Assembly (NCBI GenBank): GCA_029881255.1
Contig: JAOUMY010000006.1
Coordinates: forward strand, 1 to 64,000
Origin: Gammaproteobacteria bacterium
GTDB taxonomy: Bacteria; Pseudomonadota; Gammaproteobacteria; S012-40
DNA length: 64,000 nucleotides
Direction: 5' to 3'
In this document: positions 1 to 64,000 of the stretch, piece after piece
How the letters are laid out: each line of letters opens with the position of its first letter
Position numbering within the stretch: the first letter of the stretch is position 1
The notes under the pieces: generated by a model
What the model was told of the DNA's origin: nothing
Database searches by the model: none
What the model saw: only the letters and a program-made list of their open reading frames with translations
Program-made: the position numbers and the translations under genes

Positions 1-87
1 GGTGTTGCTCATAATATCCTCATGGCCGTTGTGAAACGATGAGGGAATTCTAAATGGGGAGTACTATTTAAAGAAGGACGTCACGAA

Positions 88-2973
88 ATGAACGGTTACG
101 GTGAGCATACGTTGACAGCAAAGGCCACGGATGCGGCGGCGAACACTAGTACCTCGTCACCATCAATCAAGGTTTTTATTGATTTCACAGCACCTGCGGC
201 ACCGGTAATCACCAGTCCAAGCACAGGCTCAACTGTCAACACCGATACGCCTCAGATCCAGGGTACAGCAGAAGCAGGCAGCGTAATACGTCTCTATAAT
301 AGCGACGGCTCTACATTAATCGGTACCGCTACTACGAATGCGAGTGGTAACTGGAGCCTGACCACTATTGCGATAGCTTTAGGCGCGCATAACCTGACAG
401 CCACCGCCACCGATAGCGCCGGCAATACCGGTAACACTTCATTGGTCCTAGACATCACTGTCAGTACTCCGGTACCCGATGTGGCCGCGTTGTTTTCAGC
501 TGCACCTAATTGGAATGACTACGTGCGTGCCGCCGATCCTGCAACAGCCTGTGATGGCAGCGAGGGTGGTGCGTATTCTAGCTGCCTGCACGGCGGCGAA
601 AAACGCTCAGTCGAGATCACCGGCTACACTAGCTGCGCTGGACTTAGCGCAAGCGACGCGCTTGGTGTCTTTGACTGGTTCTGTGACGACTCCAGTAACC
701 CGGTACGTATGATCTCCAGCGGGCTGCGCTCGAGCACCTTTATGCAAGGAGCGAGTAGCAGCGAAGCGACAAACAAACTCATTGATACAACTGCACACTT
801 TATAACTGACGGCGTGCGCAGCGGCGATATAGTCATCAATGTCAGCAGCTTTGACTTGAGTACAGTCGTGAGTGTTGACAGCGAAACGGAACTTAGTCTT
901 GACAGCGACATCTTTGTCTCTGGCAATAGTTACAACATCGCACGACAATTCTTTCTTTCCGAAATGATCGACTTTGCCACACTTGAATGGAAGCCCAACG
1001 CTGTCACTGTAAAACTTGCGGGAAATACACTTTTCACAACGACCTCAAGCAAGTGGTATAGCAACCCCATCGTGGAAGACAATGATGGTGGTGAATTGGC
1101 GGCAGAAGGAGCCGTGTATGTAGTCACCACCGACCCGCTTGCCAATTACAACATAACAGCAAACAAGATCGCGCTTGTTGTTCAACCAGACGTATCGCTG
1201 ACCGGAGCAGGTAACAGCTCTAACACACTACTCGCTGATTCGCGGAACTTTCTATGGTTAGAAGGAATAATTAATGCCCCAGGGAACCGCGTCGCTGTGT
1301 CGCTGTCTTTCACTAAATTTTCTGTACTGAGGAATTTAGAGGCGAATGGCACCAATACGTTAAATCAGGACACCGGTATTTTTATCGTTGACTCAAGTAG
1401 TAACCATCTTTCCTTTGTGACGGCAGATAATAATTCTTATCAAGGGATACTGCTACGTCGGTCAACCGACAATGTATTGTCACTCGCGCAGCTAATCAAT
1501 AGCGCTAGTGGAAATGGTCTCAAGATTGAAACAGCGTCTAGCGGAAATACCGTCAGCAACCTATTCGTATTTGACAACGATAACAATGGAATCCGCATCG
1601 AAAACTCATCAGACAATTCGCTAAACAATATTTATGTTGCCAATAGTGGCCAAAATGGGCTGTCTATTTACAAGGTTGACTTCAGCACATTTAGCAACAT
1701 CACCGTCGACAAAAGCCTGGACTTCGGCGTTCGAATTGATAGCTCCACCAACAACACACTATCTGACGTGCTCGTAAGCAACAGTCAAATCGATCACGGA
1801 ATTTCCCTGGTCTTCGGCTCAAACTTCAATACACTCTCTCGAGTCCAGTCGATCGGCAACGGGACTCACGGAGTACATGTCAATGACTCGTCAGGCGTGA
1901 GAATAACTGATGTGCAATCTTTTGGAAACAAGCGGGGAGTAACAATTACTAGCGGCTCGGGCATCATATTAGACAACGTGATGTCGGCCAATAACTCTAA
2001 TGCTGGCGTTCAGCTTAGCCAGCTATCCAACAGCTTGGTTTCGAATATAACCTCGGTAAACAACAATCGGGGATTACGCCTTAACAGCGCAGACAACAAC
2101 GTTATCAGTAATGCGACACTGGCGAACAACGTCTTAACCGGATTGGACCTGGATTACTCACATAACAATGTCATTGGCAATGTGGCTATAAACAATAACG
2201 GTGAACAGGGTGCGTTACTGGTCTGGTCACAGAACAACACCTTATCGAATTTCGCCACAGCGCATAATGGACTTGCTGGCGTAGAGCTGCAAACCAATGC
2301 GCAAGGTAACTATTTTACAGGTGAACTCAAGTTCGGGAACAACGACACCGTAGGGGTTGGGTATGACTGTCTCGTAGATGCGGAATCGAGCAGCGGCGAT
2401 CTACAAGACGACACAATAGCTGACGATGCCACCCACGAAGGGCTCTGCGTCGCGACGGGCAGTTCCGACTTTAACTCGACTACCGGTATTGTCCTGACTT
2501 CTTCTTTCACCGCAATGGTTACTACAGATACTGAAAACTATTCTCCACACGTCGATGGTGAAATTGACTTCTCCGGCATTAACGACTGGCTGAACTTTGA
2601 GCATGAATATCGTACCTGGGGCATTAATCAGGGTCCTTGTGTGTCAGGCCTAACTTGCCAAATACGAGACTGGCGATTGCTGCAAAGCGACAGCGTGTTA
2701 CGCGCCTCACTTGATCTTCCTTCTCCAGCCATAGGCACTGCCGTGCACCAGTGGTCGAACACGTCGACAACAACGTTTCTACGAAATGCTGTGGAAATTT
2801 CCAATGACGGTAGCGGCAACGACAACGGTTTGTGCGAGTCAGACGAAGTCTGCCTTTACACCCCGAACATCGCCAGTTACCAGGGGCATGGCGAAATCGT
2901 TTCGCATGGCCTTGTGTCTGTTGGTGGTGTAAACAATGTCAGTCTGATGAAATATAGTACCAATGGAAACTAG
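88..2973 (+). CDS. Ig-like / right-handed beta-helix exoprotein, N-terminally truncated
   Basis: 961 residues. Residues 1-30 look like only the last strands of a bacterial Ig-like repeat, and residues 34-125 form one complete repeat of the same type (TAPAAPVI start, GNWSLTT middle, TATDSAGNTG end). From about 380 to 770 there are many short Asn/Ser-rich turns (NTLSN, NVISN, NNGIRIENS) typical of a NosD/PbH1 right-handed beta-helix. Such proteins are usually exported and bind or process surface polysaccharide. No signal peptide is present, and the first repeat is cut mid-domain, so the 5' part is probably lost. An in-frame TGA at 40-42 blocks extension. AAGAAGGA lies about 10 nt before the ATG, so the remnant could still be translated. 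Positions 1-42 are open in the same frame and may be the tail of another gene. Confidence 0.7.
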   Translation: MNGYGEHTLTAKATDAAANTSTSSPSIKVFIDFTAPAAPVITSPSTGSTVNTDTPQIQGTAEAGSVIRLYNSDGSTLIGTATTNASGNWSLTTIAIALGAHNLTATATDSAGNTGNTSLVLDITVSTPVPDVAALFSAAPNWNDYVRAADPATACDGSEGGAYSSCLHGGEKRSVEITGYTSCAGLSASDALGVFDWFCDDSSNPVRMISSGLRSSTFMQGASSSEATNKLIDTTAHFITDGVRSGDIVINVSSFDLSTVVSVDSETELSLDSDIFVSGNSYNIARQFFLSEMIDFATLEWKPNAVTVKLAGNTLFTTTSSKWYSNPIVEDNDGGELAAEGAVYVVTTDPLANYNITANKIALVVQPDVSLTGAGNSSNTLLADSRNFLWLEGIINAPGNRVAVSLSFTKFSVLRNLEANGTNTLNQDTGIFIVDSSSNHLSFVTADNNSYQGILLRRSTDNVLSLAQLINSASGNGLKIETASSGNTVSNLFVFDNDNNGIRIENSSDNSLNNIYVANSGQNGLSIYKVDFSTFSNITVDKSLDFGVRIDSSTNNTLSDVLVSNSQIDHGISLVFGSNFNTLSRVQSIGNGTHGVHVNDSSGVRITDVQSFGNKRGVTITSGSGIILDNVMSANNSNAGVQLSQLSNSLVSNITSVNNNRGLRLNSADNNVISNATLANNVLTGLDLDYSHNNVIGNVAINNNGEQGALLVWSQNNTLSNFATAHNGLAGVELQTNAQGNYFTGELKFGNNDTVGVGYDCLVDAESSSGDLQDDTIADDATHEGLCVATGSSDFNSTTGIVLTSSFTAMVTTDTENYSPHVDGEIDFSGINDWLNFEHEYRTWGINQGPCVSGLTCQIRDWRLLQSDSVLRASLDLPSPAIGTAVHQWSNTSTTTFLRNAVEISNDGSGNDNGLCESDEVCLYTPNIASYQGHGEIVSHGLVSVGGVNNVSLMKYSTNGN

Positions 2974-3084
2974 GACGATGGTTTGACGACAGATCATTTG
3001 ATATTGCGCTAAACCTCATTCGTTTGATCTCTATAAACGAAAGAGATGTGATAATAATCGGATTTCCAGCAGCATAACGAGTCT

Positions 3085-4125
3085 CTAAAATATATCGATT
3101 TCACCGGTTTCAACATCAGCTACGATACTACCTTCCTTGACCAGAGTCTCAAAATTGTAGACTGAATTTCGTCCGTTCTCTTTTGCGTAGTAAAGTGCCT
3201 TGTCGGCTCGTTCCAGTATGATCGGAGGGTAGTCTTGCTCGGTAATTTTAGCGTAGCCAATGCTTACGGTCACTGTACCCACCATAGGGAATGAATACGT
3301 CTCCATGGTATTGCGAAAACGGTTGAGTACGTTCGCCGCTGTTTCCATTGGTATAGGAGCAAGCACGACGATGAACTCTTCTCCACCAAACCGAAATAGT
3401 AAATCGGATGACCGAAAACACTTCTTCATTTGTTGTGACAATGTCAAAATCACTTCGTCACCATACATGTGACCAAATTGATCGTTAACCCGCTTGAAAT
3501 GATCGATATCCAGGATAACCAGCCAGGCACTGGAATTATCATGTAACTGGCGAAGATTTCCTTCACAATCATCTTCAACTTCTTTTTTCTGGTTGATTTC
3601 CTGAAGTTGCAGTAAGCGTTTTAGTTTGTGATCAAAGCTACGACGGTTCAACAACCCGGTTAGCTTATCTCTCTCACTCTTATCCATAACCACCATAAAA
3701 TTATTGTAAATATTGGTAAGTCTCTCGATAATCACATGGTATTTGGATAAGTTTCTCTCACTGACTAACGATATAATCCCTAGCACACTACCTTCACGAA
3801 AAATCGGGTAGATCAATCTATAGCGACCACCCTCAATTGACATATTCACAGGCTTAACCGTTTTTGCACATTGCTGTATTGCGCTATCAGTCTTTACTGG
3901 TTTCTTTCGGTCAGACCAAATCAGGCAATTACCCTCGCCAGATCTCGCCTCTACCCGTTCAAGTTCTTCCGCTATGTGGTACTTACCGTTGCGCGCAAAA
4001 TTCAATAGTGAAACAGAGGAAACAGAAGTGAGATCGATAAGGATATTTACAAATGAACGATTCAGCATGTCGACATCGCGCTGCGAAGTCATATCGATAA
4101 TATTGTCGAGTATCCTAGCCTGCAT
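3085..4125 (-). CDS. Diguanylate cyclase (GGDEF) with N-terminal GAF-like domain
   Basis: Cytoplasmic enzyme predicted to make cyclic di-GMP from two GTP. With the start chosen here it has 346 residues. The catalytic loop GGEEF is at about 247-251. The product-inhibition I-site RSSD lies a few residues upstream, so feedback control is probably intact. Residues 1-160 resemble a GAF sensor (conserved spacing in VEARSGEGNCLIW and IYPIFREGSVLGIISLV), ligand unknown. The open frame extends to a TTG at 4269, but the extra 48 residues look unlike the family and the ATG at 4125 has GAAG 8 nt upstream. It converges on the beta-helix gene and has no operon partner. Confidence 0.85.
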   Translation of the reverse strand: MQARILDNIIDMTSQRDVDMLNRSFVNILIDLTSVSSVSLLNFARNGKYHIAEELERVEARSGEGNCLIWSDRKKPVKTDSAIQQCAKTVKPVNMSIEGGRYRLIYPIFREGSVLGIISLVSERNLSKYHVIIERLTNIYNNFMVVMDKSERDKLTGLLNRRSFDHKLKRLLQLQEINQKKEVEDDCEGNLRQLHDNSSAWLVILDIDHFKRVNDQFGHMYGDEVILTLSQQMKKCFRSSDLLFRFGGEEFIVVLAPIPMETAANVLNRFRNTMETYSFPMVGTVTVSIGYAKITEQDYPPIILERADKALYYAKENGRNSVYNFETLVKEGSIVADVETGEIDIF

Positions 4126-4605
4126 ATTGTATACTTCAGTGTTATCTACGCGGGATACGGAATTGGTCCGCGGAAAAATATTGTCCGTCGGCACTGTTGT
4201 TTGGGAAAAAACTACACAAACTATGGACGACAGACACAATCTTTTACAAACCCAGTGATATTCAATCAAAATCCGAAGGCCTGTTTACCTTTCTTATAAC
4301 GTGTTCAGAGACGTAATTCTTGAATATACGTAAGATCAATTTTGTTAAAAAGTGAATAGTAAATTTTCAAATGCAACGTTTTGAGTAGGGAAGCAGGAAG
4401 AATGGAAAGGATCGAACTGTGATTGTTCCAAGCGTTTCAACAATCTCTCCGATCAAGTTGGCGAAGACGCTTGTTGAAAATACTACGGTAATTGTGGTGG
4501 ATGCATTTATTGTCTATCCTCGTGAAGACTATCGATGTCACTCCCTGTTGACTAAGTCGCGTTTTACAAAACCAGTACGACATAGAAGATCAACTTCAAT
4601 TAGTG
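4126..4605. other. Intergenic region without a convincing gene
   Basis: About 480 nt between the divergently read diguanylate cyclase and the 3' end of the methyltransferase gene. A 76-codon frame from a GTG at 4419 has no Shine-Dalgarno, no recognisable sequence and runs into the next gene's 3' end. There is an imperfect hairpin with 9-bp arms TTTCAACAA (4435-4443) and TTGTTGAAA (4471-4479) with a 27-nt loop. The cyclase promoter should lie here. Confidence 0.5.
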
Positions 4606-5781
4606 TTAGTCATTCACGTGTGCCGACACCAGAATATTCCTGGGCGTAATTTCGCTTGTACAAAACTCCGAAACATTCACCTTGTATCCTTTGGATTCAA
4701 GAAAAGTCGCCATATCGAACACCATCCACAATTCGATCGCACGTCTAAATAGTTGCCGCAGCAGGCTCAGTCGCATGACTTCGCCTTGCCGCTGCCAGGC
4801 CAGTTTTTCTATCGCTTGCCAATCGGTATCCCCAGCCAACTCATCGCCCTCGCGCTGTGCCAGTTTTTCACAGAACGCTTCAAATGACAGTTTTAGCCAC
4901 GGTTTATCAATAGGTCGAATATTTTGAAATGCCACATCGGGATACTGTTGCCTGCGCAACATCTCGTATCCCAGTTTCCAGGCCATTTCCTTGTCGCGCA
5001 ATACGAGTTGCGCATGTGGCGCAGTTTCGCTGCCGGTAACAGCGAGGCGCATATCGTCACGACTGAGTTTTAATGCCAGATCTTTGTTAAAAGCTATATA
5101 GCTATCATGACGACCAAGATGGTAGCAACAAGGGGCGATGTCCAGTGCTTTGGTCGTCGCTGATTGTGCGCCATGTATCAGTTGGCGATGCAGATCACCA
5201 CATGCATGTAATGCAAGAACGTGTTTACCGTTAAGGTGCTTGAGCGTGCGACTATCAAGCGCATCCTCGACATGAAAAATCTGCTCCACACCCGCGCGGG
5301 CAGACAATCGTTGTCCCTCTTCGCACAAGACCTGATTCCATTCAACAGTCTCTACACGCTGTTGCCACAGTTTTCCAAGAGTGCGCCCGAGGTGGCCTTT
5401 GCCACCACACCACTCGAGCAGTGTCGTCCCTGTGTTTGTTAGCGCATGGCTGAAACGTTCGATTTGACGTTTTTTTCGTCCTGGGACTTCCCATCCAAAC
5501 TGTGCTTCGTTCAATTCGTTAACTGAAACTGCGGACCTGGGTATAGCACACAACACGGTGAGTTTAGCCAATTCAGGAATATAGCGCGTCACCTGAGAAA
5601 GCAAAGCAGTAGAATCTTGTCCCAGGCGCGTGAGTGTATCATCGTCAAGACCGAGCAAATATGCGCTAAGATCTGGATAGTATTCACACCACACGGGACG
5701 CATCTCCCGATACGGCTGAGGTCGCCACAACTCCGCATGGCGAATCAAAAAGTCATCCAGATCAAGAAGACGTGTTTTCAA
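4606..5781 (-). CDS. SAM-dependent methyltransferase, Methyltransf_32 / Trm13-like
   Basis: 391 residues, cytoplasmic. The SAM-binding motif I is LEWCGGKGHLG near residues 122-132. Further downstream are the family hallmarks LALHACGDLH and the cysteine pair in DIAPCCYHLG. These identify the PF13679-type methyltransferase group, related to eukaryotic Trm13, which modifies tRNA; the bacterial substrate is not established. The start codon is TTG, preceded by AGAGAAAG, and the frame has no better ATG. It is a single gene with no obvious partner. Confidence 0.8.
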   Translation of the reverse strand: MKTRLLDLDDFLIRHAELWRPQPYREMRPVWCEYYPDLSAYLLGLDDDTLTRLGQDSTALLSQVTRYIPELAKLTVLCAIPRSAVSVNELNEAQFGWEVPGRKKRQIERFSHALTNTGTTLLEWCGGKGHLGRTLGKLWQQRVETVEWNQVLCEEGQRLSARAGVEQIFHVEDALDSRTLKHLNGKHVLALHACGDLHRQLIHGAQSATTKALDIAPCCYHLGRHDSYIAFNKDLALKLSRDDMRLAVTGSETAPHAQLVLRDKEMAWKLGYEMLRRQQYPDVAFQNIRPIDKPWLKLSFEAFCEKLAQREGDELAGDTDWQAIEKLAWQRQGEVMRLSLLRQLFRRAIELWMVFDMATFLESKGYKVNVSEFCTSEITPRNILVSAHVND

Positions 5782-6072
5782 TTGGGACTTTCTCTAAATC
5801 GGAATCGCTATTATAAACCAGCTTTCCTGCCCTACCAGAGCCCGTAGGTAGTCATAGGGCAGTGTTCCGAGAATCTACTCGCTGACTACTGAAAGTCTGG
5901 AGCAAGCACTTACCCGCGCCGGATTTCTATTGAGAATAAAGTGCAATTCAGCTCAGAAATCGGGGAGTACACATTGTTCGCGAGAAAATAAGAAATATTT
6001 GCTTTTTAAATCAAAACGGTTTAAGAATCCTGCTCAAAATCTCATTTGGACTGATCAGGAGAAGGACGGGGT

Positions 6073-6462
6073 TTGCCAACCCCTGCCGCTGTCGATATGA
6101 AATCAACCGACAACAAACTGGACAAAATTGTTGAACAGGCCCGACGCGATCGTGAGAAACGCGAACAAGGTTATCGGGAACAAGCTCTGAAGATGTTTCC
6201 GCACATCTGCGGTCGCTGCACGCGGGAATTCCATCGCGCAAATCTGCACGAACTCACCGTACATCACCGAGACCACAATCACGACAATAACCCACCCGAT
6301 GGAAGCAACTGGGAATTATTGTGCGTTTATTGTCATGACAACGAGCATCAACGGCAGCTGGAAGCACAGAATGGCGCGACAGCAACTACAAAGAAGAGCA
6401 CATCAGCCGCAACACACAATCCCTTCGACAAACTGAAGGATATGCTTAAAGGCAAGGAATAA
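6073..6462 (+). CDS. yajD: YajD-like HNH nuclease-family protein
   Basis: 129 residues. It aligns by eye with E. coli YajD: GYREQALKMFP, CGRCTREF, LTVHHRDHNHDNNP, DGSNWELLCVYCHD and a C-terminal NPFDKLKDMLKGK. The paired CxxC motifs and the HHRDHNH core form a zinc-bound HNH fold. The physiological substrate of YajD is unknown. The TTG at 6073 is favoured because AGGAG (6056-6060) is about 12 nt upstream. An ATG at 6097 is the alternative and would remove only eight non-conserved residues. Confidence 0.85.
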   Translation: MPTPAAVDMKSTDNKLDKIVEQARRDREKREQGYREQALKMFPHICGRCTREFHRANLHELTVHHRDHNHDNNPPDGSNWELLCVYCHDNEHQRQLEAQNGATATTKKSTSAATHNPFDKLKDMLKGKE

Positions 6463-6567
6463 CGGTATTTTGCATTGCGCGTATTAATATGCAGCACAAA
6501 ATACTGTTAATTATTTTCAGTGACACGAATTAAATCAATTGAAAGCAACGCTAGTCTAGAGGAATCA

Positions 6568-7431
6568 TCAAGACTGACGTCGCAGCAACATCAACGCGCC
6601 ACCAGCGAGAAGGTATAACGTACCTGGCGCAGGAACCGGCGTTGGTGTAGTTCCGGGAGTAACATTTGCAATATATCCCGGACGATCATTTATCGTCGCA
6701 AAATTCGCGGCATTCACGCTAATCATGAGTTGCATGGGATTACAGTTTACGGAAGTCATTAACGTGCCATCGGGATTGGTTCCGATAATTTGGGTTTCGC
6801 AGGTATCGTATGCCCACTCAGTGTATAACTGACCGTTCGGCGCATCGTCAGGAAGCACGCCGCTGCTGTAATAGTAGTTACCCATACGAGCAATATCATC
6901 CACCACGCCGCCTGTCCCGTCGCTAATCTGTAATATTACCTCCGACAAACCTTCGGCATATACGCCATCAGTATCGTTGACGACATTCAGGTCAATTGCA
7001 TAGTCAATCATTGCAGACAAGACACCGGTTCCATTGACTTCCACTGTCCAGCTCACATATGCAGTCGCTCCACCACCCTGGCTTAACTGGGAAAGATAGA
7101 TATCCGTCCCCATTTGATTGTTCTCATCCCACAAAAAACCTGCGTCCCAGGTTGGCAAAGAACTGGAACGACCAGTGACTGCCCCTAATGTGCTGGTGAT
7201 AGTTGGTGTCGTGTCGCCGCTAAACTCGGTAGGATCTGCAACATCAACGTCGAAACCACCTGCAGCGGTATTCAATATAGCTGCGGTTCCTGTATCGCTC
7301 ACCGAAAACTGGTTTAAGTCCAAAAAAGTAGAACCTTCTACCAGCGGAAAGGCATGTACCACTGGTATGGCGAAAATAGACAAGCCAAGTATGGCAGACT
7401 TGTATGCGATAGATTTGCTAAGGTGCGACAT
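6568..7431 (-). CDS. PEP-CTERM sorting-signal protein
   Basis: 287 residues, exported. A signal peptide runs from the start to about VVHA (residue 27). The middle is a beta-rich domain of unknown role. The C-terminus has the tripartite PEP-CTERM signal: a VPAPGTLY motif (PAP variant of PEP), a hydrophobic segment and the basic tail RRQS. Family knowledge says such proteins are processed by an exosortase in exopolysaccharide-producing bacteria; no exosortase is in the window. The start at 7431 is chosen over 7467 because GAGGGA sits 4 nt before it and the signal peptide then begins normally. Confidence 0.85.
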   Translation of the reverse strand: MSHLSKSIAYKSAILGLSIFAIPVVHAFPLVEGSTFLDLNQFSVSDTGTAAILNTAAGGFDVDVADPTEFSGDTTPTITSTLGAVTGRSSSLPTWDAGFLWDENNQMGTDIYLSQLSQGGGATAYVSWTVEVNGTGVLSAMIDYAIDLNVVNDTDGVYAEGLSEVILQISDGTGGVVDDIARMGNYYYSSGVLPDDAPNGQLYTEWAYDTCETQIIGTNPDGTLMTSVNCNPMQLMISVNAANFATINDRPGYIANVTPGTTPTPVPAPGTLYLLAGGALMLLRRQS

Positions 7432-7773
7432 CAATCCCTCTCTTATGGAAAACATATGCAACGACATAAAGTGGGATAGCGTGACGAGATCCCTATTCTT
7501 GATTTTATGTGCGTAGGAATTGTCCCTGATCGAGGTTTAACAAGTCAAACAGTGATTCCTTATATGCAACTCCGATTAGGCATGACTAAACGTTTTCAAT
7601 CGATAACTCATCTAGCACAGCAGTTGTAAGCCGCTCAGTTCGCTAAGTTAAATTGCGCGTGCAAGCTGCGCGACATATATCTGCGGAATATATTTGATAA
7701 TTCTACTGTCAAAGCATCCTGGTCTTATCCGAAAACAGTGGTCTGTCCCCTCACGCGACTCAATACGGCAAGA
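7432..7773. other. Intergenic region, no gene seen
   Basis: About 340 nt upstream of the PEP-CTERM gene and downstream of an outer-membrane protein remnant. It should hold the PEP-CTERM promoter. I see no coding signal, repeat or RNA gene in it. Confidence 0.5.
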
Positions 7774-8142
7774 TTAGTAGTTGGCTTGCAAGCGCAAACC
7801 CGCATAATGCAACCAGGCAAAATTGTAGACCACATCAACATCCGCTCCACCTTCGACGGTGCGATACCCTACCCCCATAGTCCAGTTCTTGTGCAGGCGA
7901 TATTGAACAAACATACCAAAATCGATGGCGTGTCCATACTTTGAACCTATCGCATCTATGTCGCTTTGTATGTGCCACTGTTTATTGAAACGCATTTCAC
8001 CAGCGAGATGTCATAAAGGCACAAATCCAAGATCAGGAAAACTACTTTCCACTGCACCTTGCTTCAAGGCAATATCGGCGTGGCGAATTTTTGCGGTAAA
8101 CCCCGCGTCCCACGACCACATCAGGATCCACACGCTGCGCAT
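7774..8142 (-). pseudogene. Decayed outer-membrane beta-barrel protein, 3' remnant with in-frame TGA
   Basis: Read on the minus strand, 8142 to 7774 encodes about 122 codons in one frame interrupted by TGA at 8011-8013. Upstream of the stop are WSWDAGFTAKIRHADIALK and ESSFPDLGFVPL. Downstream are HLAGEMRFNKQWHIQ, then GYRTVEGGADVDVVYNFAW and an aromatic end (QANY), as in barrel proteins recognised by the Bam machinery. The protein reads continuously across the TGA, which fits a single T-to-G change from a Leu TTA codon. The N-terminal two-thirds of the family is missing. The last 73 codons have an ATG but no Shine-Dalgarno. Confidence 0.7.
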
Positions 8143-8290
8143 ATTGAACACCTTTCAACTATCGATGCTTCAATACAACACACGACAAAAGTGCTATCTA
8201 GATAGAAAAGAAGTGGTATTGTCACAACGTGTTTTCGGCAAAAAACTAACTTCCGTTCAGACAAGTACAGAACTTACCCGCACCACTCCG

Positions 8291-9190
8291 CTACTGAAAT
8301 AGCTCCCGTTCTTGTTTCGCGCGCTGAAGAATGTGTTCGATAAGCAAACGTGTTTTATTGGGCAAGTTTTCCCGCCGTAGGTAAATCAAATGAAAGGGTG
8401 CCTCTTCTCCCTGATACTCAGGTAACACACGCTGCAAACGACCGTTTTGAATATAAACATTGGCAACCATTGCCGGGACCAGGGCAATACCGGCAGCATA
8501 CGACACCGCTTCGAGCACAGACGTCATATCATTGAGGATAAGTCTTGCTGTTATCGGCACATCAACAGTGTTGCCTTTGTTTTGTAATTTCCAGTTGTAA
8601 TTAGAAAGACTGCGCGAATACACAATTGCGGGTATGTTGCAGAGATCTGAAACGCTTTCTATTCGATGTTGCTGTAATAATTCCGGGCTGGCACACACAA
8701 TTCTTGGCGTCGTTGCGAGCGGGCGACTGACCAGCGTCGAATCTCTCAAGTACCCCACGCGTATCGCGACATCAAAACCCTGCGCCGCCATGTTTTGTTC
8801 TTCATCACTTAAATTGACATCGAGTACGATTTCGGGAAATTGCACGCAAAACTCAGCTAACCAACGCGACAGAAAAATACGCCCGGCTGTAACCGGAGCC
8901 GTAATGCGGATAGTCCCGCGAGGCTGTGACGAAATATCCTGCGATAAATCCTGAATGAGTCGCTGTTCTTCTGCCAGACGCTGACAGGAAGGAAGCAATT
9001 GTTCGCCTGCCTCGGTGACCGATAAATGCCGGGTAGTGCGATGCAACAACTGCACTTTAAGTGCGGATTCCAGGGCGCTGATCTGCCGGCTGAGCGTGGA
9101 TTTCGGAATCCCAAGCCGATTCGCGGCCGCCTGAAACGAACCTTCCTCGACCACATAGGCATAGTAAATCAATGCGTTAGTATCTATCAT
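8291..9190 (-). CDS. LysR-family transcriptional regulator
   Basis: 299 residues, the usual LysR length. The winged helix-turn-helix is at about 14-40 (SFQAAANRLGIPKSTLSR) and the periplasmic-binding-protein-like effector domain covers about 90-295. The N-terminus and the effector region RGTIRITAPVTAGR resemble the large CrgA/AaeR-like subgroup. It is divergent from the cytochrome and DUF1971 genes, with 93 bp between start codons. A weak dyad, ATTCC (9209-9213) and GGAAT (9230-9234), lies in that gap and could be its operator. By the usual LysR pattern it may control the divergent genes. Confidence 0.9.
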   Translation of the reverse strand: MIDTNALIYYAYVVEEGSFQAAANRLGIPKSTLSRQISALESALKVQLLHRTTRHLSVTEAGEQLLPSCQRLAEEQRLIQDLSQDISSQPRGTIRITAPVTAGRIFLSRWLAEFCVQFPEIVLDVNLSDEEQNMAAQGFDVAIRVGYLRDSTLVSRPLATTPRIVCASPELLQQHRIESVSDLCNIPAIVYSRSLSNYNWKLQNKGNTVDVPITARLILNDMTSVLEAVSYAAGIALVPAMVANVYIQNGRLQRVLPEYQGEEAPFHLIYLRRENLPNKTRLLIEHILQRAKQERELFQ

Positions 9191-9283
9191 CCCATTTATG
9201 AAACAGATATTCCCAATATTTGCAATTATGGAATTATAGCCAATAGGCGATAATAAGCCAGACGCAACTGAATGGAGAAAGCC

Positions 9284-9724
9284 ATGAACACACGCATTTT
9301 TGTCGTTACAACTGTTTTCCTCGCCTTACTAAGCAATGCCAGCCTGGTTCGCGCACAAGATACCTCGGCGGATATGCGAACGCCGATAGAACTGGATCCG
9401 GAGGCCAAGGCGTTTGTGCTTGCAGAGATGCGACACCTGCTCGAATCCGTACAGACCATTATGGACGCTGCACTGCGCAAAGATATGAATAGCGTAGTAA
9501 GTACAGCGACACCTATGGGCATGGCAGCCATGCAGGCTACGCCACCACAAATTGGCAAGCAACTGCCTATGACCTTTCGTCAAATGGGGCGCGGCGTTCA
9601 TGAGGCAATGGATGTTATCGCACGAGATGCCAGGGACTTTGGTGAACCGAACAATACGCTTGAGCAGGTCAACGCCATGTTGAAGTCATGTGTCGATTGC
9701 CATCGGGTCTTTCGCTTTAAATAA
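9284..9724 (+). CDS. Small periplasmic c-type cytochrome (cytochrome c'-like)
   Basis: 146 residues. The signal peptide ends near LVRAQ (about residue 25). The only heme motif is CVDCH close to the C-terminus, followed by RVFRFK. A C-terminal CxxCH after a helical, Met-rich chain is the class II (cytochrome c') arrangement: a four-helix bundle that carries electrons or binds NO or CO. The start at 9284 is chosen because GGAG lies 5 nt upstream; an ATG at 9272 would add four residues. It is followed 15 nt later by the DUF1971 gene, so the two are probably cotranscribed. Confidence 0.8.
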   Translation: MNTRIFVVTTVFLALLSNASLVRAQDTSADMRTPIELDPEAKAFVLAEMRHLLESVQTIMDAALRKDMNSVVSTATPMGMAAMQATPPQIGKQLPMTFRQMGRGVHEAMDVIARDARDFGEPNNTLEQVNAMLKSCVDCHRVFRFK

Positions 9725-9739
9725 TGCAGGAGTATTTAT

Positions 9740-10012
9740 ATGAACACGCTACCAATAGACGTAACAGCCTTTCGTAAAACAGACGTATTTGATCGTAACA
9801 GTATTCCCGCTGGTCTATTAAAAGATCACAATCTCAAATCTGGGGTATGGGGTGTGATTAATATCCTAAAAGGAAAACTGGTTCTTGAGTTTCTTGACGA
9901 TGGCAAGATTGAGGTCTTAAGTGCGGACCGCCCAGGCGTCGTTCCACCCAGTCGAATGCATCAAATCCGAGCGCTTGAGGACGTCAACTTTTATGTGGAG
10001 TTCTGGAAATAG
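9740..10012 (+). CDS. DUF1971 / YeaR-TehB N-terminal-like protein
   Basis: 90 residues, cytoplasmic. It matches the small cupin-like family of YeaR and the TehB N-terminal region: LPIDVTAFRKTDVF at the start, KSGVWGVINILKGKL in the middle, and PGVVPPSRMHQI and VNFYVEFW at the end. YeaR in enterics is induced by nitrate/NO, and TehB relates to tellurite, but no enzymatic reaction is assigned to this fold. A Shine-Dalgarno AGGAG is at 9727-9731. The pairing with a c'-type cytochrome weakly suggests nitrosative or oxyanion stress. Confidence 0.8.
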   Translation: MNTLPIDVTAFRKTDVFDRNSIPAGLLKDHNLKSGVWGVINILKGKLVLEFLDDGKIEVLSADRPGVVPPSRMHQIRALEDVNFYVEFWK

Positions 10013-10073
10013 ATACGATTGCGAGAATTGTTTATCACCCACTCAATTCTGATCCTATATCCCTATATGACCG

Positions 10074-10103
10074 CCCTGCGCAAACACATTGGTTTGCGCA
10101 GGG
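10074..10103. terminator. Terminator-like hairpin between convergent genes
   Basis: A perfect 12-bp stem CCCTGCGCAAAC / GTTTGCGCAGGG with a 6-nt loop lies 61 nt after the DUF1971 gene and before the 3' end of the convergent gene at 10177. It lacks a clear U-tract in either direction. Confidence 0.5.
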
Positions 10104-10176
10104 AACCGGGTCAACAGAAAAATGTTCGAACACTGTCTGTTAATTCGACAGGTTTGTGCTTTGCCCTGAATGAATG

Positions 10177-11091
10177 CTACTTCCCCGCCACCGCTTCAAG
10201 CGCATCTTCAATCTCACCCGGCGCGCACATAATGCTGAAAAATGTCGCGCCAGTATCGCTTTGCATCATCGGCAGATGGGGCCAACTTACCGCAATACGA
10301 AATCGTGCATACAGGGCCTCGACTTCGTTTCCGTACACCATGAGTTCATAGGGTAAATGGGCCGTACTGCGTGGGTTGTCCTTGTCGATGCGCGACATGA
10401 TGTATTGATCACCGCTGCAATTTTCTGCGCCAAGACCGACACCGAATACCGTCATCTCCTGTCCACTGCTATCCATGCCCAGGCTCAGACGATACACTTC
10501 GCTCGCGCCGCCTTTTTTGGCTTGCAGATTTCCGGCAACCGCCTTGACCGCTTCGTCATGGTTGTCAAAATCGTTCAACTCACTTGGATCATCGAAGTAT
10601 TCCATCATCATGGTGTAATGATATTTACGCATATCTGCGGCAGTCAGCACTTTATCACCAGAACCGAATTCCCTGGTAAAGCCAAGCACAGTCTTTAGCT
10701 TTTCATAGACGTCTGCATTGTCCTCTTTCAGACGATAGGCGCTCGACCAATAGATGGGGTTGGTGTAGGCAATTTGCACCTTACCGTCGACCACGGTTGC
10801 CGACGCCCGCATCACCGCGCCATATCCACCACGCTCGCTTTTCAGACTGCGCTGTTTGAGTTGCTCACTGGTAAATGCGATGACTTGTGAGTTGCCATAC
10901 GGGCTATATGATCCAAGCACCGTAAACTGCGCCTGGGTGAGTTTGTCTTTTGTATTGGAAAGGGCAGCACCCAAGTCGCTACCTTCTTCGCTTGCAAGCA
11001 CAAATGGTTGTACCCTTGATTCGGCGATTGCCAATCCACTTGCTATCGCTAGATAAAATACCACACACACCAAAAAACCATTGCGAGTCAT
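10177..11091 (-). CDS. Secreted protein of unknown function, downstream of heme lipoprotein
   Basis: 304 residues with a signal peptide (MTRNGFLVCVVFYLAIASGL, cleavage near AIAE). I do not recognise the family. The first part (LGAALSNTKDKLTQAQFTVL, then a strand on residues forming an enzyme- or ligand-binding-like ferredoxin fold) faintly resembles DUF302; this is a guess. Two cysteines near the end (AENCSGDQY, SIMCAPGE) could form a disulfide. The start at 11091 has GAGGAGAGAGG upstream and gives a clean signal peptide. It lies 123 nt after the ethylbenzene-dehydrogenase-like gene on the same strand and may share its promoter. Confidence 0.75.
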   Translation of the reverse strand: MTRNGFLVCVVFYLAIASGLAIAESRVQPFVLASEEGSDLGAALSNTKDKLTQAQFTVLGSYSPYGNSQVIAFTSEQLKQRSLKSERGGYGAVMRASATVVDGKVQIAYTNPIYWSSAYRLKEDNADVYEKLKTVLGFTREFGSGDKVLTAADMRKYHYTMMMEYFDDPSELNDFDNHDEAVKAVAGNLQAKKGGASEVYRLSLGMDSSGQEMTVFGVGLGAENCSGDQYIMSRIDKDNPRSTAHLPYELMVYGNEVEALYARFRIAVSWPHLPMMQSDTGATFFSIMCAPGEIEDALEAVAGK

Positions 11092-11164
11092 GCCTCTCTC
11101 CTCAAAACTGTAAGACCTCGTTGACACCTAATGCGATTCAGCAACCTGATGCAATAGATATAGT

Positions 11165-11192
11165 TGCACACTGGCTAACTTGCCAGTGTGCA
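11165..11192. terminator. Strong hairpin after the EB_dh-like gene
   Basis: A perfect 11-bp stem TGCACACTGGC / GCCAGTGTGCA with a 6-nt loop begins 23 nt after the stop of the minus-strand gene at 11215. There is no long U-tract, so it may attenuate rather than end transcription into the next gene. Confidence 0.5.
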
Positions 11193-11214
11193 GTTTCGAC
11201 TAAACAAAATATTT

Positions 11215-12729
11215 TTACAATGGAGGTAACGGTGTCGGCGTGTGAACACCGCCACGTCTCGATACGAGATTTGCCATGGTCCCGGCGAAAAAGCCGTTGC
11301 GGATAGTAGTGTCATAGAAATCTGTTGATGTCACTGTATGACAATCAGGACAACCCAGGCCTTGCGCTGTCAGCCCGGATGTACCACCGTGAACCTGACC
11401 TATACTTGCGCTGGTTTGCGGATCTATATATGTCTTACTGGTATTTTGTCCCGTCAGAAACTCATAGCTGGTGATGCCCGGCAGGAATACATTGAACTGC
11501 TTAACAGGATAAGTACTGGTATCACTGAAATTGGGCGGCGTAGTCTTGCCTGATCCAGCAAAATACGTAGCCTGTATATCGGCCTGACTACTGCCGAGCG
11601 ATATCTTCATGGGAAAACTAACATAGTGATCACGAACGGTGATGAATCCTATGTTAATCGCAAAGGCGATATTGTAGACGCCTCCTTGTGCTAACTGAGT
11701 GTCATCGTCATTCATGGTCTGCAATGCACGTTGCACATTTGACCGAACAATTCCCGTTAAGCCATCGGCACTGGTAGGCGTAAAGGTGGTGTTTATCGCG
11801 CTGATATCGCCGCGGCTACCCGTAGGTGTACGCAGACGTCTACGAGGAACAGCGTCGCCTTCCTGCGGAATATAGCTGCTACCGACCGTAGCAAAATCAA
11901 CTGAACTAGCCACACCAGACGGCGCAATAAATTGCGCATTCGTCGTTCCCGGAGCCATGAAAAAGCGATACGGGCTGCTAAACACTTCGCCAAACTTAAA
12001 CGCATACAAGCCACCCGTCGTGGCCGGATCAAGCACGTATGTCGGACTGCCGTTGACAAGCTCATTCGTCTGATAGGGGCTAGTGCCACTATCACCATGA
12101 CGACCTCCCGCCAACGGCTCGGACGGCGATTTGGTTGTGACATATTGGTCATCACTCCAGCCGATGGGATTCGCACGACCTAAACGGTGATGCCACAAAT
12201 CCAGTTTGCCCGGTCGCTCGTCGGGCAAATACATGGTCAAATCAGACGTCGCATCCCATTCAGGCATGAAGCGACTATCGTCGTGACAAACCAGAAAACA
12301 GCCGAATTTCTCAAATCCCTGAACCGCATTTGGGCCCGTAGGATCGTCGATAAAAAAAGTCACTCTTGATTCCCAGATAGTCGAAGTGGCATTTGTCCTG
12401 CCACGCCGTGCATCATTGTCGATTGAGCTTTGTGACTCACGACGATGAAAACCCTCTCTTTGCCACTGGCCATTAGTGTAGTGGAGATAATCATGAGCGT
12501 CGCCCCTATCTCCCTGCCAGGTCACCTGAAAAAACATGGTGTCGTCGTTAAATGCCGCCTGCACAGAGACAGGTAAGGTCAGGGACTTGGTCGAATCCAG
12601 CCCAAGCAGCGGCGGTTTAGTCAGATTACTCGTGTTATCGGTACTGGTTTTTATAGGTACCGGTTCACCGCAACCAGACAACACTGTTGTTAAGACTACT
12701 GCAGATAAAATATTATTTCGTGTTTTCAT
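11215..12729 (-). CDS. Ethylbenzene dehydrogenase-related heme-binding lipoprotein with c-type heme motif
   Basis: 504 residues. The lipobox is LSGC (lipidated Cys at about 20), so it should be anchored to a membrane facing the periplasm. The body carries EB_dh-family features (VQAAFNDDTMFFQVTWQGD, ESRVTFFIDD, LDLWHHRLGRANPIG), the fold of the heme b gamma subunit of DMSO-reductase-family enzymes. Near residue 470 there is CPDCH, a single c-type heme site. It is therefore probably a diheme or mono-c electron-transfer protein. The start at 12729 is chosen because the longer frame begins with TTG and has no signal peptide. No molybdopterin subunit is adjacent. Confidence 0.75.
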   Translation of the reverse strand: MKTRNNILSAVVLTTVLSGCGEPVPIKTSTDNTSNLTKPPLLGLDSTKSLTLPVSVQAAFNDDTMFFQVTWQGDRGDAHDYLHYTNGQWQREGFHRRESQSSIDNDARRGRTNATSTIWESRVTFFIDDPTGPNAVQGFEKFGCFLVCHDDSRFMPEWDATSDLTMYLPDERPGKLDLWHHRLGRANPIGWSDDQYVTTKSPSEPLAGGRHGDSGTSPYQTNELVNGSPTYVLDPATTGGLYAFKFGEVFSSPYRFFMAPGTTNAQFIAPSGVASSVDFATVGSSYIPQEGDAVPRRRLRTPTGSRGDISAINTTFTPTSADGLTGIVRSNVQRALQTMNDDDTQLAQGGVYNIAFAINIGFITVRDHYVSFPMKISLGSSQADIQATYFAGSGKTTPPNFSDTSTYPVKQFNVFLPGITSYEFLTGQNTSKTYIDPQTSASIGQVHGGTSGLTAQGLGCPDCHTVTSTDFYDTTIRNGFFAGTMANLVSRRGGVHTPTPLPPL

Positions 12730-12965
12730 AATGTTACACAGCCTCAAAATTGTCGGTATTTTAAATTTCTAATATTGTTTTTTGTAGCGTCTTTTCGCCT
12801 AAACTCTTAAATTTCTATGTCATTCTAATTTCCGTAATATACATAAATAATATCAGGATATTGAGCGCCATTTTTCGTCGAGCCTACTGATTTATTGGGG
12901 TATATATTCCCCTTGGACGGTCGATTAAGAAACCATCAACTAAAGGTCTCTTTCCAGACACTTTT

Positions 12966-14777
12966 ATGAAGTTAAATCGATTTTTCGTGGCTTTTTCACT
13001 ATATGTGGCTTGGGTAGTCGGTTTTTCTGTACACAATTACCAAACGGAAAAAAATGATTTAATGGCCGCCCTGGATTTGCGTCTGGTGAATGCCGCGAGA
13101 AATCTGCTCTATATCATCCCCGAAGACTTACACCACAAAAACATGCGTAAATCTGATCTATCGAAAGAGCAGGACAGGGAACTGCTTTTGCGGATGAATG
13201 AATACGTAAAAGTTAACGACGTCTACTATGTCTACTCCATGATTAAACAAAACGACAAGGTCTATTTTACTGCTGGCAATGGAACAGATGAGGATACCCA
13301 GGAACTCAATGGTGGCGGCTATTACTTCTATCTCTACGAAGAGGCGCAAGCGCATATCTATCAATCGTTCGAGGCAGAGCAGCCATTCTTTCACGACACG
13401 CAGGATCACTGGGGGAGTTTTCGTAGCGTGTTTATTCCGGTTTTTTCAAAAGACGGGACGAAGTTCATCGTCGGCGCAGATATCCCAACAGCATATGTTG
13501 ATGAGCGTCTTCGTATCGAATTGTTTTTCACCGTAGGATTTTCTGTCCTGTTTCTCGTTTTTGGTTTGCCTGTGTATTTTGCTTTTACTTCTGAAACACG
13601 TTTGTGGGCAAAAAACCTGGAGCGAGAAACGCTTCGCGCCAGGGCAAATGAGGCCAAGTTAAGCACAATACTCAACCTGGCTGTAGATGCCATCATCACA
13701 ATCGACAGAAAAGGTAAAGTCATATCTTTCAACAATGCCGCTTCCAAAATGTTTGGATATGCCGCGGATGAAATTATCGGAAAAAATGTAAAACTAATCA
13801 TGCCAGAGTCGTATAGAGACAGACATGATAAATTTATGCAAACGTACCATGATACCGGTGAGCGAAAAGTCGTCGACAGGACTATAGAGCTCACGGCCGA
13901 ACGTAAAAACGGCCAACACTTCCCTATCGAGATATCGGTAAGTGAAGTCAATCTTATCGAGGGTGAACGACTTTTCTCCGCAATTATTCGTGACTTGACC
14001 GAGAAGAAGGAAAAAGAAAAACAATTGCTGCACTTAATTGAAAAATCGCAAGAAGCAAACCGTGCTAAGTCCGAATTCCTGAACAACGTCAGCCACGAAC
14101 TACGCACGCCCATGCACGGCATACTGGCCTTCGCACAACTAGGCAAGGCTAAGACGGATAAAACCACTCCTCTAGATCAGGAGAAGCTAGAAAAATACTT
14201 CGAAAACATACAAAAAAGCGGTAATAGACTAAAAACATTGCTTGACGACTTACTGGACTTTGCCAAACTCGAAGCCAATAAACTCCAACTCAAACTTGAA
14301 CAGGTTTGCGTTAAAGACATCGTAGACGATTGTGTAGAGGAACAGCGAGCACTTCTAAAGGCCAGACACATTACTCTGTCGACAGAATATACCGCCAAAA
14401 CCGGAATAACCGAGGCCGATTCGACGAGGCTGTCACAAGTGCTTATCAATCTACTGAGTAACGCCATAAAATTTTCCAAGGAGCACAAGGAAATTCGCAT
14501 AAAAATACGCGATGTCGACTCGATTATGGATACGAAGCTAAACGCGATTGAAGTCAGCGTGGCCGATCAGGGACAAGGCGTACCACCGGAAAAAAGAGAA
14601 CAAATATTTGAGAAGTTTACCCAAGCCGGAGAACATACAGAAGAAATCGGTGGCACGGGTCTAGGCCTGGCGATTTGTCGTAAGCTTATTCATGCCCATC
14701 ACGGACACATCTGGTGCCAGGAATCCGAGTGGGGTGGTGCTGAGTTTGTCTTCAGAATTCCGGTACTCCAACACTGA
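12966..14777 (+). CDS. Membrane PAS sensor histidine kinase
   Basis: 603 residues. TM1 is at about 6-24 and TM2 at about 186-207, bounding a periplasmic sensor domain of about 160 residues. A PAS domain is at about 228-345 (ILNLAVDAIITIDRKGKVI, then a PAC-like IIRDLTEKKEKE). HisKA has the phosphoacceptor in SHELRTPMHG (His377). The HATPase N box is LLSNAIKFS (about 495), with G boxes DQGQGVPP (534) and GGTGLGLAI (562). There is no receiver domain and no adjacent response regulator, so it is an orphan kinase. It is divergent from the EB_dh-like gene. A near-palindrome GGGG-TATATATT-CCCC at 12897-12912 lies in its upstream region. Confidence 0.9.
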   Translation: MKLNRFFVAFSLYVAWVVGFSVHNYQTEKNDLMAALDLRLVNAARNLLYIIPEDLHHKNMRKSDLSKEQDRELLLRMNEYVKVNDVYYVYSMIKQNDKVYFTAGNGTDEDTQELNGGGYYFYLYEEAQAHIYQSFEAEQPFFHDTQDHWGSFRSVFIPVFSKDGTKFIVGADIPTAYVDERLRIELFFTVGFSVLFLVFGLPVYFAFTSETRLWAKNLERETLRARANEAKLSTILNLAVDAIITIDRKGKVISFNNAASKMFGYAADEIIGKNVKLIMPESYRDRHDKFMQTYHDTGERKVVDRTIELTAERKNGQHFPIEISVSEVNLIEGERLFSAIIRDLTEKKEKEKQLLHLIEKSQEANRAKSEFLNNVSHELRTPMHGILAFAQLGKAKTDKTTPLDQEKLEKYFENIQKSGNRLKTLLDDLLDFAKLEANKLQLKLEQVCVKDIVDDCVEEQRALLKARHITLSTEYTAKTGITEADSTRLSQVLINLLSNAIKFSKEHKEIRIKIRDVDSIMDTKLNAIEVSVADQGQGVPPEKREQIFEKFTQAGEHTEEIGGTGLGLAICRKLIHAHHGHIWCQESEWGGAEFVFRIPVLQH

Positions 14778-14982
14778 TCAATACGATCACGTGAGGCAGT
14801 AGCGCTGGTACCAACCTGACCACAGCATTCGGCTATACATTCCCACTCAGCAAGACTGCGACTTCTCAGACATCGGCATATCTGTTTCAAAACTCAAACT
14901 ATAAGGGCAAATTTAAAATGACGATTGGGCGTTACTGGTACTGATGTTTGACTACCACTTCAACGACATTTTTCGAAAGCGA

Positions 14983-15669
14983 CTATTGTATCGCTTCGGC
15001 TGGAGGTAAATCTGCAAAAACGCTCGGATTCATCCAGCTAAAAATGTTTTTTGTCAGGGCCTTGGGGCCAACTATTTTCAAATCACCGTTGCTAATTGCC
15101 TTGCGGTAAGGCAAATCTCCCATCCAGATATCGATCATGGTTTTGACGGTACAGGTGAAATAGATTTCTGATTCCTTACCGGGGTCTTTCACACAGACGT
15201 CAACAGCATCTTCATGCGCGATTAGCCACCAGTCAGAAAGGTCTTTGAGGTCTGTGAACTTAAATCGTATGACAGTTTCATTACCGGGAAGACGCTCGGG
15301 TTGGATACTGCGTTGTAAATAAAGCATAAGCAATTCGACATCATAATCGTCTTTGGTGATATAGCTTCTGGCCCAACACATCCCCCAGTCACCCAGGGCC
15401 TTAATTACCGGCAGTAATTCCTTGCATGACGCTGTTGGGAAGTACTCATATCCCTGTTGACCCGGAATTTTTTTCTTTACCGCCAGGCCCTGATCTACCA
15501 GAAACTGCAAGCGCTTGGACAATAGCGTAGGAGAAATCTGCCCGAGCCCTCGTTGAAACACATTAAACCGCGTTGCCCCCATCAACAGCTCGCGAATGAT
15601 GAGTATCGTCCATTTTTCACCGATGATTTCCGAGGCCTTGGCGATCGGACAAAACTGTCCATATTCCAT
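14983..15669 (-). CDS. HxlR-family transcriptional regulator
   Basis: 228 residues, about twice the usual HxlR length. The winged helix (residues 1-105) has the family signature: CPIAKASEIIGEKWTILIIREL, then GLGQISPTLLSKRL and a wing GYEYFPT. The extra C-terminal 110 residues look like an SCP2/effector-type alpha-beta domain seen in longer HxlR proteins. Cys8 near the N-terminus matches the redox-sensing Cys of several HxlR members. The start ATG at 15669 gives the conserved N-terminus; a GTG at 15687 is less likely. It is divergent from the small gene at 15825, with two matching palindromes between. Confidence 0.9.
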   Translation of the reverse strand: MEYGQFCPIAKASEIIGEKWTILIIRELLMGATRFNVFQRGLGQISPTLLSKRLQFLVDQGLAVKKKIPGQQGYEYFPTASCKELLPVIKALGDWGMCWARSYITKDDYDVELLMLYLQRSIQPERLPGNETVIRFKFTDLKDLSDWWLIAHEDAVDVCVKDPGKESEIYFTCTVKTMIDIWMGDLPYRKAISNGDLKIVGPKALTKNIFSWMNPSVFADLPPAEAIQ

Positions 15670-15691
15670 AAAAACACCTTTCTCCACAGGT

Positions 15692-15708
15692 TGTAGCTGC
15701 TTACTACA
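15692..15708. promoter_or_regulatory. Palindrome TGTAG-N7-CTACA, copy 1 (candidate HxlR operator)
   Basis: Inverted repeat TGTAG / CTACA with a 7-nt spacer, 22 nt upstream of the HxlR start. Its size matches sites bound by dimeric winged-helix regulators of the HxlR/MarR type. A second copy follows 22 bp away. Confidence 0.6.
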
Positions 15709-15713
15709 TAAAG

Positions 15714-15730
15714 TGTAGTTAGATGCTACA
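15714..15730. promoter_or_regulatory. Palindrome TGTAG-N7-CTACA, copy 2 (candidate HxlR operator)
   Basis: Same five-base arms and 7-nt spacer as copy 1. The centre is exactly 22 bp from the first centre, about two helical turns, so two dimers would bind the same DNA face. It lies 94 bp upstream of the divergent small gene. Confidence 0.6.
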
Positions 15731-15824
15731 TGATCGTGAATATTTCCTCCAGCCTGGTTCCCCTAGACTTTTACCTGTCGGCGGCATAACCGCCAAAACC
15801 ACATTTCATCAACAGGAGGAAAAC

Positions 15825-16001
15825 ATGAAAGCTTCAAACATTCAGGATACGAAAAGACAAGCTACCACAACGCCGGACAGTTCTCGAGAACGCGCCCTGT
15901 ATACAGTGAGTTGGTTCTTACACGGCACTCGACCACTGTCAAACAACAGCGTCTATAACAACGCAGCTTGGGAGGTGCGTCATGCTAATGCTGGACTATA
16001 A
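15825..16001 (+). CDS. Small protein of unknown function, first gene of HxlR-divergent cluster
   Basis: 58 residues, no family recognised. The ATG at 15825 follows a strong AGGAGG 6 nt upstream; the longer frame from 15723 would run through the operator region. The chain is polar at first (KASNIQDTKRQATTTPD), then has a short amphipathic stretch (ALYTVSWFLHG). It overlaps the next gene by 20 nt, which indicates translational coupling. I infer that it belongs to the same HxlR-controlled operon as the MddA-like gene. Confidence 0.65.
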   Translation: MKASNIQDTKRQATTTPDSSRERALYTVSWFLHGTRPLSNNSVYNNAAWEVRHANAGL

Positions 16002-16401
16002 AGATGTCGCATGGTGGTACTGGCTGGCGTCCAGCATCTGTCTGTGGTTTGCTGTCACGATTGAGCCACTGGCCTATAACGCGGCATTGGCTATCGGCGT
16101 GTGGCAATTGTTGCACTTTGCTATTCGCGATAGAAGCCTGAGCAGCTTTACCGTACAGATCCGGCTCGGTTACCTCAGCGTTTTGCTTTCTGCCATGCCT
16201 GAGGGATTCTTCTGGGTGTTGTGGATTCCAGCTATTGGCACTGTCGCGCGGGTAGTGTTTGGCTATTGCATCATGGCACGCATGTTAATGCTCTTACCCA
16301 TTAATCGTACGCAGGATTTGAACTGGCGCTTTGTACTAAATGCGTTTCTTACGCGGCCGGTACGCGGAAACATCTTACACGGTCTGCCCTCGGCGGCCTG
16401 A
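15982..16401 (+). CDS. Inner-membrane protein of unknown function
   Basis: 139 residues with about four hydrophobic segments (11-30, 34-48, 64-88, 90-106). I do not recognise the family. The start overlaps the previous gene by 20 nt and has GGGAGGTGCGTC just upstream. The MddA-like gene follows 39 nt later. Context suggests a role linked to that methyltransferase or to its thiol substrate, but nothing in the sequence shows it. Confidence 0.7.
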   Translation: MLMLDYKDVAWWYWLASSICLWFAVTIEPLAYNAALAIGVWQLLHFAIRDRSLSSFTVQIRLGYLSVLLSAMPEGFFWVLWIPAIGTVARVVFGYCIMARMLMLLPINRTQDLNWRFVLNAFLTRPVRGNILHGLPSAA

Positions 16402-16440
16402 TCTCGAATTACATCATTCATCGAATTTAGGAGAAACATC

Positions 16441-17220
16441 ATGTCACAAGCTATCAATATTGAAGCAGCAGGATTTGCAGCTGAGAATCAAGGTCTATTT
16501 AAACGTATTGCGGTCTTCAGTTATGGCGTGTTTGCATACACCGCCGGAGTCGCTGCACTACTGTGGATAATTCTGGCCATGGGTGGGCTGGCACCTGTTG
16601 GTCTGAGTGGTATAGAAGCCGGATCTACCGGCCTTGCCATCATTGTCGATACGTTTCTTATCACATTGTTTGCTCTGCAACACAGTGTAATGGCGCGCCA
16701 GGGATTCAAGCAGTGGTTGGTAAAACATATTCCAGCTGCCGCCGAACGCGCTACCTATATGCTGAGCACCGGCATAGTCGTCGCCACTACTTTGTACTTT
16801 TGGCAAACTCTTCCAGGAACAGTCTGGAGTATTGACAATACATTTGCTCAATATGCCCTTTGGTCGCTTTATGCCCTGGGCTGGGCTTATCTGTTTATAG
16901 CAACATTTGTCACCAATCATTTTGAGCTAATGGGTCTGAGACAAGTCTATCTGTTTCTTAAAAATAAGCCTTATACGAGCCTGTCGTTTACTCGCAAGTT
17001 TATGTATCGCTACAGTCGTCATCCAATGATGTTGGGCTTTTTGATTGGCATGTGGGCGGTGCCGGTGATGTCTATTACTCATTTCGTACTGGCTGGCATG
17101 TTAACCCTGTATATTGCGCTCGGTATCTTTTTCGAAGAACGAGATCTAATCCGCAACTTTGGCGACACCTACAGAAAATACAAAAAGGAAATCGCGACAT
17201 TTGTCCCCGGACTATATTGA
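16441..17220 (+). CDS. mddA: MddA-like methanethiol S-methyltransferase (membrane)
   Basis: 259 residues, about six membrane segments. It belongs to the NnrU/isoprenylcysteine-methyltransferase superfamily and matches MddA features: LFALQHSVMARQGFKQW with ERATYML after it, THFELMGLRQVYL in mid-protein (here TNHFELMGLRQ), and the SAM-binding C-terminus YRYSRHPMMLGF with FFEERDL and YRKYKK. MddA methylates methanethiol to dimethylsulfide with SAM. The start has TTTAGGAGAAAC upstream. It is the last gene of the HxlR-divergent cluster and is followed by a terminator. NnrU-like alternatives cannot be excluded without a tree. Confidence 0.75.
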   Translation: MSQAINIEAAGFAAENQGLFKRIAVFSYGVFAYTAGVAALLWIILAMGGLAPVGLSGIEAGSTGLAIIVDTFLITLFALQHSVMARQGFKQWLVKHIPAAAERATYMLSTGIVVATTLYFWQTLPGTVWSIDNTFAQYALWSLYALGWAYLFIATFVTNHFELMGLRQVYLFLKNKPYTSLSFTRKFMYRYSRHPMMLGFLIGMWAVPVMSITHFVLAGMLTLYIALGIFFEERDLIRNFGDTYRKYKKEIATFVPGLY

Positions 17221-17227
17221 CGAACGA

Positions 17228-17266
17228 GGGCAGCCGGTGAAATACCGGACTGCCCTTTCATTTTTT
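17228..17266 (+). terminator. Rho-independent terminator after mddA
   Basis: Stem GGGCAGCCGGT / ACCGGACTGCCC (one bulged base) with a 5-nt loop, followed by TTTCATTTTTT. It begins 8 nt after the stop of the MddA-like gene and closes that operon. Confidence 0.85.
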
Positions 17267-17361
17267 CGTGGTCATGTAAACTGATTTGGAAAACTGAGGG
17301 GCCTATATTACCATTGCAGTCAATCGATATTCATACAACTAACACGCAGGATTGAAAGACA

Positions 17362-17820
17362 GTGTCGTTGCGCATCAAAACTCTTCCCATCGTATACGTG
17401 ATAATTTTTAGTGCCCTGATGTATGGCTGCACATTATTGTTCCCGGAGAATAACCTGAACTTTGAAGGCAGTTGGCAATTCGCGCTAGCTGTATTCACGC
17501 TTGGGCTTATCCTAATCGCCACAGGTGGAATACAGTTCCGCCGTGCCGGGACGACAGTCAATCCAATGACACCGGGGAACTCCAGCAGTCTGGTGATGAC
17601 TGGGATCTATGCCTATAGCCGAAACCCAATGTATGTCGGATTTCTACTGTTTCTAATAGCGGTAGCGATTGTCGTCGCAAATATCGTGGCGCTTGTTTTT
17701 CTTCCTCTGTTTGTGCTTGCTATGAATTACCTACAGATTCAGCCCGAAGAAAACGCACTGGAGGATTTATTTGGCGAAGAGTATCGACAATATCGGAAAC
17801 GTGTGCGACGTTGGCTATAA
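17362..17820 (+). CDS. Isoprenylcysteine carboxyl methyltransferase-like membrane protein
   Basis: 152 residues with about four membrane segments (11-29, 40-58, a short hydrophobic stretch near 75, 92-125). The ICMT/PEMT SAM-binding signature is present: GIYAYSRNPMYVGF near residues 76-89, then PEENALEDLFGEEYRQYRKRV. The substrate is unknown; many bacterial members sit beside metal-efflux or lipid genes. The start is GTG. It is separated from mddA by a terminator, so it is a second, independent member of the same superfamily rather than an operon partner. Confidence 0.85.
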   Translation: MSLRIKTLPIVYVIIFSALMYGCTLLFPENNLNFEGSWQFALAVFTLGLILIATGGIQFRRAGTTVNPMTPGNSSSLVMTGIYAYSRNPMYVGFLLFLIAVAIVVANIVALVFLPLFVLAMNYLQIQPEENALEDLFGEEYRQYRKRVRRWL

Positions 17821-18005
17821 ATCTCCTTCCTACTGCTTGGTGCGACGAAAACATGTGGACAATATAGTAATGTATCCCTAACAGGTCGGGCGTAGGAAAC
17901 TTCAACAACTCTCCAAATTCTGGCCTATGAATCAGTTCACACGAGTCGCAACTCCTTTTGTGCTAGTTTTACTCATCGAATAAAGTTCTCCATAGGAGCA
18001 AAATC

Positions 18006-18356
18006 ATGACAAACATCATCACCAAACTCTTGACTGATTACGGCCAGAGTCGCATATCAACGTATGAAGACACAAGCCTGACATCGTTTGACGATGCAAA
18101 TCGTTCCTCATGCCACACACAGCTTACGCAGATAAAACAGTATCCTTATGCGAATATTCTTATTCCACTCTATCTTTTTACGACGGCAATACTAACGATA
18201 CTCTCATTCAGCCTGTTTGATATCGAAATACCGACGTTTCACTGGACACTAAATATTCTCGCCACCCTCTTATATTTAGCCATATACATCGGCGGCGGTA
18301 TTTTTCTGATGGAGAAACTGGAACGAACGATGGTTGTTCCGGCCAACTATCGCTAG
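18006..18356 (+). CDS. Small membrane protein of unknown function
   Basis: 116 residues. An N-terminal cytoplasmic stretch of about 50 residues is followed by two hydrophobic segments (about 53-73 and 80-102) and a short basic tail. The Shine-Dalgarno AGGAG is 8 nt before the ATG. The family is not recognised. It is followed 99 nt later by a secreted protein gene on the same strand. Confidence 0.65.
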   Translation: MTNIITKLLTDYGQSRISTYEDTSLTSFDDANRSSCHTQLTQIKQYPYANILIPLYLFTTAILTILSFSLFDIEIPTFHWTLNILATLLYLAIYIGGGIFLMEKLERTMVVPANYR

Positions 18357-18455
18357 CAACAAACCGGTAATAGTGAATTGCTTAACAATACTTGCGAAAA
18401 ATCACCGTTATCGTTACCTAAACTGGACAAGACACGAATAACCCAGGGAAGCCTC

Positions 18456-19664
18456 ATGCAAAATCTGAACAGACTCCGCCATTCCATATTTCTGTTATTG
18501 CTTGGGCTGGTATTTCTATCCGGCTCAGTGCTCGCCGACCACCTAAATGGAAACTATGTCGGCCTTGTTGATGGCGACAAGATCGTCTTAAAACTAGCGC
18601 AAAAACAAAACCGCCTGAGCGGAGAGCTGCGCAGTGACAGCGGTGAAAAACTGACGCTTGTAGGTGAAGTCGAAGCAGAAGGAACAGGATTATTCACCAT
18701 ACACAGTACCAATCCGTCCTGGGAGAACATGACGCTACGCGTGGAACAGGGAGATCAGCAGTCATTGGATTTGGTCTTCATGAGACCGGATCCGTTCTTT
18801 GGTTTACCTGTGCCGGTGTCACAGGCCAGTGTGACTAGACAACGCGCAGAATCCCCTCATGAACATGAAAATACATCGATGGCCGGCACACCTCAACGGT
18901 CACGAGAACATTCACGCAAGAAATCGCTCATCAATGGCAAAGCAATCAACACGACCGGCGTCATTGCTAGTATGGCGATACCCCAGCACTGGAAATATGA
19001 ATACAACGCTGAAGATGATGTCATTGTCATCAACGACGGCTCCAGCAATATCATATCCATCAAAACTGCTTTGAGCGTCATCGATCCTCTCAAAACACTC
19101 AAAAAAATTATAGACGAGTCGAAGTCTTCCTGTGTTGAGCCTGACACCGTCGGGCAATCTCCCGCTGCAATTTGTAGGCAAAACGTAGAAGGAGAAGGCG
19201 AAGTCCTCACCGGTATTTTGAATAAAGATGAGATATCGATATTTTTCATTATCGCAAGCAAGGGGACTGCGATTAAAGCAAAATCACACTTAAGCGCTAT
19301 CATAGACAGCATGGTGTTTACCTCACCGAGGTTTCCGCGAGACATGCACGGTGTTTTCTTAGTACGACATTCATATAGTAACAGCCGTGGAATGGATCCG
19401 ATGAGCGTCGGCTCACGTTCGACGCTTAGCTTACACCCAAATGGTGAACTTACCCGTCGCTGGCGCATAGCGGGTGGAAATTCGGTCTCGTATTTAGGTG
19501 GCAACCAGGATACTGCCGGCGGAAGCTGGGAGGTCAGAGGCACTCGACTGCTTATGCGTAAACCCGGCATAGACGACGTATTCAGCTATAGACATTCGGT
19601 GGTGGGCGAAGGTATCGCTCTCTATGGTGCGGCGAAAGAACCGAGCTATTTGATTCGCCAGTAA
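18456..19664 (+). CDS. Secreted protein of unknown function
   Basis: 402 residues with a signal peptide (SIFLLLLGLVFLSGSVLA). Residues 28-110 form a small beta domain (GNYVGLVDGDKIVLKL, LSGELRSDSGEKLTL). A charged linker follows to about 155. Residues 165-290 resemble a lipoprotein-like alpha-beta domain (MAIPQHWKYEYNAEDDV). The last 100 residues form a beta-rich repeat of the first type (TLSLHPNGELTRRWRIAGG, GGSWEVRGTRLLMRK). The start at 18456 gives the signal peptide; the longer frame begins with TTG. No function can be assigned. Confidence 0.7.
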   Translation: MQNLNRLRHSIFLLLLGLVFLSGSVLADHLNGNYVGLVDGDKIVLKLAQKQNRLSGELRSDSGEKLTLVGEVEAEGTGLFTIHSTNPSWENMTLRVEQGDQQSLDLVFMRPDPFFGLPVPVSQASVTRQRAESPHEHENTSMAGTPQRSREHSRKKSLINGKAINTTGVIASMAIPQHWKYEYNAEDDVIVINDGSSNIISIKTALSVIDPLKTLKKIIDESKSSCVEPDTVGQSPAAICRQNVEGEGEVLTGILNKDEISIFFIIASKGTAIKAKSHLSAIIDSMVFTSPRFPRDMHGVFLVRHSYSNSRGMDPMSVGSRSTLSLHPNGELTRRWRIAGGNSVSYLGGNQDTAGGSWEVRGTRLLMRKPGIDDVFSYRHSVVGEGIALYGAAKEPSYLIRQ

Positions 19665-19785
19665 ATCACGGAGAGAACTACACCAGTATTCTGGTATTGC
19701 ACAGGTTTGCAGGCAGTTGTTGCAAAGAAATCACTTTTAGGTGTTATTATTTGCAATAGTCGACATGATGGACCTATCGTAAACT

Positions 19786-20532
19786 ATGGACAAGTCTCAG
19801 CGCATCGTATTGCTGCTAATCATTAGTGCCGTGGCAATCATAGCGACTTTTTTTATCCCGCCAATACCGCAGTGGCCTGAGTACCATCAGTTTGCAGACC
19901 AGCGCACTTATTTCGGAATGGCTAATTTCCTGAATGTCGCCTCCAATCTGCTGTATATCATTCTGGGCGCATATGCGTTAAGAGAACTTTCAAGTAGCAA
20001 CAAAGGCGCTATATTTCAGCGCGACGTCTTACCAGTAACACTCTTTTTCGTCGGCCTGATGCTAACAGGTTTTGGTTCTGGCTATTATCACCTGGAACCT
20101 GATAACAACACGCTCGTCTGGGACCGTTTACCTATGACGATTGCGTTCATGTCGTTTTTTACTTATGTGATTTTCACCTGTATCGACAAGCCTTGGGGAA
20201 AATTATTGTTCCTGCCGTTGCTCATCATAGGTGCCGCCTCGGTGCTGTATTGGGATTACACGGAGAGCATGGGGCGTGGCGATCTGAGATTTTATGGGTT
20301 AATTCAATTTCTTCCCATGGTATTGGTTCCGTTAATGCTGATACTGTTTGGCAGAAGCCTGCCTCGAAGCCGTTATCTGTGGGGAGTGGTTGGCTTGTAT
20401 GCAATCGCGAAAATCGCCGAGAGCGCAGATGCCGCCATCATGAACATTCTTTTTCTAAGCGGTCATTCAATCAAGCACCTTGTATCTGCGTTTACCGCCA
20501 TTGCCTTGTTACGGGCCGCAACGACACGCTAA
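19786..20532 (+). CDS. Ceramidase-superfamily (CREST) membrane protein
   Basis: 248 residues, seven predicted membrane segments. Metal-site features of the alkaline ceramidase/CREST superfamily are visible: YHQFADQRTYFGMANFLNVASNLLY, then GFGSGYYHLEPDNNT with LVWDRLPMT, and near the C-terminus SGHSIKHLVSA. The His and Asp in these motifs would bind zinc. Members hydrolyse amide bonds in lipids; the substrate here is unknown and bacteria of this kind seldom make ceramide. No clear Shine-Dalgarno precedes the ATG. It converges on the DUF1059 gene 22 nt away. Confidence 0.75.
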   Translation: MDKSQRIVLLLIISAVAIIATFFIPPIPQWPEYHQFADQRTYFGMANFLNVASNLLYIILGAYALRELSSSNKGAIFQRDVLPVTLFFVGLMLTGFGSGYYHLEPDNNTLVWDRLPMTIAFMSFFTYVIFTCIDKPWGKLLFLPLLIIGAASVLYWDYTESMGRGDLRFYGLIQFLPMVLVPLMLILFGRSLPRSRYLWGVVGLYAIAKIAESADAAIMNILFLSGHSIKHLVSAFTAIALLRAATTR

Positions 20533-20554
20533 TGCAATCGCTATCATTCCCGAA

Positions 20555-20791
20555 TCAGTCTTCAGGCAGGGCATCAAACTGTTTCCGTTTGCTTTCGAAC
20601 CACTCTTGCATTGCCGCTGGATTCTGCATGAGTGCCTGTATCTCCTGCATGGCCTTTAAATGATCCGTGTCCTGCTGTTGATACATCTCCATGCCATGTC
20701 GTTTGCTCAATTCGGCGAGTTGTTCAAAAGTTTCCGCTTGAAACACCTTGTCACAGGCACCACCAAGTTGCTTGCATGTCATAGACTTCAT
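20555..20791 (-). CDS. DUF1059 family small protein
   Basis: 78 residues. The start MKSMTCKQLGGACDKVF with FEQLAELSKRHGMEM is the usual DUF1059-type N-terminus, with two conserved cysteines (residues 6 and 13). A helical extension of about 30 residues (HLKAMQEIQALMQNP) follows. Function is unknown for the family. A strong AGGAGGAAAT precedes the ATG. Single gene. Confidence 0.75.
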   Translation of the reverse strand: MKSMTCKQLGGACDKVFQAETFEQLAELSKRHGMEMYQQQDTDHLKAMQEIQALMQNPAAMQEWFESKRKQFDALPED

Positions 20792-20859
20792 ATTTCCTCC
20801 TGAAATAGTTATGTACGCGTAAAATTTTCAGTATACACGCCCGATACACTCGACCAAAC

Positions 20860-21411
20860 TTAAAAGCCATGATCTCGATCAATGTTATTCGATTGGCTTT
20901 TGATCGCCTTGAGCAACTCATCAAATTTCATCTTCAGCATGGGGTTCTGGAATTTTGTATACATCAATTCCTTTTCCAGTTCACGAACTTTTGTCATCAC
21001 CACCTGTTGCTGTGCATGAATTTCATTGAAATTTCTTTTGTGTCTGTTGATTTTGCCTTCCAGGTAGGCTCTGGCTATAAGGTCTTTGACTTCCCCATCA
21101 CAGATCTCGAAGTTGTAAGTACGACCTGCTTCACCGGCTCTACGTGCCTTATCGTCGGTACAGAAACTCATCAGCCCAAACTTATAGCCTCTTTCGTATT
21201 CATTCACATCGACGGAAACTTGATGCTTTCCGCAAACCTCTACGTAGTTCAGACTGCGTGAGAGACCAGCGCCATCCATACCGTCTTTCATTCCCACACT
21301 ATACCAATTGGCATTCTTACATTCTCTTTCTGTCATCAAAGTGCAACTGCTGGCCAGGGTCGCTGACAAAATAAAAACAACTACTTTAGGGTTTAATCGC
21401 GTTTTGTGCAT
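20860..21411 (-). CDS. DUF2799-like lipoprotein
   Basis: 183 residues. A lipobox ending in Cys (ATLASSC, about residue 23) predicts lipidation. The body matches the DUF2799 pattern: CKNANWYSVGMKDGMDG, RGYKFGLMSFC, and later conserved Cys and Tyr (TYNFEICDG). The C-terminal third is a coiled coil (VVMTKVRELEKELMY). Function is unknown. The start at 21411 is chosen because the upstream 50 codons of the open frame do not resemble a leader. Upstream Shine-Dalgarno is weak (GCGAG). Confidence 0.75.
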   Translation of the reverse strand: MHKTRLNPKVVVFILSATLASSCTLMTERECKNANWYSVGMKDGMDGAGLSRSLNYVEVCGKHQVSVDVNEYERGYKFGLMSFCTDDKARRAGEAGRTYNFEICDGEVKDLIARAYLEGKINRHKRNFNEIHAQQQVVMTKVRELEKELMYTKFQNPMLKMKFDELLKAIKSQSNNIDRDHGF

Positions 21412-21904
21412 TTTTTTCTCGCTTAAACTTTTAACCAGGAATCGACCAAAGCAAAACCTCAACAAGGATAAAAAAGTAATCAAAGTGAAATGAACAACAG
21501 CTGACTCAAAGTCACATATAGTGGGATCACCCTTCGCCAGACTTAACACCTGCCCCTTCACTAACAGAATCCAATACCAATAATTTTTCTATCGGGCCAT
21601 TAATTAAATACGAAAATTCACTAGATGCATAATCGATTTATGAAAAAGCTAATACCTATTTATTGAAAGGTATAGATTGCGATCAATACAACTTTAACCT
21701 ACCAATGTACTAGTTCAAACCTGTCGTCCATCTATTTGAACTAGGTTGATTTACCGATTATTAGAATCAAACTCTGGCAACAACTCACAGTGAGAAACCC
21801 ATCACAGGGTTTTGCCGCAAGTATCCAACCGATTATCCGTTAGATGTAACTACATTTAGAAATACGCTTTGGACTCAACTGGATTGATAACGAGAGGAAA
21901 TAGA
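21412..21904. other. Long intergenic region with inverted repeats
   Basis: About 490 nt between divergent genes, AT-rich, with no credible ORF. It holds a 10-bp inverted repeat CTAGTTCAAA (21710-21719) / TTTGAACTAG (21735-21744) with a 15-nt spacer, a shorter ATACCT/AGGTAT pair near 21650-21672, and a hairpin AAACCC/GGGTTT at 21795-21812. Promoters for both flanking genes, or a small RNA, may lie here. Confidence 0.5.
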
Positions 21905-22138
21905 ATGGCAACGTTTTATGCTGATATTCTGATCTATCTAAAAGAAAATATGCAAAAGAGAGAACGTAACAAGTTTTCTAAGGATATAAATTCAATAACG
22001 GGAGTAAGATCCGTTGTCAATTCCGCTAAAAATCCCAAGGTATACATCGTACATTATGACAATATGGAAACTAGCTCTCGGGATATTCTGAACAAAACAA
22101 TCCAAAATGGAATGAAAGCCTCCATTATTGGCTTATGA
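21905..22138 (+). CDS. Small protein with HMA-like ferredoxin fold pattern
   Basis: 77 residues. Strand-helix-strand-strand-helix-strand order can be read (ADILIYLKE, RNKFSKDINSITG, VRSVVNSAK, KVYIVHYDN, SRDILNKTIQNGM, ASIIGL), similar to small heavy-metal-associated domains, but the metal-binding CxxC is absent. It is therefore unlikely to be a classical metallochaperone. GAGAGGAAATAG precedes the ATG at 21905. No partner genes are close. Confidence 0.6.
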   Translation: MATFYADILIYLKENMQKRERNKFSKDINSITGVRSVVNSAKNPKVYIVHYDNMETSSRDILNKTIQNGMKASIIGL

Positions 22139-22263
22139 TATCTGGCTTAGAGTGCTTATAAAAAAATATTGGTCGGGCCGATAGACAAATTTACTTTCCT
22201 TTTTCAGGCTTTGCCTTCTATATGTTGATAGGGTAATTCTTCATTCAGGAAGGGATCGCAGAC

Positions 22264-22398
22264 ATGGACATGACTCAGGAACGCTTTGAGAAGGACAAAC
22301 GCTTTATCAACCGTTTTGTTGTCGGTTCAGCCATCGTTTTAACACTTTTAATTATCTACATATTTAGCAATGTATTGTCTCTGCATTTGAGTGGTTAG
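22264..22398 (+). CDS. 44-residue single-pass membrane protein
   Basis: A short gene encoding a polar N-terminus (MDMTQERFEKDKRF) and one hydrophobic segment (VVGSAIVLTLLIIYIFSNVL). AGGGA lies 8 nt upstream and a textbook terminator starts 20 nt after the stop, which argues that it is a real transcription unit. Function unknown. An internal ATG at 22270 is also possible. Confidence 0.6.
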   Translation: MDMTQERFEKDKRFINRFVVGSAIVLTLLIIYIFSNVLSLHLSG

Positions 22399-22417
22399 TA
22401 CACATTGAATGCTTACC

Positions 22418-22447
22418 AAGCCGGTTCGAAACACGAACCGGCTTTTT
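22418..22447 (+). terminator. Rho-independent terminator after the 44-residue membrane gene
   Basis: Perfect 11-bp stem AAGCCGGTTCG / CGAACCGGCTT with a 5-nt loop, ending in TTTTT. Confidence 0.9.
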
Positions 22448-22557
22448 AATTCAGCCACTACCCCCAAATTTTCCCCGCTTTTTCCATATAAAGATCCTGT
22501 CTTTAACGCCGAATAATTCTTAGACCCAGTTAATAACAGAATATCGGCGAGGCAATA

Positions 22558-22839
22558 ATGAGCATGCAACTAGCGGTTATAAACCCTGAAGACTTCTCCA
22601 AAATCACCACTGAGCGTTTACCTCATCAGGAAATTGAGAGCAAATTGATACTCATCGGTGGGGGCGGCGTGGAAGGCACGGCATTCAAAAACAAACTTGT
22701 AAAAGCCGCGGGCTGGAACAAGTTACGCTTGAGCACTTATGCTGGAAATCCTGAGTTGGCCGCGTCTGCCTTTAACAAAATCCGCGAAGCGTTAGCGCAA
22801 ACAGAAAATGCGGAAGAACTGCTGCGTCTAGTCAGCTAA
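22558..22839 (+). CDS. Small conserved-looking protein of unknown function
   Basis: 93 residues, cytoplasmic. Glycine-rich loop LILIGGGGVEGTAF followed by helices (LAASAFNKIREALAQ). GAGG lies 6 nt upstream of the ATG. The family is not recognised. The 3' end overlaps the 3' end of the convergent LEA14-like gene by 4 nt. Confidence 0.65.
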   Translation: MSMQLAVINPEDFSKITTERLPHQEIESKLILIGGGGVEGTAFKNKLVKAAGWNKLRLSTYAGNPELAASAFNKIREALAQTENAEELLRLVS

Positions 22840-23576
22840 TAGTCGTCCAGCGACGAATAATCAGGCTCGAAAGGATCAAGGGGTTGAAACAGCAACTCGT
22901 ATTGACCCTCTCGAGTCTGCTTCATTGAAACAATACGCACCGTACTGATCGTTATCTCCGCTTCTTCTTTTGGTTTGCTGGTTTCGACTTCTTGCTTGGG
23001 TTGTTCAAACAGTTCAAAGCTCAAGAGTTCATTCACTTGTTTCTTCAAACCCTTGCTAACTTTTTCAATGCTTACCTCTGGCAGTGGTATATCCATACCT
23101 AGCTCGATCTCGTAATAATAGGGCTTGGTAAATCTTTTACCGAAACCTGCGTAAATCAAATACTCACCGGCAATCTTTACATTCACAAGACCACTGACCT
23201 TGCGCTTTCCCTGACGCATCTCACCAAACAGGGTTGAAGCGGTTGAATAGAGATCGGCATAGCTGATGTCCACGGGCACTGTCAGCACTGTCGTGGTTTG
23301 GGGTAACAAAACTACAGGAATCTCGTCGCCTTGAACAACAAGTTGGTCTTTCAGGAAAAACTTGTAATCCGCTTGAAATGTATCGATTTCAGTTTCCCCA
23401 GGATTATAGGCATCGAATAGCAGGTCAACCCCGATTCGCTCCAGACCAAGGTCTCGAATTTCGAAATCACGGTAATTCAATTCCGGGTCGACTAGCGTCC
23501 CATGCTCAAGCATTTTCATGAAGGTACAGGCCTGCCCTAAAAAGGCGATGGCAAACAAAATAGCTATTTTTCGCAT
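22836..23576 (-). CDS. LEA14-like desiccation-related lipoprotein
   Basis: 246 residues. The lipobox is FLGQACT (lipidated Cys near 17). Residues 30-150 have the LEA type 2/WHy pattern (GVDLLFDAYNPGETEIDTFQADYKFFLKD, read in parts), an Ig-like fold with the conserved NP in YNPGE. The C-terminal region is charged (Glu/Lys). Bacterial members are envelope proteins of unclear role, sometimes stress-related. The start at 23576 gives the lipoprotein leader; the longer frame overlaps the divergent tusE gene. Confidence 0.75.
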   Translation of the reverse strand: MRKIAILFAIAFLGQACTFMKMLEHGTLVDPELNYRDFEIRDLGLERIGVDLLFDAYNPGETEIDTFQADYKFFLKDQLVVQGDEIPVVLLPQTTTVLTVPVDISYADLYSTASTLFGEMRQGKRKVSGLVNVKIAGEYLIYAGFGKRFTKPYYYEIELGMDIPLPEVSIEKVSKGLKKQVNELLSFELFEQPKQEVETSKPKEEAEITISTVRIVSMKQTREGQYELLFQPLDPFEPDYSSLDDY

Positions 23577-23700
23577 ATTCGTTAAATACCGGAAAATTTC
23601 CCCGATTGGCTGCAAAAACGTCGCCAGGAACACTTGACCTAACCCGAGTATTTTACTATGGTATTGCCTGTAATTACTGTTGATGGTTAGGAGTACTAAA

Positions 23701-23994
23701 ATGACGCTACCTGATAGAGACGGAGACGGGTATTTGACCGATATGAATGCCTGGACTCCAGAAATCGGCCGAGCGATGGCCGAGGCGGATGGCATAGAGC
23801 TGGACGAGGCCAAGTGGGATCATATAATAAAAGCACGCGAATTTTATGAGGAATACAGCACCGTACCTCCGATACGCAAATTCGCCAAATTCATCGGTGA
23901 AGACAAAAAGGTGTTGTTCGATCTGTGGCTCACCGGCCCGATGAAACCTATCACTAAATACGGCGGCCTGCCTAAACCGACGGGCTGTGTTTAA
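23701..23994 (+). CDS. tusE: TusE/DsrC-family sulfur carrier
   Basis: 97 residues. Family features: DGYLTDMNAWTPEIGRAMAE at the N-terminus, KAREFYEEYSTVPPIRKF in the middle and the C-terminus GGLPKPTGCV with the reactive penultimate Cys. The second cysteine used by dissimilatory DsrC, about ten residues upstream, is absent (TKYGG region), so this is TusE-like: it would accept sulfur for tRNA 2-thiolation or another sulfur relay. AGGAG is 7 nt before the ATG. No dsrEFH or tusBCD genes are nearby. Confidence 0.85.
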   Translation: MTLPDRDGDGYLTDMNAWTPEIGRAMAEADGIELDEAKWDHIIKAREFYEEYSTVPPIRKFAKFIGEDKKVLFDLWLTGPMKPITKYGGLPKPTGCV

Positions 23995-24005
23995 GCTATA
24001 AAGAC

Positions 24006-24032
24006 AGAGGCGGCGTTCCCGCCTCTTGTTTT
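24006..24032 (+). terminator. Rho-independent terminator after tusE
   Basis: 8-bp stem AGAGGCGG / CCGCCTCT with a 5-nt loop, followed by TGTTTT, 11 nt after the tusE stop. Confidence 0.8.
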
Positions 24033-24057
24033 CTCGCTCAGATTAACCGATCACCGT

Positions 24058-24891
24058 TTATTCGGGCACCAGCTGTTCTGCTTTGTAAAAACTCCCCGTT
24101 GACCCGAAGAGCTTAGCCAATCTCGGCAAGATCTGTTGCATGTGATTCATCAGCGTCCACGGCGGATTAATCACCAGCATGCCGGCCCCTGTCATCCCTC
24201 GTTCATCACTATCGGGCGACACGGCTAGTTCAAACACCTGTATATTTCGGATCGCGCTAGTCGAAAAACGCTGCATTAAATCCTCGATCCGTTTGCGATC
24301 GACGACGGGATACCAAAGCGCGTATATACCTGTAGAAAATTTACGATAAGCCTTATCCAGGCTTTCGAAAACCTGCGCATAATCGGATTTGACCTCATAG
24401 GGTGGGTCGATAAGCACGAGGCCACGGCGGGTAATCGGTGGTAACAGAGAAAGCATGCCGACAAATCCGTCTTCGTTTTGGGCACGTATGCGTTTGTCCT
24501 GACGGATCTGCGCCTGTAGTAACACATAGTCTGACGGGTGCCATTCGAATAACCATTCGCGATCGCAGTCACGCAGGAAGTATTGCGCGATTAACGGGGA
24601 ACCCGGATAACTATTTAATCCACCGTCTGGGTTAAATGCGGACACCACATCAAACAGTGACGACAATTCCGGCCACTCCGCAGGCGTAAGTCTGGCGATG
24701 CCATCAAGATATTCCGCGGTTTTGTTTGCCTGCCCGGAACGCAAATCATATAGACCGGCCCCTGCATGGGTATCGATAAAATGAAATGGCTTATCTTTTT
24801 TTAACAGATACTCAAGGATCTCAATCAGCACAATGTGCTTAAGCACATCGGCAAAATTGCCTGCATGAAAGGCATGACGATAACTTAACAA
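24058..24891 (-). CDS. rlmJ: 23S rRNA (adenine(2030)-N6)-methyltransferase
   Basis: 277 residues, compared with about 280 in E. coli. It N6-methylates A2030 of 23S rRNA using SAM. Visible features are LSYRHAFHAGNFADVLKH at the N-terminus, DTHAGAG (SAM site, about 43-49) and the N6-adenine catalytic motif DPPYE (about 159-163). The TTG at 24891 is the proper start: it places the conserved LSYRH at position 2, as in E. coli. The open frame continues another 18 codons but without conserved sequence. Confidence 0.9.
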   Translation of the reverse strand: MLSYRHAFHAGNFADVLKHIVLIEILEYLLKKDKPFHFIDTHAGAGLYDLRSGQANKTAEYLDGIARLTPAEWPELSSLFDVVSAFNPDGGLNSYPGSPLIAQYFLRDCDREWLFEWHPSDYVLLQAQIRQDKRIRAQNEDGFVGMLSLLPPITRRGLVLIDPPYEVKSDYAQVFESLDKAYRKFSTGIYALWYPVVDRKRIEDLMQRFSTSAIRNIQVFELAVSPDSDERGMTGAGMLVINPPWTLMNHMQQILPRLAKLFGSTGSFYKAEQLVPE

Positions 24892-24910
24892 GCACCGTAC
24901 TCTCTCAGAA

Positions 24911-25198
24911 TTAGATACGCGCCCGAATACGGCGATCCATAACAACCATCCCGAATGGGATCATCGACGACAACACCAGTTGAAACAGAAAACCTTCTGA
25001 CCATCCCTTGCGCTGGCTAGTCTTACTCGCGAGAAACACAAATACCATGAACAAGATGCCATGTATCCAACCGACAGTTGTTACCGCCTGTGGCATATCG
25101 GCATAATATTTTAACGGCATCGCCACAAATAATAAGGTCAGCAGGGAAACACCCTCGACAATAGCCATTACCCTTAGAGCCTTAACGGAATCTCTCAT
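24911..25198 (-). CDS. DUF3817 integral membrane protein
   Basis: 95 residues with three membrane segments. The family pattern is clear: LRVMAIVEGVSLLTLLF at the start, GWIHGILFMVFVFLA in the middle, then FLFQLVLSSMIPFGM. Function unknown. GGAG lies 9 nt before the ATG. It reads toward rlmJ, 19 nt away, and may be cotranscribed with it. Confidence 0.85.
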   Translation of the reverse strand: MRDSVKALRVMAIVEGVSLLTLLFVAMPLKYYADMPQAVTTVGWIHGILFMVFVFLASKTSQRKGWSEGFLFQLVLSSMIPFGMVVMDRRIRARI

Positions 25199-25308
25199 AA
25201 TTACTTACTCCTCAGCGAAGGTCGGGCAGTATATCAAGCACGGCAGAAGCCTGCCACCTGCAGCGGTTTTCCGGTACTATAGGCTTCTATCCGACAGACT
25301 CGAGTTTT

Positions 25309-27105
25309 ATGTCAGGCCACATACACTATACCGAGGCACCCAGCGCCAACCGCAGTGATTGGCATAATATCCGCGCACTCATGCCATACTTGTGGGAGTA
25401 CAAAGGGCGCGTATTGCTGGCGCTTGTGTGTCTCATCCTGGCGAAAGTCGCCAATGTAGGCGTGCCGGTCATATTAAAAGATGTTGTCGATTCGCTGAAT
25501 CTCGATCGTTCGGATCTGCTGGTACTTCCCGTAGCGCTGCTTTTGGCATACGGCGCCTTGCGCATTGCCAGTTCACTGTTCAACGAATTACGCGATGTCT
25601 TGTTTACGCGCGTGCGCTATCGCGCAATGCGTCGTTTGACAATACGCACACTCGGGCATTTGCACGAACTGGCATTGCGCTTTCATCTCGAACGTAAAAC
25701 CGGCGCGATCAGTCGCGACCTGCAACGCGGCGCCACCAGTTTGAGTTCCTTACTGAATTATTTCACGTTTAGCATAATCCCGGTTGGCGTTGAATTTGTG
25801 CTGGTCGCGTCATATATGCTCAGCCATTATGACGTGATCTTTACTATCGTCATCTTTAGCAGTATCGCCGTGTATGTGGTGTTTACCCTGATGGTGATGA
25901 ACTGGCGCATGTCCTACCGCCAGAATATGAATAAACACGAGTCTAACGCCAACAATATTGCTATCGACAGCCTGATAAATTATGAGACGGTCAAATATTT
26001 CAATAACGAGGATCTGGAAAAACGCCGCACCGATACCGAATTGGAGCAATGGGAAGATTTAGGCGTTAAAACGCAATCCTCCATGTCGCTACTCAATTTC
26101 GGGCAAAACGCCATTATTGCGATCGGCGTGACCGTGGTGATGTTTTTTGCTTCAAACGAAGTCGTAAACAGTCGCATGAGTATTGGTGACCTGGTTCTTG
26201 TTAATGCATTCCTGTTACAACTTTTCATACCATTGGGTTTTCTTGGCATTATCTACAGACAGATTCGTTACTCACTCACCGATATGGACAACCTGGTTAA
26301 GTTACTGGACCAAAAGCCGGAGATTGTCGATGCACCGAATGCGCAAAACCTCCAGGTGAGCAAAGGCGATATCCGATTTGAACATGTGAATTTCTCCTAT
26401 CAAGTCGAGCGGCCAATTTTGCATGATGTCAGTTTCCATATCCGGCCGGGACAAAAGCTGGCTATCGTCGGCGCAAGTGGCGCGGGTAAATCAACGATCG
26501 CGAGATTGTTATACCGCTTTTACGATCTCAGTGGTGGTCGCATCACAATCGATGAACAGAATATCGTCGATGTAACCCAACATAGCCTTCGCCAACACAT
26601 CGGTATCGTACCGCAAGATACCGTGTTGTTTAATGAAAGCATTTTTTACAACCTGCAATATGCCAATACTGCGGCAACGCGCGACGATGTGCTGCGCGCG
26701 GCAAAAATGGCCAACCTGCATGACTTCATTTCACAGCTACCCAATGGCTATGACACGCTTGTCGGCGAACGCGGTTTGAAACTTTCCGGCGGCGAGAAAC
26801 AACGCGTGGCGATTGCGCGCGTGATACTTAAAAACCCTAGAATTCTTATCTTTGACGAAGCCACATCCGCATTGGATTCACACTCCGAAAGCCAGATCCT
26901 GGATGCGCTGCGCAGTGTCGCTCAAAACCACACCACGCTGGTTATTGCCCATCGTCTTTCGACGATAGTCGATGCCGATCAGATATTGGTTTTGGAGCAA
27001 GGACGTGTACTGGAAAGCGGCACCCACGAACAACTGTTAGCGCTAAACAAACACTACGCATCGATGTGGCGTCTGCAACTCAAAAAGAATGACCAGTCGG
27101 TCTAA
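25309..27105 (+). CDS. Atm1/HMT1-type ABC transporter, fused permease and ATPase
   Basis: 598 residues, a half-transporter acting as a homodimer in the inner membrane. Six membrane helices lie in about 20-310. ATPase motifs: Walker A GASGAGKST (about 388-396), Q-loop GIVPQDTVLF, signature LSGGEKQR (about 492), Walker B ILIFDEATS, H-loop IAHRLS. The permease carries the Atm1-type region NNIAIDSLINYETVKYFNNE, which in NaAtm1 and mitochondrial Atm1 lines the glutathione pocket. Export of glutathione-metal or glutathione persulfide conjugates is the family role; the substrate here is inferred. Confidence 0.85.
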   Translation: MSGHIHYTEAPSANRSDWHNIRALMPYLWEYKGRVLLALVCLILAKVANVGVPVILKDVVDSLNLDRSDLLVLPVALLLAYGALRIASSLFNELRDVLFTRVRYRAMRRLTIRTLGHLHELALRFHLERKTGAISRDLQRGATSLSSLLNYFTFSIIPVGVEFVLVASYMLSHYDVIFTIVIFSSIAVYVVFTLMVMNWRMSYRQNMNKHESNANNIAIDSLINYETVKYFNNEDLEKRRTDTELEQWEDLGVKTQSSMSLLNFGQNAIIAIGVTVVMFFASNEVVNSRMSIGDLVLVNAFLLQLFIPLGFLGIIYRQIRYSLTDMDNLVKLLDQKPEIVDAPNAQNLQVSKGDIRFEHVNFSYQVERPILHDVSFHIRPGQKLAIVGASGAGKSTIARLLYRFYDLSGGRITIDEQNIVDVTQHSLRQHIGIVPQDTVLFNESIFYNLQYANTAATRDDVLRAAKMANLHDFISQLPNGYDTLVGERGLKLSGGEKQRVAIARVILKNPRILIFDEATSALDSHSESQILDALRSVAQNHTTLVIAHRLSTIVDADQILVLEQGRVLESGTHEQLLALNKHYASMWRLQLKKNDQSV

Positions 27106-27153
27106 TATTCCCTTATTTTTTATCAAAGTTTACGTTAAGAAAAGTATTTTTTT

Positions 27154-27161
27154 GCCGAAAC
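27154..27161 (+). promoter_or_regulatory. Candidate sigma-28 (FliA) -10 element before the chemoreceptor
   Basis: GCCGAAAC matches the FliA -10 consensus GCCGATAA at six of eight bases, including the GCCGA core. Eleven bases upstream is TTAAGAAA (27135-27142), only a partial match to the TAAAGTTT -35. The spacing is right, and a chemoreceptor follows 50 nt downstream, where sigma-28 control is common. Confidence 0.4.
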
Positions 27162-27211
27162 ATTAACTGCCTCGGAGGCATTATCGTTTCTATAACGCAA
27201 TAAAATAGTGA

Positions 27212-28936
27212 ATGAAACAGATCTCTATCAAACAACTGGTGTACGCTATCGTTATCATGCTCGGTCTGGCCAGCATTGCATTAGCTGTTATAGCCGGGGG
27301 CACTTTTAAGTCAAGCGCCCTGAAATCTCAAAAAGAAACCCTACAAAGAATACTCGACGTTTCCTCTCAGGGCATGCTCGAAAAGCTGGAAGAATATGCT
27401 GCGGAAATTGGTTCGACTGCGCAACGCGACCCTGTACTGAAATCCGCTATACAAAATGACGTTTCGCTACGCGATGAAGCAATAGAACATTTAGACGATC
27501 AGTTTTCTCAATCAGTCATCTTGCGCAATCGCCTGCAACTACAATCAATGCGTGTCTTTGACACCGATCTCAAACTAGTAATGAAAAGCACGGAAGGAAG
27601 CCTGGCACTTTCCAGAGAGATGCCTCCGCTACTGCGCACGCAAGCGCAAGGCCGCACTGGTGCGGACAGGTTGAAGTCTGTACATGCCTTATGGAATTCC
27701 GGCCAGGAGGCTCACTATTCGATGCTGGTACCTATCGGCGGCCTGCGTCTGATGGGCTATCTCGAAGTGGTATTAAACCCCGTGAGCATTCTCCAAACTT
27801 TGGAACAAAAGCTACGCGCACCTCTTATGATTACATCCGGCGACACGGTGTTGTTTCAGTCGGAATCGTGGGATGAAGAAAAAGCCCACGCTACCTTACC
27901 GGTGAGTTTTGACTTGCAAAACCAGTTAAACGAGCAGGTAATGACCTTGACCATGCTTGAAGATATGAGCAATCTTTATCAAAGCATCGACAACACCAAT
28001 CTAATGATGCTGACCAGTTTCGTCATCATTATTTTGATTGCAGTGGTACTCGCGCAGATTTTTCTGAGTCGTCTGCTGTTTACGCCACTAGGTACGTTCA
28101 CACGTGCACTGCAATCCTGTGCTCAGGGTGATCTCAGCGTCAGCATTACGCAAACCAAGTTGCTAGAGTTGCAAATTCTGGGTGATTCACTGAATCAGCT
28201 AATGGATTCTCTAAAAAACCAAGTGGAAGAGATACAGAACAATACGGAGTCGGTAACTAAAGTCTCAAGAGAAGTGGACACCATAGTAAACACCCTCAAT
28301 ACCTCATCAAATGAATTGCGCGACTCCGTGGAACAGACCACGACATCAATCGACGCCATTTCCGAGTTGATCAATCTCACATCCGACAATGCAGAAAATA
28401 CTAATAAACTTGCGCAAGAAGCCGCACAGCAAACCGCGCAAGGGGAAGCGGCTGTAACGCAAACCGTAGAGGCCATGCGTGAGATCGCGCGACAGGTTTC
28501 ACAAGTCGAAGAAATTGCATACAAGACAAATATTCTGGCCTTGAACGCCTCTATTGAGGCCGCTCGCGCCAACGAACACGGCAGAGGATTTTCTGTTGTC
28601 GCCGAAGAGGTTCGCAAGCTCGCCGGACGCAGTCAGCAACTCGCACGTGAAATCGCCGACTCAGCAAGCAATAGCGTGAATATTTCTGAGCACGCAGGCA
28701 AGCTGCTGAAGGAAATCACACCCAATATTGAACGCACGGCGCATCTGGTCAAGCAAATTTATCACGCATCGACTGAACAACGTAAGAGCGCGAATCTGGT
28801 TAGCACCTCTATACACCAACTGGAACAGGTAGCGCACACCAATGCGCAAGCCTCGGACAAACTCAGCGCCGCCTCAAATTCATTAAACTCTGAATCTGAC
28901 AAGCTCACTTCCATCGTTAAGTTCTTCCGCTTATAG
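27212..28936 (+). CDS. Methyl-accepting chemotaxis protein
   Basis: 574 residues. TM1 is at about 8-28 and TM2 at about 268-288, with a periplasmic ligand domain of about 240 residues between. A HAMP domain follows, then a coiled-coil signalling domain with the conserved hairpin [19 protein letters not shown] and [19 protein letters not shown] near 440-470, which binds CheA and CheW. No C-terminal CheR-tethering pentapeptide is present. The ligand cannot be inferred. A 13-bp palindrome TGCCTC-G-GAGGCA (27168-27180) lies 31 nt before the start. Confidence 0.9.
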
Positions 28937-28943
28937 GCAGCAC

Positions 28944-28952
28944 TGCTATAAT
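28944..28952 (+). promoter_or_regulatory. Extended -10 promoter for the TrmH-family gene
   Basis: TGCTATAAT is a perfect extended -10 (TGn plus TATAAT), 26 nt before the ATG at 28979. The -35 position is poor, as is normal for extended -10 promoters. Confidence 0.55.
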
Positions 28953-28978
28953 CCCGCTTTATCTCTGCACAAGCGGCC

Positions 28979-29758
28979 ATGGAAACGAAACTCATACAAT
29001 CCAGCGACAATGCCAATTTCAAGAACTGGAAAAAGCTCGCCTGTTCCACCCGTGAACGCCGCAAACAGGGACGCACCTTGCTTGACGGTATACATTTATT
29101 GCAGGCGCTTTATGAAACCGGCGGTAAACCGGACCTTATCATTCTCGATCAGGCGCAGCAGGACAAACAAGAATTTCAACAATACCTGCAGACAGTCGAT
29201 TGTCCGAAAGTGGTGCTGACCTCGGCACTTTTTCGCGAGATATCTCGAGTCGAGACGCCCAGCGGCATCGTCGGTATCTATCCCGTGCCCGTCCCGGCAA
29301 AACACGCGCAGGGTTTCATTGTGCTACTGGAGAATATTCAAGACCCGGGAAATCTCGGCAGCATAATACGCACAGCAGCGGCGGCGGCCGTCGATGGGAT
29401 CTATCTATCTAAAGGGTGCGCCGAAGCCTGGTCGCCCAAGGCGTTACGCGCGGGTATGGGCGCTCATTTCAATGTCCCCATCTATGAAAAGCATGATCTG
29501 ATTCCATTGGCCATACGATCAGACAGGGTGTTGGCAACCAGCCTGTCCGCGCAAAAATCTCTGTACGACACAGTGCTGGGAGGCGATATTGCCTTCGTCT
29601 TTGGCAATGAAGGCACCGGATTGACACCCGAATTGCTCAAACATATCAACGAGCACGTTCTGATTCCCATGCCAGGAAAAATAGAGTCGTTGAACGTGGC
29701 CGCCGCAGCGGCGGTATGTTTATTTGAACGGGTAAGACAAACGAAGGCGAGACCTTAG
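28979..29758 (+). CDS. TrmH-family (SpoU) RNA 2'-O-methyltransferase
   Basis: 259 residues, cytoplasmic. The trefoil-knot SAM motifs are all present: NIQDPGNLGSIIRTA (motif 1, about 119), FGNEGTGL (motif 2, about 207) and PMPGKIESLNVAAAAAV (motif 3, about 230-245). The N-terminal 100 residues are a substrate-binding domain (RRKQGRTLLDGIHLLQAL). The target rRNA or tRNA site is not evident; it resembles RlmB-like or TsnR-like paralogs. The stop overlaps the 3' end of the convergent UPF0149 gene by 4 nt. Confidence 0.85.
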   Translation: METKLIQSSDNANFKNWKKLACSTRERRKQGRTLLDGIHLLQALYETGGKPDLIILDQAQQDKQEFQQYLQTVDCPKVVLTSALFREISRVETPSGIVGIYPVPVPAKHAQGFIVLLENIQDPGNLGSIIRTAAAAAVDGIYLSKGCAEAWSPKALRAGMGAHFNVPIYEKHDLIPLAIRSDRVLATSLSAQKSLYDTVLGGDIAFVFGNEGTGLTPELLKHINEHVLIPMPGKIESLNVAAAAAVCLFERVRQTKARP

Positions 29759-30315
29759 TGTTTACGCCAGAAGGCGTATAGACCACCAACGGCGCCAGGC
29801 ACCAATTCGACCAGTTGGGAGTATTCCTCGTCATCGATATCCGCGTCCTCATCGGACGCCAACATGGCGAGACGGGCGATGGGCATTAACAATTCCTGTT
29901 CATTGCGAGGCAGGTCTTCCCATAAGTGTTGGTGGGAACTCACCGCCAGCATAAAGCCGTAACACCAGCCCTCATGGGTCTCCAGAAGTTCACCGTCCTC
30001 TTCTTCCTCGACTATCAGGGGCTCAAAAACCTCCCCGGAGGACAATTCATTGTTTATATCGTTACGCATGCGCCATAGCAGGGAAACCATACGTTCTTTC
30101 TCATCGTCGTCATGAAACGCCGGATCACCCCATATACCTTGCATCCAACCCTCATCAAACAGGGTAGCATCGGCGCTGACAACCAGGGCAGTGATGTATC
30201 CGTGAGCCTCATCGACAGACAGACGCTCATCTTCTTCTTCGTCTCCGGACAATAAAAAGTTATCCAGTTCAACGATCTCATCGTCACTCAGTGGCGTGAC
30301 ATACTCTGAACTCAT
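29755..30315 (-). CDS. UPF0149 (YecA/YgfB) family protein
   Basis: 186 residues, strongly acidic. The helical YgfB-like pattern is visible: LSVDEAHGYITALVVSAD, HEGWCYGFMLAV, then RNEQELLMPIARLAMLA, with poly-acidic loops between. No C-terminal SEC-C zinc motif is present, so it is closer to YgfB than to full YecA. Function is unsettled for the family. It is divergent from the DUF3592 gene, with a 17-bp palindrome in the gap. Confidence 0.85.
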   Translation of the reverse strand: MSSEYVTPLSDDEIVELDNFLLSGDEEEDERLSVDEAHGYITALVVSADATLFDEGWMQGIWGDPAFHDDDEKERMVSLLWRMRNDINNELSSGEVFEPLIVEEEEDGELLETHEGWCYGFMLAVSSHQHLWEDLPRNEQELLMPIARLAMLASDEDADIDDEEYSQLVELVPGAVGGLYAFWRKH

Positions 30316-30388
30316 ATCAATATTTCCCGGCTGTAATTAATCAAAGAAACTCGCGAATTAGCGAAATAATGCGGTTATAGCCTGCTAG

Positions 30389-30405
30389 GCACTTATTATA
30401 AGTGC
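30389..30405. promoter_or_regulatory. Perfect 17-bp palindrome between UPF0149 and DUF3592 genes
   Basis: GCACTTAT-T-ATAAGTGC, eight-base arms around a central T. It lies 18 nt before the DUF3592 ATG and just upstream of a TATACT (30408-30413), so a bound protein would block that promoter. The binding protein is unknown. Confidence 0.5.
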
Positions 30406-30422
30406 GTTATACTATCGTCACC

Positions 30423-30815
30423 ATGTTTAGTCCATACACCATCATACTTTTTTTATTTTCACTGGCAGGACTTGTGATTGCCGTACGCGCGTGGATTTCC
30501 ATGCAGCGCTCCCAGCTACAGCCGGATTGGCTGGCCGTCGATGCCATTGTGCAACGGATTTCCGGCAGCAAGGATCTCAATCCTGAATTGACGTTCAGAT
30601 ACCTCGTAAATACCGATTCTTATGAAGACACGCTCGAGATACCGGTAGGTCACGATTTGACAAAAGCCGAGCCCGGTAATCACATAACGGTTTATTACGA
30701 CCCCGACCATCCATCTCAGGTTCGATTACAGGCGAAAGGCCCCAAAGATGGCTGGCTGATCTTTGCTTCTGGCACAGGCGCTATGCTTCTTGGCATTGTA
30801 ATGCTTCTCCAGTAA
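30423..30815 (+). CDS. DUF3592 membrane protein
   Basis: 130 residues. One membrane segment at each end (about 5-23 and 108-127) with a beta domain between, containing the family pattern ITVYYDPDHPSQVRL. Function unknown. The ATG at 30423 is preferred over a GTG at 30402, because the GTG lies inside the 17-bp palindrome. Confidence 0.75.
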   Translation: MFSPYTIILFLFSLAGLVIAVRAWISMQRSQLQPDWLAVDAIVQRISGSKDLNPELTFRYLVNTDSYEDTLEIPVGHDLTKAEPGNHITVYYDPDHPSQVRLQAKGPKDGWLIFASGTGAMLLGIVMLLQ

Positions 30816-30934
30816 CAAACACTGCGCATTTTTGCACTTGCATCGCCTGGCCATGTGCTGCTACTTTTCATGTAATACCTACAATAATACGGGGAGACGG
30901 AATTTGTTTCGTTTACTTATCGTAGGTAATCTTT

Positions 30935-31849
30935 ATGGAAGAAGAATCAGCTATTCCTCGTCTGTCGCATGGCGGTCCCTATCTGGGGGATGTAAAAGAA
31001 CTCATTTACGACGTGATGCGCATGGCAGTTTATGCCGCTGAAACCGGCAACCTGCAAGCACATATCAAGCTCTCCGAACTCTATCGCATCTGGAACAGAA
31101 AAATTGTCGATGGCGATGACATTGATAGCGATGACATCACGCTGCTACAACTCTATTACCACGATCTGACGCTGCAATTGAAACCGGTCACAGCAATCAG
31201 TCTTCGCGCGACAGAGAGTACGTTTGGAAAAGACTACATGTTGACCGAGGCAGGTAAGCATGCCCGCAATATGTGGATCACCGCATTCGGCGTGCTCGCC
31301 TTGATTATGGGCATTAGCCTGTTTCAATACACCTTCGAATTTTACAGCGCGCAATGGGCGCAAGATATGGGTAGCAATTTTGCGCTGATGTCTATTTTTT
31401 ATTGGGTGGCATTAAGTATCGCGCCATTTGCCTACGGCGCATTTGGCGCATCAGTGCGTTTGTTACGTATTACTGAGCAAAAGTTACGCCTGCGTTCTTT
31501 TGATCCACGCCGATTACCGGAACATCGCAATCGTTTAGTCCTCGGCACTCTGAGCGGCGGAGTGCTAGTCATGTTATACAGTTCCGGTGGCGTTACCGAC
31601 ACTGGCGTCAAACTCACCGAAGTCACTATAGGATTTATTGCAGGCTATAGCATCGATGTACTGTTCTCCATACTCGATGGTCTTGTAGTACGACTTTCAT
31701 TTAAGCCTGTCATAAGACAGACGACAACGATAACGAACACATCCAGTCCGGCGTCGCCACCGGCCCGTGAAAGCGAGGACCAAAAAATCCTGAACAAGAT
31801 ACTCGGCAACAAGCCGATGAAGTCAAACTCACGCGTCGAAATGGAATAA
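30935..31849 (+). CDS. Membrane protein of unknown function
   Basis: 304 residues. Residues 1-105 are soluble and helical; four membrane segments follow at about 108-128, 150-172, 206-222 and 232-254; the tail of about 40 residues is polar with a Pro/Ser linker. No family recognised. It stands 119 nt after the DUF3592 gene and before a CBS-domain gene on the same strand. The start has weak pairing (TAGGTAAT). Confidence 0.7.
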   Translation: MEEESAIPRLSHGGPYLGDVKELIYDVMRMAVYAAETGNLQAHIKLSELYRIWNRKIVDGDDIDSDDITLLQLYYHDLTLQLKPVTAISLRATESTFGKDYMLTEAGKHARNMWITAFGVLALIMGISLFQYTFEFYSAQWAQDMGSNFALMSIFYWVALSIAPFAYGAFGASVRLLRITEQKLRLRSFDPRRLPEHRNRLVLGTLSGGVLVMLYSSGGVTDTGVKLTEVTIGFIAGYSIDVLFSILDGLVVRLSFKPVIRQTTTITNTSSPASPPARESEDQKILNKILGNKPMKSNSRVEME

Positions 31850-31995
31850 TTTAGACTCAAAATATAAATAATTAATTGAATTTAATAGACGAAAAAAAAA
31901 TTAAATTCCTAGCTGGCATCTAGGAAATCTGTCTACTATATTGAAATAAGCAGCTATTGCTAACTATGTCCAATCATTTCGTGGGGAGAATGAGT

Positions 31996-32595
31996 ATGCC
32001 GAATCACTTCAAGGCAATAAACAACAACATCCTTTCAAACAGCGCTTCCTTATACCGTCCGACACATATGATACCCAACAGCGTTATGCTGGATGATCCG
32101 GGTCTCGCAGTGATGACGGACCTCGAACAGATTAGTGCTTTTACAATAAATCCTGCGGCCACCATCGAACAGGCCAATGAGAAAATGATGATATGCGGCG
32201 TTCGTTTGCTATTCGTAATCGATTTGTCAGGTAATCTTGCTGGTTTGATTACCGCTGTCGATATACTCGGAGAAAAACCACTGGCATATTTACAGGAACA
32301 CGGTGGAAACTATACCGATATCCTGGTGCAGGACATCATGACGCGACGCGAAAAACTTGAAGCTATTTCCATGCGCGATTTACTCAAGTCTAATGTTGGT
32401 GATGTCGTGGAAACACTGCGACGCGCCAAGCGACAACATATTCTGGTTTATGAAACTCTCGATGATTCCAGTCATCAACTCATACGCGGCATTATTTCCA
32501 GCACGCAAGTCGAGAGACAGCTGGGTTTTGAAATCGAAAACCTGCGTCGTGCGCAGAATTTTGCTGAACTCGAACGGGCCTTACTGGCCAGTTAA
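31996..32595 (+). CDS. CBS-domain protein
   Basis: 199 residues, cytoplasmic. Two CBS motifs are visible: ATIEQANEKMMICGVRLLFVID with LAGLITAVDILGEKP, and VQDIMTRREKLEAI with GDVVETLRRAKRQHILVYE and RGIISSTQVERQLG. CBS pairs bind adenine nucleotides. No catalytic domain is attached, so it is probably a regulator. GGGGAGA lies 7 nt before the ATG at 31996; ATGs at 31966 and 31990 are alternatives. Upstream are a 9-bp AT-rich inverted repeat (31878-31908) and TTCCTAG / CTAGGAA (31906-31926). Confidence 0.8.
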   Translation: MPNHFKAINNNILSNSASLYRPTHMIPNSVMLDDPGLAVMTDLEQISAFTINPAATIEQANEKMMICGVRLLFVIDLSGNLAGLITAVDILGEKPLAYLQEHGGNYTDILVQDIMTRREKLEAISMRDLLKSNVGDVVETLRRAKRQHILVYETLDDSSHQLIRGIISSTQVERQLGFEIENLRRAQNFAELERALLAS

Positions 32596-32626
32596 TCTTT
32601 CAATACACCATATATAGCAATATCCT

Positions 32627-32664
32627 CACATCGCGGATACAGTAACAACTGTATCCGCGATGTG
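32627..32664. terminator. Bidirectional terminator, 17-bp perfect stem
   Basis: CACATCGCGGATACAGT and its exact complement around an AACA tetraloop, midway between the convergent CBS and glutathionyl-hydroquinone reductase genes. The U-tracts are weak, but the stem is very stable. Confidence 0.75.
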
Positions 32665-32670
32665 TTTGCG

Positions 32671-33642
32671 TTATGCAAATGTATTCCGCTCATGAGGCGC
32701 GTCGAAATCAATGTCCGGGCCTTTGGGAACAATAAGACTCGGATTGATCTGAGCGTGACTGCGGTAATAGTGTTCCTTGATATGCTGCAGATTCACGGTG
32801 TCACCGATTTCCGGTATTTGGTAAATATCTCGGGTGTAATTCCAAAGATTAGGATAATCCACCAGACGTTTTCTATTGCACTTGAAATGTCCGACATACA
32901 CGGCATCAAATCTCACTAAAGTCGGAAACAATCGGATGTCTGCTTCGCTTAGTTGTTCTCCACAGAGATAACGCTGACGAGATAAGATTTCTTCAAGCCA
33001 GTCTAAAGCACTGAACAACACATCGAAGGCTTCTTCATAGGCTTCCTGAGTGCGTGCGAATCCTGTCTTGTACACGCCATTGTTCACATCGTTATAGACG
33101 CGTGAATTTATTGTATCAATCGTATCGCGCAGATGCGGTGGATAAAAATCGGTCTGCACTGCTGTCAGCGTATTGAATTCCGTGTTCAACATTCGGATGA
33201 TTTCCGAAGACTCGTTGTTGACGATCTGCTGCGTATGTTTGTCCCATAATACCGGTACCGTCACATAACCACTGTATTGTGCATCAGACTTCAAATAGAT
33301 CTCATAGAGATTTTTTGCCTGATAAAGGTGGTCTGGGGTGCATCCCTCGCAATCACCAAAGTGCCAGCTTCGCTCACCCATAAACGGGTCAACTACCGAC
33401 ACGCTGATGACCTCTTGTAATTTTTTCAAGGCGCGGTATATCAGGGTACGATGCGCCCACGGACAGGCCAGCGAAACGTAAAGATGATAACGCCCGGATT
33501 CCGGCGTGAATGGCGAACTTCCATCTGCGCGTATCCAGTGCCGAAACAGACTATCCATACGCAAAAATCTGCCGCGTGTTTTCTTTAAATCTTCGTCAAC
33601 ATCCTGCCAATTTCCGTCTATTAAAATTTGCCCTACTGCCAT
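32671..33642 (-). CDS. yqjG: Glutathionyl-hydroquinone reductase (Xi-class GST)
   Basis: 323 residues, the normal length. The active-site motif is LACPWAHRT with catalytic Cys60. Other Xi-class marks are MGERSWHFGDCEGC-type loop, VPVLWDKHTQQIVNNESSEIIRML and the C-terminal helical domain AEEAF-like YEEAFDVLFSALDWLEEIL with GEQLSEADIRLFPTLVRFD. The enzyme reduces glutathionyl-hydroquinones with glutathione in the cytoplasm. GAGAGACAG precedes the ATG. Confidence 0.92.
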   Translation of the reverse strand: MAVGQILIDGNWQDVDEDLKKTRGRFLRMDSLFRHWIRADGSSPFTPESGRYHLYVSLACPWAHRTLIYRALKKLQEVISVSVVDPFMGERSWHFGDCEGCTPDHLYQAKNLYEIYLKSDAQYSGYVTVPVLWDKHTQQIVNNESSEIIRMLNTEFNTLTAVQTDFYPPHLRDTIDTINSRVYNDVNNGVYKTGFARTQEAYEEAFDVLFSALDWLEEILSRQRYLCGEQLSEADIRLFPTLVRFDAVYVGHFKCNRKRLVDYPNLWNYTRDIYQIPEIGDTVNLQHIKEHYYRSHAQINPSLIVPKGPDIDFDAPHERNTFA

Positions 33643-33827
33643 ATCAAACTGTCTCTCGCTTTATTTGCATACCTGTAAAACCCTAACACAAATGCCCACG
33701 CTATGACGGTGATTTGTTGACACCTCGCAAAACGCACAGTATTTGCTATAGATCGCAAATTTTTCACTCAATCGAGCAAGACTTGACCCGATATAGTAAC
33801 AGTCCCCCTCAAATTAGAGCTAATGTC

Positions 33828-34550
33828 ATGGATTCGGAAAAAATTAGCGGTAGCGATCATGTTATTCGCTACAAATTTGCCAAAGAAAATGGACAATCCG
33901 TCAGCTATATAATCGAAATCGACGGCAATTCCCTGCTTCGAAAAGGGGTAAGTATCAACCCCGAACATGAGAGCTGGACCTCGCTCGAACATAATCAATG
34001 TCGCCATTGCCCGCTTACCACTGAAACACACCGACACTGTCCGGCGGCATTGACGCTCAGCGCCATCATCGACGACTGGGCAGATTCGAGACCTACCGAT
34101 GAGGTTTATCTGGAGTGCCGCACGGCTCAGCGGAGAATTACCGCATATGCCAGTGTTCAGAATGGATTGGGCGCCCTCCTGGGCCTGCTATTGGCAACAA
34201 GTGAATGCCCACATTTTAATTTCTTCAAACCCATGGCCCGCTTTCATCTACCCCTTGCGACACCCGCAGAATCCTACTTTCGCGTATTGGGCACCTATTT
34301 CGTCCAGGAATTCTTCGCCAACAAGGGCGATATGTCCCATGTACTAGACGATATTACGAAGTTGTATAACGATCTTGAAAGGGTCAACCAATCACTTGCT
34401 AAACGCGTAATCAGCTATAAGAACCAATCAGCAACGCTGAGTGCTTTGGTGGTATTAGACCTGCTGGCCAAACTGTTTTCAGTGTCTCCAGAAGAGTCGC
34501 TGGAGGAGATTCAGCGACTCTTTCCCGCCAAAGGGCGTGACTCGCATTAG
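33828..34550 (+). CDS. Cytoplasmic protein of unknown function with Cys-rich motif
   Basis: 240 residues. An N-terminal beta domain (residues 1-50) is followed by a cysteine cluster C58-x2-C61-x9-C71 with neighbouring His residues (QCRHCPLTTETHRHCP), likely a metal site. The rest is helical. I do not have a name for the family. The ATG at 33828 is chosen because the upstream frame contains no leader and no conserved-looking sequence. Its 3' end overlaps the convergent gene by 4 nt. Confidence 0.7.
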   Translation: MDSEKISGSDHVIRYKFAKENGQSVSYIIEIDGNSLLRKGVSINPEHESWTSLEHNQCRHCPLTTETHRHCPAALTLSAIIDDWADSRPTDEVYLECRTAQRRITAYASVQNGLGALLGLLLATSECPHFNFFKPMARFHLPLATPAESYFRVLGTYFVQEFFANKGDMSHVLDDITKLYNDLERVNQSLAKRVISYKNQSATLSALVVLDLLAKLFSVSPEESLEEIQRLFPAKGRDSH

Positions 34551-34888
34551 GCAACGTTGCGTTGCGGCTCAATATCAACGTGCTCATCCATAAATACCTG
34601 GACATAGAATAAAACCAGGTCACGTAGTTCATTTTCCACGGTTGCCCGCGACAGGCCATTTGGCAGGTGCAATTCCTCAACATTATTGTTGGTGCAGGAG
34701 AATTGCTCCTTAGGGTCGAGATACATAAACTCTGGGTCACCCTTACATCTAGGAGAAGCAAATATACTCAATCCCGCATATCGTCTTTCCTGACTGATAT
34801 AGCGTGAAAAATAGCGACAAAATTTTTCGATATGCCATTTTCCATCAGCTCCCAGAAGATCATGCTGAATATGAAACATTAAAATCAT
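34547..34888 (-). CDS. Small protein of unknown function
   Basis: 113 residues, no membrane segment. Contains aromatic-rich HIEKFCRYFSRYISQERRYA and the stretch SPRCKGDPEFMYLDPKEQF. GGGGAG lies 7 nt before the ATG at 34888. Unrecognised. Convergent with and overlapping the Cys-rich gene by 4 nt. Confidence 0.6.
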   Translation of the reverse strand: MILMFHIQHDLLGADGKWHIEKFCRYFSRYISQERRYAGLSIFASPRCKGDPEFMYLDPKEQFSCTNNNVEELHLPNGLSRATVENELRDLVLFYVQVFMDEHVDIEPQRNVA

Positions 34889-35247
34889 GGTTACGCTCCC
34901 CGATAACGGCGTTTACTTTTCAACTGTCAGCTAGTTCATCGGATGCCTATGCGCTGACTCGAGTAAACAAATGTTAAAAGCGGGGTTAATGACAAGCTCG
35001 TAATGTCTTAGCGCAATAAAACCGGAAATTTTCACGCGATTTCAATTTCAACCCTTTATTATCAATAAGTTACTACATGAGCCACTGTACCCCTATTCGT
35101 TAGTCAAGTATTTTCTCCCTCTGGATATTGGAATTGCCAAGCAGTACACAGAATTTTTCATCTCCACCTATCAAAGTCCGCCACCCTCGCCCGAAAACAT
35201 GGGTATGCAGCATTTGTCTGCTTTAAGTACAACGGAGTGGAGAAAAC
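34889..35247. other. Intergenic region, no gene seen
   Basis: About 360 nt between divergent genes. I find no ORF with a ribosome-binding site, no RNA gene and no strong repeat. It should contain the promoters of both neighbours. Confidence 0.5.
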
Positions 35248-35640
35248 ATGAAAAAACATATATTAATTGGTGCGATGCTATCCGCCTCTTTAATCTTTAC
35301 TGGTGCCGCTAATGCTCAAGAGGGATTCATCGACGGTTTTCAGGCAGCTGAAAATCATGAATACCAACAGGCCGCGCTACAGTGGGAAACGCTTGCGCAA
35401 AAAGGTGATGCAACAGCGCAATTTATGTTGGGTATGATGTATCACGGTGGATTGGTCAACGGTACGCCTGATGAGAAAACAGCCGTCGTTCTATATGAAA
35501 AAGCGGCTCAAGGTGGAAACCTTGTTGCTCAGGAATATCTGGCAGTTGGTTATCGCGAAGGCTGGTTCGGACTGAAAAAAGACACTAAAAAAGCACGTTT
35601 CTGGGAAAAGGAATTGGAGAAAGTCGGCGAACTACGCTAA
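35248..35640 (+). CDS. Secreted Sel1-like repeat protein
   Basis: 130 residues. Signal peptide ending ANAQE (about residue 24). Two Sel1/TPR-like repeats follow: AALQWETLAQKGDATAQFMLGMMYHGG and a second with AVVLYEKAAQGGNLVAQEYLAVGYREGW (read in parts). Such repeats are protein-interaction scaffolds in the periplasm. GTGGAG lies 6 nt before the ATG. A strong terminator follows. Single-gene unit. Confidence 0.85.
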   Translation: MKKHILIGAMLSASLIFTGAANAQEGFIDGFQAAENHEYQQAALQWETLAQKGDATAQFMLGMMYHGGLVNGTPDEKTAVVLYEKAAQGGNLVAQEYLAVGYREGWFGLKKDTKKARFWEKELEKVGELR

Positions 35641-35660
35641 TAAAAGCCCGCAAGTATACA

Positions 35661-35697
35661 AAACCCCGAATGCTCACGCATTCGGGGTTTTTCTTTT
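35661..35697. terminator. Bidirectional rho-independent terminator
   Basis: Perfect 13-bp stem AAACCCCGAATGC / GCATTCGGGGTTT with loop TCAC, followed on the plus strand by TTCTTTT. It is shared by the Sel1 gene and the convergent WFTxDD-repeat gene, whose stop is at 35696. Confidence 0.9.
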
Positions 35698-36910
35698 AGT
35701 TCGGTATATACGTATTGCGGCGTGATAATACGTCATCCTCTGTATACCACTGCAAATCCGCACCCGCATCGTTATACACATTCGTTTCCGTCATATGCGC
35801 AGTCGCGTCATAGGTATGGGTGTGATAACCGGTGATCACATCATCCGCAGTGAAACAGGTGTTGTCTGCGCCAACACTGGCATTGGTAGAAATGCTCGGC
35901 GTATTGTCTGCGTTAAATTGCGTGATGCCACAGCTTTCCGCAACATCATCCGCATTAAACCAAATCATATCCAGGCCCGGGTTGCTAAAGAACAAGCTGT
36001 TGGTCAGATTTCCTACATCATTGTAGACGTAATTATGATAATAGCCGACGACGTCATCTGGTGTGTTGGGCAACAAATCCAACCCAGGATTGATAAAGAA
36101 AACATGTTTGTCGGCCTGGCCTGCGGCATTGTGACTAACCAAAGAGAAATGACCAATGACATTATCCCCCAGCGTCGCCCAGTCCATGTCCGGTCCAGGA
36201 CCACGATATAACACCCATTGCTCGCTGCCATCAGCCAGTACCGTATCCGCGGATACCGACATGACATCATCATCGGCAGTAAACCAGACACCATCTAGCC
36301 CGGGAGCATTGTAATGGGCTGTCGCCACGGCTGCGCCTGTGGCGTCGACGACATCGGCAACATACAGTGTCACGGTATCATCTGCCGTAAACCAGATCGT
36401 ATCCGCACCCGGGGTCGAATACACCACCGCTTGCGCACCCAGCGGATTATTGGCGACTACAAATGAGGTGTAATTCAACACATCATCGTCAGGCGTAAAC
36501 CAGACACCATCTGCGCCGGGGGCATCGAAAGTGGTCCGCCGTGTTCTTATGCCTGACGCATCATAGTCATACAGCTTATAGCTGGTGACCAGCCCTGCCT
36601 GATAGAAGATGCGTTCCTTAATCCTGCTGGTACCCGAGGCACTAACTGCGGCGGTAGTGCGTGATCGAATCTGTCGATTGGCGCGTATGGCAGACTGATC
36701 AAATTCGCCCCGGCTATCGGTTAATGACACTCGTGTCTGATCATCGAGTGTAATGATGGATTGGGACTCACCACCGCCAAGCTCGCCGGGCAATATGATG
36801 ACTGGGCGCTGGTTTACCACACCCGTGGTTCTGTCAGTTATTGTCGGTAAAGGCTCTGCGCACGCAATAAACAGGAAAACCGGCACAGCGTAGAGTGCGA
36901 TTCTTTTCAT
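35696..36910 (-). CDS. Lipoprotein of tandem GxDxxWFTxDD repeats
   Basis: 404 residues. The lipobox is LFIACAE (lipidated Cys about 16). From about residue 130 to the end there are eight repeats of 35-40 residues, each centred on a PGaDgvWFTaDDdV motif (for example GADGVWFTPDDDV, GADTIWFTADDTV, GLDGVWFTADDDV, GADLQWYTEDDVL). The intervening sequence is beta-like with a Tyr/Phe end (LYDYD, HVFF, TNVY), resembling YD/RHS-type strands. The Asp-rich turns could bind calcium; this is inference. The ATG at 36910 has GGGGAAA 5 nt upstream. Exposed on the envelope; role unknown. Confidence 0.8.
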   Translation of the reverse strand: MKRIALYAVPVFLFIACAEPLPTITDRTTGVVNQRPVIILPGELGGGESQSIITLDDQTRVSLTDSRGEFDQSAIRANRQIRSRTTAAVSASGTSRIKERIFYQAGLVTSYKLYDYDASGIRTRRTTFDAPGADGVWFTPDDDVLNYTSFVVANNPLGAQAVVYSTPGADTIWFTADDTVTLYVADVVDATGAAVATAHYNAPGLDGVWFTADDDVMSVSADTVLADGSEQWVLYRGPGPDMDWATLGDNVIGHFSLVSHNAAGQADKHVFFINPGLDLLPNTPDDVVGYYHNYVYNDVGNLTNSLFFSNPGLDMIWFNADDVAESCGITQFNADNTPSISTNASVGADNTCFTADDVITGYHTHTYDATAHMTETNVYNDAGADLQWYTEDDVLSRRNTYIPN

Positions 36911-37081
36911 GAAATTTCCCCACATAGTTTATTGGTATAGTTATTTTTCTTTTATATATGACTACTTTAGTAATGAATGCCTGCAAGATCAACCATGAAT
37001 TCCTTCATGTATTGAATACACGCCTGAAATTCAAAAGCTTAGGAAAATCCGGAAAACTACAAAAGCGGCAGGATGAATAAT

Positions 37082-37696
37082 TCAGGCCCAGCTTTCAACT
37101 TGAGATGAGTAAACAACCGCGCCAAGAATATCGCTGCGCGTGATAATGCCGACCAGTACGTCATCGCGCATAATCGGCATCGCGCCAATACGCTGCCGAA
37201 AGAAAACGGCCGCTATCTGGGAGATAACCGTATTCGTCGTCGCCGTGAGTACCCGTGTTTGCATGATGCTGTCTAGGGCCCCGGCTGCATGCATCCCCCC
37301 TGTCGGCATGTATTTCTCCAATACCGACAACAAATCCCGATCGGACACGATACCCTGCAAATGCCCGGTATCGTCCACCACCGGCACATGTCGAAAACGA
37401 TGTTCACGAAAAAATTTCCACGCATCAGGTATCGTCGTCTTTAACGACAAGGTCATCACCGGACTACTCATGAGCTGTTCCGCGACCAGTTCTTTATAAG
37501 GTTTCGCGCCGCTACCTTCTTCATAGGCATAACGAAGTCGGTCACGACCGTAATGCAGACGCTCTTCGACCGGTACGCTTTTTTCTACGTGACGTATAGG
37601 CACCGTGCCGTTTACCGGTTCGATGATTTTCTCTTTAAAGAGATTGTCGAGTTTAATCTCATCGCGGATGCCCGGACCTATGATAGAAAACGCCAT
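37082..37696 (-). CDS. CBS-domain pair protein coupled to the metalloprotease-barrel gene
   Basis: 204 residues. A 75-residue N-terminal region precedes two CBS motifs: VAEQLMSSPVMTLSLKTTI with RFRHVPVVDDTGHLQGIVSD, and SIMQTRVLTATTNTVI with GAMPIMRDDVLVGIITRSD. It should be a cytoplasmic nucleotide-sensing regulator. Its ATG overlaps the stop of the upstream 959-residue gene (TAATG, one shared base), so translation is coupled. This is odd because the partner is an exported outer-membrane protein. Confidence 0.85.
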   Translation of the reverse strand: MAFSIIGPGIRDEIKLDNLFKEKIIEPVNGTVPIRHVEKSVPVEERLHYGRDRLRYAYEEGSGAKPYKELVAEQLMSSPVMTLSLKTTIPDAWKFFREHRFRHVPVVDDTGHLQGIVSDRDLLSVLEKYMPTGGMHAAGALDSIMQTRVLTATTNTVISQIAAVFFRQRIGAMPIMRDDVLVGIITRSDILGAVVYSSQVESWA

Positions 37697-40575
37697 TAGA
37701 AATCACTCGTCAATGTTAAATATCCACGTGATCGTTTATCACCGTCCATCGCCTTCGCCAGACCAATATGTATATTCAAAGGCATGTAGTAAAAGGAGAT
37801 CGTATTAATACGCATCTCTGCCCCAACTCCGCGATACCAGTCTGTCATAGAAAGTATATCTCTCACTCCCGAAATGTGATCTTTACCCCATCCGGCTTCA
37901 GCGTAAAACGCCATGGACAAATAATTGATACCGATAGGCGGGGCCATTAAGCCACGCTCCAAACGCCCCAGCGGAACACGTAATTCAGCACCGGCGAAGA
38001 GTATTTTACGCGCGTTAATCTGTGCTTCCGGATAGGCACGCATGGGAAATGAGCGCCCCCCCCAACCAGACTGTATCGACTGAGCCTGTAGCGATTTGCC
38101 CCCGAGTAGCGAACGATCTGCCTGATCAAATCCCGCCACGCCAATACCGCGAAGTGCGAGTACGCGATTCCGTTTCAAATTGATGTATTCACTCCAAATG
38201 CCGCGCGCCAGATTGCCTTGTTCCCCGCTCTCATAGCGGTGTGTTTCCAAGGCAAATTCGATTTCCCGGCCATCTTCAGGACTGATAGACAAACGTGGAC
38301 GAAAGTGATTTTTATAACCCACGCCAAGGCCACCAAGATAGAGCCTATCCTTGGTTAACATTTCTTGCGTCGATGAAGACAGGATGTGGTTTTCCTGAAC
38401 CTCTCCACGCAAAGTGAAATACGCACCTTGACGTATTTTGCTCCAGGGCAATAACAGCGACATCCCCGCAAAGCGATCATCATAAAGATCTTTAGTCGTA
38501 TCGTTTGCAATTCCAATTTCGCGCCCGCCATCCAGATTGATTTGCGGTGTCCAGCGATTGTTGATGTATCCAAGATAAAACGAAATCTGTTCTGGATTGC
38601 CGTTATAAAAAACTCTGGTGAAGTAATTGTGATGATCTAAGGGATCTGAGCCCAATAAAGAGATACCGCCGATGAACCCCGCATCGCCGCCATACCCTAT
38701 TGCCCACCCCCATGCCGTAGGCGTCATGTATCGCAGACCGGAATAGCTACGCTCCTGCAATCCGGGAATATCTCTAAACGTCCTGCCTGTACCAGATGAC
38801 AACACGGCTGTTGATGGCCTTGTTACCACCGCAGATTCTGGACTGATCTTCATTTGGTAAAGATCAAATCCATCGATGTGATAGCCGGTATAGAACAGTT
38901 GATCGTTTCTTACCTGGGGATTGAAGGCACCGCTAATGACTTGCGTAATACGACGTATCTCGCCGCTTTCCCGATCAAGGCGATGGATATCGTAGACGCC
39001 CTCATTTTCCATCGTAAAAAAAACATAGCGACCGTCTTCCGACACAAAGGGGTGATTTTCAATTTCGGGACCACGTGTCAGTAATTGCCACTTGCCGGTA
39101 TCGAGTGAGTATTGCTGTAGATTCCATCCACTTTCCGGCTCCCACACTGACGCGATAATGTGCTTACCATCGGGCGTCCACGTTGGAGAACTCACCACAA
39201 CATTAGCGGGAGACTCCCACAAGGTTTTCACGATATTTCCGGATTTATCTGCCAGCATTAATCGATTGCGATCCGCCTCGGATTGAGCCAGCAAAAGCTG
39301 TTCGCCATTGGGGTGCCAGGCTACAAAGTGAAAACGACCTTGGGAAGTGAGTCGTTTGAGTGATTTGGACTGAGGTGCTAATAAATAGAGATCATAAAAC
39401 ATCTCGACATTCTGATTTGTTTCCGGCATCACCACTGCAATTCCCGACTCGGCATGATAATCAAAACGCGCTGAATGATTGACTTCTACAACGATTGATT
39501 CTTTGCCTGACGGTTCGCGCTTATAAATAGTATTTCGGTTAACACCGTCGCTACTCACAAAATACAACTCGCCCGAAGCAGCAATACGCGGATTACTTGT
39601 TCTGTAGGCGCGATGTGTAAGTCGTTCACCGCTACGCTGCTGCGATTCCAGTCTTTCGATATCGCTGTCAAACTTTTTGTGTAAGTAAACTTCAAACGCT
39701 TTCCATAACTCGTGCAGGTTCTTGTCAAACACTTGCAAGGCCGTGTAATTCACGAAAAAGGGAAGAAAGTTATCGCTGTGTTCATGCAACCATTGCCGCA
39801 TCTTGTCCTCGCCATAGGTTTCGGCAAGAAAACGGTGAAAATACACACCGTATAGATATGGCACTGTCCCACCGGGCCAGGTGGAGTAAATCTGATTTGC
39901 CTTACGTATGGGCTGGATGCCGTTGATGACCTCGGTACGCATCATCATCTCGAAATAACTGCTCTGCCCTCGTCCGATCCCGCGCGTATCGTCGGTTTCC
40001 ACATAGGTGGCCAGACCTTCCTTCATCCAATGGGGCGTGGCCCATTGCGGAAACACAAAGTAATACAGGAGCGGGTTGCGACCTACGAGTACTCGCAGAA
40101 AACGAGGAACCCCCTTGGCCATGTCCAGATGCAAAATATGGGTGTATTCGTGAAAGATCACCGTTTCCAACCAGCCCCCGTGATCTTCAAGACTGTCGAT
40201 ATCATCAGGTGGTGACACGAAAATATACATGGTATTGCGCGGCAGTGGCGTTGCAGCGCCATTACTCATGTCGATGCGATCGATCAAAACCATATGGGTC
40301 TGGGAACCAGGCATCCAGGTAAGGCGCTCACTCAATTCTGCATGAGCCGCTTCGGCAATCGCCACTGCTCGTGGGGCAAGATGCTCTATACCCTTATGGT
40401 AGTGGGTGATGAAATGTTCACTTTCGATGGTATACCAGGGAATTGTCGGCCCGGAAAATGCCGTCGCCCGAGCGTCGACTGATATGCAGCACAGCAAGAT
40501 CAACATCAGTACCGGCTTTATTATATCTATTTTTTGCCCGGTGATACGACCAGACAGATGATTATGCGTAGCCAC
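37696..40575 (-). CDS. Exported metalloprotease-like / PD40 propeller / Omp85-like barrel fusion
   Basis: 959 residues. A signal sequence ends near DARA (about 37). A gluzincin peptidase (MA-like) domain follows, with zinc motif HEYTH at 142-146 and the third ligand Glu in EGLATY near 186. About 325-590 is a TolB/PD40 beta-propeller (WHPNGEQLLLAQSE, SPTWTPDGKHIIASV, HPFVSEDGRYVFF). About 640-959 is an outer-membrane barrel of the Omp85/surface-antigen type (GGKSLQAQSIQSGWGGRSFPM, then a terminal Phe). The GTG at 40575 is chosen because AAAGGAG is 5 nt upstream. It probably sits in the outer membrane with the protease in the periplasm. Divergent from the YVTN-type gene. Confidence 0.85.
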   Translation of the reverse strand: MATHNHLSGRITGQKIDIIKPVLMLILLCCISVDARATAFSGPTIPWYTIESEHFITHYHKGIEHLAPRAVAIAEAAHAELSERLTWMPGSQTHMVLIDRIDMSNGAATPLPRNTMYIFVSPPDDIDSLEDHGGWLETVIFHEYTHILHLDMAKGVPRFLRVLVGRNPLLYYFVFPQWATPHWMKEGLATYVETDDTRGIGRGQSSYFEMMMRTEVINGIQPIRKANQIYSTWPGGTVPYLYGVYFHRFLAETYGEDKMRQWLHEHSDNFLPFFVNYTALQVFDKNLHELWKAFEVYLHKKFDSDIERLESQQRSGERLTHRAYRTSNPRIAASGELYFVSSDGVNRNTIYKREPSGKESIVVEVNHSARFDYHAESGIAVVMPETNQNVEMFYDLYLLAPQSKSLKRLTSQGRFHFVAWHPNGEQLLLAQSEADRNRLMLADKSGNIVKTLWESPANVVVSSPTWTPDGKHIIASVWEPESGWNLQQYSLDTGKWQLLTRGPEIENHPFVSEDGRYVFFTMENEGVYDIHRLDRESGEIRRITQVISGAFNPQVRNDQLFYTGYHIDGFDLYQMKISPESAVVTRPSTAVLSSGTGRTFRDIPGLQERSYSGLRYMTPTAWGWAIGYGGDAGFIGGISLLGSDPLDHHNYFTRVFYNGNPEQISFYLGYINNRWTPQINLDGGREIGIANDTTKDLYDDRFAGMSLLLPWSKIRQGAYFTLRGEVQENHILSSSTQEMLTKDRLYLGGLGVGYKNHFRPRLSISPEDGREIEFALETHRYESGEQGNLARGIWSEYINLKRNRVLALRGIGVAGFDQADRSLLGGKSLQAQSIQSGWGGRSFPMRAYPEAQINARKILFAGAELRVPLGRLERGLMAPPIGINYLSMAFYAEAGWGKDHISGVRDILSMTDWYRGVGAEMRINTISFYYMPLNIHIGLAKAMDGDKRSRGYLTLTSDF

Positions 40576-40650
40576 AAACGCTCCTTTGTACACGTTGGGC
40601 CTAAACTATATAATAGTCCGCCACCGCAACCAATCATGAGGATGTACTTT

Positions 40651-41913
40651 ATGGCAGTCACTGACGTGCAACACTGGTCTCTGGCGTGTTTTCAGGATTA
40701 CGGAGATCGTGGGTCTGTTGCGCTCATCCATTGTCGTGACGGTCAGTTCACAGTACAAAAAATGGCGCAAACCGCCGCCTCAGGCCTGTCCCACGAAAAA
40801 CGTCCGGTCTATCTCAGCAGCACCGACAGTGGCGAAGCCATAATGATGGATGCGGTGAGCAAGAAAATCAGTCTTAGTTTACACGTACCAGAAGATGCCT
40901 TTGGTATCTACTATTATCCAGATACTGAGCAGAACGTCATGTGGTGTACCATTGATGGCGATAAAAACAATGGTGCCGACCCACTAAATTGCAGCGATGG
41001 TGGGGCCTCTGTCATTGCCATGCGTGGCGAGGGAAATGAGACCTCGTTGTTAAAACTGATCTGCCTGGGGCGTGGTCACCATGTCGTCACCGCTGTCAAT
41101 CACCCTCAGTTACCCAAAAAAGTTTTCGTCTCCAGCCTGCTCGACGGCATACTCAGTGTCATCGACAATGATCCGACCAGCGACAACTATCTCAATATTA
41201 TCGAAACCATTAATCTGTGCCAGCCGAACCGGGAAAAAGACAGCGCTACCGATGTGCCTAATAATGCCTTTCCCCACGGCATGGCGTTTTCGCCGTTGAC
41301 GCGTAAGATCTATTGCCTCAACAACGGTTACGCCAATATCAATGTGGTCGATCCGGTTACCCACGAGGTTGAGGCATTGATCGACATGGAGCTCAGCAGC
41401 AATCTGTTATTGTCACCCTGTGGACGGTATCTGATTGGCAAGGGCGCCGATCGTAAATCCAATCCTGATCATGTCATAGGCAGACTGTGCGTACTCGATG
41501 CGCAGACACAAAAGATGGAGACGGTTCTTGATCTCCAGGATATCTATCCCAGTTGTTATCGCTTTACGCCAGACGGGAAAAAACTCTATGTCACAACAGC
41601 GGCTACCGGAAAAGGGACGCAAAAAGACAATCTCATCTACGACACTTTATACATTTATGACAGCAGTGCGCTACCCGTTTTGACTTTACTGAAGGAAGTA
41701 AAGGTTGGTCAGGCGGATTGCGGACGGCGTTCGATAGCATTCCTGAAGCACAACAAGCAAACACCGTATGTGTTCGTGCCGAATCCCAGCGAAGGGACAG
41801 TATCAATACTCGATGGCAATACCGATGACGTTCTCGACACGGTCTCCGTCGGACAAACAGGTGCGCAGGAAACCGCTTTCAACTATTGGGATGGTCGTTT
41901 TTACGGGGCGTAA
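40651..41913 (+). CDS. YVTN-type beta-propeller protein without signal peptide
   Basis: 420 residues. Repeats of the YncE/lactonase-like propeller are seen: KVFVSSLLDGILSVIDND, GMAFSPLTRKIYCLNNGYANINVVDP, YRFTPDGKKLYVTT, YVFVPNPSEGTVSILDGN. Most such proteins are periplasmic, but this one has no leader even in the longer frame (MRMYFMAVTD). GAGG lies 9 nt before the ATG. The ligand or reaction is unknown. It is followed 62 nt later by a lytic transglycosylase, also leaderless. Confidence 0.75.
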   Translation: MAVTDVQHWSLACFQDYGDRGSVALIHCRDGQFTVQKMAQTAASGLSHEKRPVYLSSTDSGEAIMMDAVSKKISLSLHVPEDAFGIYYYPDTEQNVMWCTIDGDKNNGADPLNCSDGGASVIAMRGEGNETSLLKLICLGRGHHVVTAVNHPQLPKKVFVSSLLDGILSVIDNDPTSDNYLNIIETINLCQPNREKDSATDVPNNAFPHGMAFSPLTRKIYCLNNGYANINVVDPVTHEVEALIDMELSSNLLLSPCGRYLIGKGADRKSNPDHVIGRLCVLDAQTQKMETVLDLQDIYPSCYRFTPDGKKLYVTTAATGKGTQKDNLIYDTLYIYDSSALPVLTLLKEVKVGQADCGRRSIAFLKHNKQTPYVFVPNPSEGTVSILDGNTDDVLDTVSVGQTGAQETAFNYWDGRFYGA

Positions 41914-41948
41914 ACTCTACCATCCGCGAATTTCTCTACTATGATTAG

Positions 41949-41962
41949 GTGAGTATACTCAC
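41949..41962. promoter_or_regulatory. 14-bp perfect palindrome before the transglycosylase gene
   Basis: GTGAGTATACTCAC is fully self-complementary. It contains TATACT, a possible -10, and ends 3 nt before the Shine-Dalgarno AGGAG. It is therefore a candidate operator or a small leader hairpin. Confidence 0.4.
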
Positions 41963-41975
41963 AAGGAGTGTCGCA

Positions 41976-42896
41976 GTGGATTTGACTCGCAATCTGTCTC
42001 TGCAGGAACCGGTGTTGACCGGAGATGATGTTACCGCGCTTCAAAAAAGGTTGATCTTTCTTGGCTATACCACTGTCAGTGGTGCCGATGGCGTTTACGG
42101 CGAACGAACCGACAAAGCGGTTCGCGCCTTCCAGAAAGCCAACAATCTCATAGAAGACGGCGTTGTTGGCCAGTTCACCTGGAAGGCCTTATTTAAGAGT
42201 TATCTGCCGCCCTCATTCCAGTTACTCACACAGCTCAAGGCTGATCTGATTAAACCCCACGGTTTTCGCGACAGTGTTGTCTGGCAATTGGCCGACAATG
42301 GTATTTTGATCGATCACAATATGCCGGAAACAACGGGAGGCGAACCACTGACGATCGCCCGCATCTGGGAGAGCTGGGGCAGTGCCATCGAAAGACATGC
42401 GGAAGATTTTGGCGTGCCGGTTGAACTCATCATGGCGACGATATGCACCGAAACGCGAGGTGATCCAAACGCCGTGCGTATCGAGCCAGGATATGTCTCT
42501 GACCAGGAAACGCCGCATCGCGTGTCGCCCGGTTTGATGCAGACATTGATCTCAACTGCGCGTCTCTCACTGCGTGATGACAGCATTGATCGCGACTGGT
42601 TGCTTGTGCCTGAGAACGCGATCAAAGCCGGCACGGCCTATATCGCACGCCAACGCAAAGCCACGCACTTCGATCCACCCAAAGTCGCCTGCGCATATAA
42701 TGCCGGCGGCATTTATTACAACAAGGGCACAAACAATCGCTGGAAGATGCGCCAATACCCACTCGGCAGTGGCGAACACGCCGATCGGTATGTGAAGTGG
42801 TTTAATGATTGTTTTCGTTACTTCGCCTCACAGGACTTAACCCCCGGGCCAAGTTTCTATAATTTGATGGGGCAGAGTGATTTGGTAATAGGCTAG
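41976..42896 (+). CDS. Peptidoglycan-binding and lytic transglycosylase (SLT) protein
   Basis: 306 residues. A PG_binding_1 domain is at about 12-70 (DDVTALQKRLIFLGY, YGERTDKAVRAFQKANNL, DGVVGQFTWKAL). A GH23 SLT domain is at about 140-290, with the catalytic Glu in TICTETRGDPNAV, then SPGLMQTLISTARL and CAYNAGGIYY. It cleaves the MurNAc-GlcNAc bond. The GTG at 41976 is favoured: AGGAG is 8 nt upstream and the earlier GTG lies in a palindrome. No signal peptide is visible, so export may need a holin-like or non-Sec route, or it is an endolysin-like protein. Confidence 0.85.
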   Translation: MDLTRNLSLQEPVLTGDDVTALQKRLIFLGYTTVSGADGVYGERTDKAVRAFQKANNLIEDGVVGQFTWKALFKSYLPPSFQLLTQLKADLIKPHGFRDSVVWQLADNGILIDHNMPETTGGEPLTIARIWESWGSAIERHAEDFGVPVELIMATICTETRGDPNAVRIEPGYVSDQETPHRVSPGLMQTLISTARLSLRDDSIDRDWLLVPENAIKAGTAYIARQRKATHFDPPKVACAYNAGGIYYNKGTNNRWKMRQYPLGSGEHADRYVKWFNDCFRYFASQDLTPGPSFYNLMGQSDLVIG

Positions 42897-42904
42897 GATT
42901 TTCT

Positions 42905-43798
42905 TTACTTCGAAATAATCTCGATCAACGCATCGCTGAAATGACATAATTGTTCGTTCGCGCTATCGCCTCGGGCGATTGCATCTTTCAAGCTTGCGAT
43001 TTCGGGCGTGTTGGTTGTTTTGATGTCGTCCAGAAGATTCGATGCAATTGCAGATAATTTCTCAGACACCAGCTGTTTATTCTGCACCTCACACTGCATG
43101 CTCGATATGGCGGCCAGTCTACCAAGTTCGATGATATAGCCTTCCTCTGTTGATTGGCTAAGGGTATCCGCCAAACTGCTTTTCGAAATGCCCAATTCAG
43201 AAAACGCTTTTTCTCCCAGTGAATCGATCCCTTTGCCAAAACCGGTTTCAAGCAGCACTCTCACTCTGCTCTTCTTGACAAAAAACGAACGTGAAGTTGA
43301 TTGTGTAGTGGGATGTGGCGTGCGCGGCTTGACAGCCCATTGCTGAGTCAGCGATACGCCGTGTTCCTGATAGATCAAGTCGATACTTACACTGTGTGAC
43401 ACGTCTCGATTTATGACGACTAATGTGACTGACATAAGGACTACAAATGTCGCTGCGAAACCGCCTCCGATAAACCAGGTTCTCCGTCCAAAGAGAAGCT
43501 CTTTAAATTGTTGAGCCCATCCGTGCCTGTGCGCCTGCGTCGAAACGGGGTCATGTTTCACCGAGTCCCGACGTTCATCAAAAAGGGAATTGACCTCGAC
43601 ACAATGTATCCAGCGCTCGTAAACATCCGCTGCATTCGCGATATGTGACAATACCTGCGCTTTGCGGGTTTCATCAAGTCGTCCATAAAACAGCATGATG
43701 AGATCTTCATCGCTCGGCATGTGACCGACCGCCGCCGCCTTAGCACCACCAAGCTGAATCCCCACATAGGCTAGCGCATTTTCTTTTTTGTCAGACAT
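42905..43798 (-). CDS. Membrane anti-sigma-like protein of the caspase cluster
   Basis: 297 residues. The N-terminal region (SDEDLIMLFYGRLDETRKAQVLSHIANAADVYERWIHC) follows the helical anti-sigma domain pattern, but without the usual zinc HxxxCxxC. One membrane segment lies at about 111-130 (FIGGGFAATFVVLMSVTLVVI, in parts). The remaining 165 residues are periplasmic, with a beta stretch and helices. It lies 91 nt after the sigma-factor gene on the same strand, which is the usual sigma/anti-sigma order. Its role is inferred from position and topology. Confidence 0.7.
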   Translation of the reverse strand: MSDKKENALAYVGIQLGGAKAAAVGHMPSDEDLIMLFYGRLDETRKAQVLSHIANAADVYERWIHCVEVNSLFDERRDSVKHDPVSTQAHRHGWAQQFKELLFGRRTWFIGGGFAATFVVLMSVTLVVINRDVSHSVSIDLIYQEHGVSLTQQWAVKPRTPHPTTQSTSRSFFVKKSRVRVLLETGFGKGIDSLGEKAFSELGISKSSLADTLSQSTEEGYIIELGRLAAISSMQCEVQNKQLVSEKLSAIASNLLDDIKTTNTPEIASLKDAIARGDSANEQLCHFSDALIEIISK

Positions 43799-43889
43799 TC
43801 AGACCATCTTTCCTTAGTGCTTGTATCGTTCCCATGCTTTAAGTATTAGTAGGACAGAAATACAAAATTGAACAAAAAAATGAATTTGT

Positions 43890-44768
43890 TCACTTCTTAT
43901 TCGTTAATTCCGAAATTCCTTCGAAGGAAATTCCGGCATCTATAAATGCAGCATGAATTCTATCCAGTGCCTTTTGTATAATGCGTCCAGGCATATACTC
44001 TGCCAGTCCAAGGGCTTGCGCGACGGTTTTACGCTTTATGCCATCTTGATAAACCATTTTCAAAATTACACGCTCCAGATCGGAGAGTTCGAGTTCCTGC
44101 CTCATACGTTTTAACTTTGAGAGCAATGCTGTTTCAACAATATGGTCATCTTCAAACACTAAACCATCAACCCGCTTGGCCGGGTCAGGGTTGTCATTCA
44201 GAATAAGACTCATGAGCATGAGCATTTGCCTGTAAAAGGCACTGGTAACATGATCGTCGGGCGTACGATAGTCTGCAATCAGATCGTCAGACGAATCCTT
44301 ATATTCCCCATCGAGCGAGGCTGCCGCAAATTCCTTATTGCTGTGACCACACCACGGTAGTTGCGCCTTGATCGTCTTTATCGCATGTCGGATGACGCTT
44401 TCTTCACGCATGTCACGAAAAAGCAGGCTATCCACTAACACGGGAATTTCCATCCGTTCAAGACAGAGCATTTTCCATATCTTGATCCAAAAGTCGCCCT
44501 GGTCACTAAGCCATTTTGGAGGACGCATACGTCCAAAGCGTTTGCGGGAAAACTCTTCCAGATAATTCTTCGCAAGAGTATGAAGAAAGGTCTCGGGTTG
44601 ACAATTACCTTGAAAGGAAGAAAGCACAGACCAGTCATCCTCACTCAGTTTCTCCAGCACATAGCTGCTGGCTTCCTGCGCGAGCCCTCCTTCGCCAAAA
44701 CGACGAACAGCTAACTGGTCTAACTTGTCCAGCCATTGCGGCCCAAAGATGATATTTTTCCAGTCCAT
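43890..44768 (-). CDS. Divergent sigma-70 family (ECF-like) RNA polymerase sigma factor
   Basis: 292 residues, longer than a typical ECF factor of about 190. A sigma2-like part spans about 30-95: VLSSFQGNCQPETFLHTLAKNYLEEF with SRKRFGR, matching the FxGxxxFxTWL-arN-lRR pattern of ECF region 2. A linker of about 130 residues with acidic stretches follows. A sigma4-like helix-turn-helix spans about 230-285 (ELSDLERVILKMVYQDG, KRKTVAQALGL, GRIIQKALDRI). It is transcribed just after the EF-hand caspase (62 nt) and before the membrane anti-sigma-like gene. It probably drives this cluster. Confidence 0.7.
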   Translation of the reverse strand: MDWKNIIFGPQWLDKLDQLAVRRFGEGGLAQEASSYVLEKLSEDDWSVLSSFQGNCQPETFLHTLAKNYLEEFSRKRFGRMRPPKWLSDQGDFWIKIWKMLCLERMEIPVLVDSLLFRDMREESVIRHAIKTIKAQLPWCGHSNKEFAAASLDGEYKDSSDDLIADYRTPDDHVTSAFYRQMLMLMSLILNDNPDPAKRVDGLVFEDDHIVETALLSKLKRMRQELELSDLERVILKMVYQDGIKRKTVAQALGLAEYMPGRIIQKALDRIHAAFIDAGISFEGISELTNKK

Positions 44769-44830
44769 GTCTTACGCGCAATGTTTGCATCCCACACCCG
44801 CACGAATATTAGCACAGACTACAGGTTTTA

Positions 44831-46642
44831 CTATTTAGCTACCCCGTCGGCAGTTACTAACTGTAGCGATGCCCTGGCTGCCGGAATCTCCTCGGCATTT
44901 AGCAGCTGAAAAAGTTTCTTGAATTCCTCCGAACCCAGATAGAAACTTTTTCCGCGCAGACCTTCATACAACTCACTATTCCGGCCAAAGGCATAGGCGA
45001 TGACATAATCCCGTCCAAAAGGAGGACGCACCTCGGATATTCTATCCAACTGCAAGGCTTCGAAGGCGGCGACGGAATTGAGTTCGGTCGCAAGATAGGG
45101 ATATATCACCGACACCAGGCCCGCGGGATCGATATTGAGCAAAAGAACGTAGGCATCCATATTGGTTCGTATAGAAAACCCGATCTCCTCGCCTAATACC
45201 GCAGTGGAACCGCGCCCACGTTGTAACATATCCAGTTCGACTTCAAACGATTGCGAAAAATCCCCGTGAACCAGAAGATCTGCCGTGGCCTGATTGATAA
45301 CCGCGTCTTTAATCGCCGCAGGATTTCCATTTTTCACTTTGGCAATCAAATCACCGGCATTACTTAACAACAATACATGACTCGGCGTTTGCCTTATCTC
45401 CAATTGATACGCGTCGCTACTGATTGCAATATCAGTTATCTCGCCGAGAATCTTGCGCAGCTTAGGGTCGAGACTGCTGTCGAGATATACCGGGAATTTT
45501 CTTTGATAAACAATATTTGGCGTCTGTCCGATATCGACGGTCTTAACTCGCGGTGACTGAACTTTTTGTTTCGTCACGCGTGCAGAAACCTGTTCGCCAG
45601 TGGATCGCGTACTGAACAATTCTCTATAGGCAAGATTACCTTTGTCCTCTGCCAGCGACGGAAGCGCCTGCGGCGTGTGTTCAAATCCACGAATTCGCAT
45701 CAGGTTTCTGACCGAGGTTTTTAACTCACCATAGGTTATCCGTCCGTCCTGATCCAGGTCGGCATTGATTTCTCCGTGCAGTATGCGTAACAAAGAATCG
45801 GTAAACGCGCCGTGTGGCTTACCGTCAACAGTCGGATAGACTGGAAGTAGTTTTGGGGGAATATCGAGTGCTCGCTCGTCTTCACCGGCAGCGGACAGAT
45901 AATAGATATTCTTGTATGGATAAGGATCGGCTTGTTCGGGCTCTGCCTGCTGCGTCGTTTCCGGTTTCTTTCTTTGTGCCAACCAATCCAAATCATCGGT
46001 CAACCCTTTGTAACTCATGACTTCCGAAATATTCATACTCCGAAATTCCGTATTCGCGACTTTATAGCGACTGCGCACGGTATTCCCGGAAAAACAGGCA
46101 TCGATAACCACAAACACATCGCGCCCACTTTCGTCTAATGCGGTAAACAAAGGGCGCAAATCACGTTTGCCAACTATGAGCCTGTCCACGATTTCTTCAC
46201 GATTTCCGGCGCTAAACACGTCTACTGGAATAAACGCCCCGGATGTCGTCGGCAGAACCCGTTCGAGCCCCTTGGTATTATCGCTTAATACATCTTGAAT
46301 ACCACTGTCATGGGCACTCGTTCCGTGACCACTCATGTAGATAAATATGCTATCGCCTTTTTTGGTTTTACTATGTAACTGGGAAATTTTTCTGATGATG
46401 TTGTCATGCGTGCCTTCTTTATCAAGCACAACATCTATTTTGTCTGGATCGAAACCCCATTTCTTGATCAATACTTTTTGAACCGCGTTGACATCATTCA
46501 CCGGCCCGGTTAACGCGCGGGTGGGATACGCGCCAACGCCAATCAATAACGCATGTTTTTCGGCTATGGCATTGCCGGTATAGAGCATTCCCAGACATGC
46601 ACACACGATGGCGATACGGCGTTTTGTTTTATTCCTTAACAT
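44831..46642 (-). CDS. Exported caspase-like protease with EF-hand and DUF4384-like domain
   Basis: 603 residues. Signal peptide to about NAIA (26). The peptidase C14 domain is at about 28-285, with the catalytic pair His106 (YMSGHGTS) and Cys183 (VIDACFSGN), both intact. A canonical EF-hand loop follows at 295-306 (DLDQDGRITYGE: Asp at 295, 297 and 299, Gly300, Ile302, Glu306). The C-terminal part, about 470-600, resembles DUF4384 (IGFSIRTNMDAYVLLLNID, LVSVIYPY). Calcium is a known activator of metacaspases, so regulation by calcium is plausible. The OmpA-like gene is 26 nt upstream. Confidence 0.85.
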   Translation of the reverse strand: MLRNKTKRRIAIVCACLGMLYTGNAIAEKHALLIGVGAYPTRALTGPVNDVNAVQKVLIKKWGFDPDKIDVVLDKEGTHDNIIRKISQLHSKTKKGDSIFIYMSGHGTSAHDSGIQDVLSDNTKGLERVLPTTSGAFIPVDVFSAGNREEIVDRLIVGKRDLRPLFTALDESGRDVFVVIDACFSGNTVRSRYKVANTEFRSMNISEVMSYKGLTDDLDWLAQRKKPETTQQAEPEQADPYPYKNIYYLSAAGEDERALDIPPKLLPVYPTVDGKPHGAFTDSLLRILHGEINADLDQDGRITYGELKTSVRNLMRIRGFEHTPQALPSLAEDKGNLAYRELFSTRSTGEQVSARVTKQKVQSPRVKTVDIGQTPNIVYQRKFPVYLDSSLDPKLRKILGEITDIAISSDAYQLEIRQTPSHVLLLSNAGDLIAKVKNGNPAAIKDAVINQATADLLVHGDFSQSFEVELDMLQRGRGSTAVLGEEIGFSIRTNMDAYVLLLNIDPAGLVSVIYPYLATELNSVAAFEALQLDRISEVRPPFGRDYVIAYAFGRNSELYEGLRGKSFYLGSEEFKKLFQLLNAEEIPAARASLQLVTADGVAK

Positions 46643-46668
46643 CCTCTCTCACCCGTCCTTTAGGTAAC

Positions 46669-47529
46669 TTACTCCATATAGACTTCAATGCGACGATTCA
46701 ATTTTTGAAGCCCTGCATCGTCACCACGGTAAAGTGGGCGCGTTTCTCCAAGCCCTCTAGTCAGTATCCGCCCGTCTAGCTCTGGCCGCATCGCAATGAT
46801 GGCGTCGGCGATGGCGCGCGCGCGTTTTTCCGACAAAATCAAATTAGGCATTTCCTCCCCGCGCGTATCCGCGTGACCAACAATGACCGCCGTTTCTCCA
46901 TTGAACTCACTATCTGCAAGTGCTTCGGCCAATACACTGACATTCTTCGCCGTGTCGTCAGAAACCTCAGTGCTATTGAAAACAAAATTTATCGCAATAT
47001 CGATAGAGGGTTTGATATCGCTGTCCAGTAAAACGGCGGAACGCCCCTGCAAGCCACGTTTGACTTGCGCGACGGTGAGCGGTTGTTCCACGCGCTTTTT
47101 ATCGAGTTCCAACATCAACTCAGGTATCCACTTTGGCGGATTGGGCAGCATATTGGTCGCTTTACGCAATATGGACAAAGGCACGCTGATCTGCCCTTGT
47201 TGTGCCAGTGACTCGGCGTAGCGCGACATGGCCAGTACGACTTCATCGTTATTCGATGCATATTTCTTAGCGTCTTTAAACGATGCCGCGGCGCTGGTGT
47301 AGCTTTCCTGATTCTGCTGTACTCTGCCCAACAAGAACCAGCTATCGAAACGATTACACACCGACACCGACTGTTTCAGAAGATTTTCTGCATCATCTAA
47401 CTGCCCGCGCTTCGTCGCAGCGCTTGCTTGCTCAAACAATGACTCGCCTTTGTCACAATCGTCCGCGTATGCAATGTTTATTGTGGTGATTAACATGACG
47501 GCTGCATAGACACTCTTCCAACAACACAT
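46669..47529 (-). CDS. TPR and OmpA-like peptidoglycan-anchoring protein
   Basis: 286 residues. Signal peptide to about AYAD (22). TPR-like repeats lie at about 25-115 (GESLFEQASAATKRGQLDDAENLL, read in parts, and SWFLLGRVQQNQESYTSAAASF). The OmpA C-terminal domain is at about 165-286, with the peptidoglycan-binding signature VIVGHADTRGEE, LSEKRARAIADAI and RGLGETRPL. The ATG at 47529 has GGAG 6 nt upstream and gives the signal peptide. It is probably cotranscribed with the EF-hand caspase and could tether the system to the cell wall. Confidence 0.85.
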   Translation of the reverse strand: MCCWKSVYAAVMLITTINIAYADDCDKGESLFEQASAATKRGQLDDAENLLKQSVSVCNRFDSWFLLGRVQQNQESYTSAAASFKDAKKYASNNDEVVLAMSRYAESLAQQGQISVPLSILRKATNMLPNPPKWIPELMLELDKKRVEQPLTVAQVKRGLQGRSAVLLDSDIKPSIDIAINFVFNSTEVSDDTAKNVSVLAEALADSEFNGETAVIVGHADTRGEEMPNLILSEKRARAIADAIIAMRPELDGRILTRGLGETRPLYRGDDAGLQKLNRRIEVYME

Positions 47530-47876
47530 TCTCATCTCCAGTATTTTGAACAGGCCGGTTTCAGGACCGCAAAACCTCAATTTTCTTGCTTGCGCTATTT
47601 TAGAGGGACAGTTTGTTTTTATAAACAACGAGGGGTATCAAAAAATTGGGGCCAGGCGCCTTCAGGGACATGAAAACCATGCAAGCCCGGCAAACTACAC
47701 GATCAATTATTCCTTTTATTACATATTATTATCCGATAAATATAATATTATATCTCAACCTAAGCCCTGCTATGCCTTTGTTCGAAAACGCAAGGTCAGC
47801 GTGGGGACAAAGAAGTGCTCATGCGCGACAAATCCTCCCCACGCTGGCCCAAGCCAGTCCGGATATATCATCGCCA
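47530..47876. other. Intergenic region inside the caspase cluster
   Basis: About 350 nt between the large propeller lipoprotein and the OmpA-like gene. It is the only large gap in the cluster, so a second promoter driving OmpA, caspase, sigma and anti-sigma genes is likely here. No credible ORF or hairpin was found. Confidence 0.5.
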
Positions 47877-50456
47877 CTACATAGGCTCAGTAATCAAAAC
47901 CATATCAGCATCGCCGCCCAGCGCCTGATCACCCAAGTTACCGTAAGTAAAACCGGTCAAAAAAACCAGTCCCTGCTCTTCGTCAAGCAACAAGGCATTG
48001 CCAACATCGCTGGCACCAGTCCCGTATTGCTTGCTCCATATCAGCGAGCCTTCGGGTGATAGCTTGATGAGAAATATGTCTTGTAAACCGGCATGCGCAT
48101 TTGATTCGTTCGATACGGTGCCCTCTGTTGACCCGGTAACATATATCTCGCCAACAGAGCTTACGACAACATCGTGCCCCTGCGTCCAGGCGCCCGCATC
48201 GATTTGGTAGGACCATATCTTGTTCAAGTTACTGTCGAGTTTAATCACAAAAACATCGGCGCGGCCGAATGTGTTCTTAGTCAAATTGTCACCGATCAAT
48301 CCGCCCGTCATCCCCGTAATAATGAGTTCCCCATTCTGGTCGAGCGTCATTGCATACGCATAATCGGTACTAAGCGTACCCAGTTGTACTAATTGCGTTC
48401 TATCGCCTTCTGGCGTGTACCTGGCGACAAAATAATCCCAGTCGCCACTATTACTACCTGGGCCCGTTAGTTCTGATGCTGTCGAGCCTATCGCGTAAAT
48501 CGAATCATCCGCGGCGACCACGACATCATTGCATTTGGTCGAGGCCGAGCCTATCGTACGCGACCAGATCTCCGCACCGGTTTCGTCCGCCTTCAACACA
48601 GAACATAGCTGTGCTGTTTCGTTTCGCCAGCCGCCAACAATAATGTTATTGCCTGAATCAACCTTTATTGATGTGGCCCTACCTCGGCCTGGAGAAAACG
48701 CCCACATCAATACGCCGGTGGCATCGTATTTTGCGTAAAACTGATCAAAGTCTCCGTCGCCTGCTATTGCACCACCAAAGTCTCCACCGGTTTCACCGCT
48801 AACCAGGATGTCACCCAGCAAATCCACGGCGATGGAGCGACCGTATTCCTCACCAATAGATCCACTTTGTTGCCGCCATTGTTCGACACCGTTGGGATTA
48901 ATATTCACCAGCACAATGTCCTGACTGCCGATATGGCTGCTAGTGCCCGCAAAGTTTCCGGAGCTATTACCAGTGATCAATAAATCGCTGGCGTTTGACA
49001 TCGTCATGCCTATTCCCCAGTCGAGTCCATCCGACGTACCGATTTGTTCTATTGATGAACGATTTGGAAACACTTCGACAGGGTCTGATGCGATTTCATG
49101 TCCACCACTAAATGTGGCGACGACAACTGCGTAGTAGCGTTGCCCATTGTCCAGCGGAGTGATCACTGCTGGAGAAGTCACCGACGGAAACAGTCTTGCG
49201 TCTGTAAAATCCGGATAAAACTTATAATTGAAATCTGGATTACTTGAGAGATAAATTGAATAGGACTGAGCGCCAGCGGCATTCCATGATAGCGTTGCCT
49301 TGCCGCTACCCGACTCCACCACTGGTGTTATCTGCGCAAAACAAAACACCTGGATATTGTTTACATCGCCGCTAACGACACCTACGCCACCGGTCACCGA
49401 GCATCTCTGCCCAACCGGCGGATTGCTAACGCTAAGCTGAAAACTATCCCCGGCCAGCAGAGTGTTAGGAAAACTAATCAGGGAATTAACCTGCAATTGT
49501 GCCGCAGTCACCGTAAGCGGAGTAAACTGATTTAGTTGCATCGATATTTCGCCGCCGGTGATACCGAAAAGACTCGCACTAATGGTATACGATTGGTCAA
49601 CAGGCTGTGGATCGGCCTGATTTTTCAAGACGCTAATGGCCTGCTCAACACTGGCAGAGTTTCCGCTACTGTCATACGCCGTCCACAACACTGTCGTTGA
49701 GCCGATGCCTATCGTCATTGGCAGGCTTGCGTTCAATTCGATTCGATCTGGAAAAAGCTCTTCCACCACGGGCGGACTTAGTGTTTCAAAAGTATAACTA
49801 TCGGCTGATGTGTGCTGCACAATCGGATCGGGGGTAATAAATACTGGCGGAGTGGTATCTATGATGGTGACAAGTTGGGTATCACTCATACTATGATCCG
49901 CATCTCGAATAACCCAGATTACCTCGGTCTGGCCTAAAGGAAACCCCTGGCCCGGCGCATCATTGAGTATGACGGTACTTGCTTCGTCAAATCCAGAACC
50001 ATTCGTCGTCCCCAGCAGCACCTTGGTAAACTCAGCACTCGCCTCCATCGTTACATCTGCTGGCGCATGAAACTCTCGCTTTTCTGCGCAATCAATGTCT
50101 ATAACAATTTCGCTGTCATCTACCACTCTGCCGGTCGAATTATTCAACTCACAATGCTGAATATCCGAACTTTCATCGATTGCAACGGTGTAATGACTTC
50201 CCACATTCAACGGTGTCTGAAAGGTATATCGTCCGTCCTCATCGACGATCAAACTGTCATTAAATTCCAGTCCCAGCTTGCGCAGGGTAACTTTACCCTT
50301 ATTAATGAGGATGAGTTCACCGTCAAGATTTTCAACATCGACTGAAACGAATATGGATTTGGTTTCCGTACCACCGATACCACAGGCAGACAGTAGCAAA
50401 ACTGAGAAAACGAGAAGCAGGGAATTAGTCACAACATTTCGCACGCGTTGGAACAC
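47877..50456 (-). CDS. Large lipoprotein with HYR and SBBP-type beta-propeller repeats
   Basis: 859 residues. The lipobox is LLLSACG (lipidated Cys25). HYR-type Ig domains lie at about 135-285 (HAPADVTMEASAEFTKV, LGQTEVIWVIRDADHS, STTVLWTAYDSSGNSASVEQ). A fibronectin-like domain is at about 385-470. From about 475 to the end there are seven or so propeller blades of the SBBP kind (GDILVSGETGGDFGG, IYVTGSTEGTV, QGLVFLTGFTYGN). Likely surface-exposed and involved in protein or substrate binding. It lies 3 nt after the barrel gene, a clear operon junction. Confidence 0.8.
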   Translation of the reverse strand: MFQRVRNVVTNSLLLVFSVLLLSACGIGGTETKSIFVSVDVENLDGELILINKGKVTLRKLGLEFNDSLIVDEDGRYTFQTPLNVGSHYTVAIDESSDIQHCELNNSTGRVVDDSEIVIDIDCAEKREFHAPADVTMEASAEFTKVLLGTTNGSGFDEASTVILNDAPGQGFPLGQTEVIWVIRDADHSMSDTQLVTIIDTTPPVFITPDPIVQHTSADSYTFETLSPPVVEELFPDRIELNASLPMTIGIGSTTVLWTAYDSSGNSASVEQAISVLKNQADPQPVDQSYTISASLFGITGGEISMQLNQFTPLTVTAAQLQVNSLISFPNTLLAGDSFQLSVSNPPVGQRCSVTGGVGVVSGDVNNIQVFCFAQITPVVESGSGKATLSWNAAGAQSYSIYLSSNPDFNYKFYPDFTDARLFPSVTSPAVITPLDNGQRYYAVVVATFSGGHEIASDPVEVFPNRSSIEQIGTSDGLDWGIGMTMSNASDLLITGNSSGNFAGTSSHIGSQDIVLVNINPNGVEQWRQQSGSIGEEYGRSIAVDLLGDILVSGETGGDFGGAIAGDGDFDQFYAKYDATGVLMWAFSPGRGRATSIKVDSGNNIIVGGWRNETAQLCSVLKADETGAEIWSRTIGSASTKCNDVVVAADDSIYAIGSTASELTGPGSNSGDWDYFVARYTPEGDRTQLVQLGTLSTDYAYAMTLDQNGELIITGMTGGLIGDNLTKNTFGRADVFVIKLDSNLNKIWSYQIDAGAWTQGHDVVVSSVGEIYVTGSTEGTVSNESNAHAGLQDIFLIKLSPEGSLIWSKQYGTGASDVGNALLLDEEQGLVFLTGFTYGNLGDQALGGDADMVLITEPM

Positions 50457-50459
50457 AGG

Positions 50460-51215
50460 CTATAGTCCTACCGTATAACTCAACCCGGCGATCAACCCAT
50501 GTTCGCTAATTGCAGAACCAGAAAGGCTACCGAGCAAAACATTTTGTCGATATTTGTAGCCCGCAGAAAATCGCCAATCAGGGGCAAGCTGAGGTAACCA
50601 GGCAAGGCCAATCTCACCTGTCAGATTTACCCCTTTGTGTGCTGAACTTTGTGAGCCATCGGAAACTTCGCTATCGATCAGTAATAGTCCCAGGTTTTGA
50701 TAAGACAACAGACTCGTTGCAAGGGGTTGATAGGCGCTAATCCCTCCCCCCACTCCGACATCTATCTGTCCGATATTTGAATTGGTGTTGGCGGTAAAAA
50801 AACCGGTATCCATAAGTTCTGTTTTTGTCGAAAGAAACTTTGCGTCAACAAATGCCGCAATACGCTTACCGAAATAGTAGCCCAGATAGAGATCCACATC
50901 GGCGGTTTGCGTTTTGATATCAAGCCCGACAACAGAAGAGTGGACATCACCACCACTCAGATTGATTCCGCCAAACCATTCCCCTTGGCTAACAGCAATT
51001 GTTAATCCAGGAAAGTGCGCAGTTTGATATACTTCACTCAGATATTGTTGCGACGATACATTCGTCTGCATAGACCAGTATTTTAATGCGGAAGTGATGC
51101 GAGTTTCCTCGCTACCGAAGGCAGACGAGACTGAAAACGCATACACACTCAACATAAAAATTAGCATTTTCCTGAGAGATTTTTTGAAAAGCGTCGTTGT
51201 TCTTTTTTGTACCAT
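50460..51215 (-). CDS. Outer-membrane beta-barrel-like protein of the caspase cluster
   Basis: 251 residues. Signal sequence ends near SSAFGS (about 33). Alternating hydrophobic strands are seen (GLTIAVSQGEWFGGINLSG, TADVDLYLGYYFGKRIAAFV, LAPDWRFSAGYKYRQN), and the last strand is LIAGLSYTVGL. This is the pattern of a small outer-membrane barrel, although it ends in Leu, not Phe. Family not recognised. It lies 11 nt after the first caspase gene and 3 nt before the lipoprotein gene. Confidence 0.7.
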   Translation of the reverse strand: MVQKRTTTLFKKSLRKMLIFMLSVYAFSVSSAFGSEETRITSALKYWSMQTNVSSQQYLSEVYQTAHFPGLTIAVSQGEWFGGINLSGGDVHSSVVGLDIKTQTADVDLYLGYYFGKRIAAFVDAKFLSTKTELMDTGFFTANTNSNIGQIDVGVGGGISAYQPLATSLLSYQNLGLLLIDSEVSDGSQSSAHKGVNLTGEIGLAWLPQLAPDWRFSAGYKYRQNVLLGSLSGSAISEHGLIAGLSYTVGL

Positions 51216-51226
51216 CGTCTTAACCC

Positions 51227-52273
51227 TTACATACTGACCAAGGGCGTGTACAACGGCTTATGCACTTCATCAAGTTCTTCCGTGTTCCGTTGTGGCTGGG
51301 TAATTTCTACCTCGATCTTTTCTCCATCAATTGCAATATTGATAGCAAACTTCACGAATACAAATTCGCCCCCTTCATGTCGCGCCCCTTGAAGCACACC
51401 TCGCTGCGGCGTTTGTTTGACTGCATCACCCACACGAACCCGGACATCGCTACTAAGTTCGGAAATAGGAAAATAGCGTTTGGAATTATCTTTCAATTCC
51501 TGTAGCAGAAAATAGGTAAACGGCGAGTGGCCAGAATTACGATAACTGTCGTCGACGTATTCATCGCCACCGGCAGCGAGCACATAAACACTCTTGCGTC
51601 GATTCAGTTTTTCGATGTAGCGAGTCGAATAGCTTCGACCCGTTTTTTCGCTACCCGCGCTGCGAGTAAGTGTTCCACTAAAACAGGAGTCGGAGATAAG
51701 CAACACATGTTGAGTGATATCGCTGAGCGCGGCGACTTTTTCCTTGATGCGTGCATTGCTCACAAACAAGGAATCATCCCAGCCCTCTGCATCAACGGGA
51801 ACCCAGTAGGCCTCACCAGTTTTTTCGTTCTTATAGCCGTGACCAGCAAAATAGATCAGCACATTGTCGCCAAAACGCGAGGTTTCTATTAAGTCGGTCA
51901 AGGCCTGGATGATTTCGCGGTAGGCGGCGTTCTTGACCACGCGCACATCAGAAAACCCATAGTCATTCTTCAGGACATTCGCCAGCTCGATCGCCCCTGG
52001 TATGGCCGTATATAACTTACCCCACACCTGTTCTTTATCCTGATACTCGTTATTACCGATGATCAGGGCGCGAAATCTACCCGCGACGATAGTATCCGTA
52101 GTGGAGTTACGGGCAAGCCCTCGCTTAACGTTTTTGGTGTCGGTGTCAGATTTTGCACTCGGGTCAGCGAAGACATCGCTTGCGCAAACCGAAAATGGCG
52201 TGAGTATTGAAGCGACTATAGTAATAGTTGCAGTAAGGTATAAGTTAAGAAGCTTCCTCACAATACTATTCAT
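51227..52273 (-). CDS. Exported caspase-like protease (peptidase C14), first gene of the cluster
   Basis: 348 residues. A hydrophobic N-terminal segment (about 8-31) predicts export. The C14 domain is at about 65-300, with His145 (YFAGHGYK) and Cys197 (LISDSCFSGT) as the intact catalytic pair. A basic/charged linker at 40-65 may be a processing region. The C-terminal 50 residues are a strand-rich add-on. The ATG at 52273 is used; a GTG three codons earlier is possible. Two caspases in one gene cluster suggest a cascade or heteromeric action. Confidence 0.85.
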   Translation of the reverse strand: MNSIVRKLLNLYLTATITIVASILTPFSVCASDVFADPSAKSDTDTKNVKRGLARNSTTDTIVAGRFRALIIGNNEYQDKEQVWGKLYTAIPGAIELANVLKNDYGFSDVRVVKNAAYREIIQALTDLIETSRFGDNVLIYFAGHGYKNEKTGEAYWVPVDAEGWDDSLFVSNARIKEKVAALSDITQHVLLISDSCFSGTLTRSAGSEKTGRSYSTRYIEKLNRRKSVYVLAAGGDEYVDDSYRNSGHSPFTYFLLQELKDNSKRYFPISELSSDVRVRVGDAVKQTPQRGVLQGARHEGGEFVFVKFAINIAIDGEKIEVEITQPQRNTEELDEVHKPLYTPLVSM

Positions 52274-52489
52274 CCCTGCCACTTGGCTATTTTTTGATCA
52301 ATTCGCACACCCAACAGGCGGCGAAAAGACTACATATTCTCGATTCGCTGTGATGCCACAGGGAAATGCCCGCAGCTGGAAAGTATACATTCTTAGTTTA
52401 GGAATAGGTAGGCATATGCCATAGCGAATTTTACGCTTTATGCCCGTCTCTCTTAACGAGAAAGCGAATATTGACACGTCACTTTCGCG

Positions 52490-53812
52490 CTAGTTTAGTC
52501 CTCTAAATATCCGCGTCTCTCTGATTCGCTCTTCAATAATATTTTGTAACTGCTGATACTCCACACTCCCCACATTTTTATAACGTTGCTTAAATGTCTT
52601 TTCGTTTAGCCCCTCAGGCAAATCTGTAATCGCCGGCATAAAATCCTTTTCTGCAAGGTTCTCATTGGCCATAAACTGTTGCACAGCCAGTGCACTTTTT
52701 TCATCTCGTGTAGCAAGTTCAGCAAAGCTGACGCCGCTACGATCAGCAATCAGATCTGCAAATGAAAAACCCGATCCCCCCATGGAGTCAGAAATTTCTT
52801 TGGCCACCCCAATTGCGTCCGCCAAGCCCATACCCGCCGCTACGGTCAGCCCCGCGGAAACGAAATAGTGTTGATACAAATCGTGGCGTTCAGATAACAA
52901 ATAGCGATGATATGCGGGAAGGACAATGCGCTCGTCCTTCTTAGGCGGCAGGTATCGTTTCAAATAAAAACCTTGTGCGTAAACGGATAGGGCAAGCAAT
53001 AAGGCCTTGTTTTCCTCTACGGCAAGATTGTTTTTTAGTGAACGTTGCAGAGCGAAGACGAACATCGGCTGTATCAACGCGGTAACACTGATCTTCTTGC
53101 TGCGCTGCGCGCGCGTAATTTTGGCCAATTCATTGGAATGAGCAATTACGCGTGCGCGTAACGCTGGAGAGATTAACAAATCCTGTCCCCGATCCTGCAA
53201 ACGTCGAAACAGTTCTGGCTGCCATTCGTAGGTCAACACGATTTTATCCGGTCTGACACGCAGGTTTCGAAGTGATGACAAGGCCGCGCGATATTCTTCA
53301 TATCGTTGGGCAGTATAGCGATGGGTATAGTCCAAAACATGTTTCAGCAGCCACGCCGGAACGTCCAGCTTACCCACTTTAAGATGTGTGATTTCTACAG
53401 TCATCAAGTCATCAACTCGAACGTCGCCCTCTAGATTGATATAGGCACCGAATATAGTGAGCGGCGAAAGCAGGGTCGCGCGTATGCCGATGTGCTGATA
53501 CTCCAGTTTTAAAACTACGTTTCCCGGTATCACACGCCTCAGGCCATATCTGGCTGCCAGATTTAGCTCATCCTCGCGCAACTCCACCAGCTTGAAATGT
53601 CGTTGACGCGCGCCGCGAGGCAAATTGTGTTCGATGATTTTTTTGATGCGTTTTACATTCTCATGGGAAAGTGGCTTGCCCGTATCGGCAACCAGGGCTG
53701 TACCAGAATGGATCAACAGCAGAAAGGACAATCCCAGCACGGGCAGCCCGATAAACAGAAAGCTCAGCACATAAACGGTAACGCGCATAAGCGCCCGGTG
53801 TGGTTCAATCAA
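52490..53812 (-). CDS. Membrane-anchored protein of unknown function
   Basis: 440 residues. One N-terminal membrane segment (about 12-35), then a mostly helical periplasmic part of about 400 residues with a beta stretch at 85-150. The segment DLIADRSGVSFAELATRDEKSA near the end is distinctive but I do not recognise it. The TTG at 53812 is used because GAGAGGG lies 8 nt upstream; the ATG at 53788 lacks one. It reads toward the caspase cluster from 216 nt away and may or may not belong to it. Confidence 0.7.
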   Translation of the reverse strand: MIEPHRALMRVTVYVLSFLFIGLPVLGLSFLLLIHSGTALVADTGKPLSHENVKRIKKIIEHNLPRGARQRHFKLVELREDELNLAARYGLRRVIPGNVVLKLEYQHIGIRATLLSPLTIFGAYINLEGDVRVDDLMTVEITHLKVGKLDVPAWLLKHVLDYTHRYTAQRYEEYRAALSSLRNLRVRPDKIVLTYEWQPELFRRLQDRGQDLLISPALRARVIAHSNELAKITRAQRSKKISVTALIQPMFVFALQRSLKNNLAVEENKALLLALSVYAQGFYLKRYLPPKKDERIVLPAYHRYLLSERHDLYQHYFVSAGLTVAAGMGLADAIGVAKEISDSMGGSGFSFADLIADRSGVSFAELATRDEKSALAVQQFMANENLAEKDFMPAITDLPEGLNEKTFKQRYKNVGSVEYQQLQNIIEERIRETRIFRGLN

Positions 53813-53922
53813 CTTACCGCCCTCTCGCTAACCCGGCTTTTCCAAAACTATGCGCCATGAAAATCACCATCACGCCTAAATGCACCACGATGCAGCAACA
53901 AAGCACAAGAACGCAAACATGC

Positions 53923-53937
53923 GCACCATATTGGTGC
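53923..53937. promoter_or_regulatory. NtrC-type dyad upstream of amtB
   Basis: GCACC-ATATT-GGTGC exactly fits the NtrC half-site pattern GCACC-N5-GGTGC. A weaker half-site GCACC-ACGAT-GCAGC lies at 53882-53896. Two imperfect sigma-54 elements follow, each GG-N10-GT instead of GG-N10-GC: GG at 53958-53959, and GG at 53993-53994. Together they suggest nitrogen-limitation control of amtB. Confidence 0.65.
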
Positions 53938-54049
53938 GATCTGATGCCGAACACTGAGGCTTACTCCTTGTTTTAACAAAGCTTTTTGAAGAGGCATAAT
54001 TCCTGTATTGCCTGCGCCCATAACGATGAATGAAATGAGAGGAGTCATA

Positions 54050-55246
54050 ATGGAAGCACTACAATCGGGCAGCGACGTCGTCTTTTTGCTCATGGGCGCC
54101 GTGATGGTACTGGCCATGCACGCTGGATTCGCGTTTTTAGAAGTCGGCACGGTACGCAAGAAAAACCAGGTCAATGCCCTGGTCAAAATCATTGTCGATT
54201 TCGCGGTTTCCACCATACTCTATTTCTTTGTTGGCTATAGCATCGCATACGGTATCAACTTTTTTGCAGGGGCCGAAAGCATTTCCGCAAAAAACGGCTA
54301 TGACCTGGTGAAGTTCTTCTTCTTGCTCACCTTCGCTGCAGCGATTCCGGCAATCGTATCCGGCGGTATCGCCGAGCGTGCGCGCTTCTATCCGCAACTT
54401 GCAGCGACCGCGATTGTCGTTGCCTTCGTCTATCCAACATTTGAGGGCATGATCTGGAATGGTAACTATGGTTTCCAGAGTTGGTTGGAATCCAGCTTCG
54501 GTGCCAGCTTTCATGACTTCGCCGGGTCTGTAGTCGTCCATGCCGTTGGCGGCTGGGTTGCGCTGGGCGCTGTCGTCATGCTGGGTGCGCGCTATGGTCG
54601 TTATCGTAAAGATGGTATGGTTACTGCGCATCCACCTTCTAGCATTCCGTTTCTCGCGCTTGGTGCGTGGATACTCACCGTTGGCTGGTTCGGTTTTAAT
54701 GTCATGTCTGCCCAAAGCGTCGCCGGTGTCAGCGGTCTGGTCGCTGTGAATTCACTCATGGCCATGGTCGGCGGCATACTCGCCGCGCTGGTATTCGGCA
54801 AAAACGACCCGGGCTTTGTGCACAACGGGCCACTCGCTGGACTCGTTGCGATTTGTGCCGGTTCTGACATTGTACATCCCATGGGTGCGCTGGCAATTGG
54901 TCTGGTTGGTGGCGCATTATTTGTTGTTACCTTCACCCTGGCACAAAACAAATGGAAGATTGATGACGTGCTCGGTGTATGGCCGCTGCATGGACTATGT
55001 GGATTGTGGGGCGGTGTAGCTGCGGGTATCTTTGGCCAACAGGCCCTGGGTGGCATGGGCGGCGTAAGCTTTACGTCACAGCTGATTGGAACGACAGTTG
55101 GCGTGGTGTTCGCGGCGGCTGCGGGTTTTCTGGTGTATGGACTACTCAAAAGCAGTGTTGGCATACGCCTGACTCAGGAAGAGGAATACAACGGCGCTGA
55201 TCTGAGTATTCACAAGATTTCAGCCGAGCCCAATTACGACAAATAA
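54050..55246 (+). CDS. amtB: Ammonium transporter AmtB
   Basis: 398 residues, about eleven membrane helices, inner membrane trimer. The pore histidine pair is His164 (VVVHAVGG) and His314 (WPLHGLCGLWGG), equal in spacing to E. coli His168/His318. Other marks are AFLEVGTVRKKNQVN and GGIAERARFYPQL. AGGAG lies 6 nt before the ATG at 54050. There is no signal peptide, unlike E. coli AmtB. No glnK is linked. A terminator follows. Confidence 0.95.
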   Translation: MEALQSGSDVVFLLMGAVMVLAMHAGFAFLEVGTVRKKNQVNALVKIIVDFAVSTILYFFVGYSIAYGINFFAGAESISAKNGYDLVKFFFLLTFAAAIPAIVSGGIAERARFYPQLAATAIVVAFVYPTFEGMIWNGNYGFQSWLESSFGASFHDFAGSVVVHAVGGWVALGAVVMLGARYGRYRKDGMVTAHPPSSIPFLALGAWILTVGWFGFNVMSAQSVAGVSGLVAVNSLMAMVGGILAALVFGKNDPGFVHNGPLAGLVAICAGSDIVHPMGALAIGLVGGALFVVTFTLAQNKWKIDDVLGVWPLHGLCGLWGGVAAGIFGQQALGGMGGVSFTSQLIGTTVGVVFAAAAGFLVYGLLKSSVGIRLTQEEEYNGADLSIHKISAEPNYDK

Positions 55247-55267
55247 ACGTAAACCTTCTTTTCCTGT

Positions 55268-55298
55268 ACACACGGCGCTTCGGCGCCGTGTGTCGTTT
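55268..55298 (+). terminator. Rho-independent terminator after amtB (UUCG loop)
   Basis: Perfect 11-bp stem ACACACGGCGC / GCGCCGTGTGT closed by a TTCG tetraloop, followed by CGTTTCTT. Confidence 0.85.
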
Positions 55299-55373
55299 CT
55301 TCCTTCCTCCAATCCTGCTCTAATCTGTTAATATCTTCCGCTAACGCAATTCACCGTACAGAGAGGCCGCCGC

Positions 55374-56606
55374 ATGGAAATCTTGAACGCCATCGCCGTA
55401 TTAATCACGCTTTCTGCGCTGTTTAACTACGTCAATTATCGTTATATCGGATTTCCCACCACGATCGGCATCATGGTTATAGCACTACTTGTTTCCCTGG
55501 GTGTGATTGCACTCGACGCGATGGGCGTGAAAATACTTGGTGATACACAAAACATGGTGCGCAGCATCGATTTCAATACCACTCTCATGCAGGGCATGTT
55601 GAGTTTTCTGTTATTCGCGGGCGCATTACACGTCAACATCGACGATTTACTCAAGCAAAAAGGTGCAATCCTGTTGCTAGCCAGTGTTGGCGTTATCCTC
55701 AGCACGTTTATCATTGGCGCAGGAGCATGGTATGTGCTCGGATTTCTAGGTGTAGAGTTGCCCTTTATTTATTGTTTGTTATTCGGTGCGCTGATTTCCC
55801 CCACCGATCCTATCGCCGTAATGGGTATACTCAAGTCCGCTGGCGCGCCAAAAACACTGGAAATCAAGATTGCCGGTGAATCGCTATTTAATGATGGCAT
55901 TGCTGTAGTGGTGTTTCTCGTGCTACTCGGTATCGCCAGTGGTGGACATGATATCAGCGCGGGAGGCATCGCGTTATTGTTCGCAGAAGAGGCCATCGGT
56001 GGCATCGTACTCGGGCTGGCATTGGGTTATGTTGGATTCCGACTGCTAAAGAGCGTCGACAATTATCAGCTCGAAGTGATGTTAACACTTGCGCTGGTAA
56101 TGGGCGGATATGCGCTGGCAACACTCATACACGTATCCGGACCGCTCGCCATGGTTATCGCCGGATTGTTTATCGGCAATCATGGACGCATGTTTGCCAT
56201 GTCTGAACACACGCGCGAACATGTCGATCAATCCTGGCATCTCATCGATGAAGTGCTTAACGCGATATTATTTCTATTGATCGGTATCGAAATACTCGCG
56301 ATAGAATACAACTCATCGTTTCTCATTGCCGGTGCGATATTGATTCCGCTGACGCTGTGCGCAAGATTTATCAGCGTGGCCGGTTTAGTCAGTATCATGC
56401 GACGTAAACGTTCGTTTAGCCCAGGTGCGGTGAAGATACTCACCTGGGGCGGACTACGCGGCGGCATCTCCGTTGCGCTTGCATTGTCATTACCTGCCGG
56501 TGCTGCGCGTGACGAAATACTCGCAATCACCTATGTAGTGGTAGTGTTTTCCATATTGGTGCAAGGACTCACTGTCGGCAAGCTCATTCGCTCCACGCAG
56601 TCTTAA
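55374..56606 (+). CDS. CPA1-family Na+/H+ antiporter
   Basis: 410 residues, 12-13 membrane segments. The CPA1 transport signature is ISPTDPIAVMGILKSAGAP followed by IAGESLFNDGIAVVVF, with the essential Asn-Asp pair. The C-terminal LTWGGLRGGISVALALSLP is the family's conserved cytoplasmic-facing helix. It exports Na+ (or K+) in exchange for protons. The long C-terminal cytoplasmic domain of eukaryotic-type NhaP relatives is absent. It stands alone after the amtB terminator. Confidence 0.9.
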   Translation: MEILNAIAVLITLSALFNYVNYRYIGFPTTIGIMVIALLVSLGVIALDAMGVKILGDTQNMVRSIDFNTTLMQGMLSFLLFAGALHVNIDDLLKQKGAILLLASVGVILSTFIIGAGAWYVLGFLGVELPFIYCLLFGALISPTDPIAVMGILKSAGAPKTLEIKIAGESLFNDGIAVVVFLVLLGIASGGHDISAGGIALLFAEEAIGGIVLGLALGYVGFRLLKSVDNYQLEVMLTLALVMGGYALATLIHVSGPLAMVIAGLFIGNHGRMFAMSEHTREHVDQSWHLIDEVLNAILFLLIGIEILAIEYNSSFLIAGAILIPLTLCARFISVAGLVSIMRRKRSFSPGAVKILTWGGLRGGISVALALSLPAGAARDEILAITYVVVVFSILVQGLTVGKLIRSTQS

Positions 56607-56684
56607 AAAAGCACTCGCCTTGCAATAATATCTCTGTCTGCTATCCTTTTATGCACATTTGCGAGAGAAATTATTGTTCTACAA

Positions 56685-57149
56685 ATGACTATTCAAAGGG
56701 TAGCGCGGCATGTGCTGCGTTATCGCTTATTCTTTTTTTGCTGTATTGGTTTGTTTGCTTTCCTGAATCCGGACAGAGGATTTGCGACGGATACCCCTGA
56801 GCTCTCGGTAGACGCATCTATCGCCACTGCCGGTTATTACAGACTTCAATGGCAGGCAAATCACGCAAAAAACCCCTCTTTTATACTGCAGGAATCTCAG
56901 GAAGAAAGTTTCCAAACTCCGTTTACGCGGTATCAGGGATCCGATCGTGCGCGTGTCATCAGCGGAAAATCCGATGGTGATTATTTCTATCGCGTGCGAC
57001 TGGAAGACAATACGCAGTGGAGTGACGTTGTCAAAGTACAAGTCCGCCACCACAGTCTGGGCGATGCATTTCTATTTTTCTCGATTGGACTCTTCATATT
57101 TCTTTCCACTCTGTTTGTCATCTATCGCGGCAATAAATCAGCGCGTTAA
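56685..57149 (+). CDS. Small exported FN3-like protein with C-terminal membrane anchor
   Basis: 154 residues. Signal peptide-like start (LFFFCCIGLFAFL), then a fibronectin-like beta domain (YYRLQWQANHA, FILQESQEESF, DYFYRVRLEDNTQWSDVVKVQV), then a membrane helix at about 127-147 with a basic tail. It is probably a periplasm-facing protein. The function is unknown. It ends 11 nt before the TTG of the carbamoylase gene and may be the first gene of that operon. Confidence 0.65.
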   Translation: MTIQRVARHVLRYRLFFFCCIGLFAFLNPDRGFATDTPELSVDASIATAGYYRLQWQANHAKNPSFILQESQEESFQTPFTRYQGSDRARVISGKSDGDYFYRVRLEDNTQWSDVVKVQVRHHSLGDAFLFFSIGLFIFLSTLFVIYRGNKSAR

Positions 57150-57160
57150 AAGGAAAACCC

Positions 57161-58396
57161 TTGCACAAAATCAATTTTTCACGCCTGCAAAAAGACATTG
57201 AAGAACTCGCCTCGATCGGCAGAAGTGATGACGACAAAGGATTGTATCGCATGGCCTTTAGTGATGGCGATATGGCAGGGCGCGCCTGGTTAAAGGCAAA
57301 AATACTTGCCGCCGGACTGGATTTTTACCAGGACGGCGCGGCGAATCTGCATGCACGATATAACTGGAACGAAGACACACCGAGTGTTATCACCGGTTCG
57401 CACATCGACACGATTCCGGGCGCCGGTCATCTTGATGGTGCTTTAGGCGTGGTAACCGGACTCGAATGCCTGCGAACACTGAAAGAAAATAATATCGCTC
57501 TGAAATATCCTCTTGAATGTATCGCCTTCAGTGATGAAGAAGGCCGATTCGGAGGCATGTTCGGCTCGCAGGCTTTTTGCGGGCAACTGACTCCCGAGAG
57601 TATCTACAACGCCGTCGATCTCGGAAACGTCGCCATCACTGACGCTATGGCCTCTCACGGACTCAATGCCACAGATGCATTGCAGGCGCGACGTAATCCC
57701 AAAAGCATTCATGCCTTTGTCGAACTGCATATCGAGCAAGGCCCAGTGCTGGATAGTCAAAACATCAGTATTGGTGTTGTCGATGCAATCGCCGGGTTGT
57801 TCAAATGGAATGTCACGCTTAAGGGTGCCGCTAATCACGCCGGCACCACGCCAATGTCTATGCGACAAGATGCGTTTCAGGGACTGGCCGAGATAGCCAC
57901 GCAACTCAATCGCATCCTCGAAGAGTATGGCAGCCAGCGCAGTGTCGCGACGATTGGGCGGGTTTCACTTTTTCCCGGCGCGGCCAATGTCGTACCCGGC
58001 GTTGTTGAATTCACCCTCGAAGTGCGTGACACCGACGCTCAGCAATTAAAAGATCTTGGCGGCGCGTTTCGTCGTTCTATATCGGCTATCGCGAGGCGAC
58101 GTGATCTGATGTTTGAATTCGAGATACTCAGCGAACTGCCGCCGGTGAAATGCGACCCAGGCATCGTGCAAACCGTTCATCAAAGCGCCAGGGCGCTTAA
58201 TGTTTCAAGCCTGCATATGCATAGCGGCGCCGCCCACGACACGCAAATACTTGCGCAAATCACGCGCGCCGGAATGATCTTTGTGCCAAGCAAGGACGGT
58301 CGCAGTCATTCCCCCGCCGAGTGGACAAATTGGGAAGATATTGAAATTGGCGCCAATGTCTTAATCAACACGCTTTATCAGCTAGCGAGTAATTAA
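57161..58396 (+). CDS. M20-family allantoate/N-carbamoyl amidohydrolase
   Basis: 411 residues, cytoplasmic binuclear metal hydrolase. Metal ligands are visible: GSHIDTIPGAGHLDGALG (His and Asp), AFSDEEGRFGG (Glu), FVELHIEQGPVL (His) and MHSGAAHDTQ (His). This is the hydantoinase/carbamoylase subgroup (AllC, N-carbamoyl-L-amino acid hydrolase, beta-ureidopropionase), which removes a carbamoyl or ureido group to release NH3 and CO2. TTG start with AAGGA 8 nt upstream. The exact substrate cannot be told from sequence. It begins a tightly packed operon. Confidence 0.85.
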   Translation: MHKINFSRLQKDIEELASIGRSDDDKGLYRMAFSDGDMAGRAWLKAKILAAGLDFYQDGAANLHARYNWNEDTPSVITGSHIDTIPGAGHLDGALGVVTGLECLRTLKENNIALKYPLECIAFSDEEGRFGGMFGSQAFCGQLTPESIYNAVDLGNVAITDAMASHGLNATDALQARRNPKSIHAFVELHIEQGPVLDSQNISIGVVDAIAGLFKWNVTLKGAANHAGTTPMSMRQDAFQGLAEIATQLNRILEEYGSQRSVATIGRVSLFPGAANVVPGVVEFTLEVRDTDAQQLKDLGGAFRRSISAIARRRDLMFEFEILSELPPVKCDPGIVQTVHQSARALNVSSLHMHSGAAHDTQILAQITRAGMIFVPSKDGRSHSPAEWTNWEDIEIGANVLINTLYQLASN

Positions 58397-58399
58397 TGT

Positions 58400-59125
58400 A
58401 TGAATGAAAAAGAAAATCAATTTGCCGACATCGATCCATTAGAGGAAAGCTATCGCGAGTCGATAGTCGAAAACCCGGAAGTCAAAGTATCTCTGGCAGA
58501 GCACCACACCGCGTTATTGGTTATTGATATTCAGTTTCTCGACGCCGCGCCAGGGCATGGCGTATTTGCCGATCTGGAAAAAAGCTCTGTTCCCAAAGAA
58601 GCTCAGGACTATTACTTTGACCGTTTGAGTACACTGGTTTTACCCAATGTACGCAAGCTTCAGGATTGTTTTCGCCAACACAAACTGGAAGTCATACACA
58701 CGCGTATTCAATCGATGACACAGGATGGACGCGATCGCGGACCTGGACACAAACGCCTCGGCCTGCACGCTGCGCCGGGGTCGAAGGAAGCGGAGTTCCT
58801 ACCGGAAATCGCACCCGTCGGCGATGAGATCGTCATCAATAAAACCGCCAGCGGCGTTTTTAACTCCACCAATATTGAGTATCTATTGCGCAATATGGAA
58901 ATTACCGGATTGTTCATTGTCGGCGTATACACCAATGAATGTGTCTCAACGGCGGTACGCGATGCCTGCGACCGCGGATTTTATGTCACTCTTATTGAAG
59001 ATGCCTGCGCCACGGTAACGCCCGAACTTCAGAATGCCACCATCACAACGGTAAGAGATCGCTATGCACGCGTAATGAATACGCAAGAGGCACTTGCCGA
59101 AATCAACAAGGTCGTTGATAAATGA
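58400..59125 (+). CDS. Isochorismatase-like cysteine amidohydrolase
   Basis: 241 residues. The catalytic triad of the family is present: Asp43 (LLVIDIQF), Lys148 (VINKTASGVF) and Cys181 (VYTNECVSTAVRDAC). Relatives include RutB (ureidoacrylate), N-carbamoylsarcosine amidase and biuret hydrolase, all cleaving C-N bonds of carbamoyl compounds. Starts 3 nt after the carbamoylase stop. A 40-residue polar N-terminal extension precedes the core. Two different carbamoyl hydrolases in a row imply a two-step pathway. Confidence 0.85.
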   Translation: MNEKENQFADIDPLEESYRESIVENPEVKVSLAEHHTALLVIDIQFLDAAPGHGVFADLEKSSVPKEAQDYYFDRLSTLVLPNVRKLQDCFRQHKLEVIHTRIQSMTQDGRDRGPGHKRLGLHAAPGSKEAEFLPEIAPVGDEIVINKTASGVFNSTNIEYLLRNMEITGLFIVGVYTNECVSTAVRDACDRGFYVTLIEDACATVTPELQNATITTVRDRYARVMNTQEALAEINKVVDK

Positions 59126-60564
59126 ACGAAGGCAACGGTTACATACTCGACGCATCGACTGGCTGGATGATACTCGCCATTTTCAGCGTCGTGTGGGTAA
59201 CGCTCGGTTGGTTCTGGGGACGCAATACGCGACAGCTTGATGACTTTATGCTTGCCGGGCGTAATGTCGGCCTATCCCTGGGTGTTGCTACTGCGATGGC
59301 GACATGGGTAACAAGCAACACCACCATGGCTGCGCCGCAGTTGGCCTTACAACTTGGTATGTGGGGCATGATTGGTTATTCACTCGGCGCGATTGGTTTG
59401 TTTCTATTCGCTCCTCTGGCTAAACGTATTCGAATTTTAATGCCGAATGCCTATACCAGTGGCGACTTCATACGCCTGCGTTATGGCGTGACCACCTGGC
59501 GCGTGTTTCTGGCAATTTCGCTTTTTTATGGCTTCGGCTGGTTAATCAGTCTGGGCATGGCCGGCGGCGTATTGATCAATGCACTCACTGGCATACCTTA
59601 CGAATACGGCATGACCGTAATACTCAGCGTGTGCGTGCTTTACACCTTGCTCGGTGGCCTGCGCGCCGTTATCGGTACGGACTTTATTCAAACGCTTTTG
59701 ATTGTTATCGGTGTCGCCATACTCGCCTGGCTGGCAATTGATAAAGTCGGTTTCGATGCCATACACAAAGGCGTACAGCAGGAACGTCCTCAACTTTTGA
59801 ATCTGCTGATGCCAGCCGCGGTCATGTTTCTATTCAATAATCTTTTGTTTGGCGTCGGCGAAATTTTTCATTCCAACGTGTGGTGGAGCCGCGCCTTCGC
59901 CTTTCGACAGGGAGTCGGTTTTCGTGCCTATGTCATCGCCGGTGTGATGTGGCTACCGATTCCCGTTGTCGCCGGTTTTGTCGCCCTGGCAACACCTGCG
60001 CTCGGCTTGAACGTGCCTGCCGCAGACATGGTCGGCCCGCTAGTCGCCGCAAAACTATTGGGGGGCGTTGGCGCAGTATTGGTTTTTGTGATCGTGTTTT
60101 CGGCCCTCGCTTCCAGCCTCGATTCACTACTGGCAGCAACCAGTGATCTCATCACCCAGGATATCTATCGCGGCCATTTTCGCCCCCATGCAAGCAATGA
60201 GCAATTACGCAAGGCGGCAAAGATCATCATCATCGCGCTTGGCGTCATTACCTGGTTGTTGTGTTTGCCGCGCCTGACGACATTGGCAGAACTGCTGTAT
60301 TTTACCGGCGCATTTGTCGCCAGCACCATCTGGCCGATTGTTGCCGGACTTTATTGGAAAAGCGCAAATCGACATGGCGCCACTGCGGCAATGGTTCTCG
60401 GCACCGCTATCGGTTTGTATTGTTATTTTGCGATCGGTTTTTATGTTGCAGCCCTCGTCGGCGCGGCGGCGTCCATGCTCATTGTGTTAGCCAGTACGCG
60501 CCTGTGGCCTGAGAGTTTTGACTGGCAGCACTTGCAACAAACCCAACAGGAGAAAACAACGTGA
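59122..60564 (+). CDS. Sodium:solute symporter family transporter
   Basis: 480 residues, about 13 membrane helices. The N-terminus has the SSS pattern (DDFMLAGRNVGLSLGVATAMATWV), and the conserved sodium-site Ser region is in LASSLDSLLAATSDLITQDI. It imports a small organic solute with Na+, probably the substrate of the two hydrolases. Its ATG overlaps the preceding stop by 4 nt (ATGA), and its stop overlaps the next small gene (GTGA). Confidence 0.88.
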   Translation: MNEGNGYILDASTGWMILAIFSVVWVTLGWFWGRNTRQLDDFMLAGRNVGLSLGVATAMATWVTSNTTMAAPQLALQLGMWGMIGYSLGAIGLFLFAPLAKRIRILMPNAYTSGDFIRLRYGVTTWRVFLAISLFYGFGWLISLGMAGGVLINALTGIPYEYGMTVILSVCVLYTLLGGLRAVIGTDFIQTLLIVIGVAILAWLAIDKVGFDAIHKGVQQERPQLLNLLMPAAVMFLFNNLLFGVGEIFHSNVWWSRAFAFRQGVGFRAYVIAGVMWLPIPVVAGFVALATPALGLNVPAADMVGPLVAAKLLGGVGAVLVFVIVFSALASSLDSLLAATSDLITQDIYRGHFRPHASNEQLRKAAKIIIIALGVITWLLCLPRLTTLAELLYFTGAFVASTIWPIVAGLYWKSANRHGATAAMVLGTAIGLYCYFAIGFYVAALVGAAASMLIVLASTRLWPESFDWQHLQQTQQEKTT

Positions 60565-60683
60565 GCGCCAGCGTTGGTTTTCTATCCGTTCTGGTTGTCA
60601 CGGCATTGGTAACTACTGCGACAACACCTTTGGTTTTAATTTTCTTATTTATTCGTGACATGCTCAGGAGGGAACAATGGTAA
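60561..60683 (+). CDS. 40-residue membrane peptide coupled to the symporter
   Basis: GTG start at 60561 overlaps the symporter stop (GTGA), and the TAA at 60681-60683 overlaps the next gene's start at 60677. The Shine-Dalgarno AGGAG is 8 nt upstream. The peptide has one membrane helix (GFLSVLVVTALVTTATTPLV, then LIFLFIRD) and a short charged tail MLRREQW. Its position between the symporter and the carbamoyltransferase suggests a small accessory subunit of the transporter. It is too short for standard gene finding. Confidence 0.7.
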   Translation: MSASVGFLSVLVVTALVTTATTPLVLIFLFIRDMLRREQW

Positions 60684-61732
60684 CCCAGATTAATCCCCTG
60701 CTTAAGGACGCGCTACCTGAAAAAGATACCACGGAGGGTATCGAGCGTCCTCTTGCCTTACTAAAACACATACCTGAAGACCCCGTCCCCTTGCTCGAAC
60801 TGGCAAATCATTCTGTGGTATCGGCGCGTCAATTTAATCGGGCGCAAATCGCGCAACTGTGTCGACTGGCCGCCAAACACGAAGCCGTTCCACAACAGAC
60901 TCGACGACCACTGGTGGGCAAAATTTTAATCAGCGCCTTTTATGAACCCAGCACGCGCACACGTCTTTCCTTTGAAAGCGCCTGGCATCGTTTGGGCGGT
61001 GACATTATGTCGATTACCGATCCTGCGACCACCGGTATTGCCAAAGGTGAAACGCTTTCCGATGTCGCCGAAATGCTAAACAACTATGGCGATCTGGTGG
61101 TATTACGCGAATGTCAGAACGAAGCGGTTTACGAAATGTTAAAGGCGCTCAGGATTCCCATTGTAAATGCTGGTAATGGAACGGACGAACACCCGACCCA
61201 GGCACTGGCGGATATCTATACCTTACTCAAGTGGCGACCAGAACTGATAGATACGCAAATGGCGGAAACCGCGAAGGTACGTATTGGCATAGTCGGCGTA
61301 CCATCGACCATGCGTACCGTACGCAGCTTGTTATATTTACTCGGACTGATTGCTGACAATCTCAAAGAAGTCCTTATCATTTCCGCAGAAGAACAACTGT
61401 TTTCTGAGAATCAACGCGAGGATCTGGAAGAACTGGGACTTCGTATTCGTGTCTCCGAAACACTGGACGATGTATTACCCCATCTTGACGTCGTTTATAT
61501 CAATGCAATTGCCTGGGTCGGTGATGGCTACAAGGAATACGGTAGCCAATACACGCTCAACAACCGTTCTCCGCTAAAGAGCGACGCCATTGTGATGCAC
61601 CCCCTGGCACGAGGACAGGAATTAGATACCAGCCTCGATAACACCTCACACAACTGGTATTTCGCGCAGGCGCGTAGCGCTGTGTTTATACGCATGGCCC
61701 TGCTCACCTGTCTGGTACAAAACAACTGGTAA
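60677..61732 (+). CDS. Aspartate/ornithine carbamoyltransferase-family protein
   Basis: 351 residues, longer than a normal ATCase catalytic chain of about 310. The carbamoyl-phosphate site is intact: STRTRLSFESA (Ser92-Thr-Arg-Thr) and HPTQALADIYTL (His172). The C-terminal loop is HPLARGQELDT in place of the HPLPRVDEI of ATCase, which changes the second-substrate pocket. The N-terminal extension is about 40 residues. Overlaps the small membrane gene by 7 nt. With no pyrI, pyrC or argI near, it may act on an amine other than aspartate, or run in the carbamoyl-phosphate-forming direction. Confidence 0.8.
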   Translation: MVTQINPLLKDALPEKDTTEGIERPLALLKHIPEDPVPLLELANHSVVSARQFNRAQIAQLCRLAAKHEAVPQQTRRPLVGKILISAFYEPSTRTRLSFESAWHRLGGDIMSITDPATTGIAKGETLSDVAEMLNNYGDLVVLRECQNEAVYEMLKALRIPIVNAGNGTDEHPTQALADIYTLLKWRPELIDTQMAETAKVRIGIVGVPSTMRTVRSLLYLLGLIADNLKEVLIISAEEQLFSENQREDLEELGLRIRVSETLDDVLPHLDVVYINAIAWVGDGYKEYGSQYTLNNRSPLKSDAIVMHPLARGQELDTSLDNTSHNWYFAQARSAVFIRMALLTCLVQNNW

Positions 61733-61748
61733 ACAAAAGGTAGTCACT

Positions 61749-63761
61749 ATGTGCGGTATCGCCGGAATTTTTCATGCCGAACTATCCAAACCTGTAGATG
61801 CACAAACCCTGGTCGCGATGGCAGCCATCCAATATCATCGCGGACCTGACGGCTTCGGTTACAAAATTGTCGACAACAAAGGCGTCGGTTTCAGTCATGC
61901 GCGTCTGTCGATAATCGACCTGGATGAGAATCGCGCGCGTCAGCCGTTTTTTTCGCATGACAACAATCTGCTGCTTACCCACAACGGCGAGTTCTACGAC
62001 TACAAGCGCATACGTGCCGACATGACATCGCGCGGCGCGCGCTACAGTAGCAAGAGCGATTCCGAAATGGTCTTACACCTTTACCCTGAATTGGGTCTGG
62101 AAGAAATGCTCAAACACCTGCGCGGCGAATTTGCATTTGCCTTGTTCGATAAGCGTCAAGACCGCCTGATGCTGGTGCGAGATCGTTTCGGGATTAAACC
62201 GCTGTATTGGACTCAGGCCGGAGACACGCTGGTATTCGGGTCGGAATTGAAAGTCCTGTTTGCCCATCCCGAAGTGTCACGCAAGATCGATACACAAGGC
62301 CTCTATCATCAACTCATGCAAACCATTGTTCCTGGCAGTACGCCGTTTGAAGGCATACAACAGGTACGTCCCGGACACATGCTCATCGTTGAGCGCCGTC
62401 ATGGAAAACTCAAGATCGAAGAACGCAAATACTGGGACATGGATTTTCCGACCATGGACGAGCGCGCGCAGGTCGAAGACGATGAGTTTTATATCGAAGG
62501 TGTGCGCCAACAATTGCTGGAAGCCGTCCAACTGCGTCTGGAGGCAGATGTTCCTGTTGCCTGTTATCTTTCAGGCGGTATCGATTCGTGTTCCATACTC
62601 GGCCTGTCTTCTGCCAGTCAGCAATCACCGGTAAAGGCCTTTACGATCGGTTTCGACGATGCCGAATATGATGAGACGGCCATAGCCCAGGAGATGGCGC
62701 AAACCGTTGGCGCCGATCACGACATCATGATGCTCAAGGCAGATCATCTTTACGACAATCTGGAACGCACCATCTGGCATACCGAGCGTTCCATCTACAA
62801 CACGCTTGGCGTTGCCAAACTGCTGATGAGCGAGTACGTAAACAAGTCCGGATACCGTGTCGTCGTCACCGGCGAAGGTTCCGATGAACTCTTCTCCGGC
62901 TATCCCGCCTTTCGGCGCGATATGTTTTTATACGGACTCGATCACCTGTCCCAAAGCGAGCGTGCTAGCTGGGAACAAATGCTCGGGGAAAGTAATAAGC
63001 TGTTCACGGGCGCCATGCTCGCCGACGAAGAGTATCGCGACCCGGCATTGGATAAGTTAGTCGGCTTCACCCCTAGTTGCCTGCAACCCTGGCTGAATAG
63101 CTCCAGGCATGCCCTGGGACTTATGCATCCCGATCGTTCTCAGTCGATGAGCGACTATCGTCCCGGCGACAGCCTGGCAGCAAATCTCGATGCCGATATG
63201 ATTGACGGCCGACATCCACTGGACAAGGCGCAATACGTTTGGATCAAGACTCAGTTAGAAGGCCAGATCCTGACCTGGGGTGGTGACCGTGTCGACATGG
63301 CTAACTCCATGGAGGCGCGCCCGGCCTTTCTCGATCACCACCTGGCGGAGTTTGCCTGTGCGATTCCACCTTCCATGCGCATCCGTGGGCGTACAGAAAA
63401 ATACGTATTGCGCGAGGCCATGAAAGGACTGTTACCAAAAGTACTTTATGAGCGTGAGAAGTTTGCTTTTATGGCCCCGCCAGCGCATACCGATCCCAGG
63501 AAATGGCAGGCCATGAAGGCCCTGGCCGATGACTTTCTTTCGCCTTCGTCTATCGAAGATGCCGGCTTACTCAATGCCGATGGCGTCGCCTCCCTGTTCT
63601 CCCTGCACGAAAGTGCTGACACGCCTGCTGCGACCCAGGTGCAACTGGATGCTGTCATTAATCATATGCTTAGCGTGCAAATCATGCATCGTCGACTGGT
63701 AGCCGACGACATTCCGAGGCTGGCGAAACAGAAGGCGGAACAGTTAGGCTGGCGCGTGTGA
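61749..63761 (+). CDS. AsnB-like glutamine-dependent amidotransferase
   Basis: 670 residues. N-terminal class II glutaminase with the nucleophile Cys2 (MCGIAGIFHAE), RHRGPD-type motif (QYHRGPDGFGY) and LTHNGEFYDY. The ATP pyrophosphatase domain has the P-loop CYLSGGIDSCS (from about 272) and VVTGEGSDELFSGYPAF. It transfers amide nitrogen to an adenylated carboxylate, aspartate in asparagine synthetase. About 100 residues longer than E. coli AsnB. 16 nt after the carbamoyltransferase, so likely the last gene of the operon; the real acceptor may differ from aspartate. Confidence 0.88.
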   Translation: MCGIAGIFHAELSKPVDAQTLVAMAAIQYHRGPDGFGYKIVDNKGVGFSHARLSIIDLDENRARQPFFSHDNNLLLTHNGEFYDYKRIRADMTSRGARYSSKSDSEMVLHLYPELGLEEMLKHLRGEFAFALFDKRQDRLMLVRDRFGIKPLYWTQAGDTLVFGSELKVLFAHPEVSRKIDTQGLYHQLMQTIVPGSTPFEGIQQVRPGHMLIVERRHGKLKIEERKYWDMDFPTMDERAQVEDDEFYIEGVRQQLLEAVQLRLEADVPVACYLSGGIDSCSILGLSSASQQSPVKAFTIGFDDAEYDETAIAQEMAQTVGADHDIMMLKADHLYDNLERTIWHTERSIYNTLGVAKLLMSEYVNKSGYRVVVTGEGSDELFSGYPAFRRDMFLYGLDHLSQSERASWEQMLGESNKLFTGAMLADEEYRDPALDKLVGFTPSCLQPWLNSSRHALGLMHPDRSQSMSDYRPGDSLAANLDADMIDGRHPLDKAQYVWIKTQLEGQILTWGGDRVDMANSMEARPAFLDHHLAEFACAIPPSMRIRGRTEKYVLREAMKGLLPKVLYEREKFAFMAPPAHTDPRKWQAMKALADDFLSPSSIEDAGLLNADGVASLFSLHESADTPAATQVQLDAVINHMLSVQIMHRRLVADDIPRLAKQKAEQLGWRV

Positions 63762-63918
63762 AGAAAGGCTTTGACCGTGTGCAAAACGAAGCTGCTCAGT
63801 CATTCAGGCATGATATTTTCTGATAGACTCGATCACCTTATTTCACTTTTATTTTTTAAAAAAAAGCAGATATTAGCGCTGTACGAGATCGTTCGTACTT
63901 CTTTTTCAGGAGAGTTAT

Positions 63919-64000
63919 ATGCGCTACATCCCACTTTTTTTGGGCTTGTTTCTATCCAGTGCCGTAATGGCAGAAGAAACCATGAAGAACTGGCCGTTAA
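63919..64000 (+). CDS. Partial secreted protein at window edge
   Basis: Only 27 codons are in the window. They read as a signal peptide (RYIPLFLGLFLSSAVMAEE, cleavage after AMA-like VMA) followed by ETMKNWPL. AGGAG is 5 nt before the ATG. Nothing more can be said about its function. Confidence 0.7.
   Translation, partial: MRYIPLFLGLFLSSAVMAEETMKNWPL

Follow-up and report, generated by a model that had tools for sequence, protein, structure and literature searches.

The locus described here bears on the role of exported bacterial caspases. The DNA analysed (the window) comprises positions 1-64,000 of the forward strand of contig JAOUMY010000006.1 from Gammaproteobacteria bacterium (S012-40; GCA_029881255.1). 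An earlier note on this DNA had described seven consecutive minus-strand genes as one coherent envelope system. A reading-frame and Pfam check recovered all seven genes and found their descriptions correct:

51227..52282, minus strand: C14a, a secreted short caspase-like protease (PF00656, 9.3e-22)
50460..51215, minus strand: OMP, a small outer-membrane beta-barrel, constant partner of C14a (OMP_b-brl, 6.6e-6, just below cut-off)
47877..50456, minus strand: an HYR/SBBP surface lipoprotein (Pfam SBBP 2.4e-15, HYR 2.3e-8; lipobox LLSAC)
46669..47529, minus strand: TPR-OmpA, periplasmic, with an OmpA peptidoglycan-binding domain (OmpA 2e-13, plus TPR)
44831..46642, minus strand: C14b, a secreted metacaspase-like protease with an EF-hand-like loop (C14 5.7e-17; C-terminal DUF4384 2.9e-8)
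43890..44768, minus strand: Sig, a divergent ECF-like sigma factor (sigma2 and sigma4 folds in the model; sub-cut-off sigma70-ECF match)
42905..43798, minus strand: aSig, a single-pass membrane anti-sigma-like protein with a helical periplasmic domain (transmembrane segment and N-terminal homology)

The C14a start is probably ATG 52273, which matches the coordinates of the earlier reader. We read TPR-OmpA from ATG 47529, behind a GGAG, replacing the mechanical call at TTG 47628; with this start the junctions of 11, 3, about 347, 26, 62 and 91 nt agree with those given previously, the third as about 350.

Both proteases contain the p20 C14 domain (PF00656 above cut-off), an intact His-Cys dyad (AGHG/SDSCFSG and SGHG/IDACFSG) and a signal peptide, the last judged by eye. 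C14a has a conserved C-terminal tail and appears paracaspase/MALT1-like, with MALT1 as its best PDB sequence match (3.1e-5). The EF-hand-like loop of C14b, DLDQDGRITYGEL, is retained in two relatives and makes calcium control conceivable.

Pfam returned no match for Sig alone. However divergent, Sig has an NCBIfam sigma70-ECF match across residues 21-272 (1.2e-7, below cut-off), its homologues match Sigma70_r4_2 at 1.8e-7, and its model fits sigma2 of SigR/sigmaE (1h3l, 2.2 A over 69; 4lup, 2.4 A over 74) and sigma4 of sigmaE (2h27, 2.6 A over 67). Sig thus contains the sigma2 and sigma4 domains of the ECF group, but at 292 aa it lacks the group's compact form and short interdomain linker. Because a long conserved segment (about residues 85-170, with invariant W98, C102, L103, E104, R105, I133 and K134) separates the two domains, we term it 'ECF-like' and place it in no numbered ECF group. 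The adjoining cognate anti-sigma gene typical of the group is present, and a single-pass protein with a similar N-terminus lies behind Sig in most loci examined. aSig has the architecture of a membrane anti-sigma factor: a cytoplasmic N-terminal ASD, one transmembrane helix (near 111-129) and a periplasmic domain. Its N-terminus is homologous to ECF-cognate anti-sigma-like proteins, two from the same genome and another from a relative (hhalign E 7.4e-5, score 27.2 vs a maximum of 20.6 in 50 shuffles), and its L046 family member carries H-x3-C-x2-C. A PDB fold search with the whole aSig model gave no anti-sigma match and none at Z >= 5. The proposed sigma/anti-sigma pair is credible.

Relatives of Sig were found in genome contigs with an alignment query, after a search with the single Sig sequence had given none. 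The conserved core consists of TPR-OmpA, C14b, Sig and aSig only. Three related genomes share its C14b-Sig-aSig part; in G003 the TPR-OmpA orthologue is 44% identical and the gene order unchanged. Within a 13-genome family, C14b is confined to the window, G003, G006 and G008; in all four it immediately precedes Sig-aSig, and no family genome lacking Sig has it. A C14 gene lies within 10 kb of 10 of the 22 Sig-aSig homologue loci. Given the 49 C14 genes present in 83 Mb, a single locus would have one this close by chance in 1.2% of cases; with the loci grouped into lineages by our own count (4 of 11), the linkage has P ~7e-6. The sigma pair is thus physically tied to caspases far beyond chance, as had been claimed. 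Roughly half of the homologous pairs lack a caspase gene in their vicinity, and therefore Sig-aSig can work without one; in one such metagenome-assembled genome no C14 gene was found at all. C14a, for its part, occurs without Sig in five family genomes (G002, G004, G007, G009 and G011), is absent from G008, where Sig and C14b are present, and forms a module of its own elsewhere. The idea of a coherent seven-gene system was therefore not borne out. Co-occurrence of the seven families held for the core; the trio of C14a, barrel and lipoprotein proved separable, and about half of the Sig-aSig pairs stand without a caspase. The seven genes are two adjoining modules, not one conserved system.

The noncoding DNA of the locus contains two copies of a common element and two hairpins:

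47598..47610, minus strand: element TGTCCCTCTAAAA, 81 nt upstream of the TPR-OmpA ATG
43844..43856, minus strand: element TGTCCTACTAATA, 58 nt upstream of the aSig start, between Sig and aSig
47794..47849, minus strand: a strong hairpin (-36.1 kcal/mol, z -3.5) between the lipoprotein and TPR-OmpA genes, a possible transcript boundary
43866..43895, minus strand: a hairpin at the Sig stop codon, adjoining the element at 43856 on its upstream side

Since the 347-nt gap holds a hairpin and a promoter-like element, and a further element lies between Sig and aSig, one transcript for all seven genes is unlikely. No Rfam family was found across 42500-54000, the strong hairpin included.

The element TGTCCNWCTWAWW, common to the regions upstream of aSig and TPR-OmpA, is a candidate for the shared promoter motif that the earlier note had proposed to look for, and it recurs five times in the homologous 6.25-kb cluster of G003. 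These five are among seven genome-wide matches in G003, two of eight matches in the window's own genome lie in the cluster, and one of two in Marinobacter sits 78 nt before a TPR-OmpA gene; the window, G003 and the Marinobacter site are where the element was first noticed, and these counts are therefore partly circular. The G003 sites lie upstream of aSig, TPR-OmpA, C14a (at 178 nt) and a DUF4384 lipoprotein gene, and the fifth faces away from C14a. At loci outside the window and the G003 cluster, TGTCCNWCTWA has five matches within 150 nt upstream of genes vs 0.13 expected, three of them related Alcanivorax sites, and none of 1000 shuffled patterns reached five. The element has no clear -35 partner and is absent before Sig in G008 and before C14a in the window. 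A sigma-70-type promoter scan was uninformative, giving 10 matches, fewer than the 16.3 in shuffles. Elsewhere in the window's genome, the other C14a copies (L018 and L019) have no element upstream and the remaining matches fall mostly in coding DNA, and we do not claim a genome-wide regulon. The strict form is useful mainly in this family, because its genome-wide counts in most other genomes are at or below those of a reversed-pattern control. Within the core, the shared element supports a predicted autoregulation.

From the gene content, conserved core, caspase linkage and shared element, all observed, we propose that the core is an autoregulated envelope-response switch in which C14b helps to remove aSig, the C14a trio being separate; we hold this reading tentatively, at somewhat less than even probability. 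The direction of signalling, the cleavage of aSig, the stimulus and the reading of the element by Sig are what we infer. aSig would hold Sig at the inner membrane, and TPR-OmpA, bound to peptidoglycan, would serve C14b as scaffold or sensor. An envelope disturbance would activate periplasmic C14b, perhaps with calcium through its EF-hand-like loop, and active C14b would help to eliminate aSig, possibly by cutting an exposed periplasmic loop at the conserved basic residue R170. Orthocaspases cleave after basic residues (PMC6426788). R170 lies in a low-confidence model loop (157-177); its column is R or K in all nine aligned caspase-linked aSig proteins and is basic also in seven of nine without a nearby caspase; the alignment at this point is weak (12-29% identity). 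Freed Sig would transcribe from TGTCCNWCTWAWW-type promoters, serving TPR-OmpA/C14b (possibly with Sig) and aSig itself, and in G003 additionally the C14a protease and the DUF4384 lipoprotein.

The caspases might instead be output only. In that case either ligand binding or the usual site-1/site-2 proteases would control aSig, and the caspases would be Sig-regulon products that cut envelope or foreign proteins in repair, remodelling or killing. This possible, if doubtful, reading accommodates Sig-aSig pairs without a local caspase, such as that of Alcanivorax, whose neighbour is a VWA/YfbK gene preceded by the element at 48 nt. It also fits G003, where caspase genes have the element upstream, as outputs would. 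However, C14b is tied to Sig more tightly than a simple target needs, triplets of sigma, anti-sigma and caspase have also formed with two or more other sigma types, and among aSig proteins the C-terminal periplasmic domain is conserved best in the caspase-linked members. Bacterial caspases act in defence elsewhere, and the PADLOC caspase model recognises both proteases (1.1e-22 and 4.2e-8). We nevertheless regard anti-phage or abortive-infection defence, with caspases killing the infected cell, as very improbable: both proteases are exported, their neighbours are envelope proteins, and the remaining PADLOC matches are ZorB models that match a generic OmpA/MotB domain. Across the seven proteins PADLOC found generic caspase and OmpA/MotB models only, not the full gene set of a catalogued anti-phage system.

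A further alternative covers the upstream half only and is compatible with either reading of the core. The trio is a mobile, separate surface module that became attached to the sigma core; about evenly balanced, in our view, is whether it is an independent surface-protein maturation or display module, in which barrel and protease process or place the lipoprotein, and whose position by the core is accidental. In seven of eight loci the barrel directly follows C14a, the loci often belonging to genomes that lack Sig, and the tails of C14a-type proteases end in a conserved P-L-P-x-F-like motif. The lipoprotein is the variable third member: in three loci the pair is followed by large lipoproteins of differing make-up (HYR/SBBP; cadherin/fn3/Lcl_C; CHB_HEX/RCC1), the first matching an NCBIfam SBBP lipoprotein model at 1.1e-37, below cut-off. 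Accident fits less well with G003, where C14a shares the cluster and has the element upstream. The trio also recurs within the window's genome, one copy lying inside a T6SS cluster; the C14a of that copy has lost its catalytic Cys, and processing is therefore not its only role.

The preferred switch resembles known envelope-stress systems. In RpoE/RseA, with DegS and RseP, and in AlgU/MucA, an ECF sigma factor is held by a single-pass inner-membrane anti-sigma factor with a periplasmic domain. aSig shares this predicted arrangement, and an envelope signal would be expected. The site-1 protease of those systems is the PDZ serine protease DegS/AlgW, whereas the tightly linked protease here is a C14 caspase. 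With an apparent sigma switch of its own and candidates for both promoter element and cleavage site, the core makes one role of exported caspases testable, namely the conversion of an envelope signal into transcription by proteolysis.

The earlier note knew of no named system of this kind, which is true of the exact composition; sigma/metacaspase operons themselves have been known since 2012, when operons combining metacaspases with sigma-70 factors were described in Myxococcus, Anaeromyxobacter, Haliangium, Sorangium, Ralstonia and Fibrobacter (PMC3501461). That survey found OmpA domains in 14 metacaspase operons and, in Gammaproteobacteria, no operon with several metacaspases; it offered no mechanism (PMC3501461). 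As in those operons, a C14 gene and a sigma gene stand together, C14b and Sig being 62 nt apart on the same strand in an order kept in three relatives. Unlike them, the locus has a divergent ECF-like Sig with a long middle segment, followed by a membrane anti-sigma, and two secreted C14 proteins with a barrel and a lipoprotein. It is a variant of an already known but functionally unexplored kind of operon.

A precedent for such cleavage is CASP (type III-E CRISPR), in which Csx30 inhibits an ECF sigma factor with motifs in its own locus and is cut by the caspase-like Csx29 (PMC10028731). Here too, a caspase-like protease, an ECF-like sigma factor and a putative inhibitor are encoded together, with candidate sigma motifs in the locus. 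Csx29, however, is a TPR-CHAT protease that works in complex with Cas7-11 and is set off by target RNA (PMC10028731), whereas the protease here is exported and of the C14 rather than the CHAT type, and the inhibitor is membrane-bound. An extension we consider unlikely is that a membrane anti-sigma factor here has a periplasmic caspase as its dedicated site-1 protease. The system would then be the envelope equivalent of CASP signalling, operating without RNA, and would have been recruited more than once alongside unrelated sigma families.

Our data do suggest that exported caspases were recruited repeatedly to sigma/anti-sigma pairs of differing type, and such repeated pairing within a single family suggests something general rather than an isolated oddity. 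The window's genome encodes two more sigma/anti-sigma/secreted-caspase operons with canonical ECF factors; DUF4384 is the top match of their anti-sigma periplasmic domains, weak and below cut-off (E 0.039 and 0.1). In G006, a C14a-barrel pair stands behind a different sigma-like/zinc-type anti-sigma-like pair.

Gene calls and Pfam domains bore out the seven minus-strand genes, and their spacing, that the earlier note had described. A signal peptide is present in each of the two secreted C14 proteases, C14a and C14b, and the His-Cys dyad is intact in both. By sequence, the nearest solved structure to C14a is the paracaspase MALT1, and those nearest to C14b are eukaryotic metacaspases. C14b also contains a DUF4384 domain and an EF-hand-like loop (DLDQDGRITYGEL; counterparts DMDQNGDISYSEL and DSNQDGYTSYSEL in two relatives). 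C14a proteins (window 51227, the C-terminus; loci L019, L024, L095, L096, L097 and L018) share a short hydrophobic P-L-P-x-F/L/M-like tail, set off by a variable linker, that may dock to the barrel or some other partner.

Judging by gene content across the 13-genome family, the seven genes are two modules – a C14b core (TPR-OmpA/C14b/Sig/aSig) and a C14a trio (C14a/barrel/lipoprotein). The interpretation in the earlier note was supported in part, but one coherent seven-gene system was not. Sig homologues occur in four of the 12 other genomes, three of which (G003, G006 and G008) encode C14b. Its gene always immediately precedes Sig-aSig and occurs at no other site in the family; G003 also keeps TPR-OmpA in front. 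Against a single system, C14a or a longer relative occurs in 8 of 13 genomes, five of them lacking Sig, and is absent from G008. The small barrel directly follows short C14a proteins in seven of eight loci, and a large lipoprotein of varying domain make-up comes next in three. No other genome examined showed all seven genes in this composition; the closest version, in G003, has C14a and the barrel turned round. Of two further C14a copies in this genome, the one at C2:74.8 kb is accompanied by a cadherin/fn3/Lcl_C lipoprotein and the one at C2:356 kb by a barrel. The latter sits within a T6SS cluster (L018:4428-11622; an IcmF-type gene and, from their sequences, TagF-like and PppA-like genes and a kinase) and is a pseudo-caspase that has lost the catalytic Cys (ISEAPF). 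Its neighbours include a Ser/Thr kinase and a Sel1-C14 lipoprotein.

Sig by itself has no significant Pfam match. NCBIfam sigma70-ECF aligns with residues 21-272 at 1.2e-7, short of the curated cut-off, and Sigma70 region 4 or region 2 is matched by several of the 22 Sig homologues. In the AlphaFold model (mean pLDDT 81), sigma2 and sigma4 domains superpose on SigR, sigmaE and other ECF factors to within 2-3 Å and are separated by an unusual conserved segment of roughly 85 residues (about 85-170; window gene 43890-44768). An invariant W...CLER motif lies within this segment. aSig has one TM segment and, at its N-terminus, homology to the anti-sigma-like proteins that canonical ECF operons encode in this genome and in a relative; its L046 homologue retains a zinc-type HxxxCxxC.

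An alignment-based scan of named genomes for Sig returned 22 loci (Marinobacterium, Pontibacterium, Microbulbifer, Litorivivens, Alcanivorax, Marinobacter and MAGs). With the window and its relatives included, a C14 gene lies within 10 kb of 10 of 22 Sig loci, against a chance expectation of 1.2% per locus (49 C14 genes in 83 Mb; P ~4e-14 ungrouped, ~7e-6 when the loci are roughly grouped by us as 11 lineages). Four changes explain the caspase label on the Sig tree, fewer than almost every shuffle requires (3 of 500); linkage is thus clustered yet was repeatedly gained or lost. Linked caspases are of mixed type; Marinobacterium and Pontibacterium have an FDSCHSG-type C14 and a WD40-C14 protein. 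The Alcanivorax Sig-aSig pair adjoins a VWA/YfbK gene with no caspase nearby, and in a Cellvibrionaceae MAG that has the pair no C14 gene was found.

The search for a shared sigma-dependent promoter motif yielded a common element, TGTCCNWCTWAWW, upstream in the window and G003 clusters, putatively recognized by Sig. Of seven exact matches in the whole G003 genome, five lie in the 6.25-kb cluster (Poisson P ~3e-12, though these sites had partly served to define the pattern); this genome has eight, two of them in its cluster (P ~1e-4). Genome-wide counts of the strict element are not raised in most other genomes. Once the cluster of the window and that of G003 are set aside, the shorter TGTCCNWCTWA still occurs five times in the 150 nt preceding genes at the remaining loci, where 0.13 matches are expected; 0 of 1000 shuffled patterns attain five. 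The five matches precede Alcanivorax VWA/YfbK (three related sites), one Cellvibrionaceae MAG gene and Marinobacter TPR-OmpA, a site already known before the pattern was fixed. Upstream of anti-sigma, TPR-OmpA and YfbK genes, 36-81 nt separate the element from the start codon, and we read it as the putative -10 side of a Sig promoter, with no clear -35 partner. A GAACAAA...TTTGTTC hairpin runs immediately into the TGTCC element at window 43856-43895, where it coincides with the sigma stop codon, and at L043 ~3427-3485. The short C14b-Sig gap in two genomes (window ~44775-44805; L023 ~1575-1605) shares TGTGCTAAYATT then CGTG, possibly a second regulatory element.

Operons of sigma-70 and metacaspase genes have been on record since 2012, mechanism not given (PMC3501461); what this analysis newly adds is a divergent sigma and its anti-sigma, a core of four genes, a shared element and pairing that recurs within one family. 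Our best reading is an autoregulated envelope switch, in which C14b would take part in the signalling path and the switch would regulate its own genes; a role for the caspases purely as outputs is almost as probable. CASP is the closest precedent whose mechanism has been worked out: its caspase-like protease cuts an inhibitor of an ECF sigma, and that sigma has motifs in the locus encoding it (PMC10028731). RseA/DegS is a precedent for the membrane version. A candidate cut site is aSig R170, which the model places in a poorly ordered loop; its column is basic in 9/9 aligned caspase-linked members, but it is only a lead because 7/9 other members are also basic there.

Canonical ECF sigma, membrane anti-sigma-like and exported C14 genes form one further operon in G010 and two in this genome:

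ECF/anti-sigma-like/C14 operons elsewhere in this genome
L021:5839-8754 (part C19), exported C14 protein of 527 aa, single-pass anti-sigma-like protein
L022:6396-10233 (part C18), exported C14 protein of 820 aa, single-pass anti-sigma-like protein

In G006 (L098:7258-10749), the C14a-barrel pair, with a DUF4384 gene behind it, is preceded by a zinc-type anti-sigma-like protein and a third sigma-like protein, which is very divergent, aligns hardly at all with Sig (hhalign E 0.027) and is Cys-rich at its N-terminus. A relative of this sigma-like protein is encoded at L102:8194-9000; in G011 a relative is encoded near DUF4384 and C14 genes. DUF4384 thus accompanies exported caspases and their sigma pairs. 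DUF4384 is also the weak top match for the periplasmic parts of the L021 and L022 anti-sigma-like proteins.
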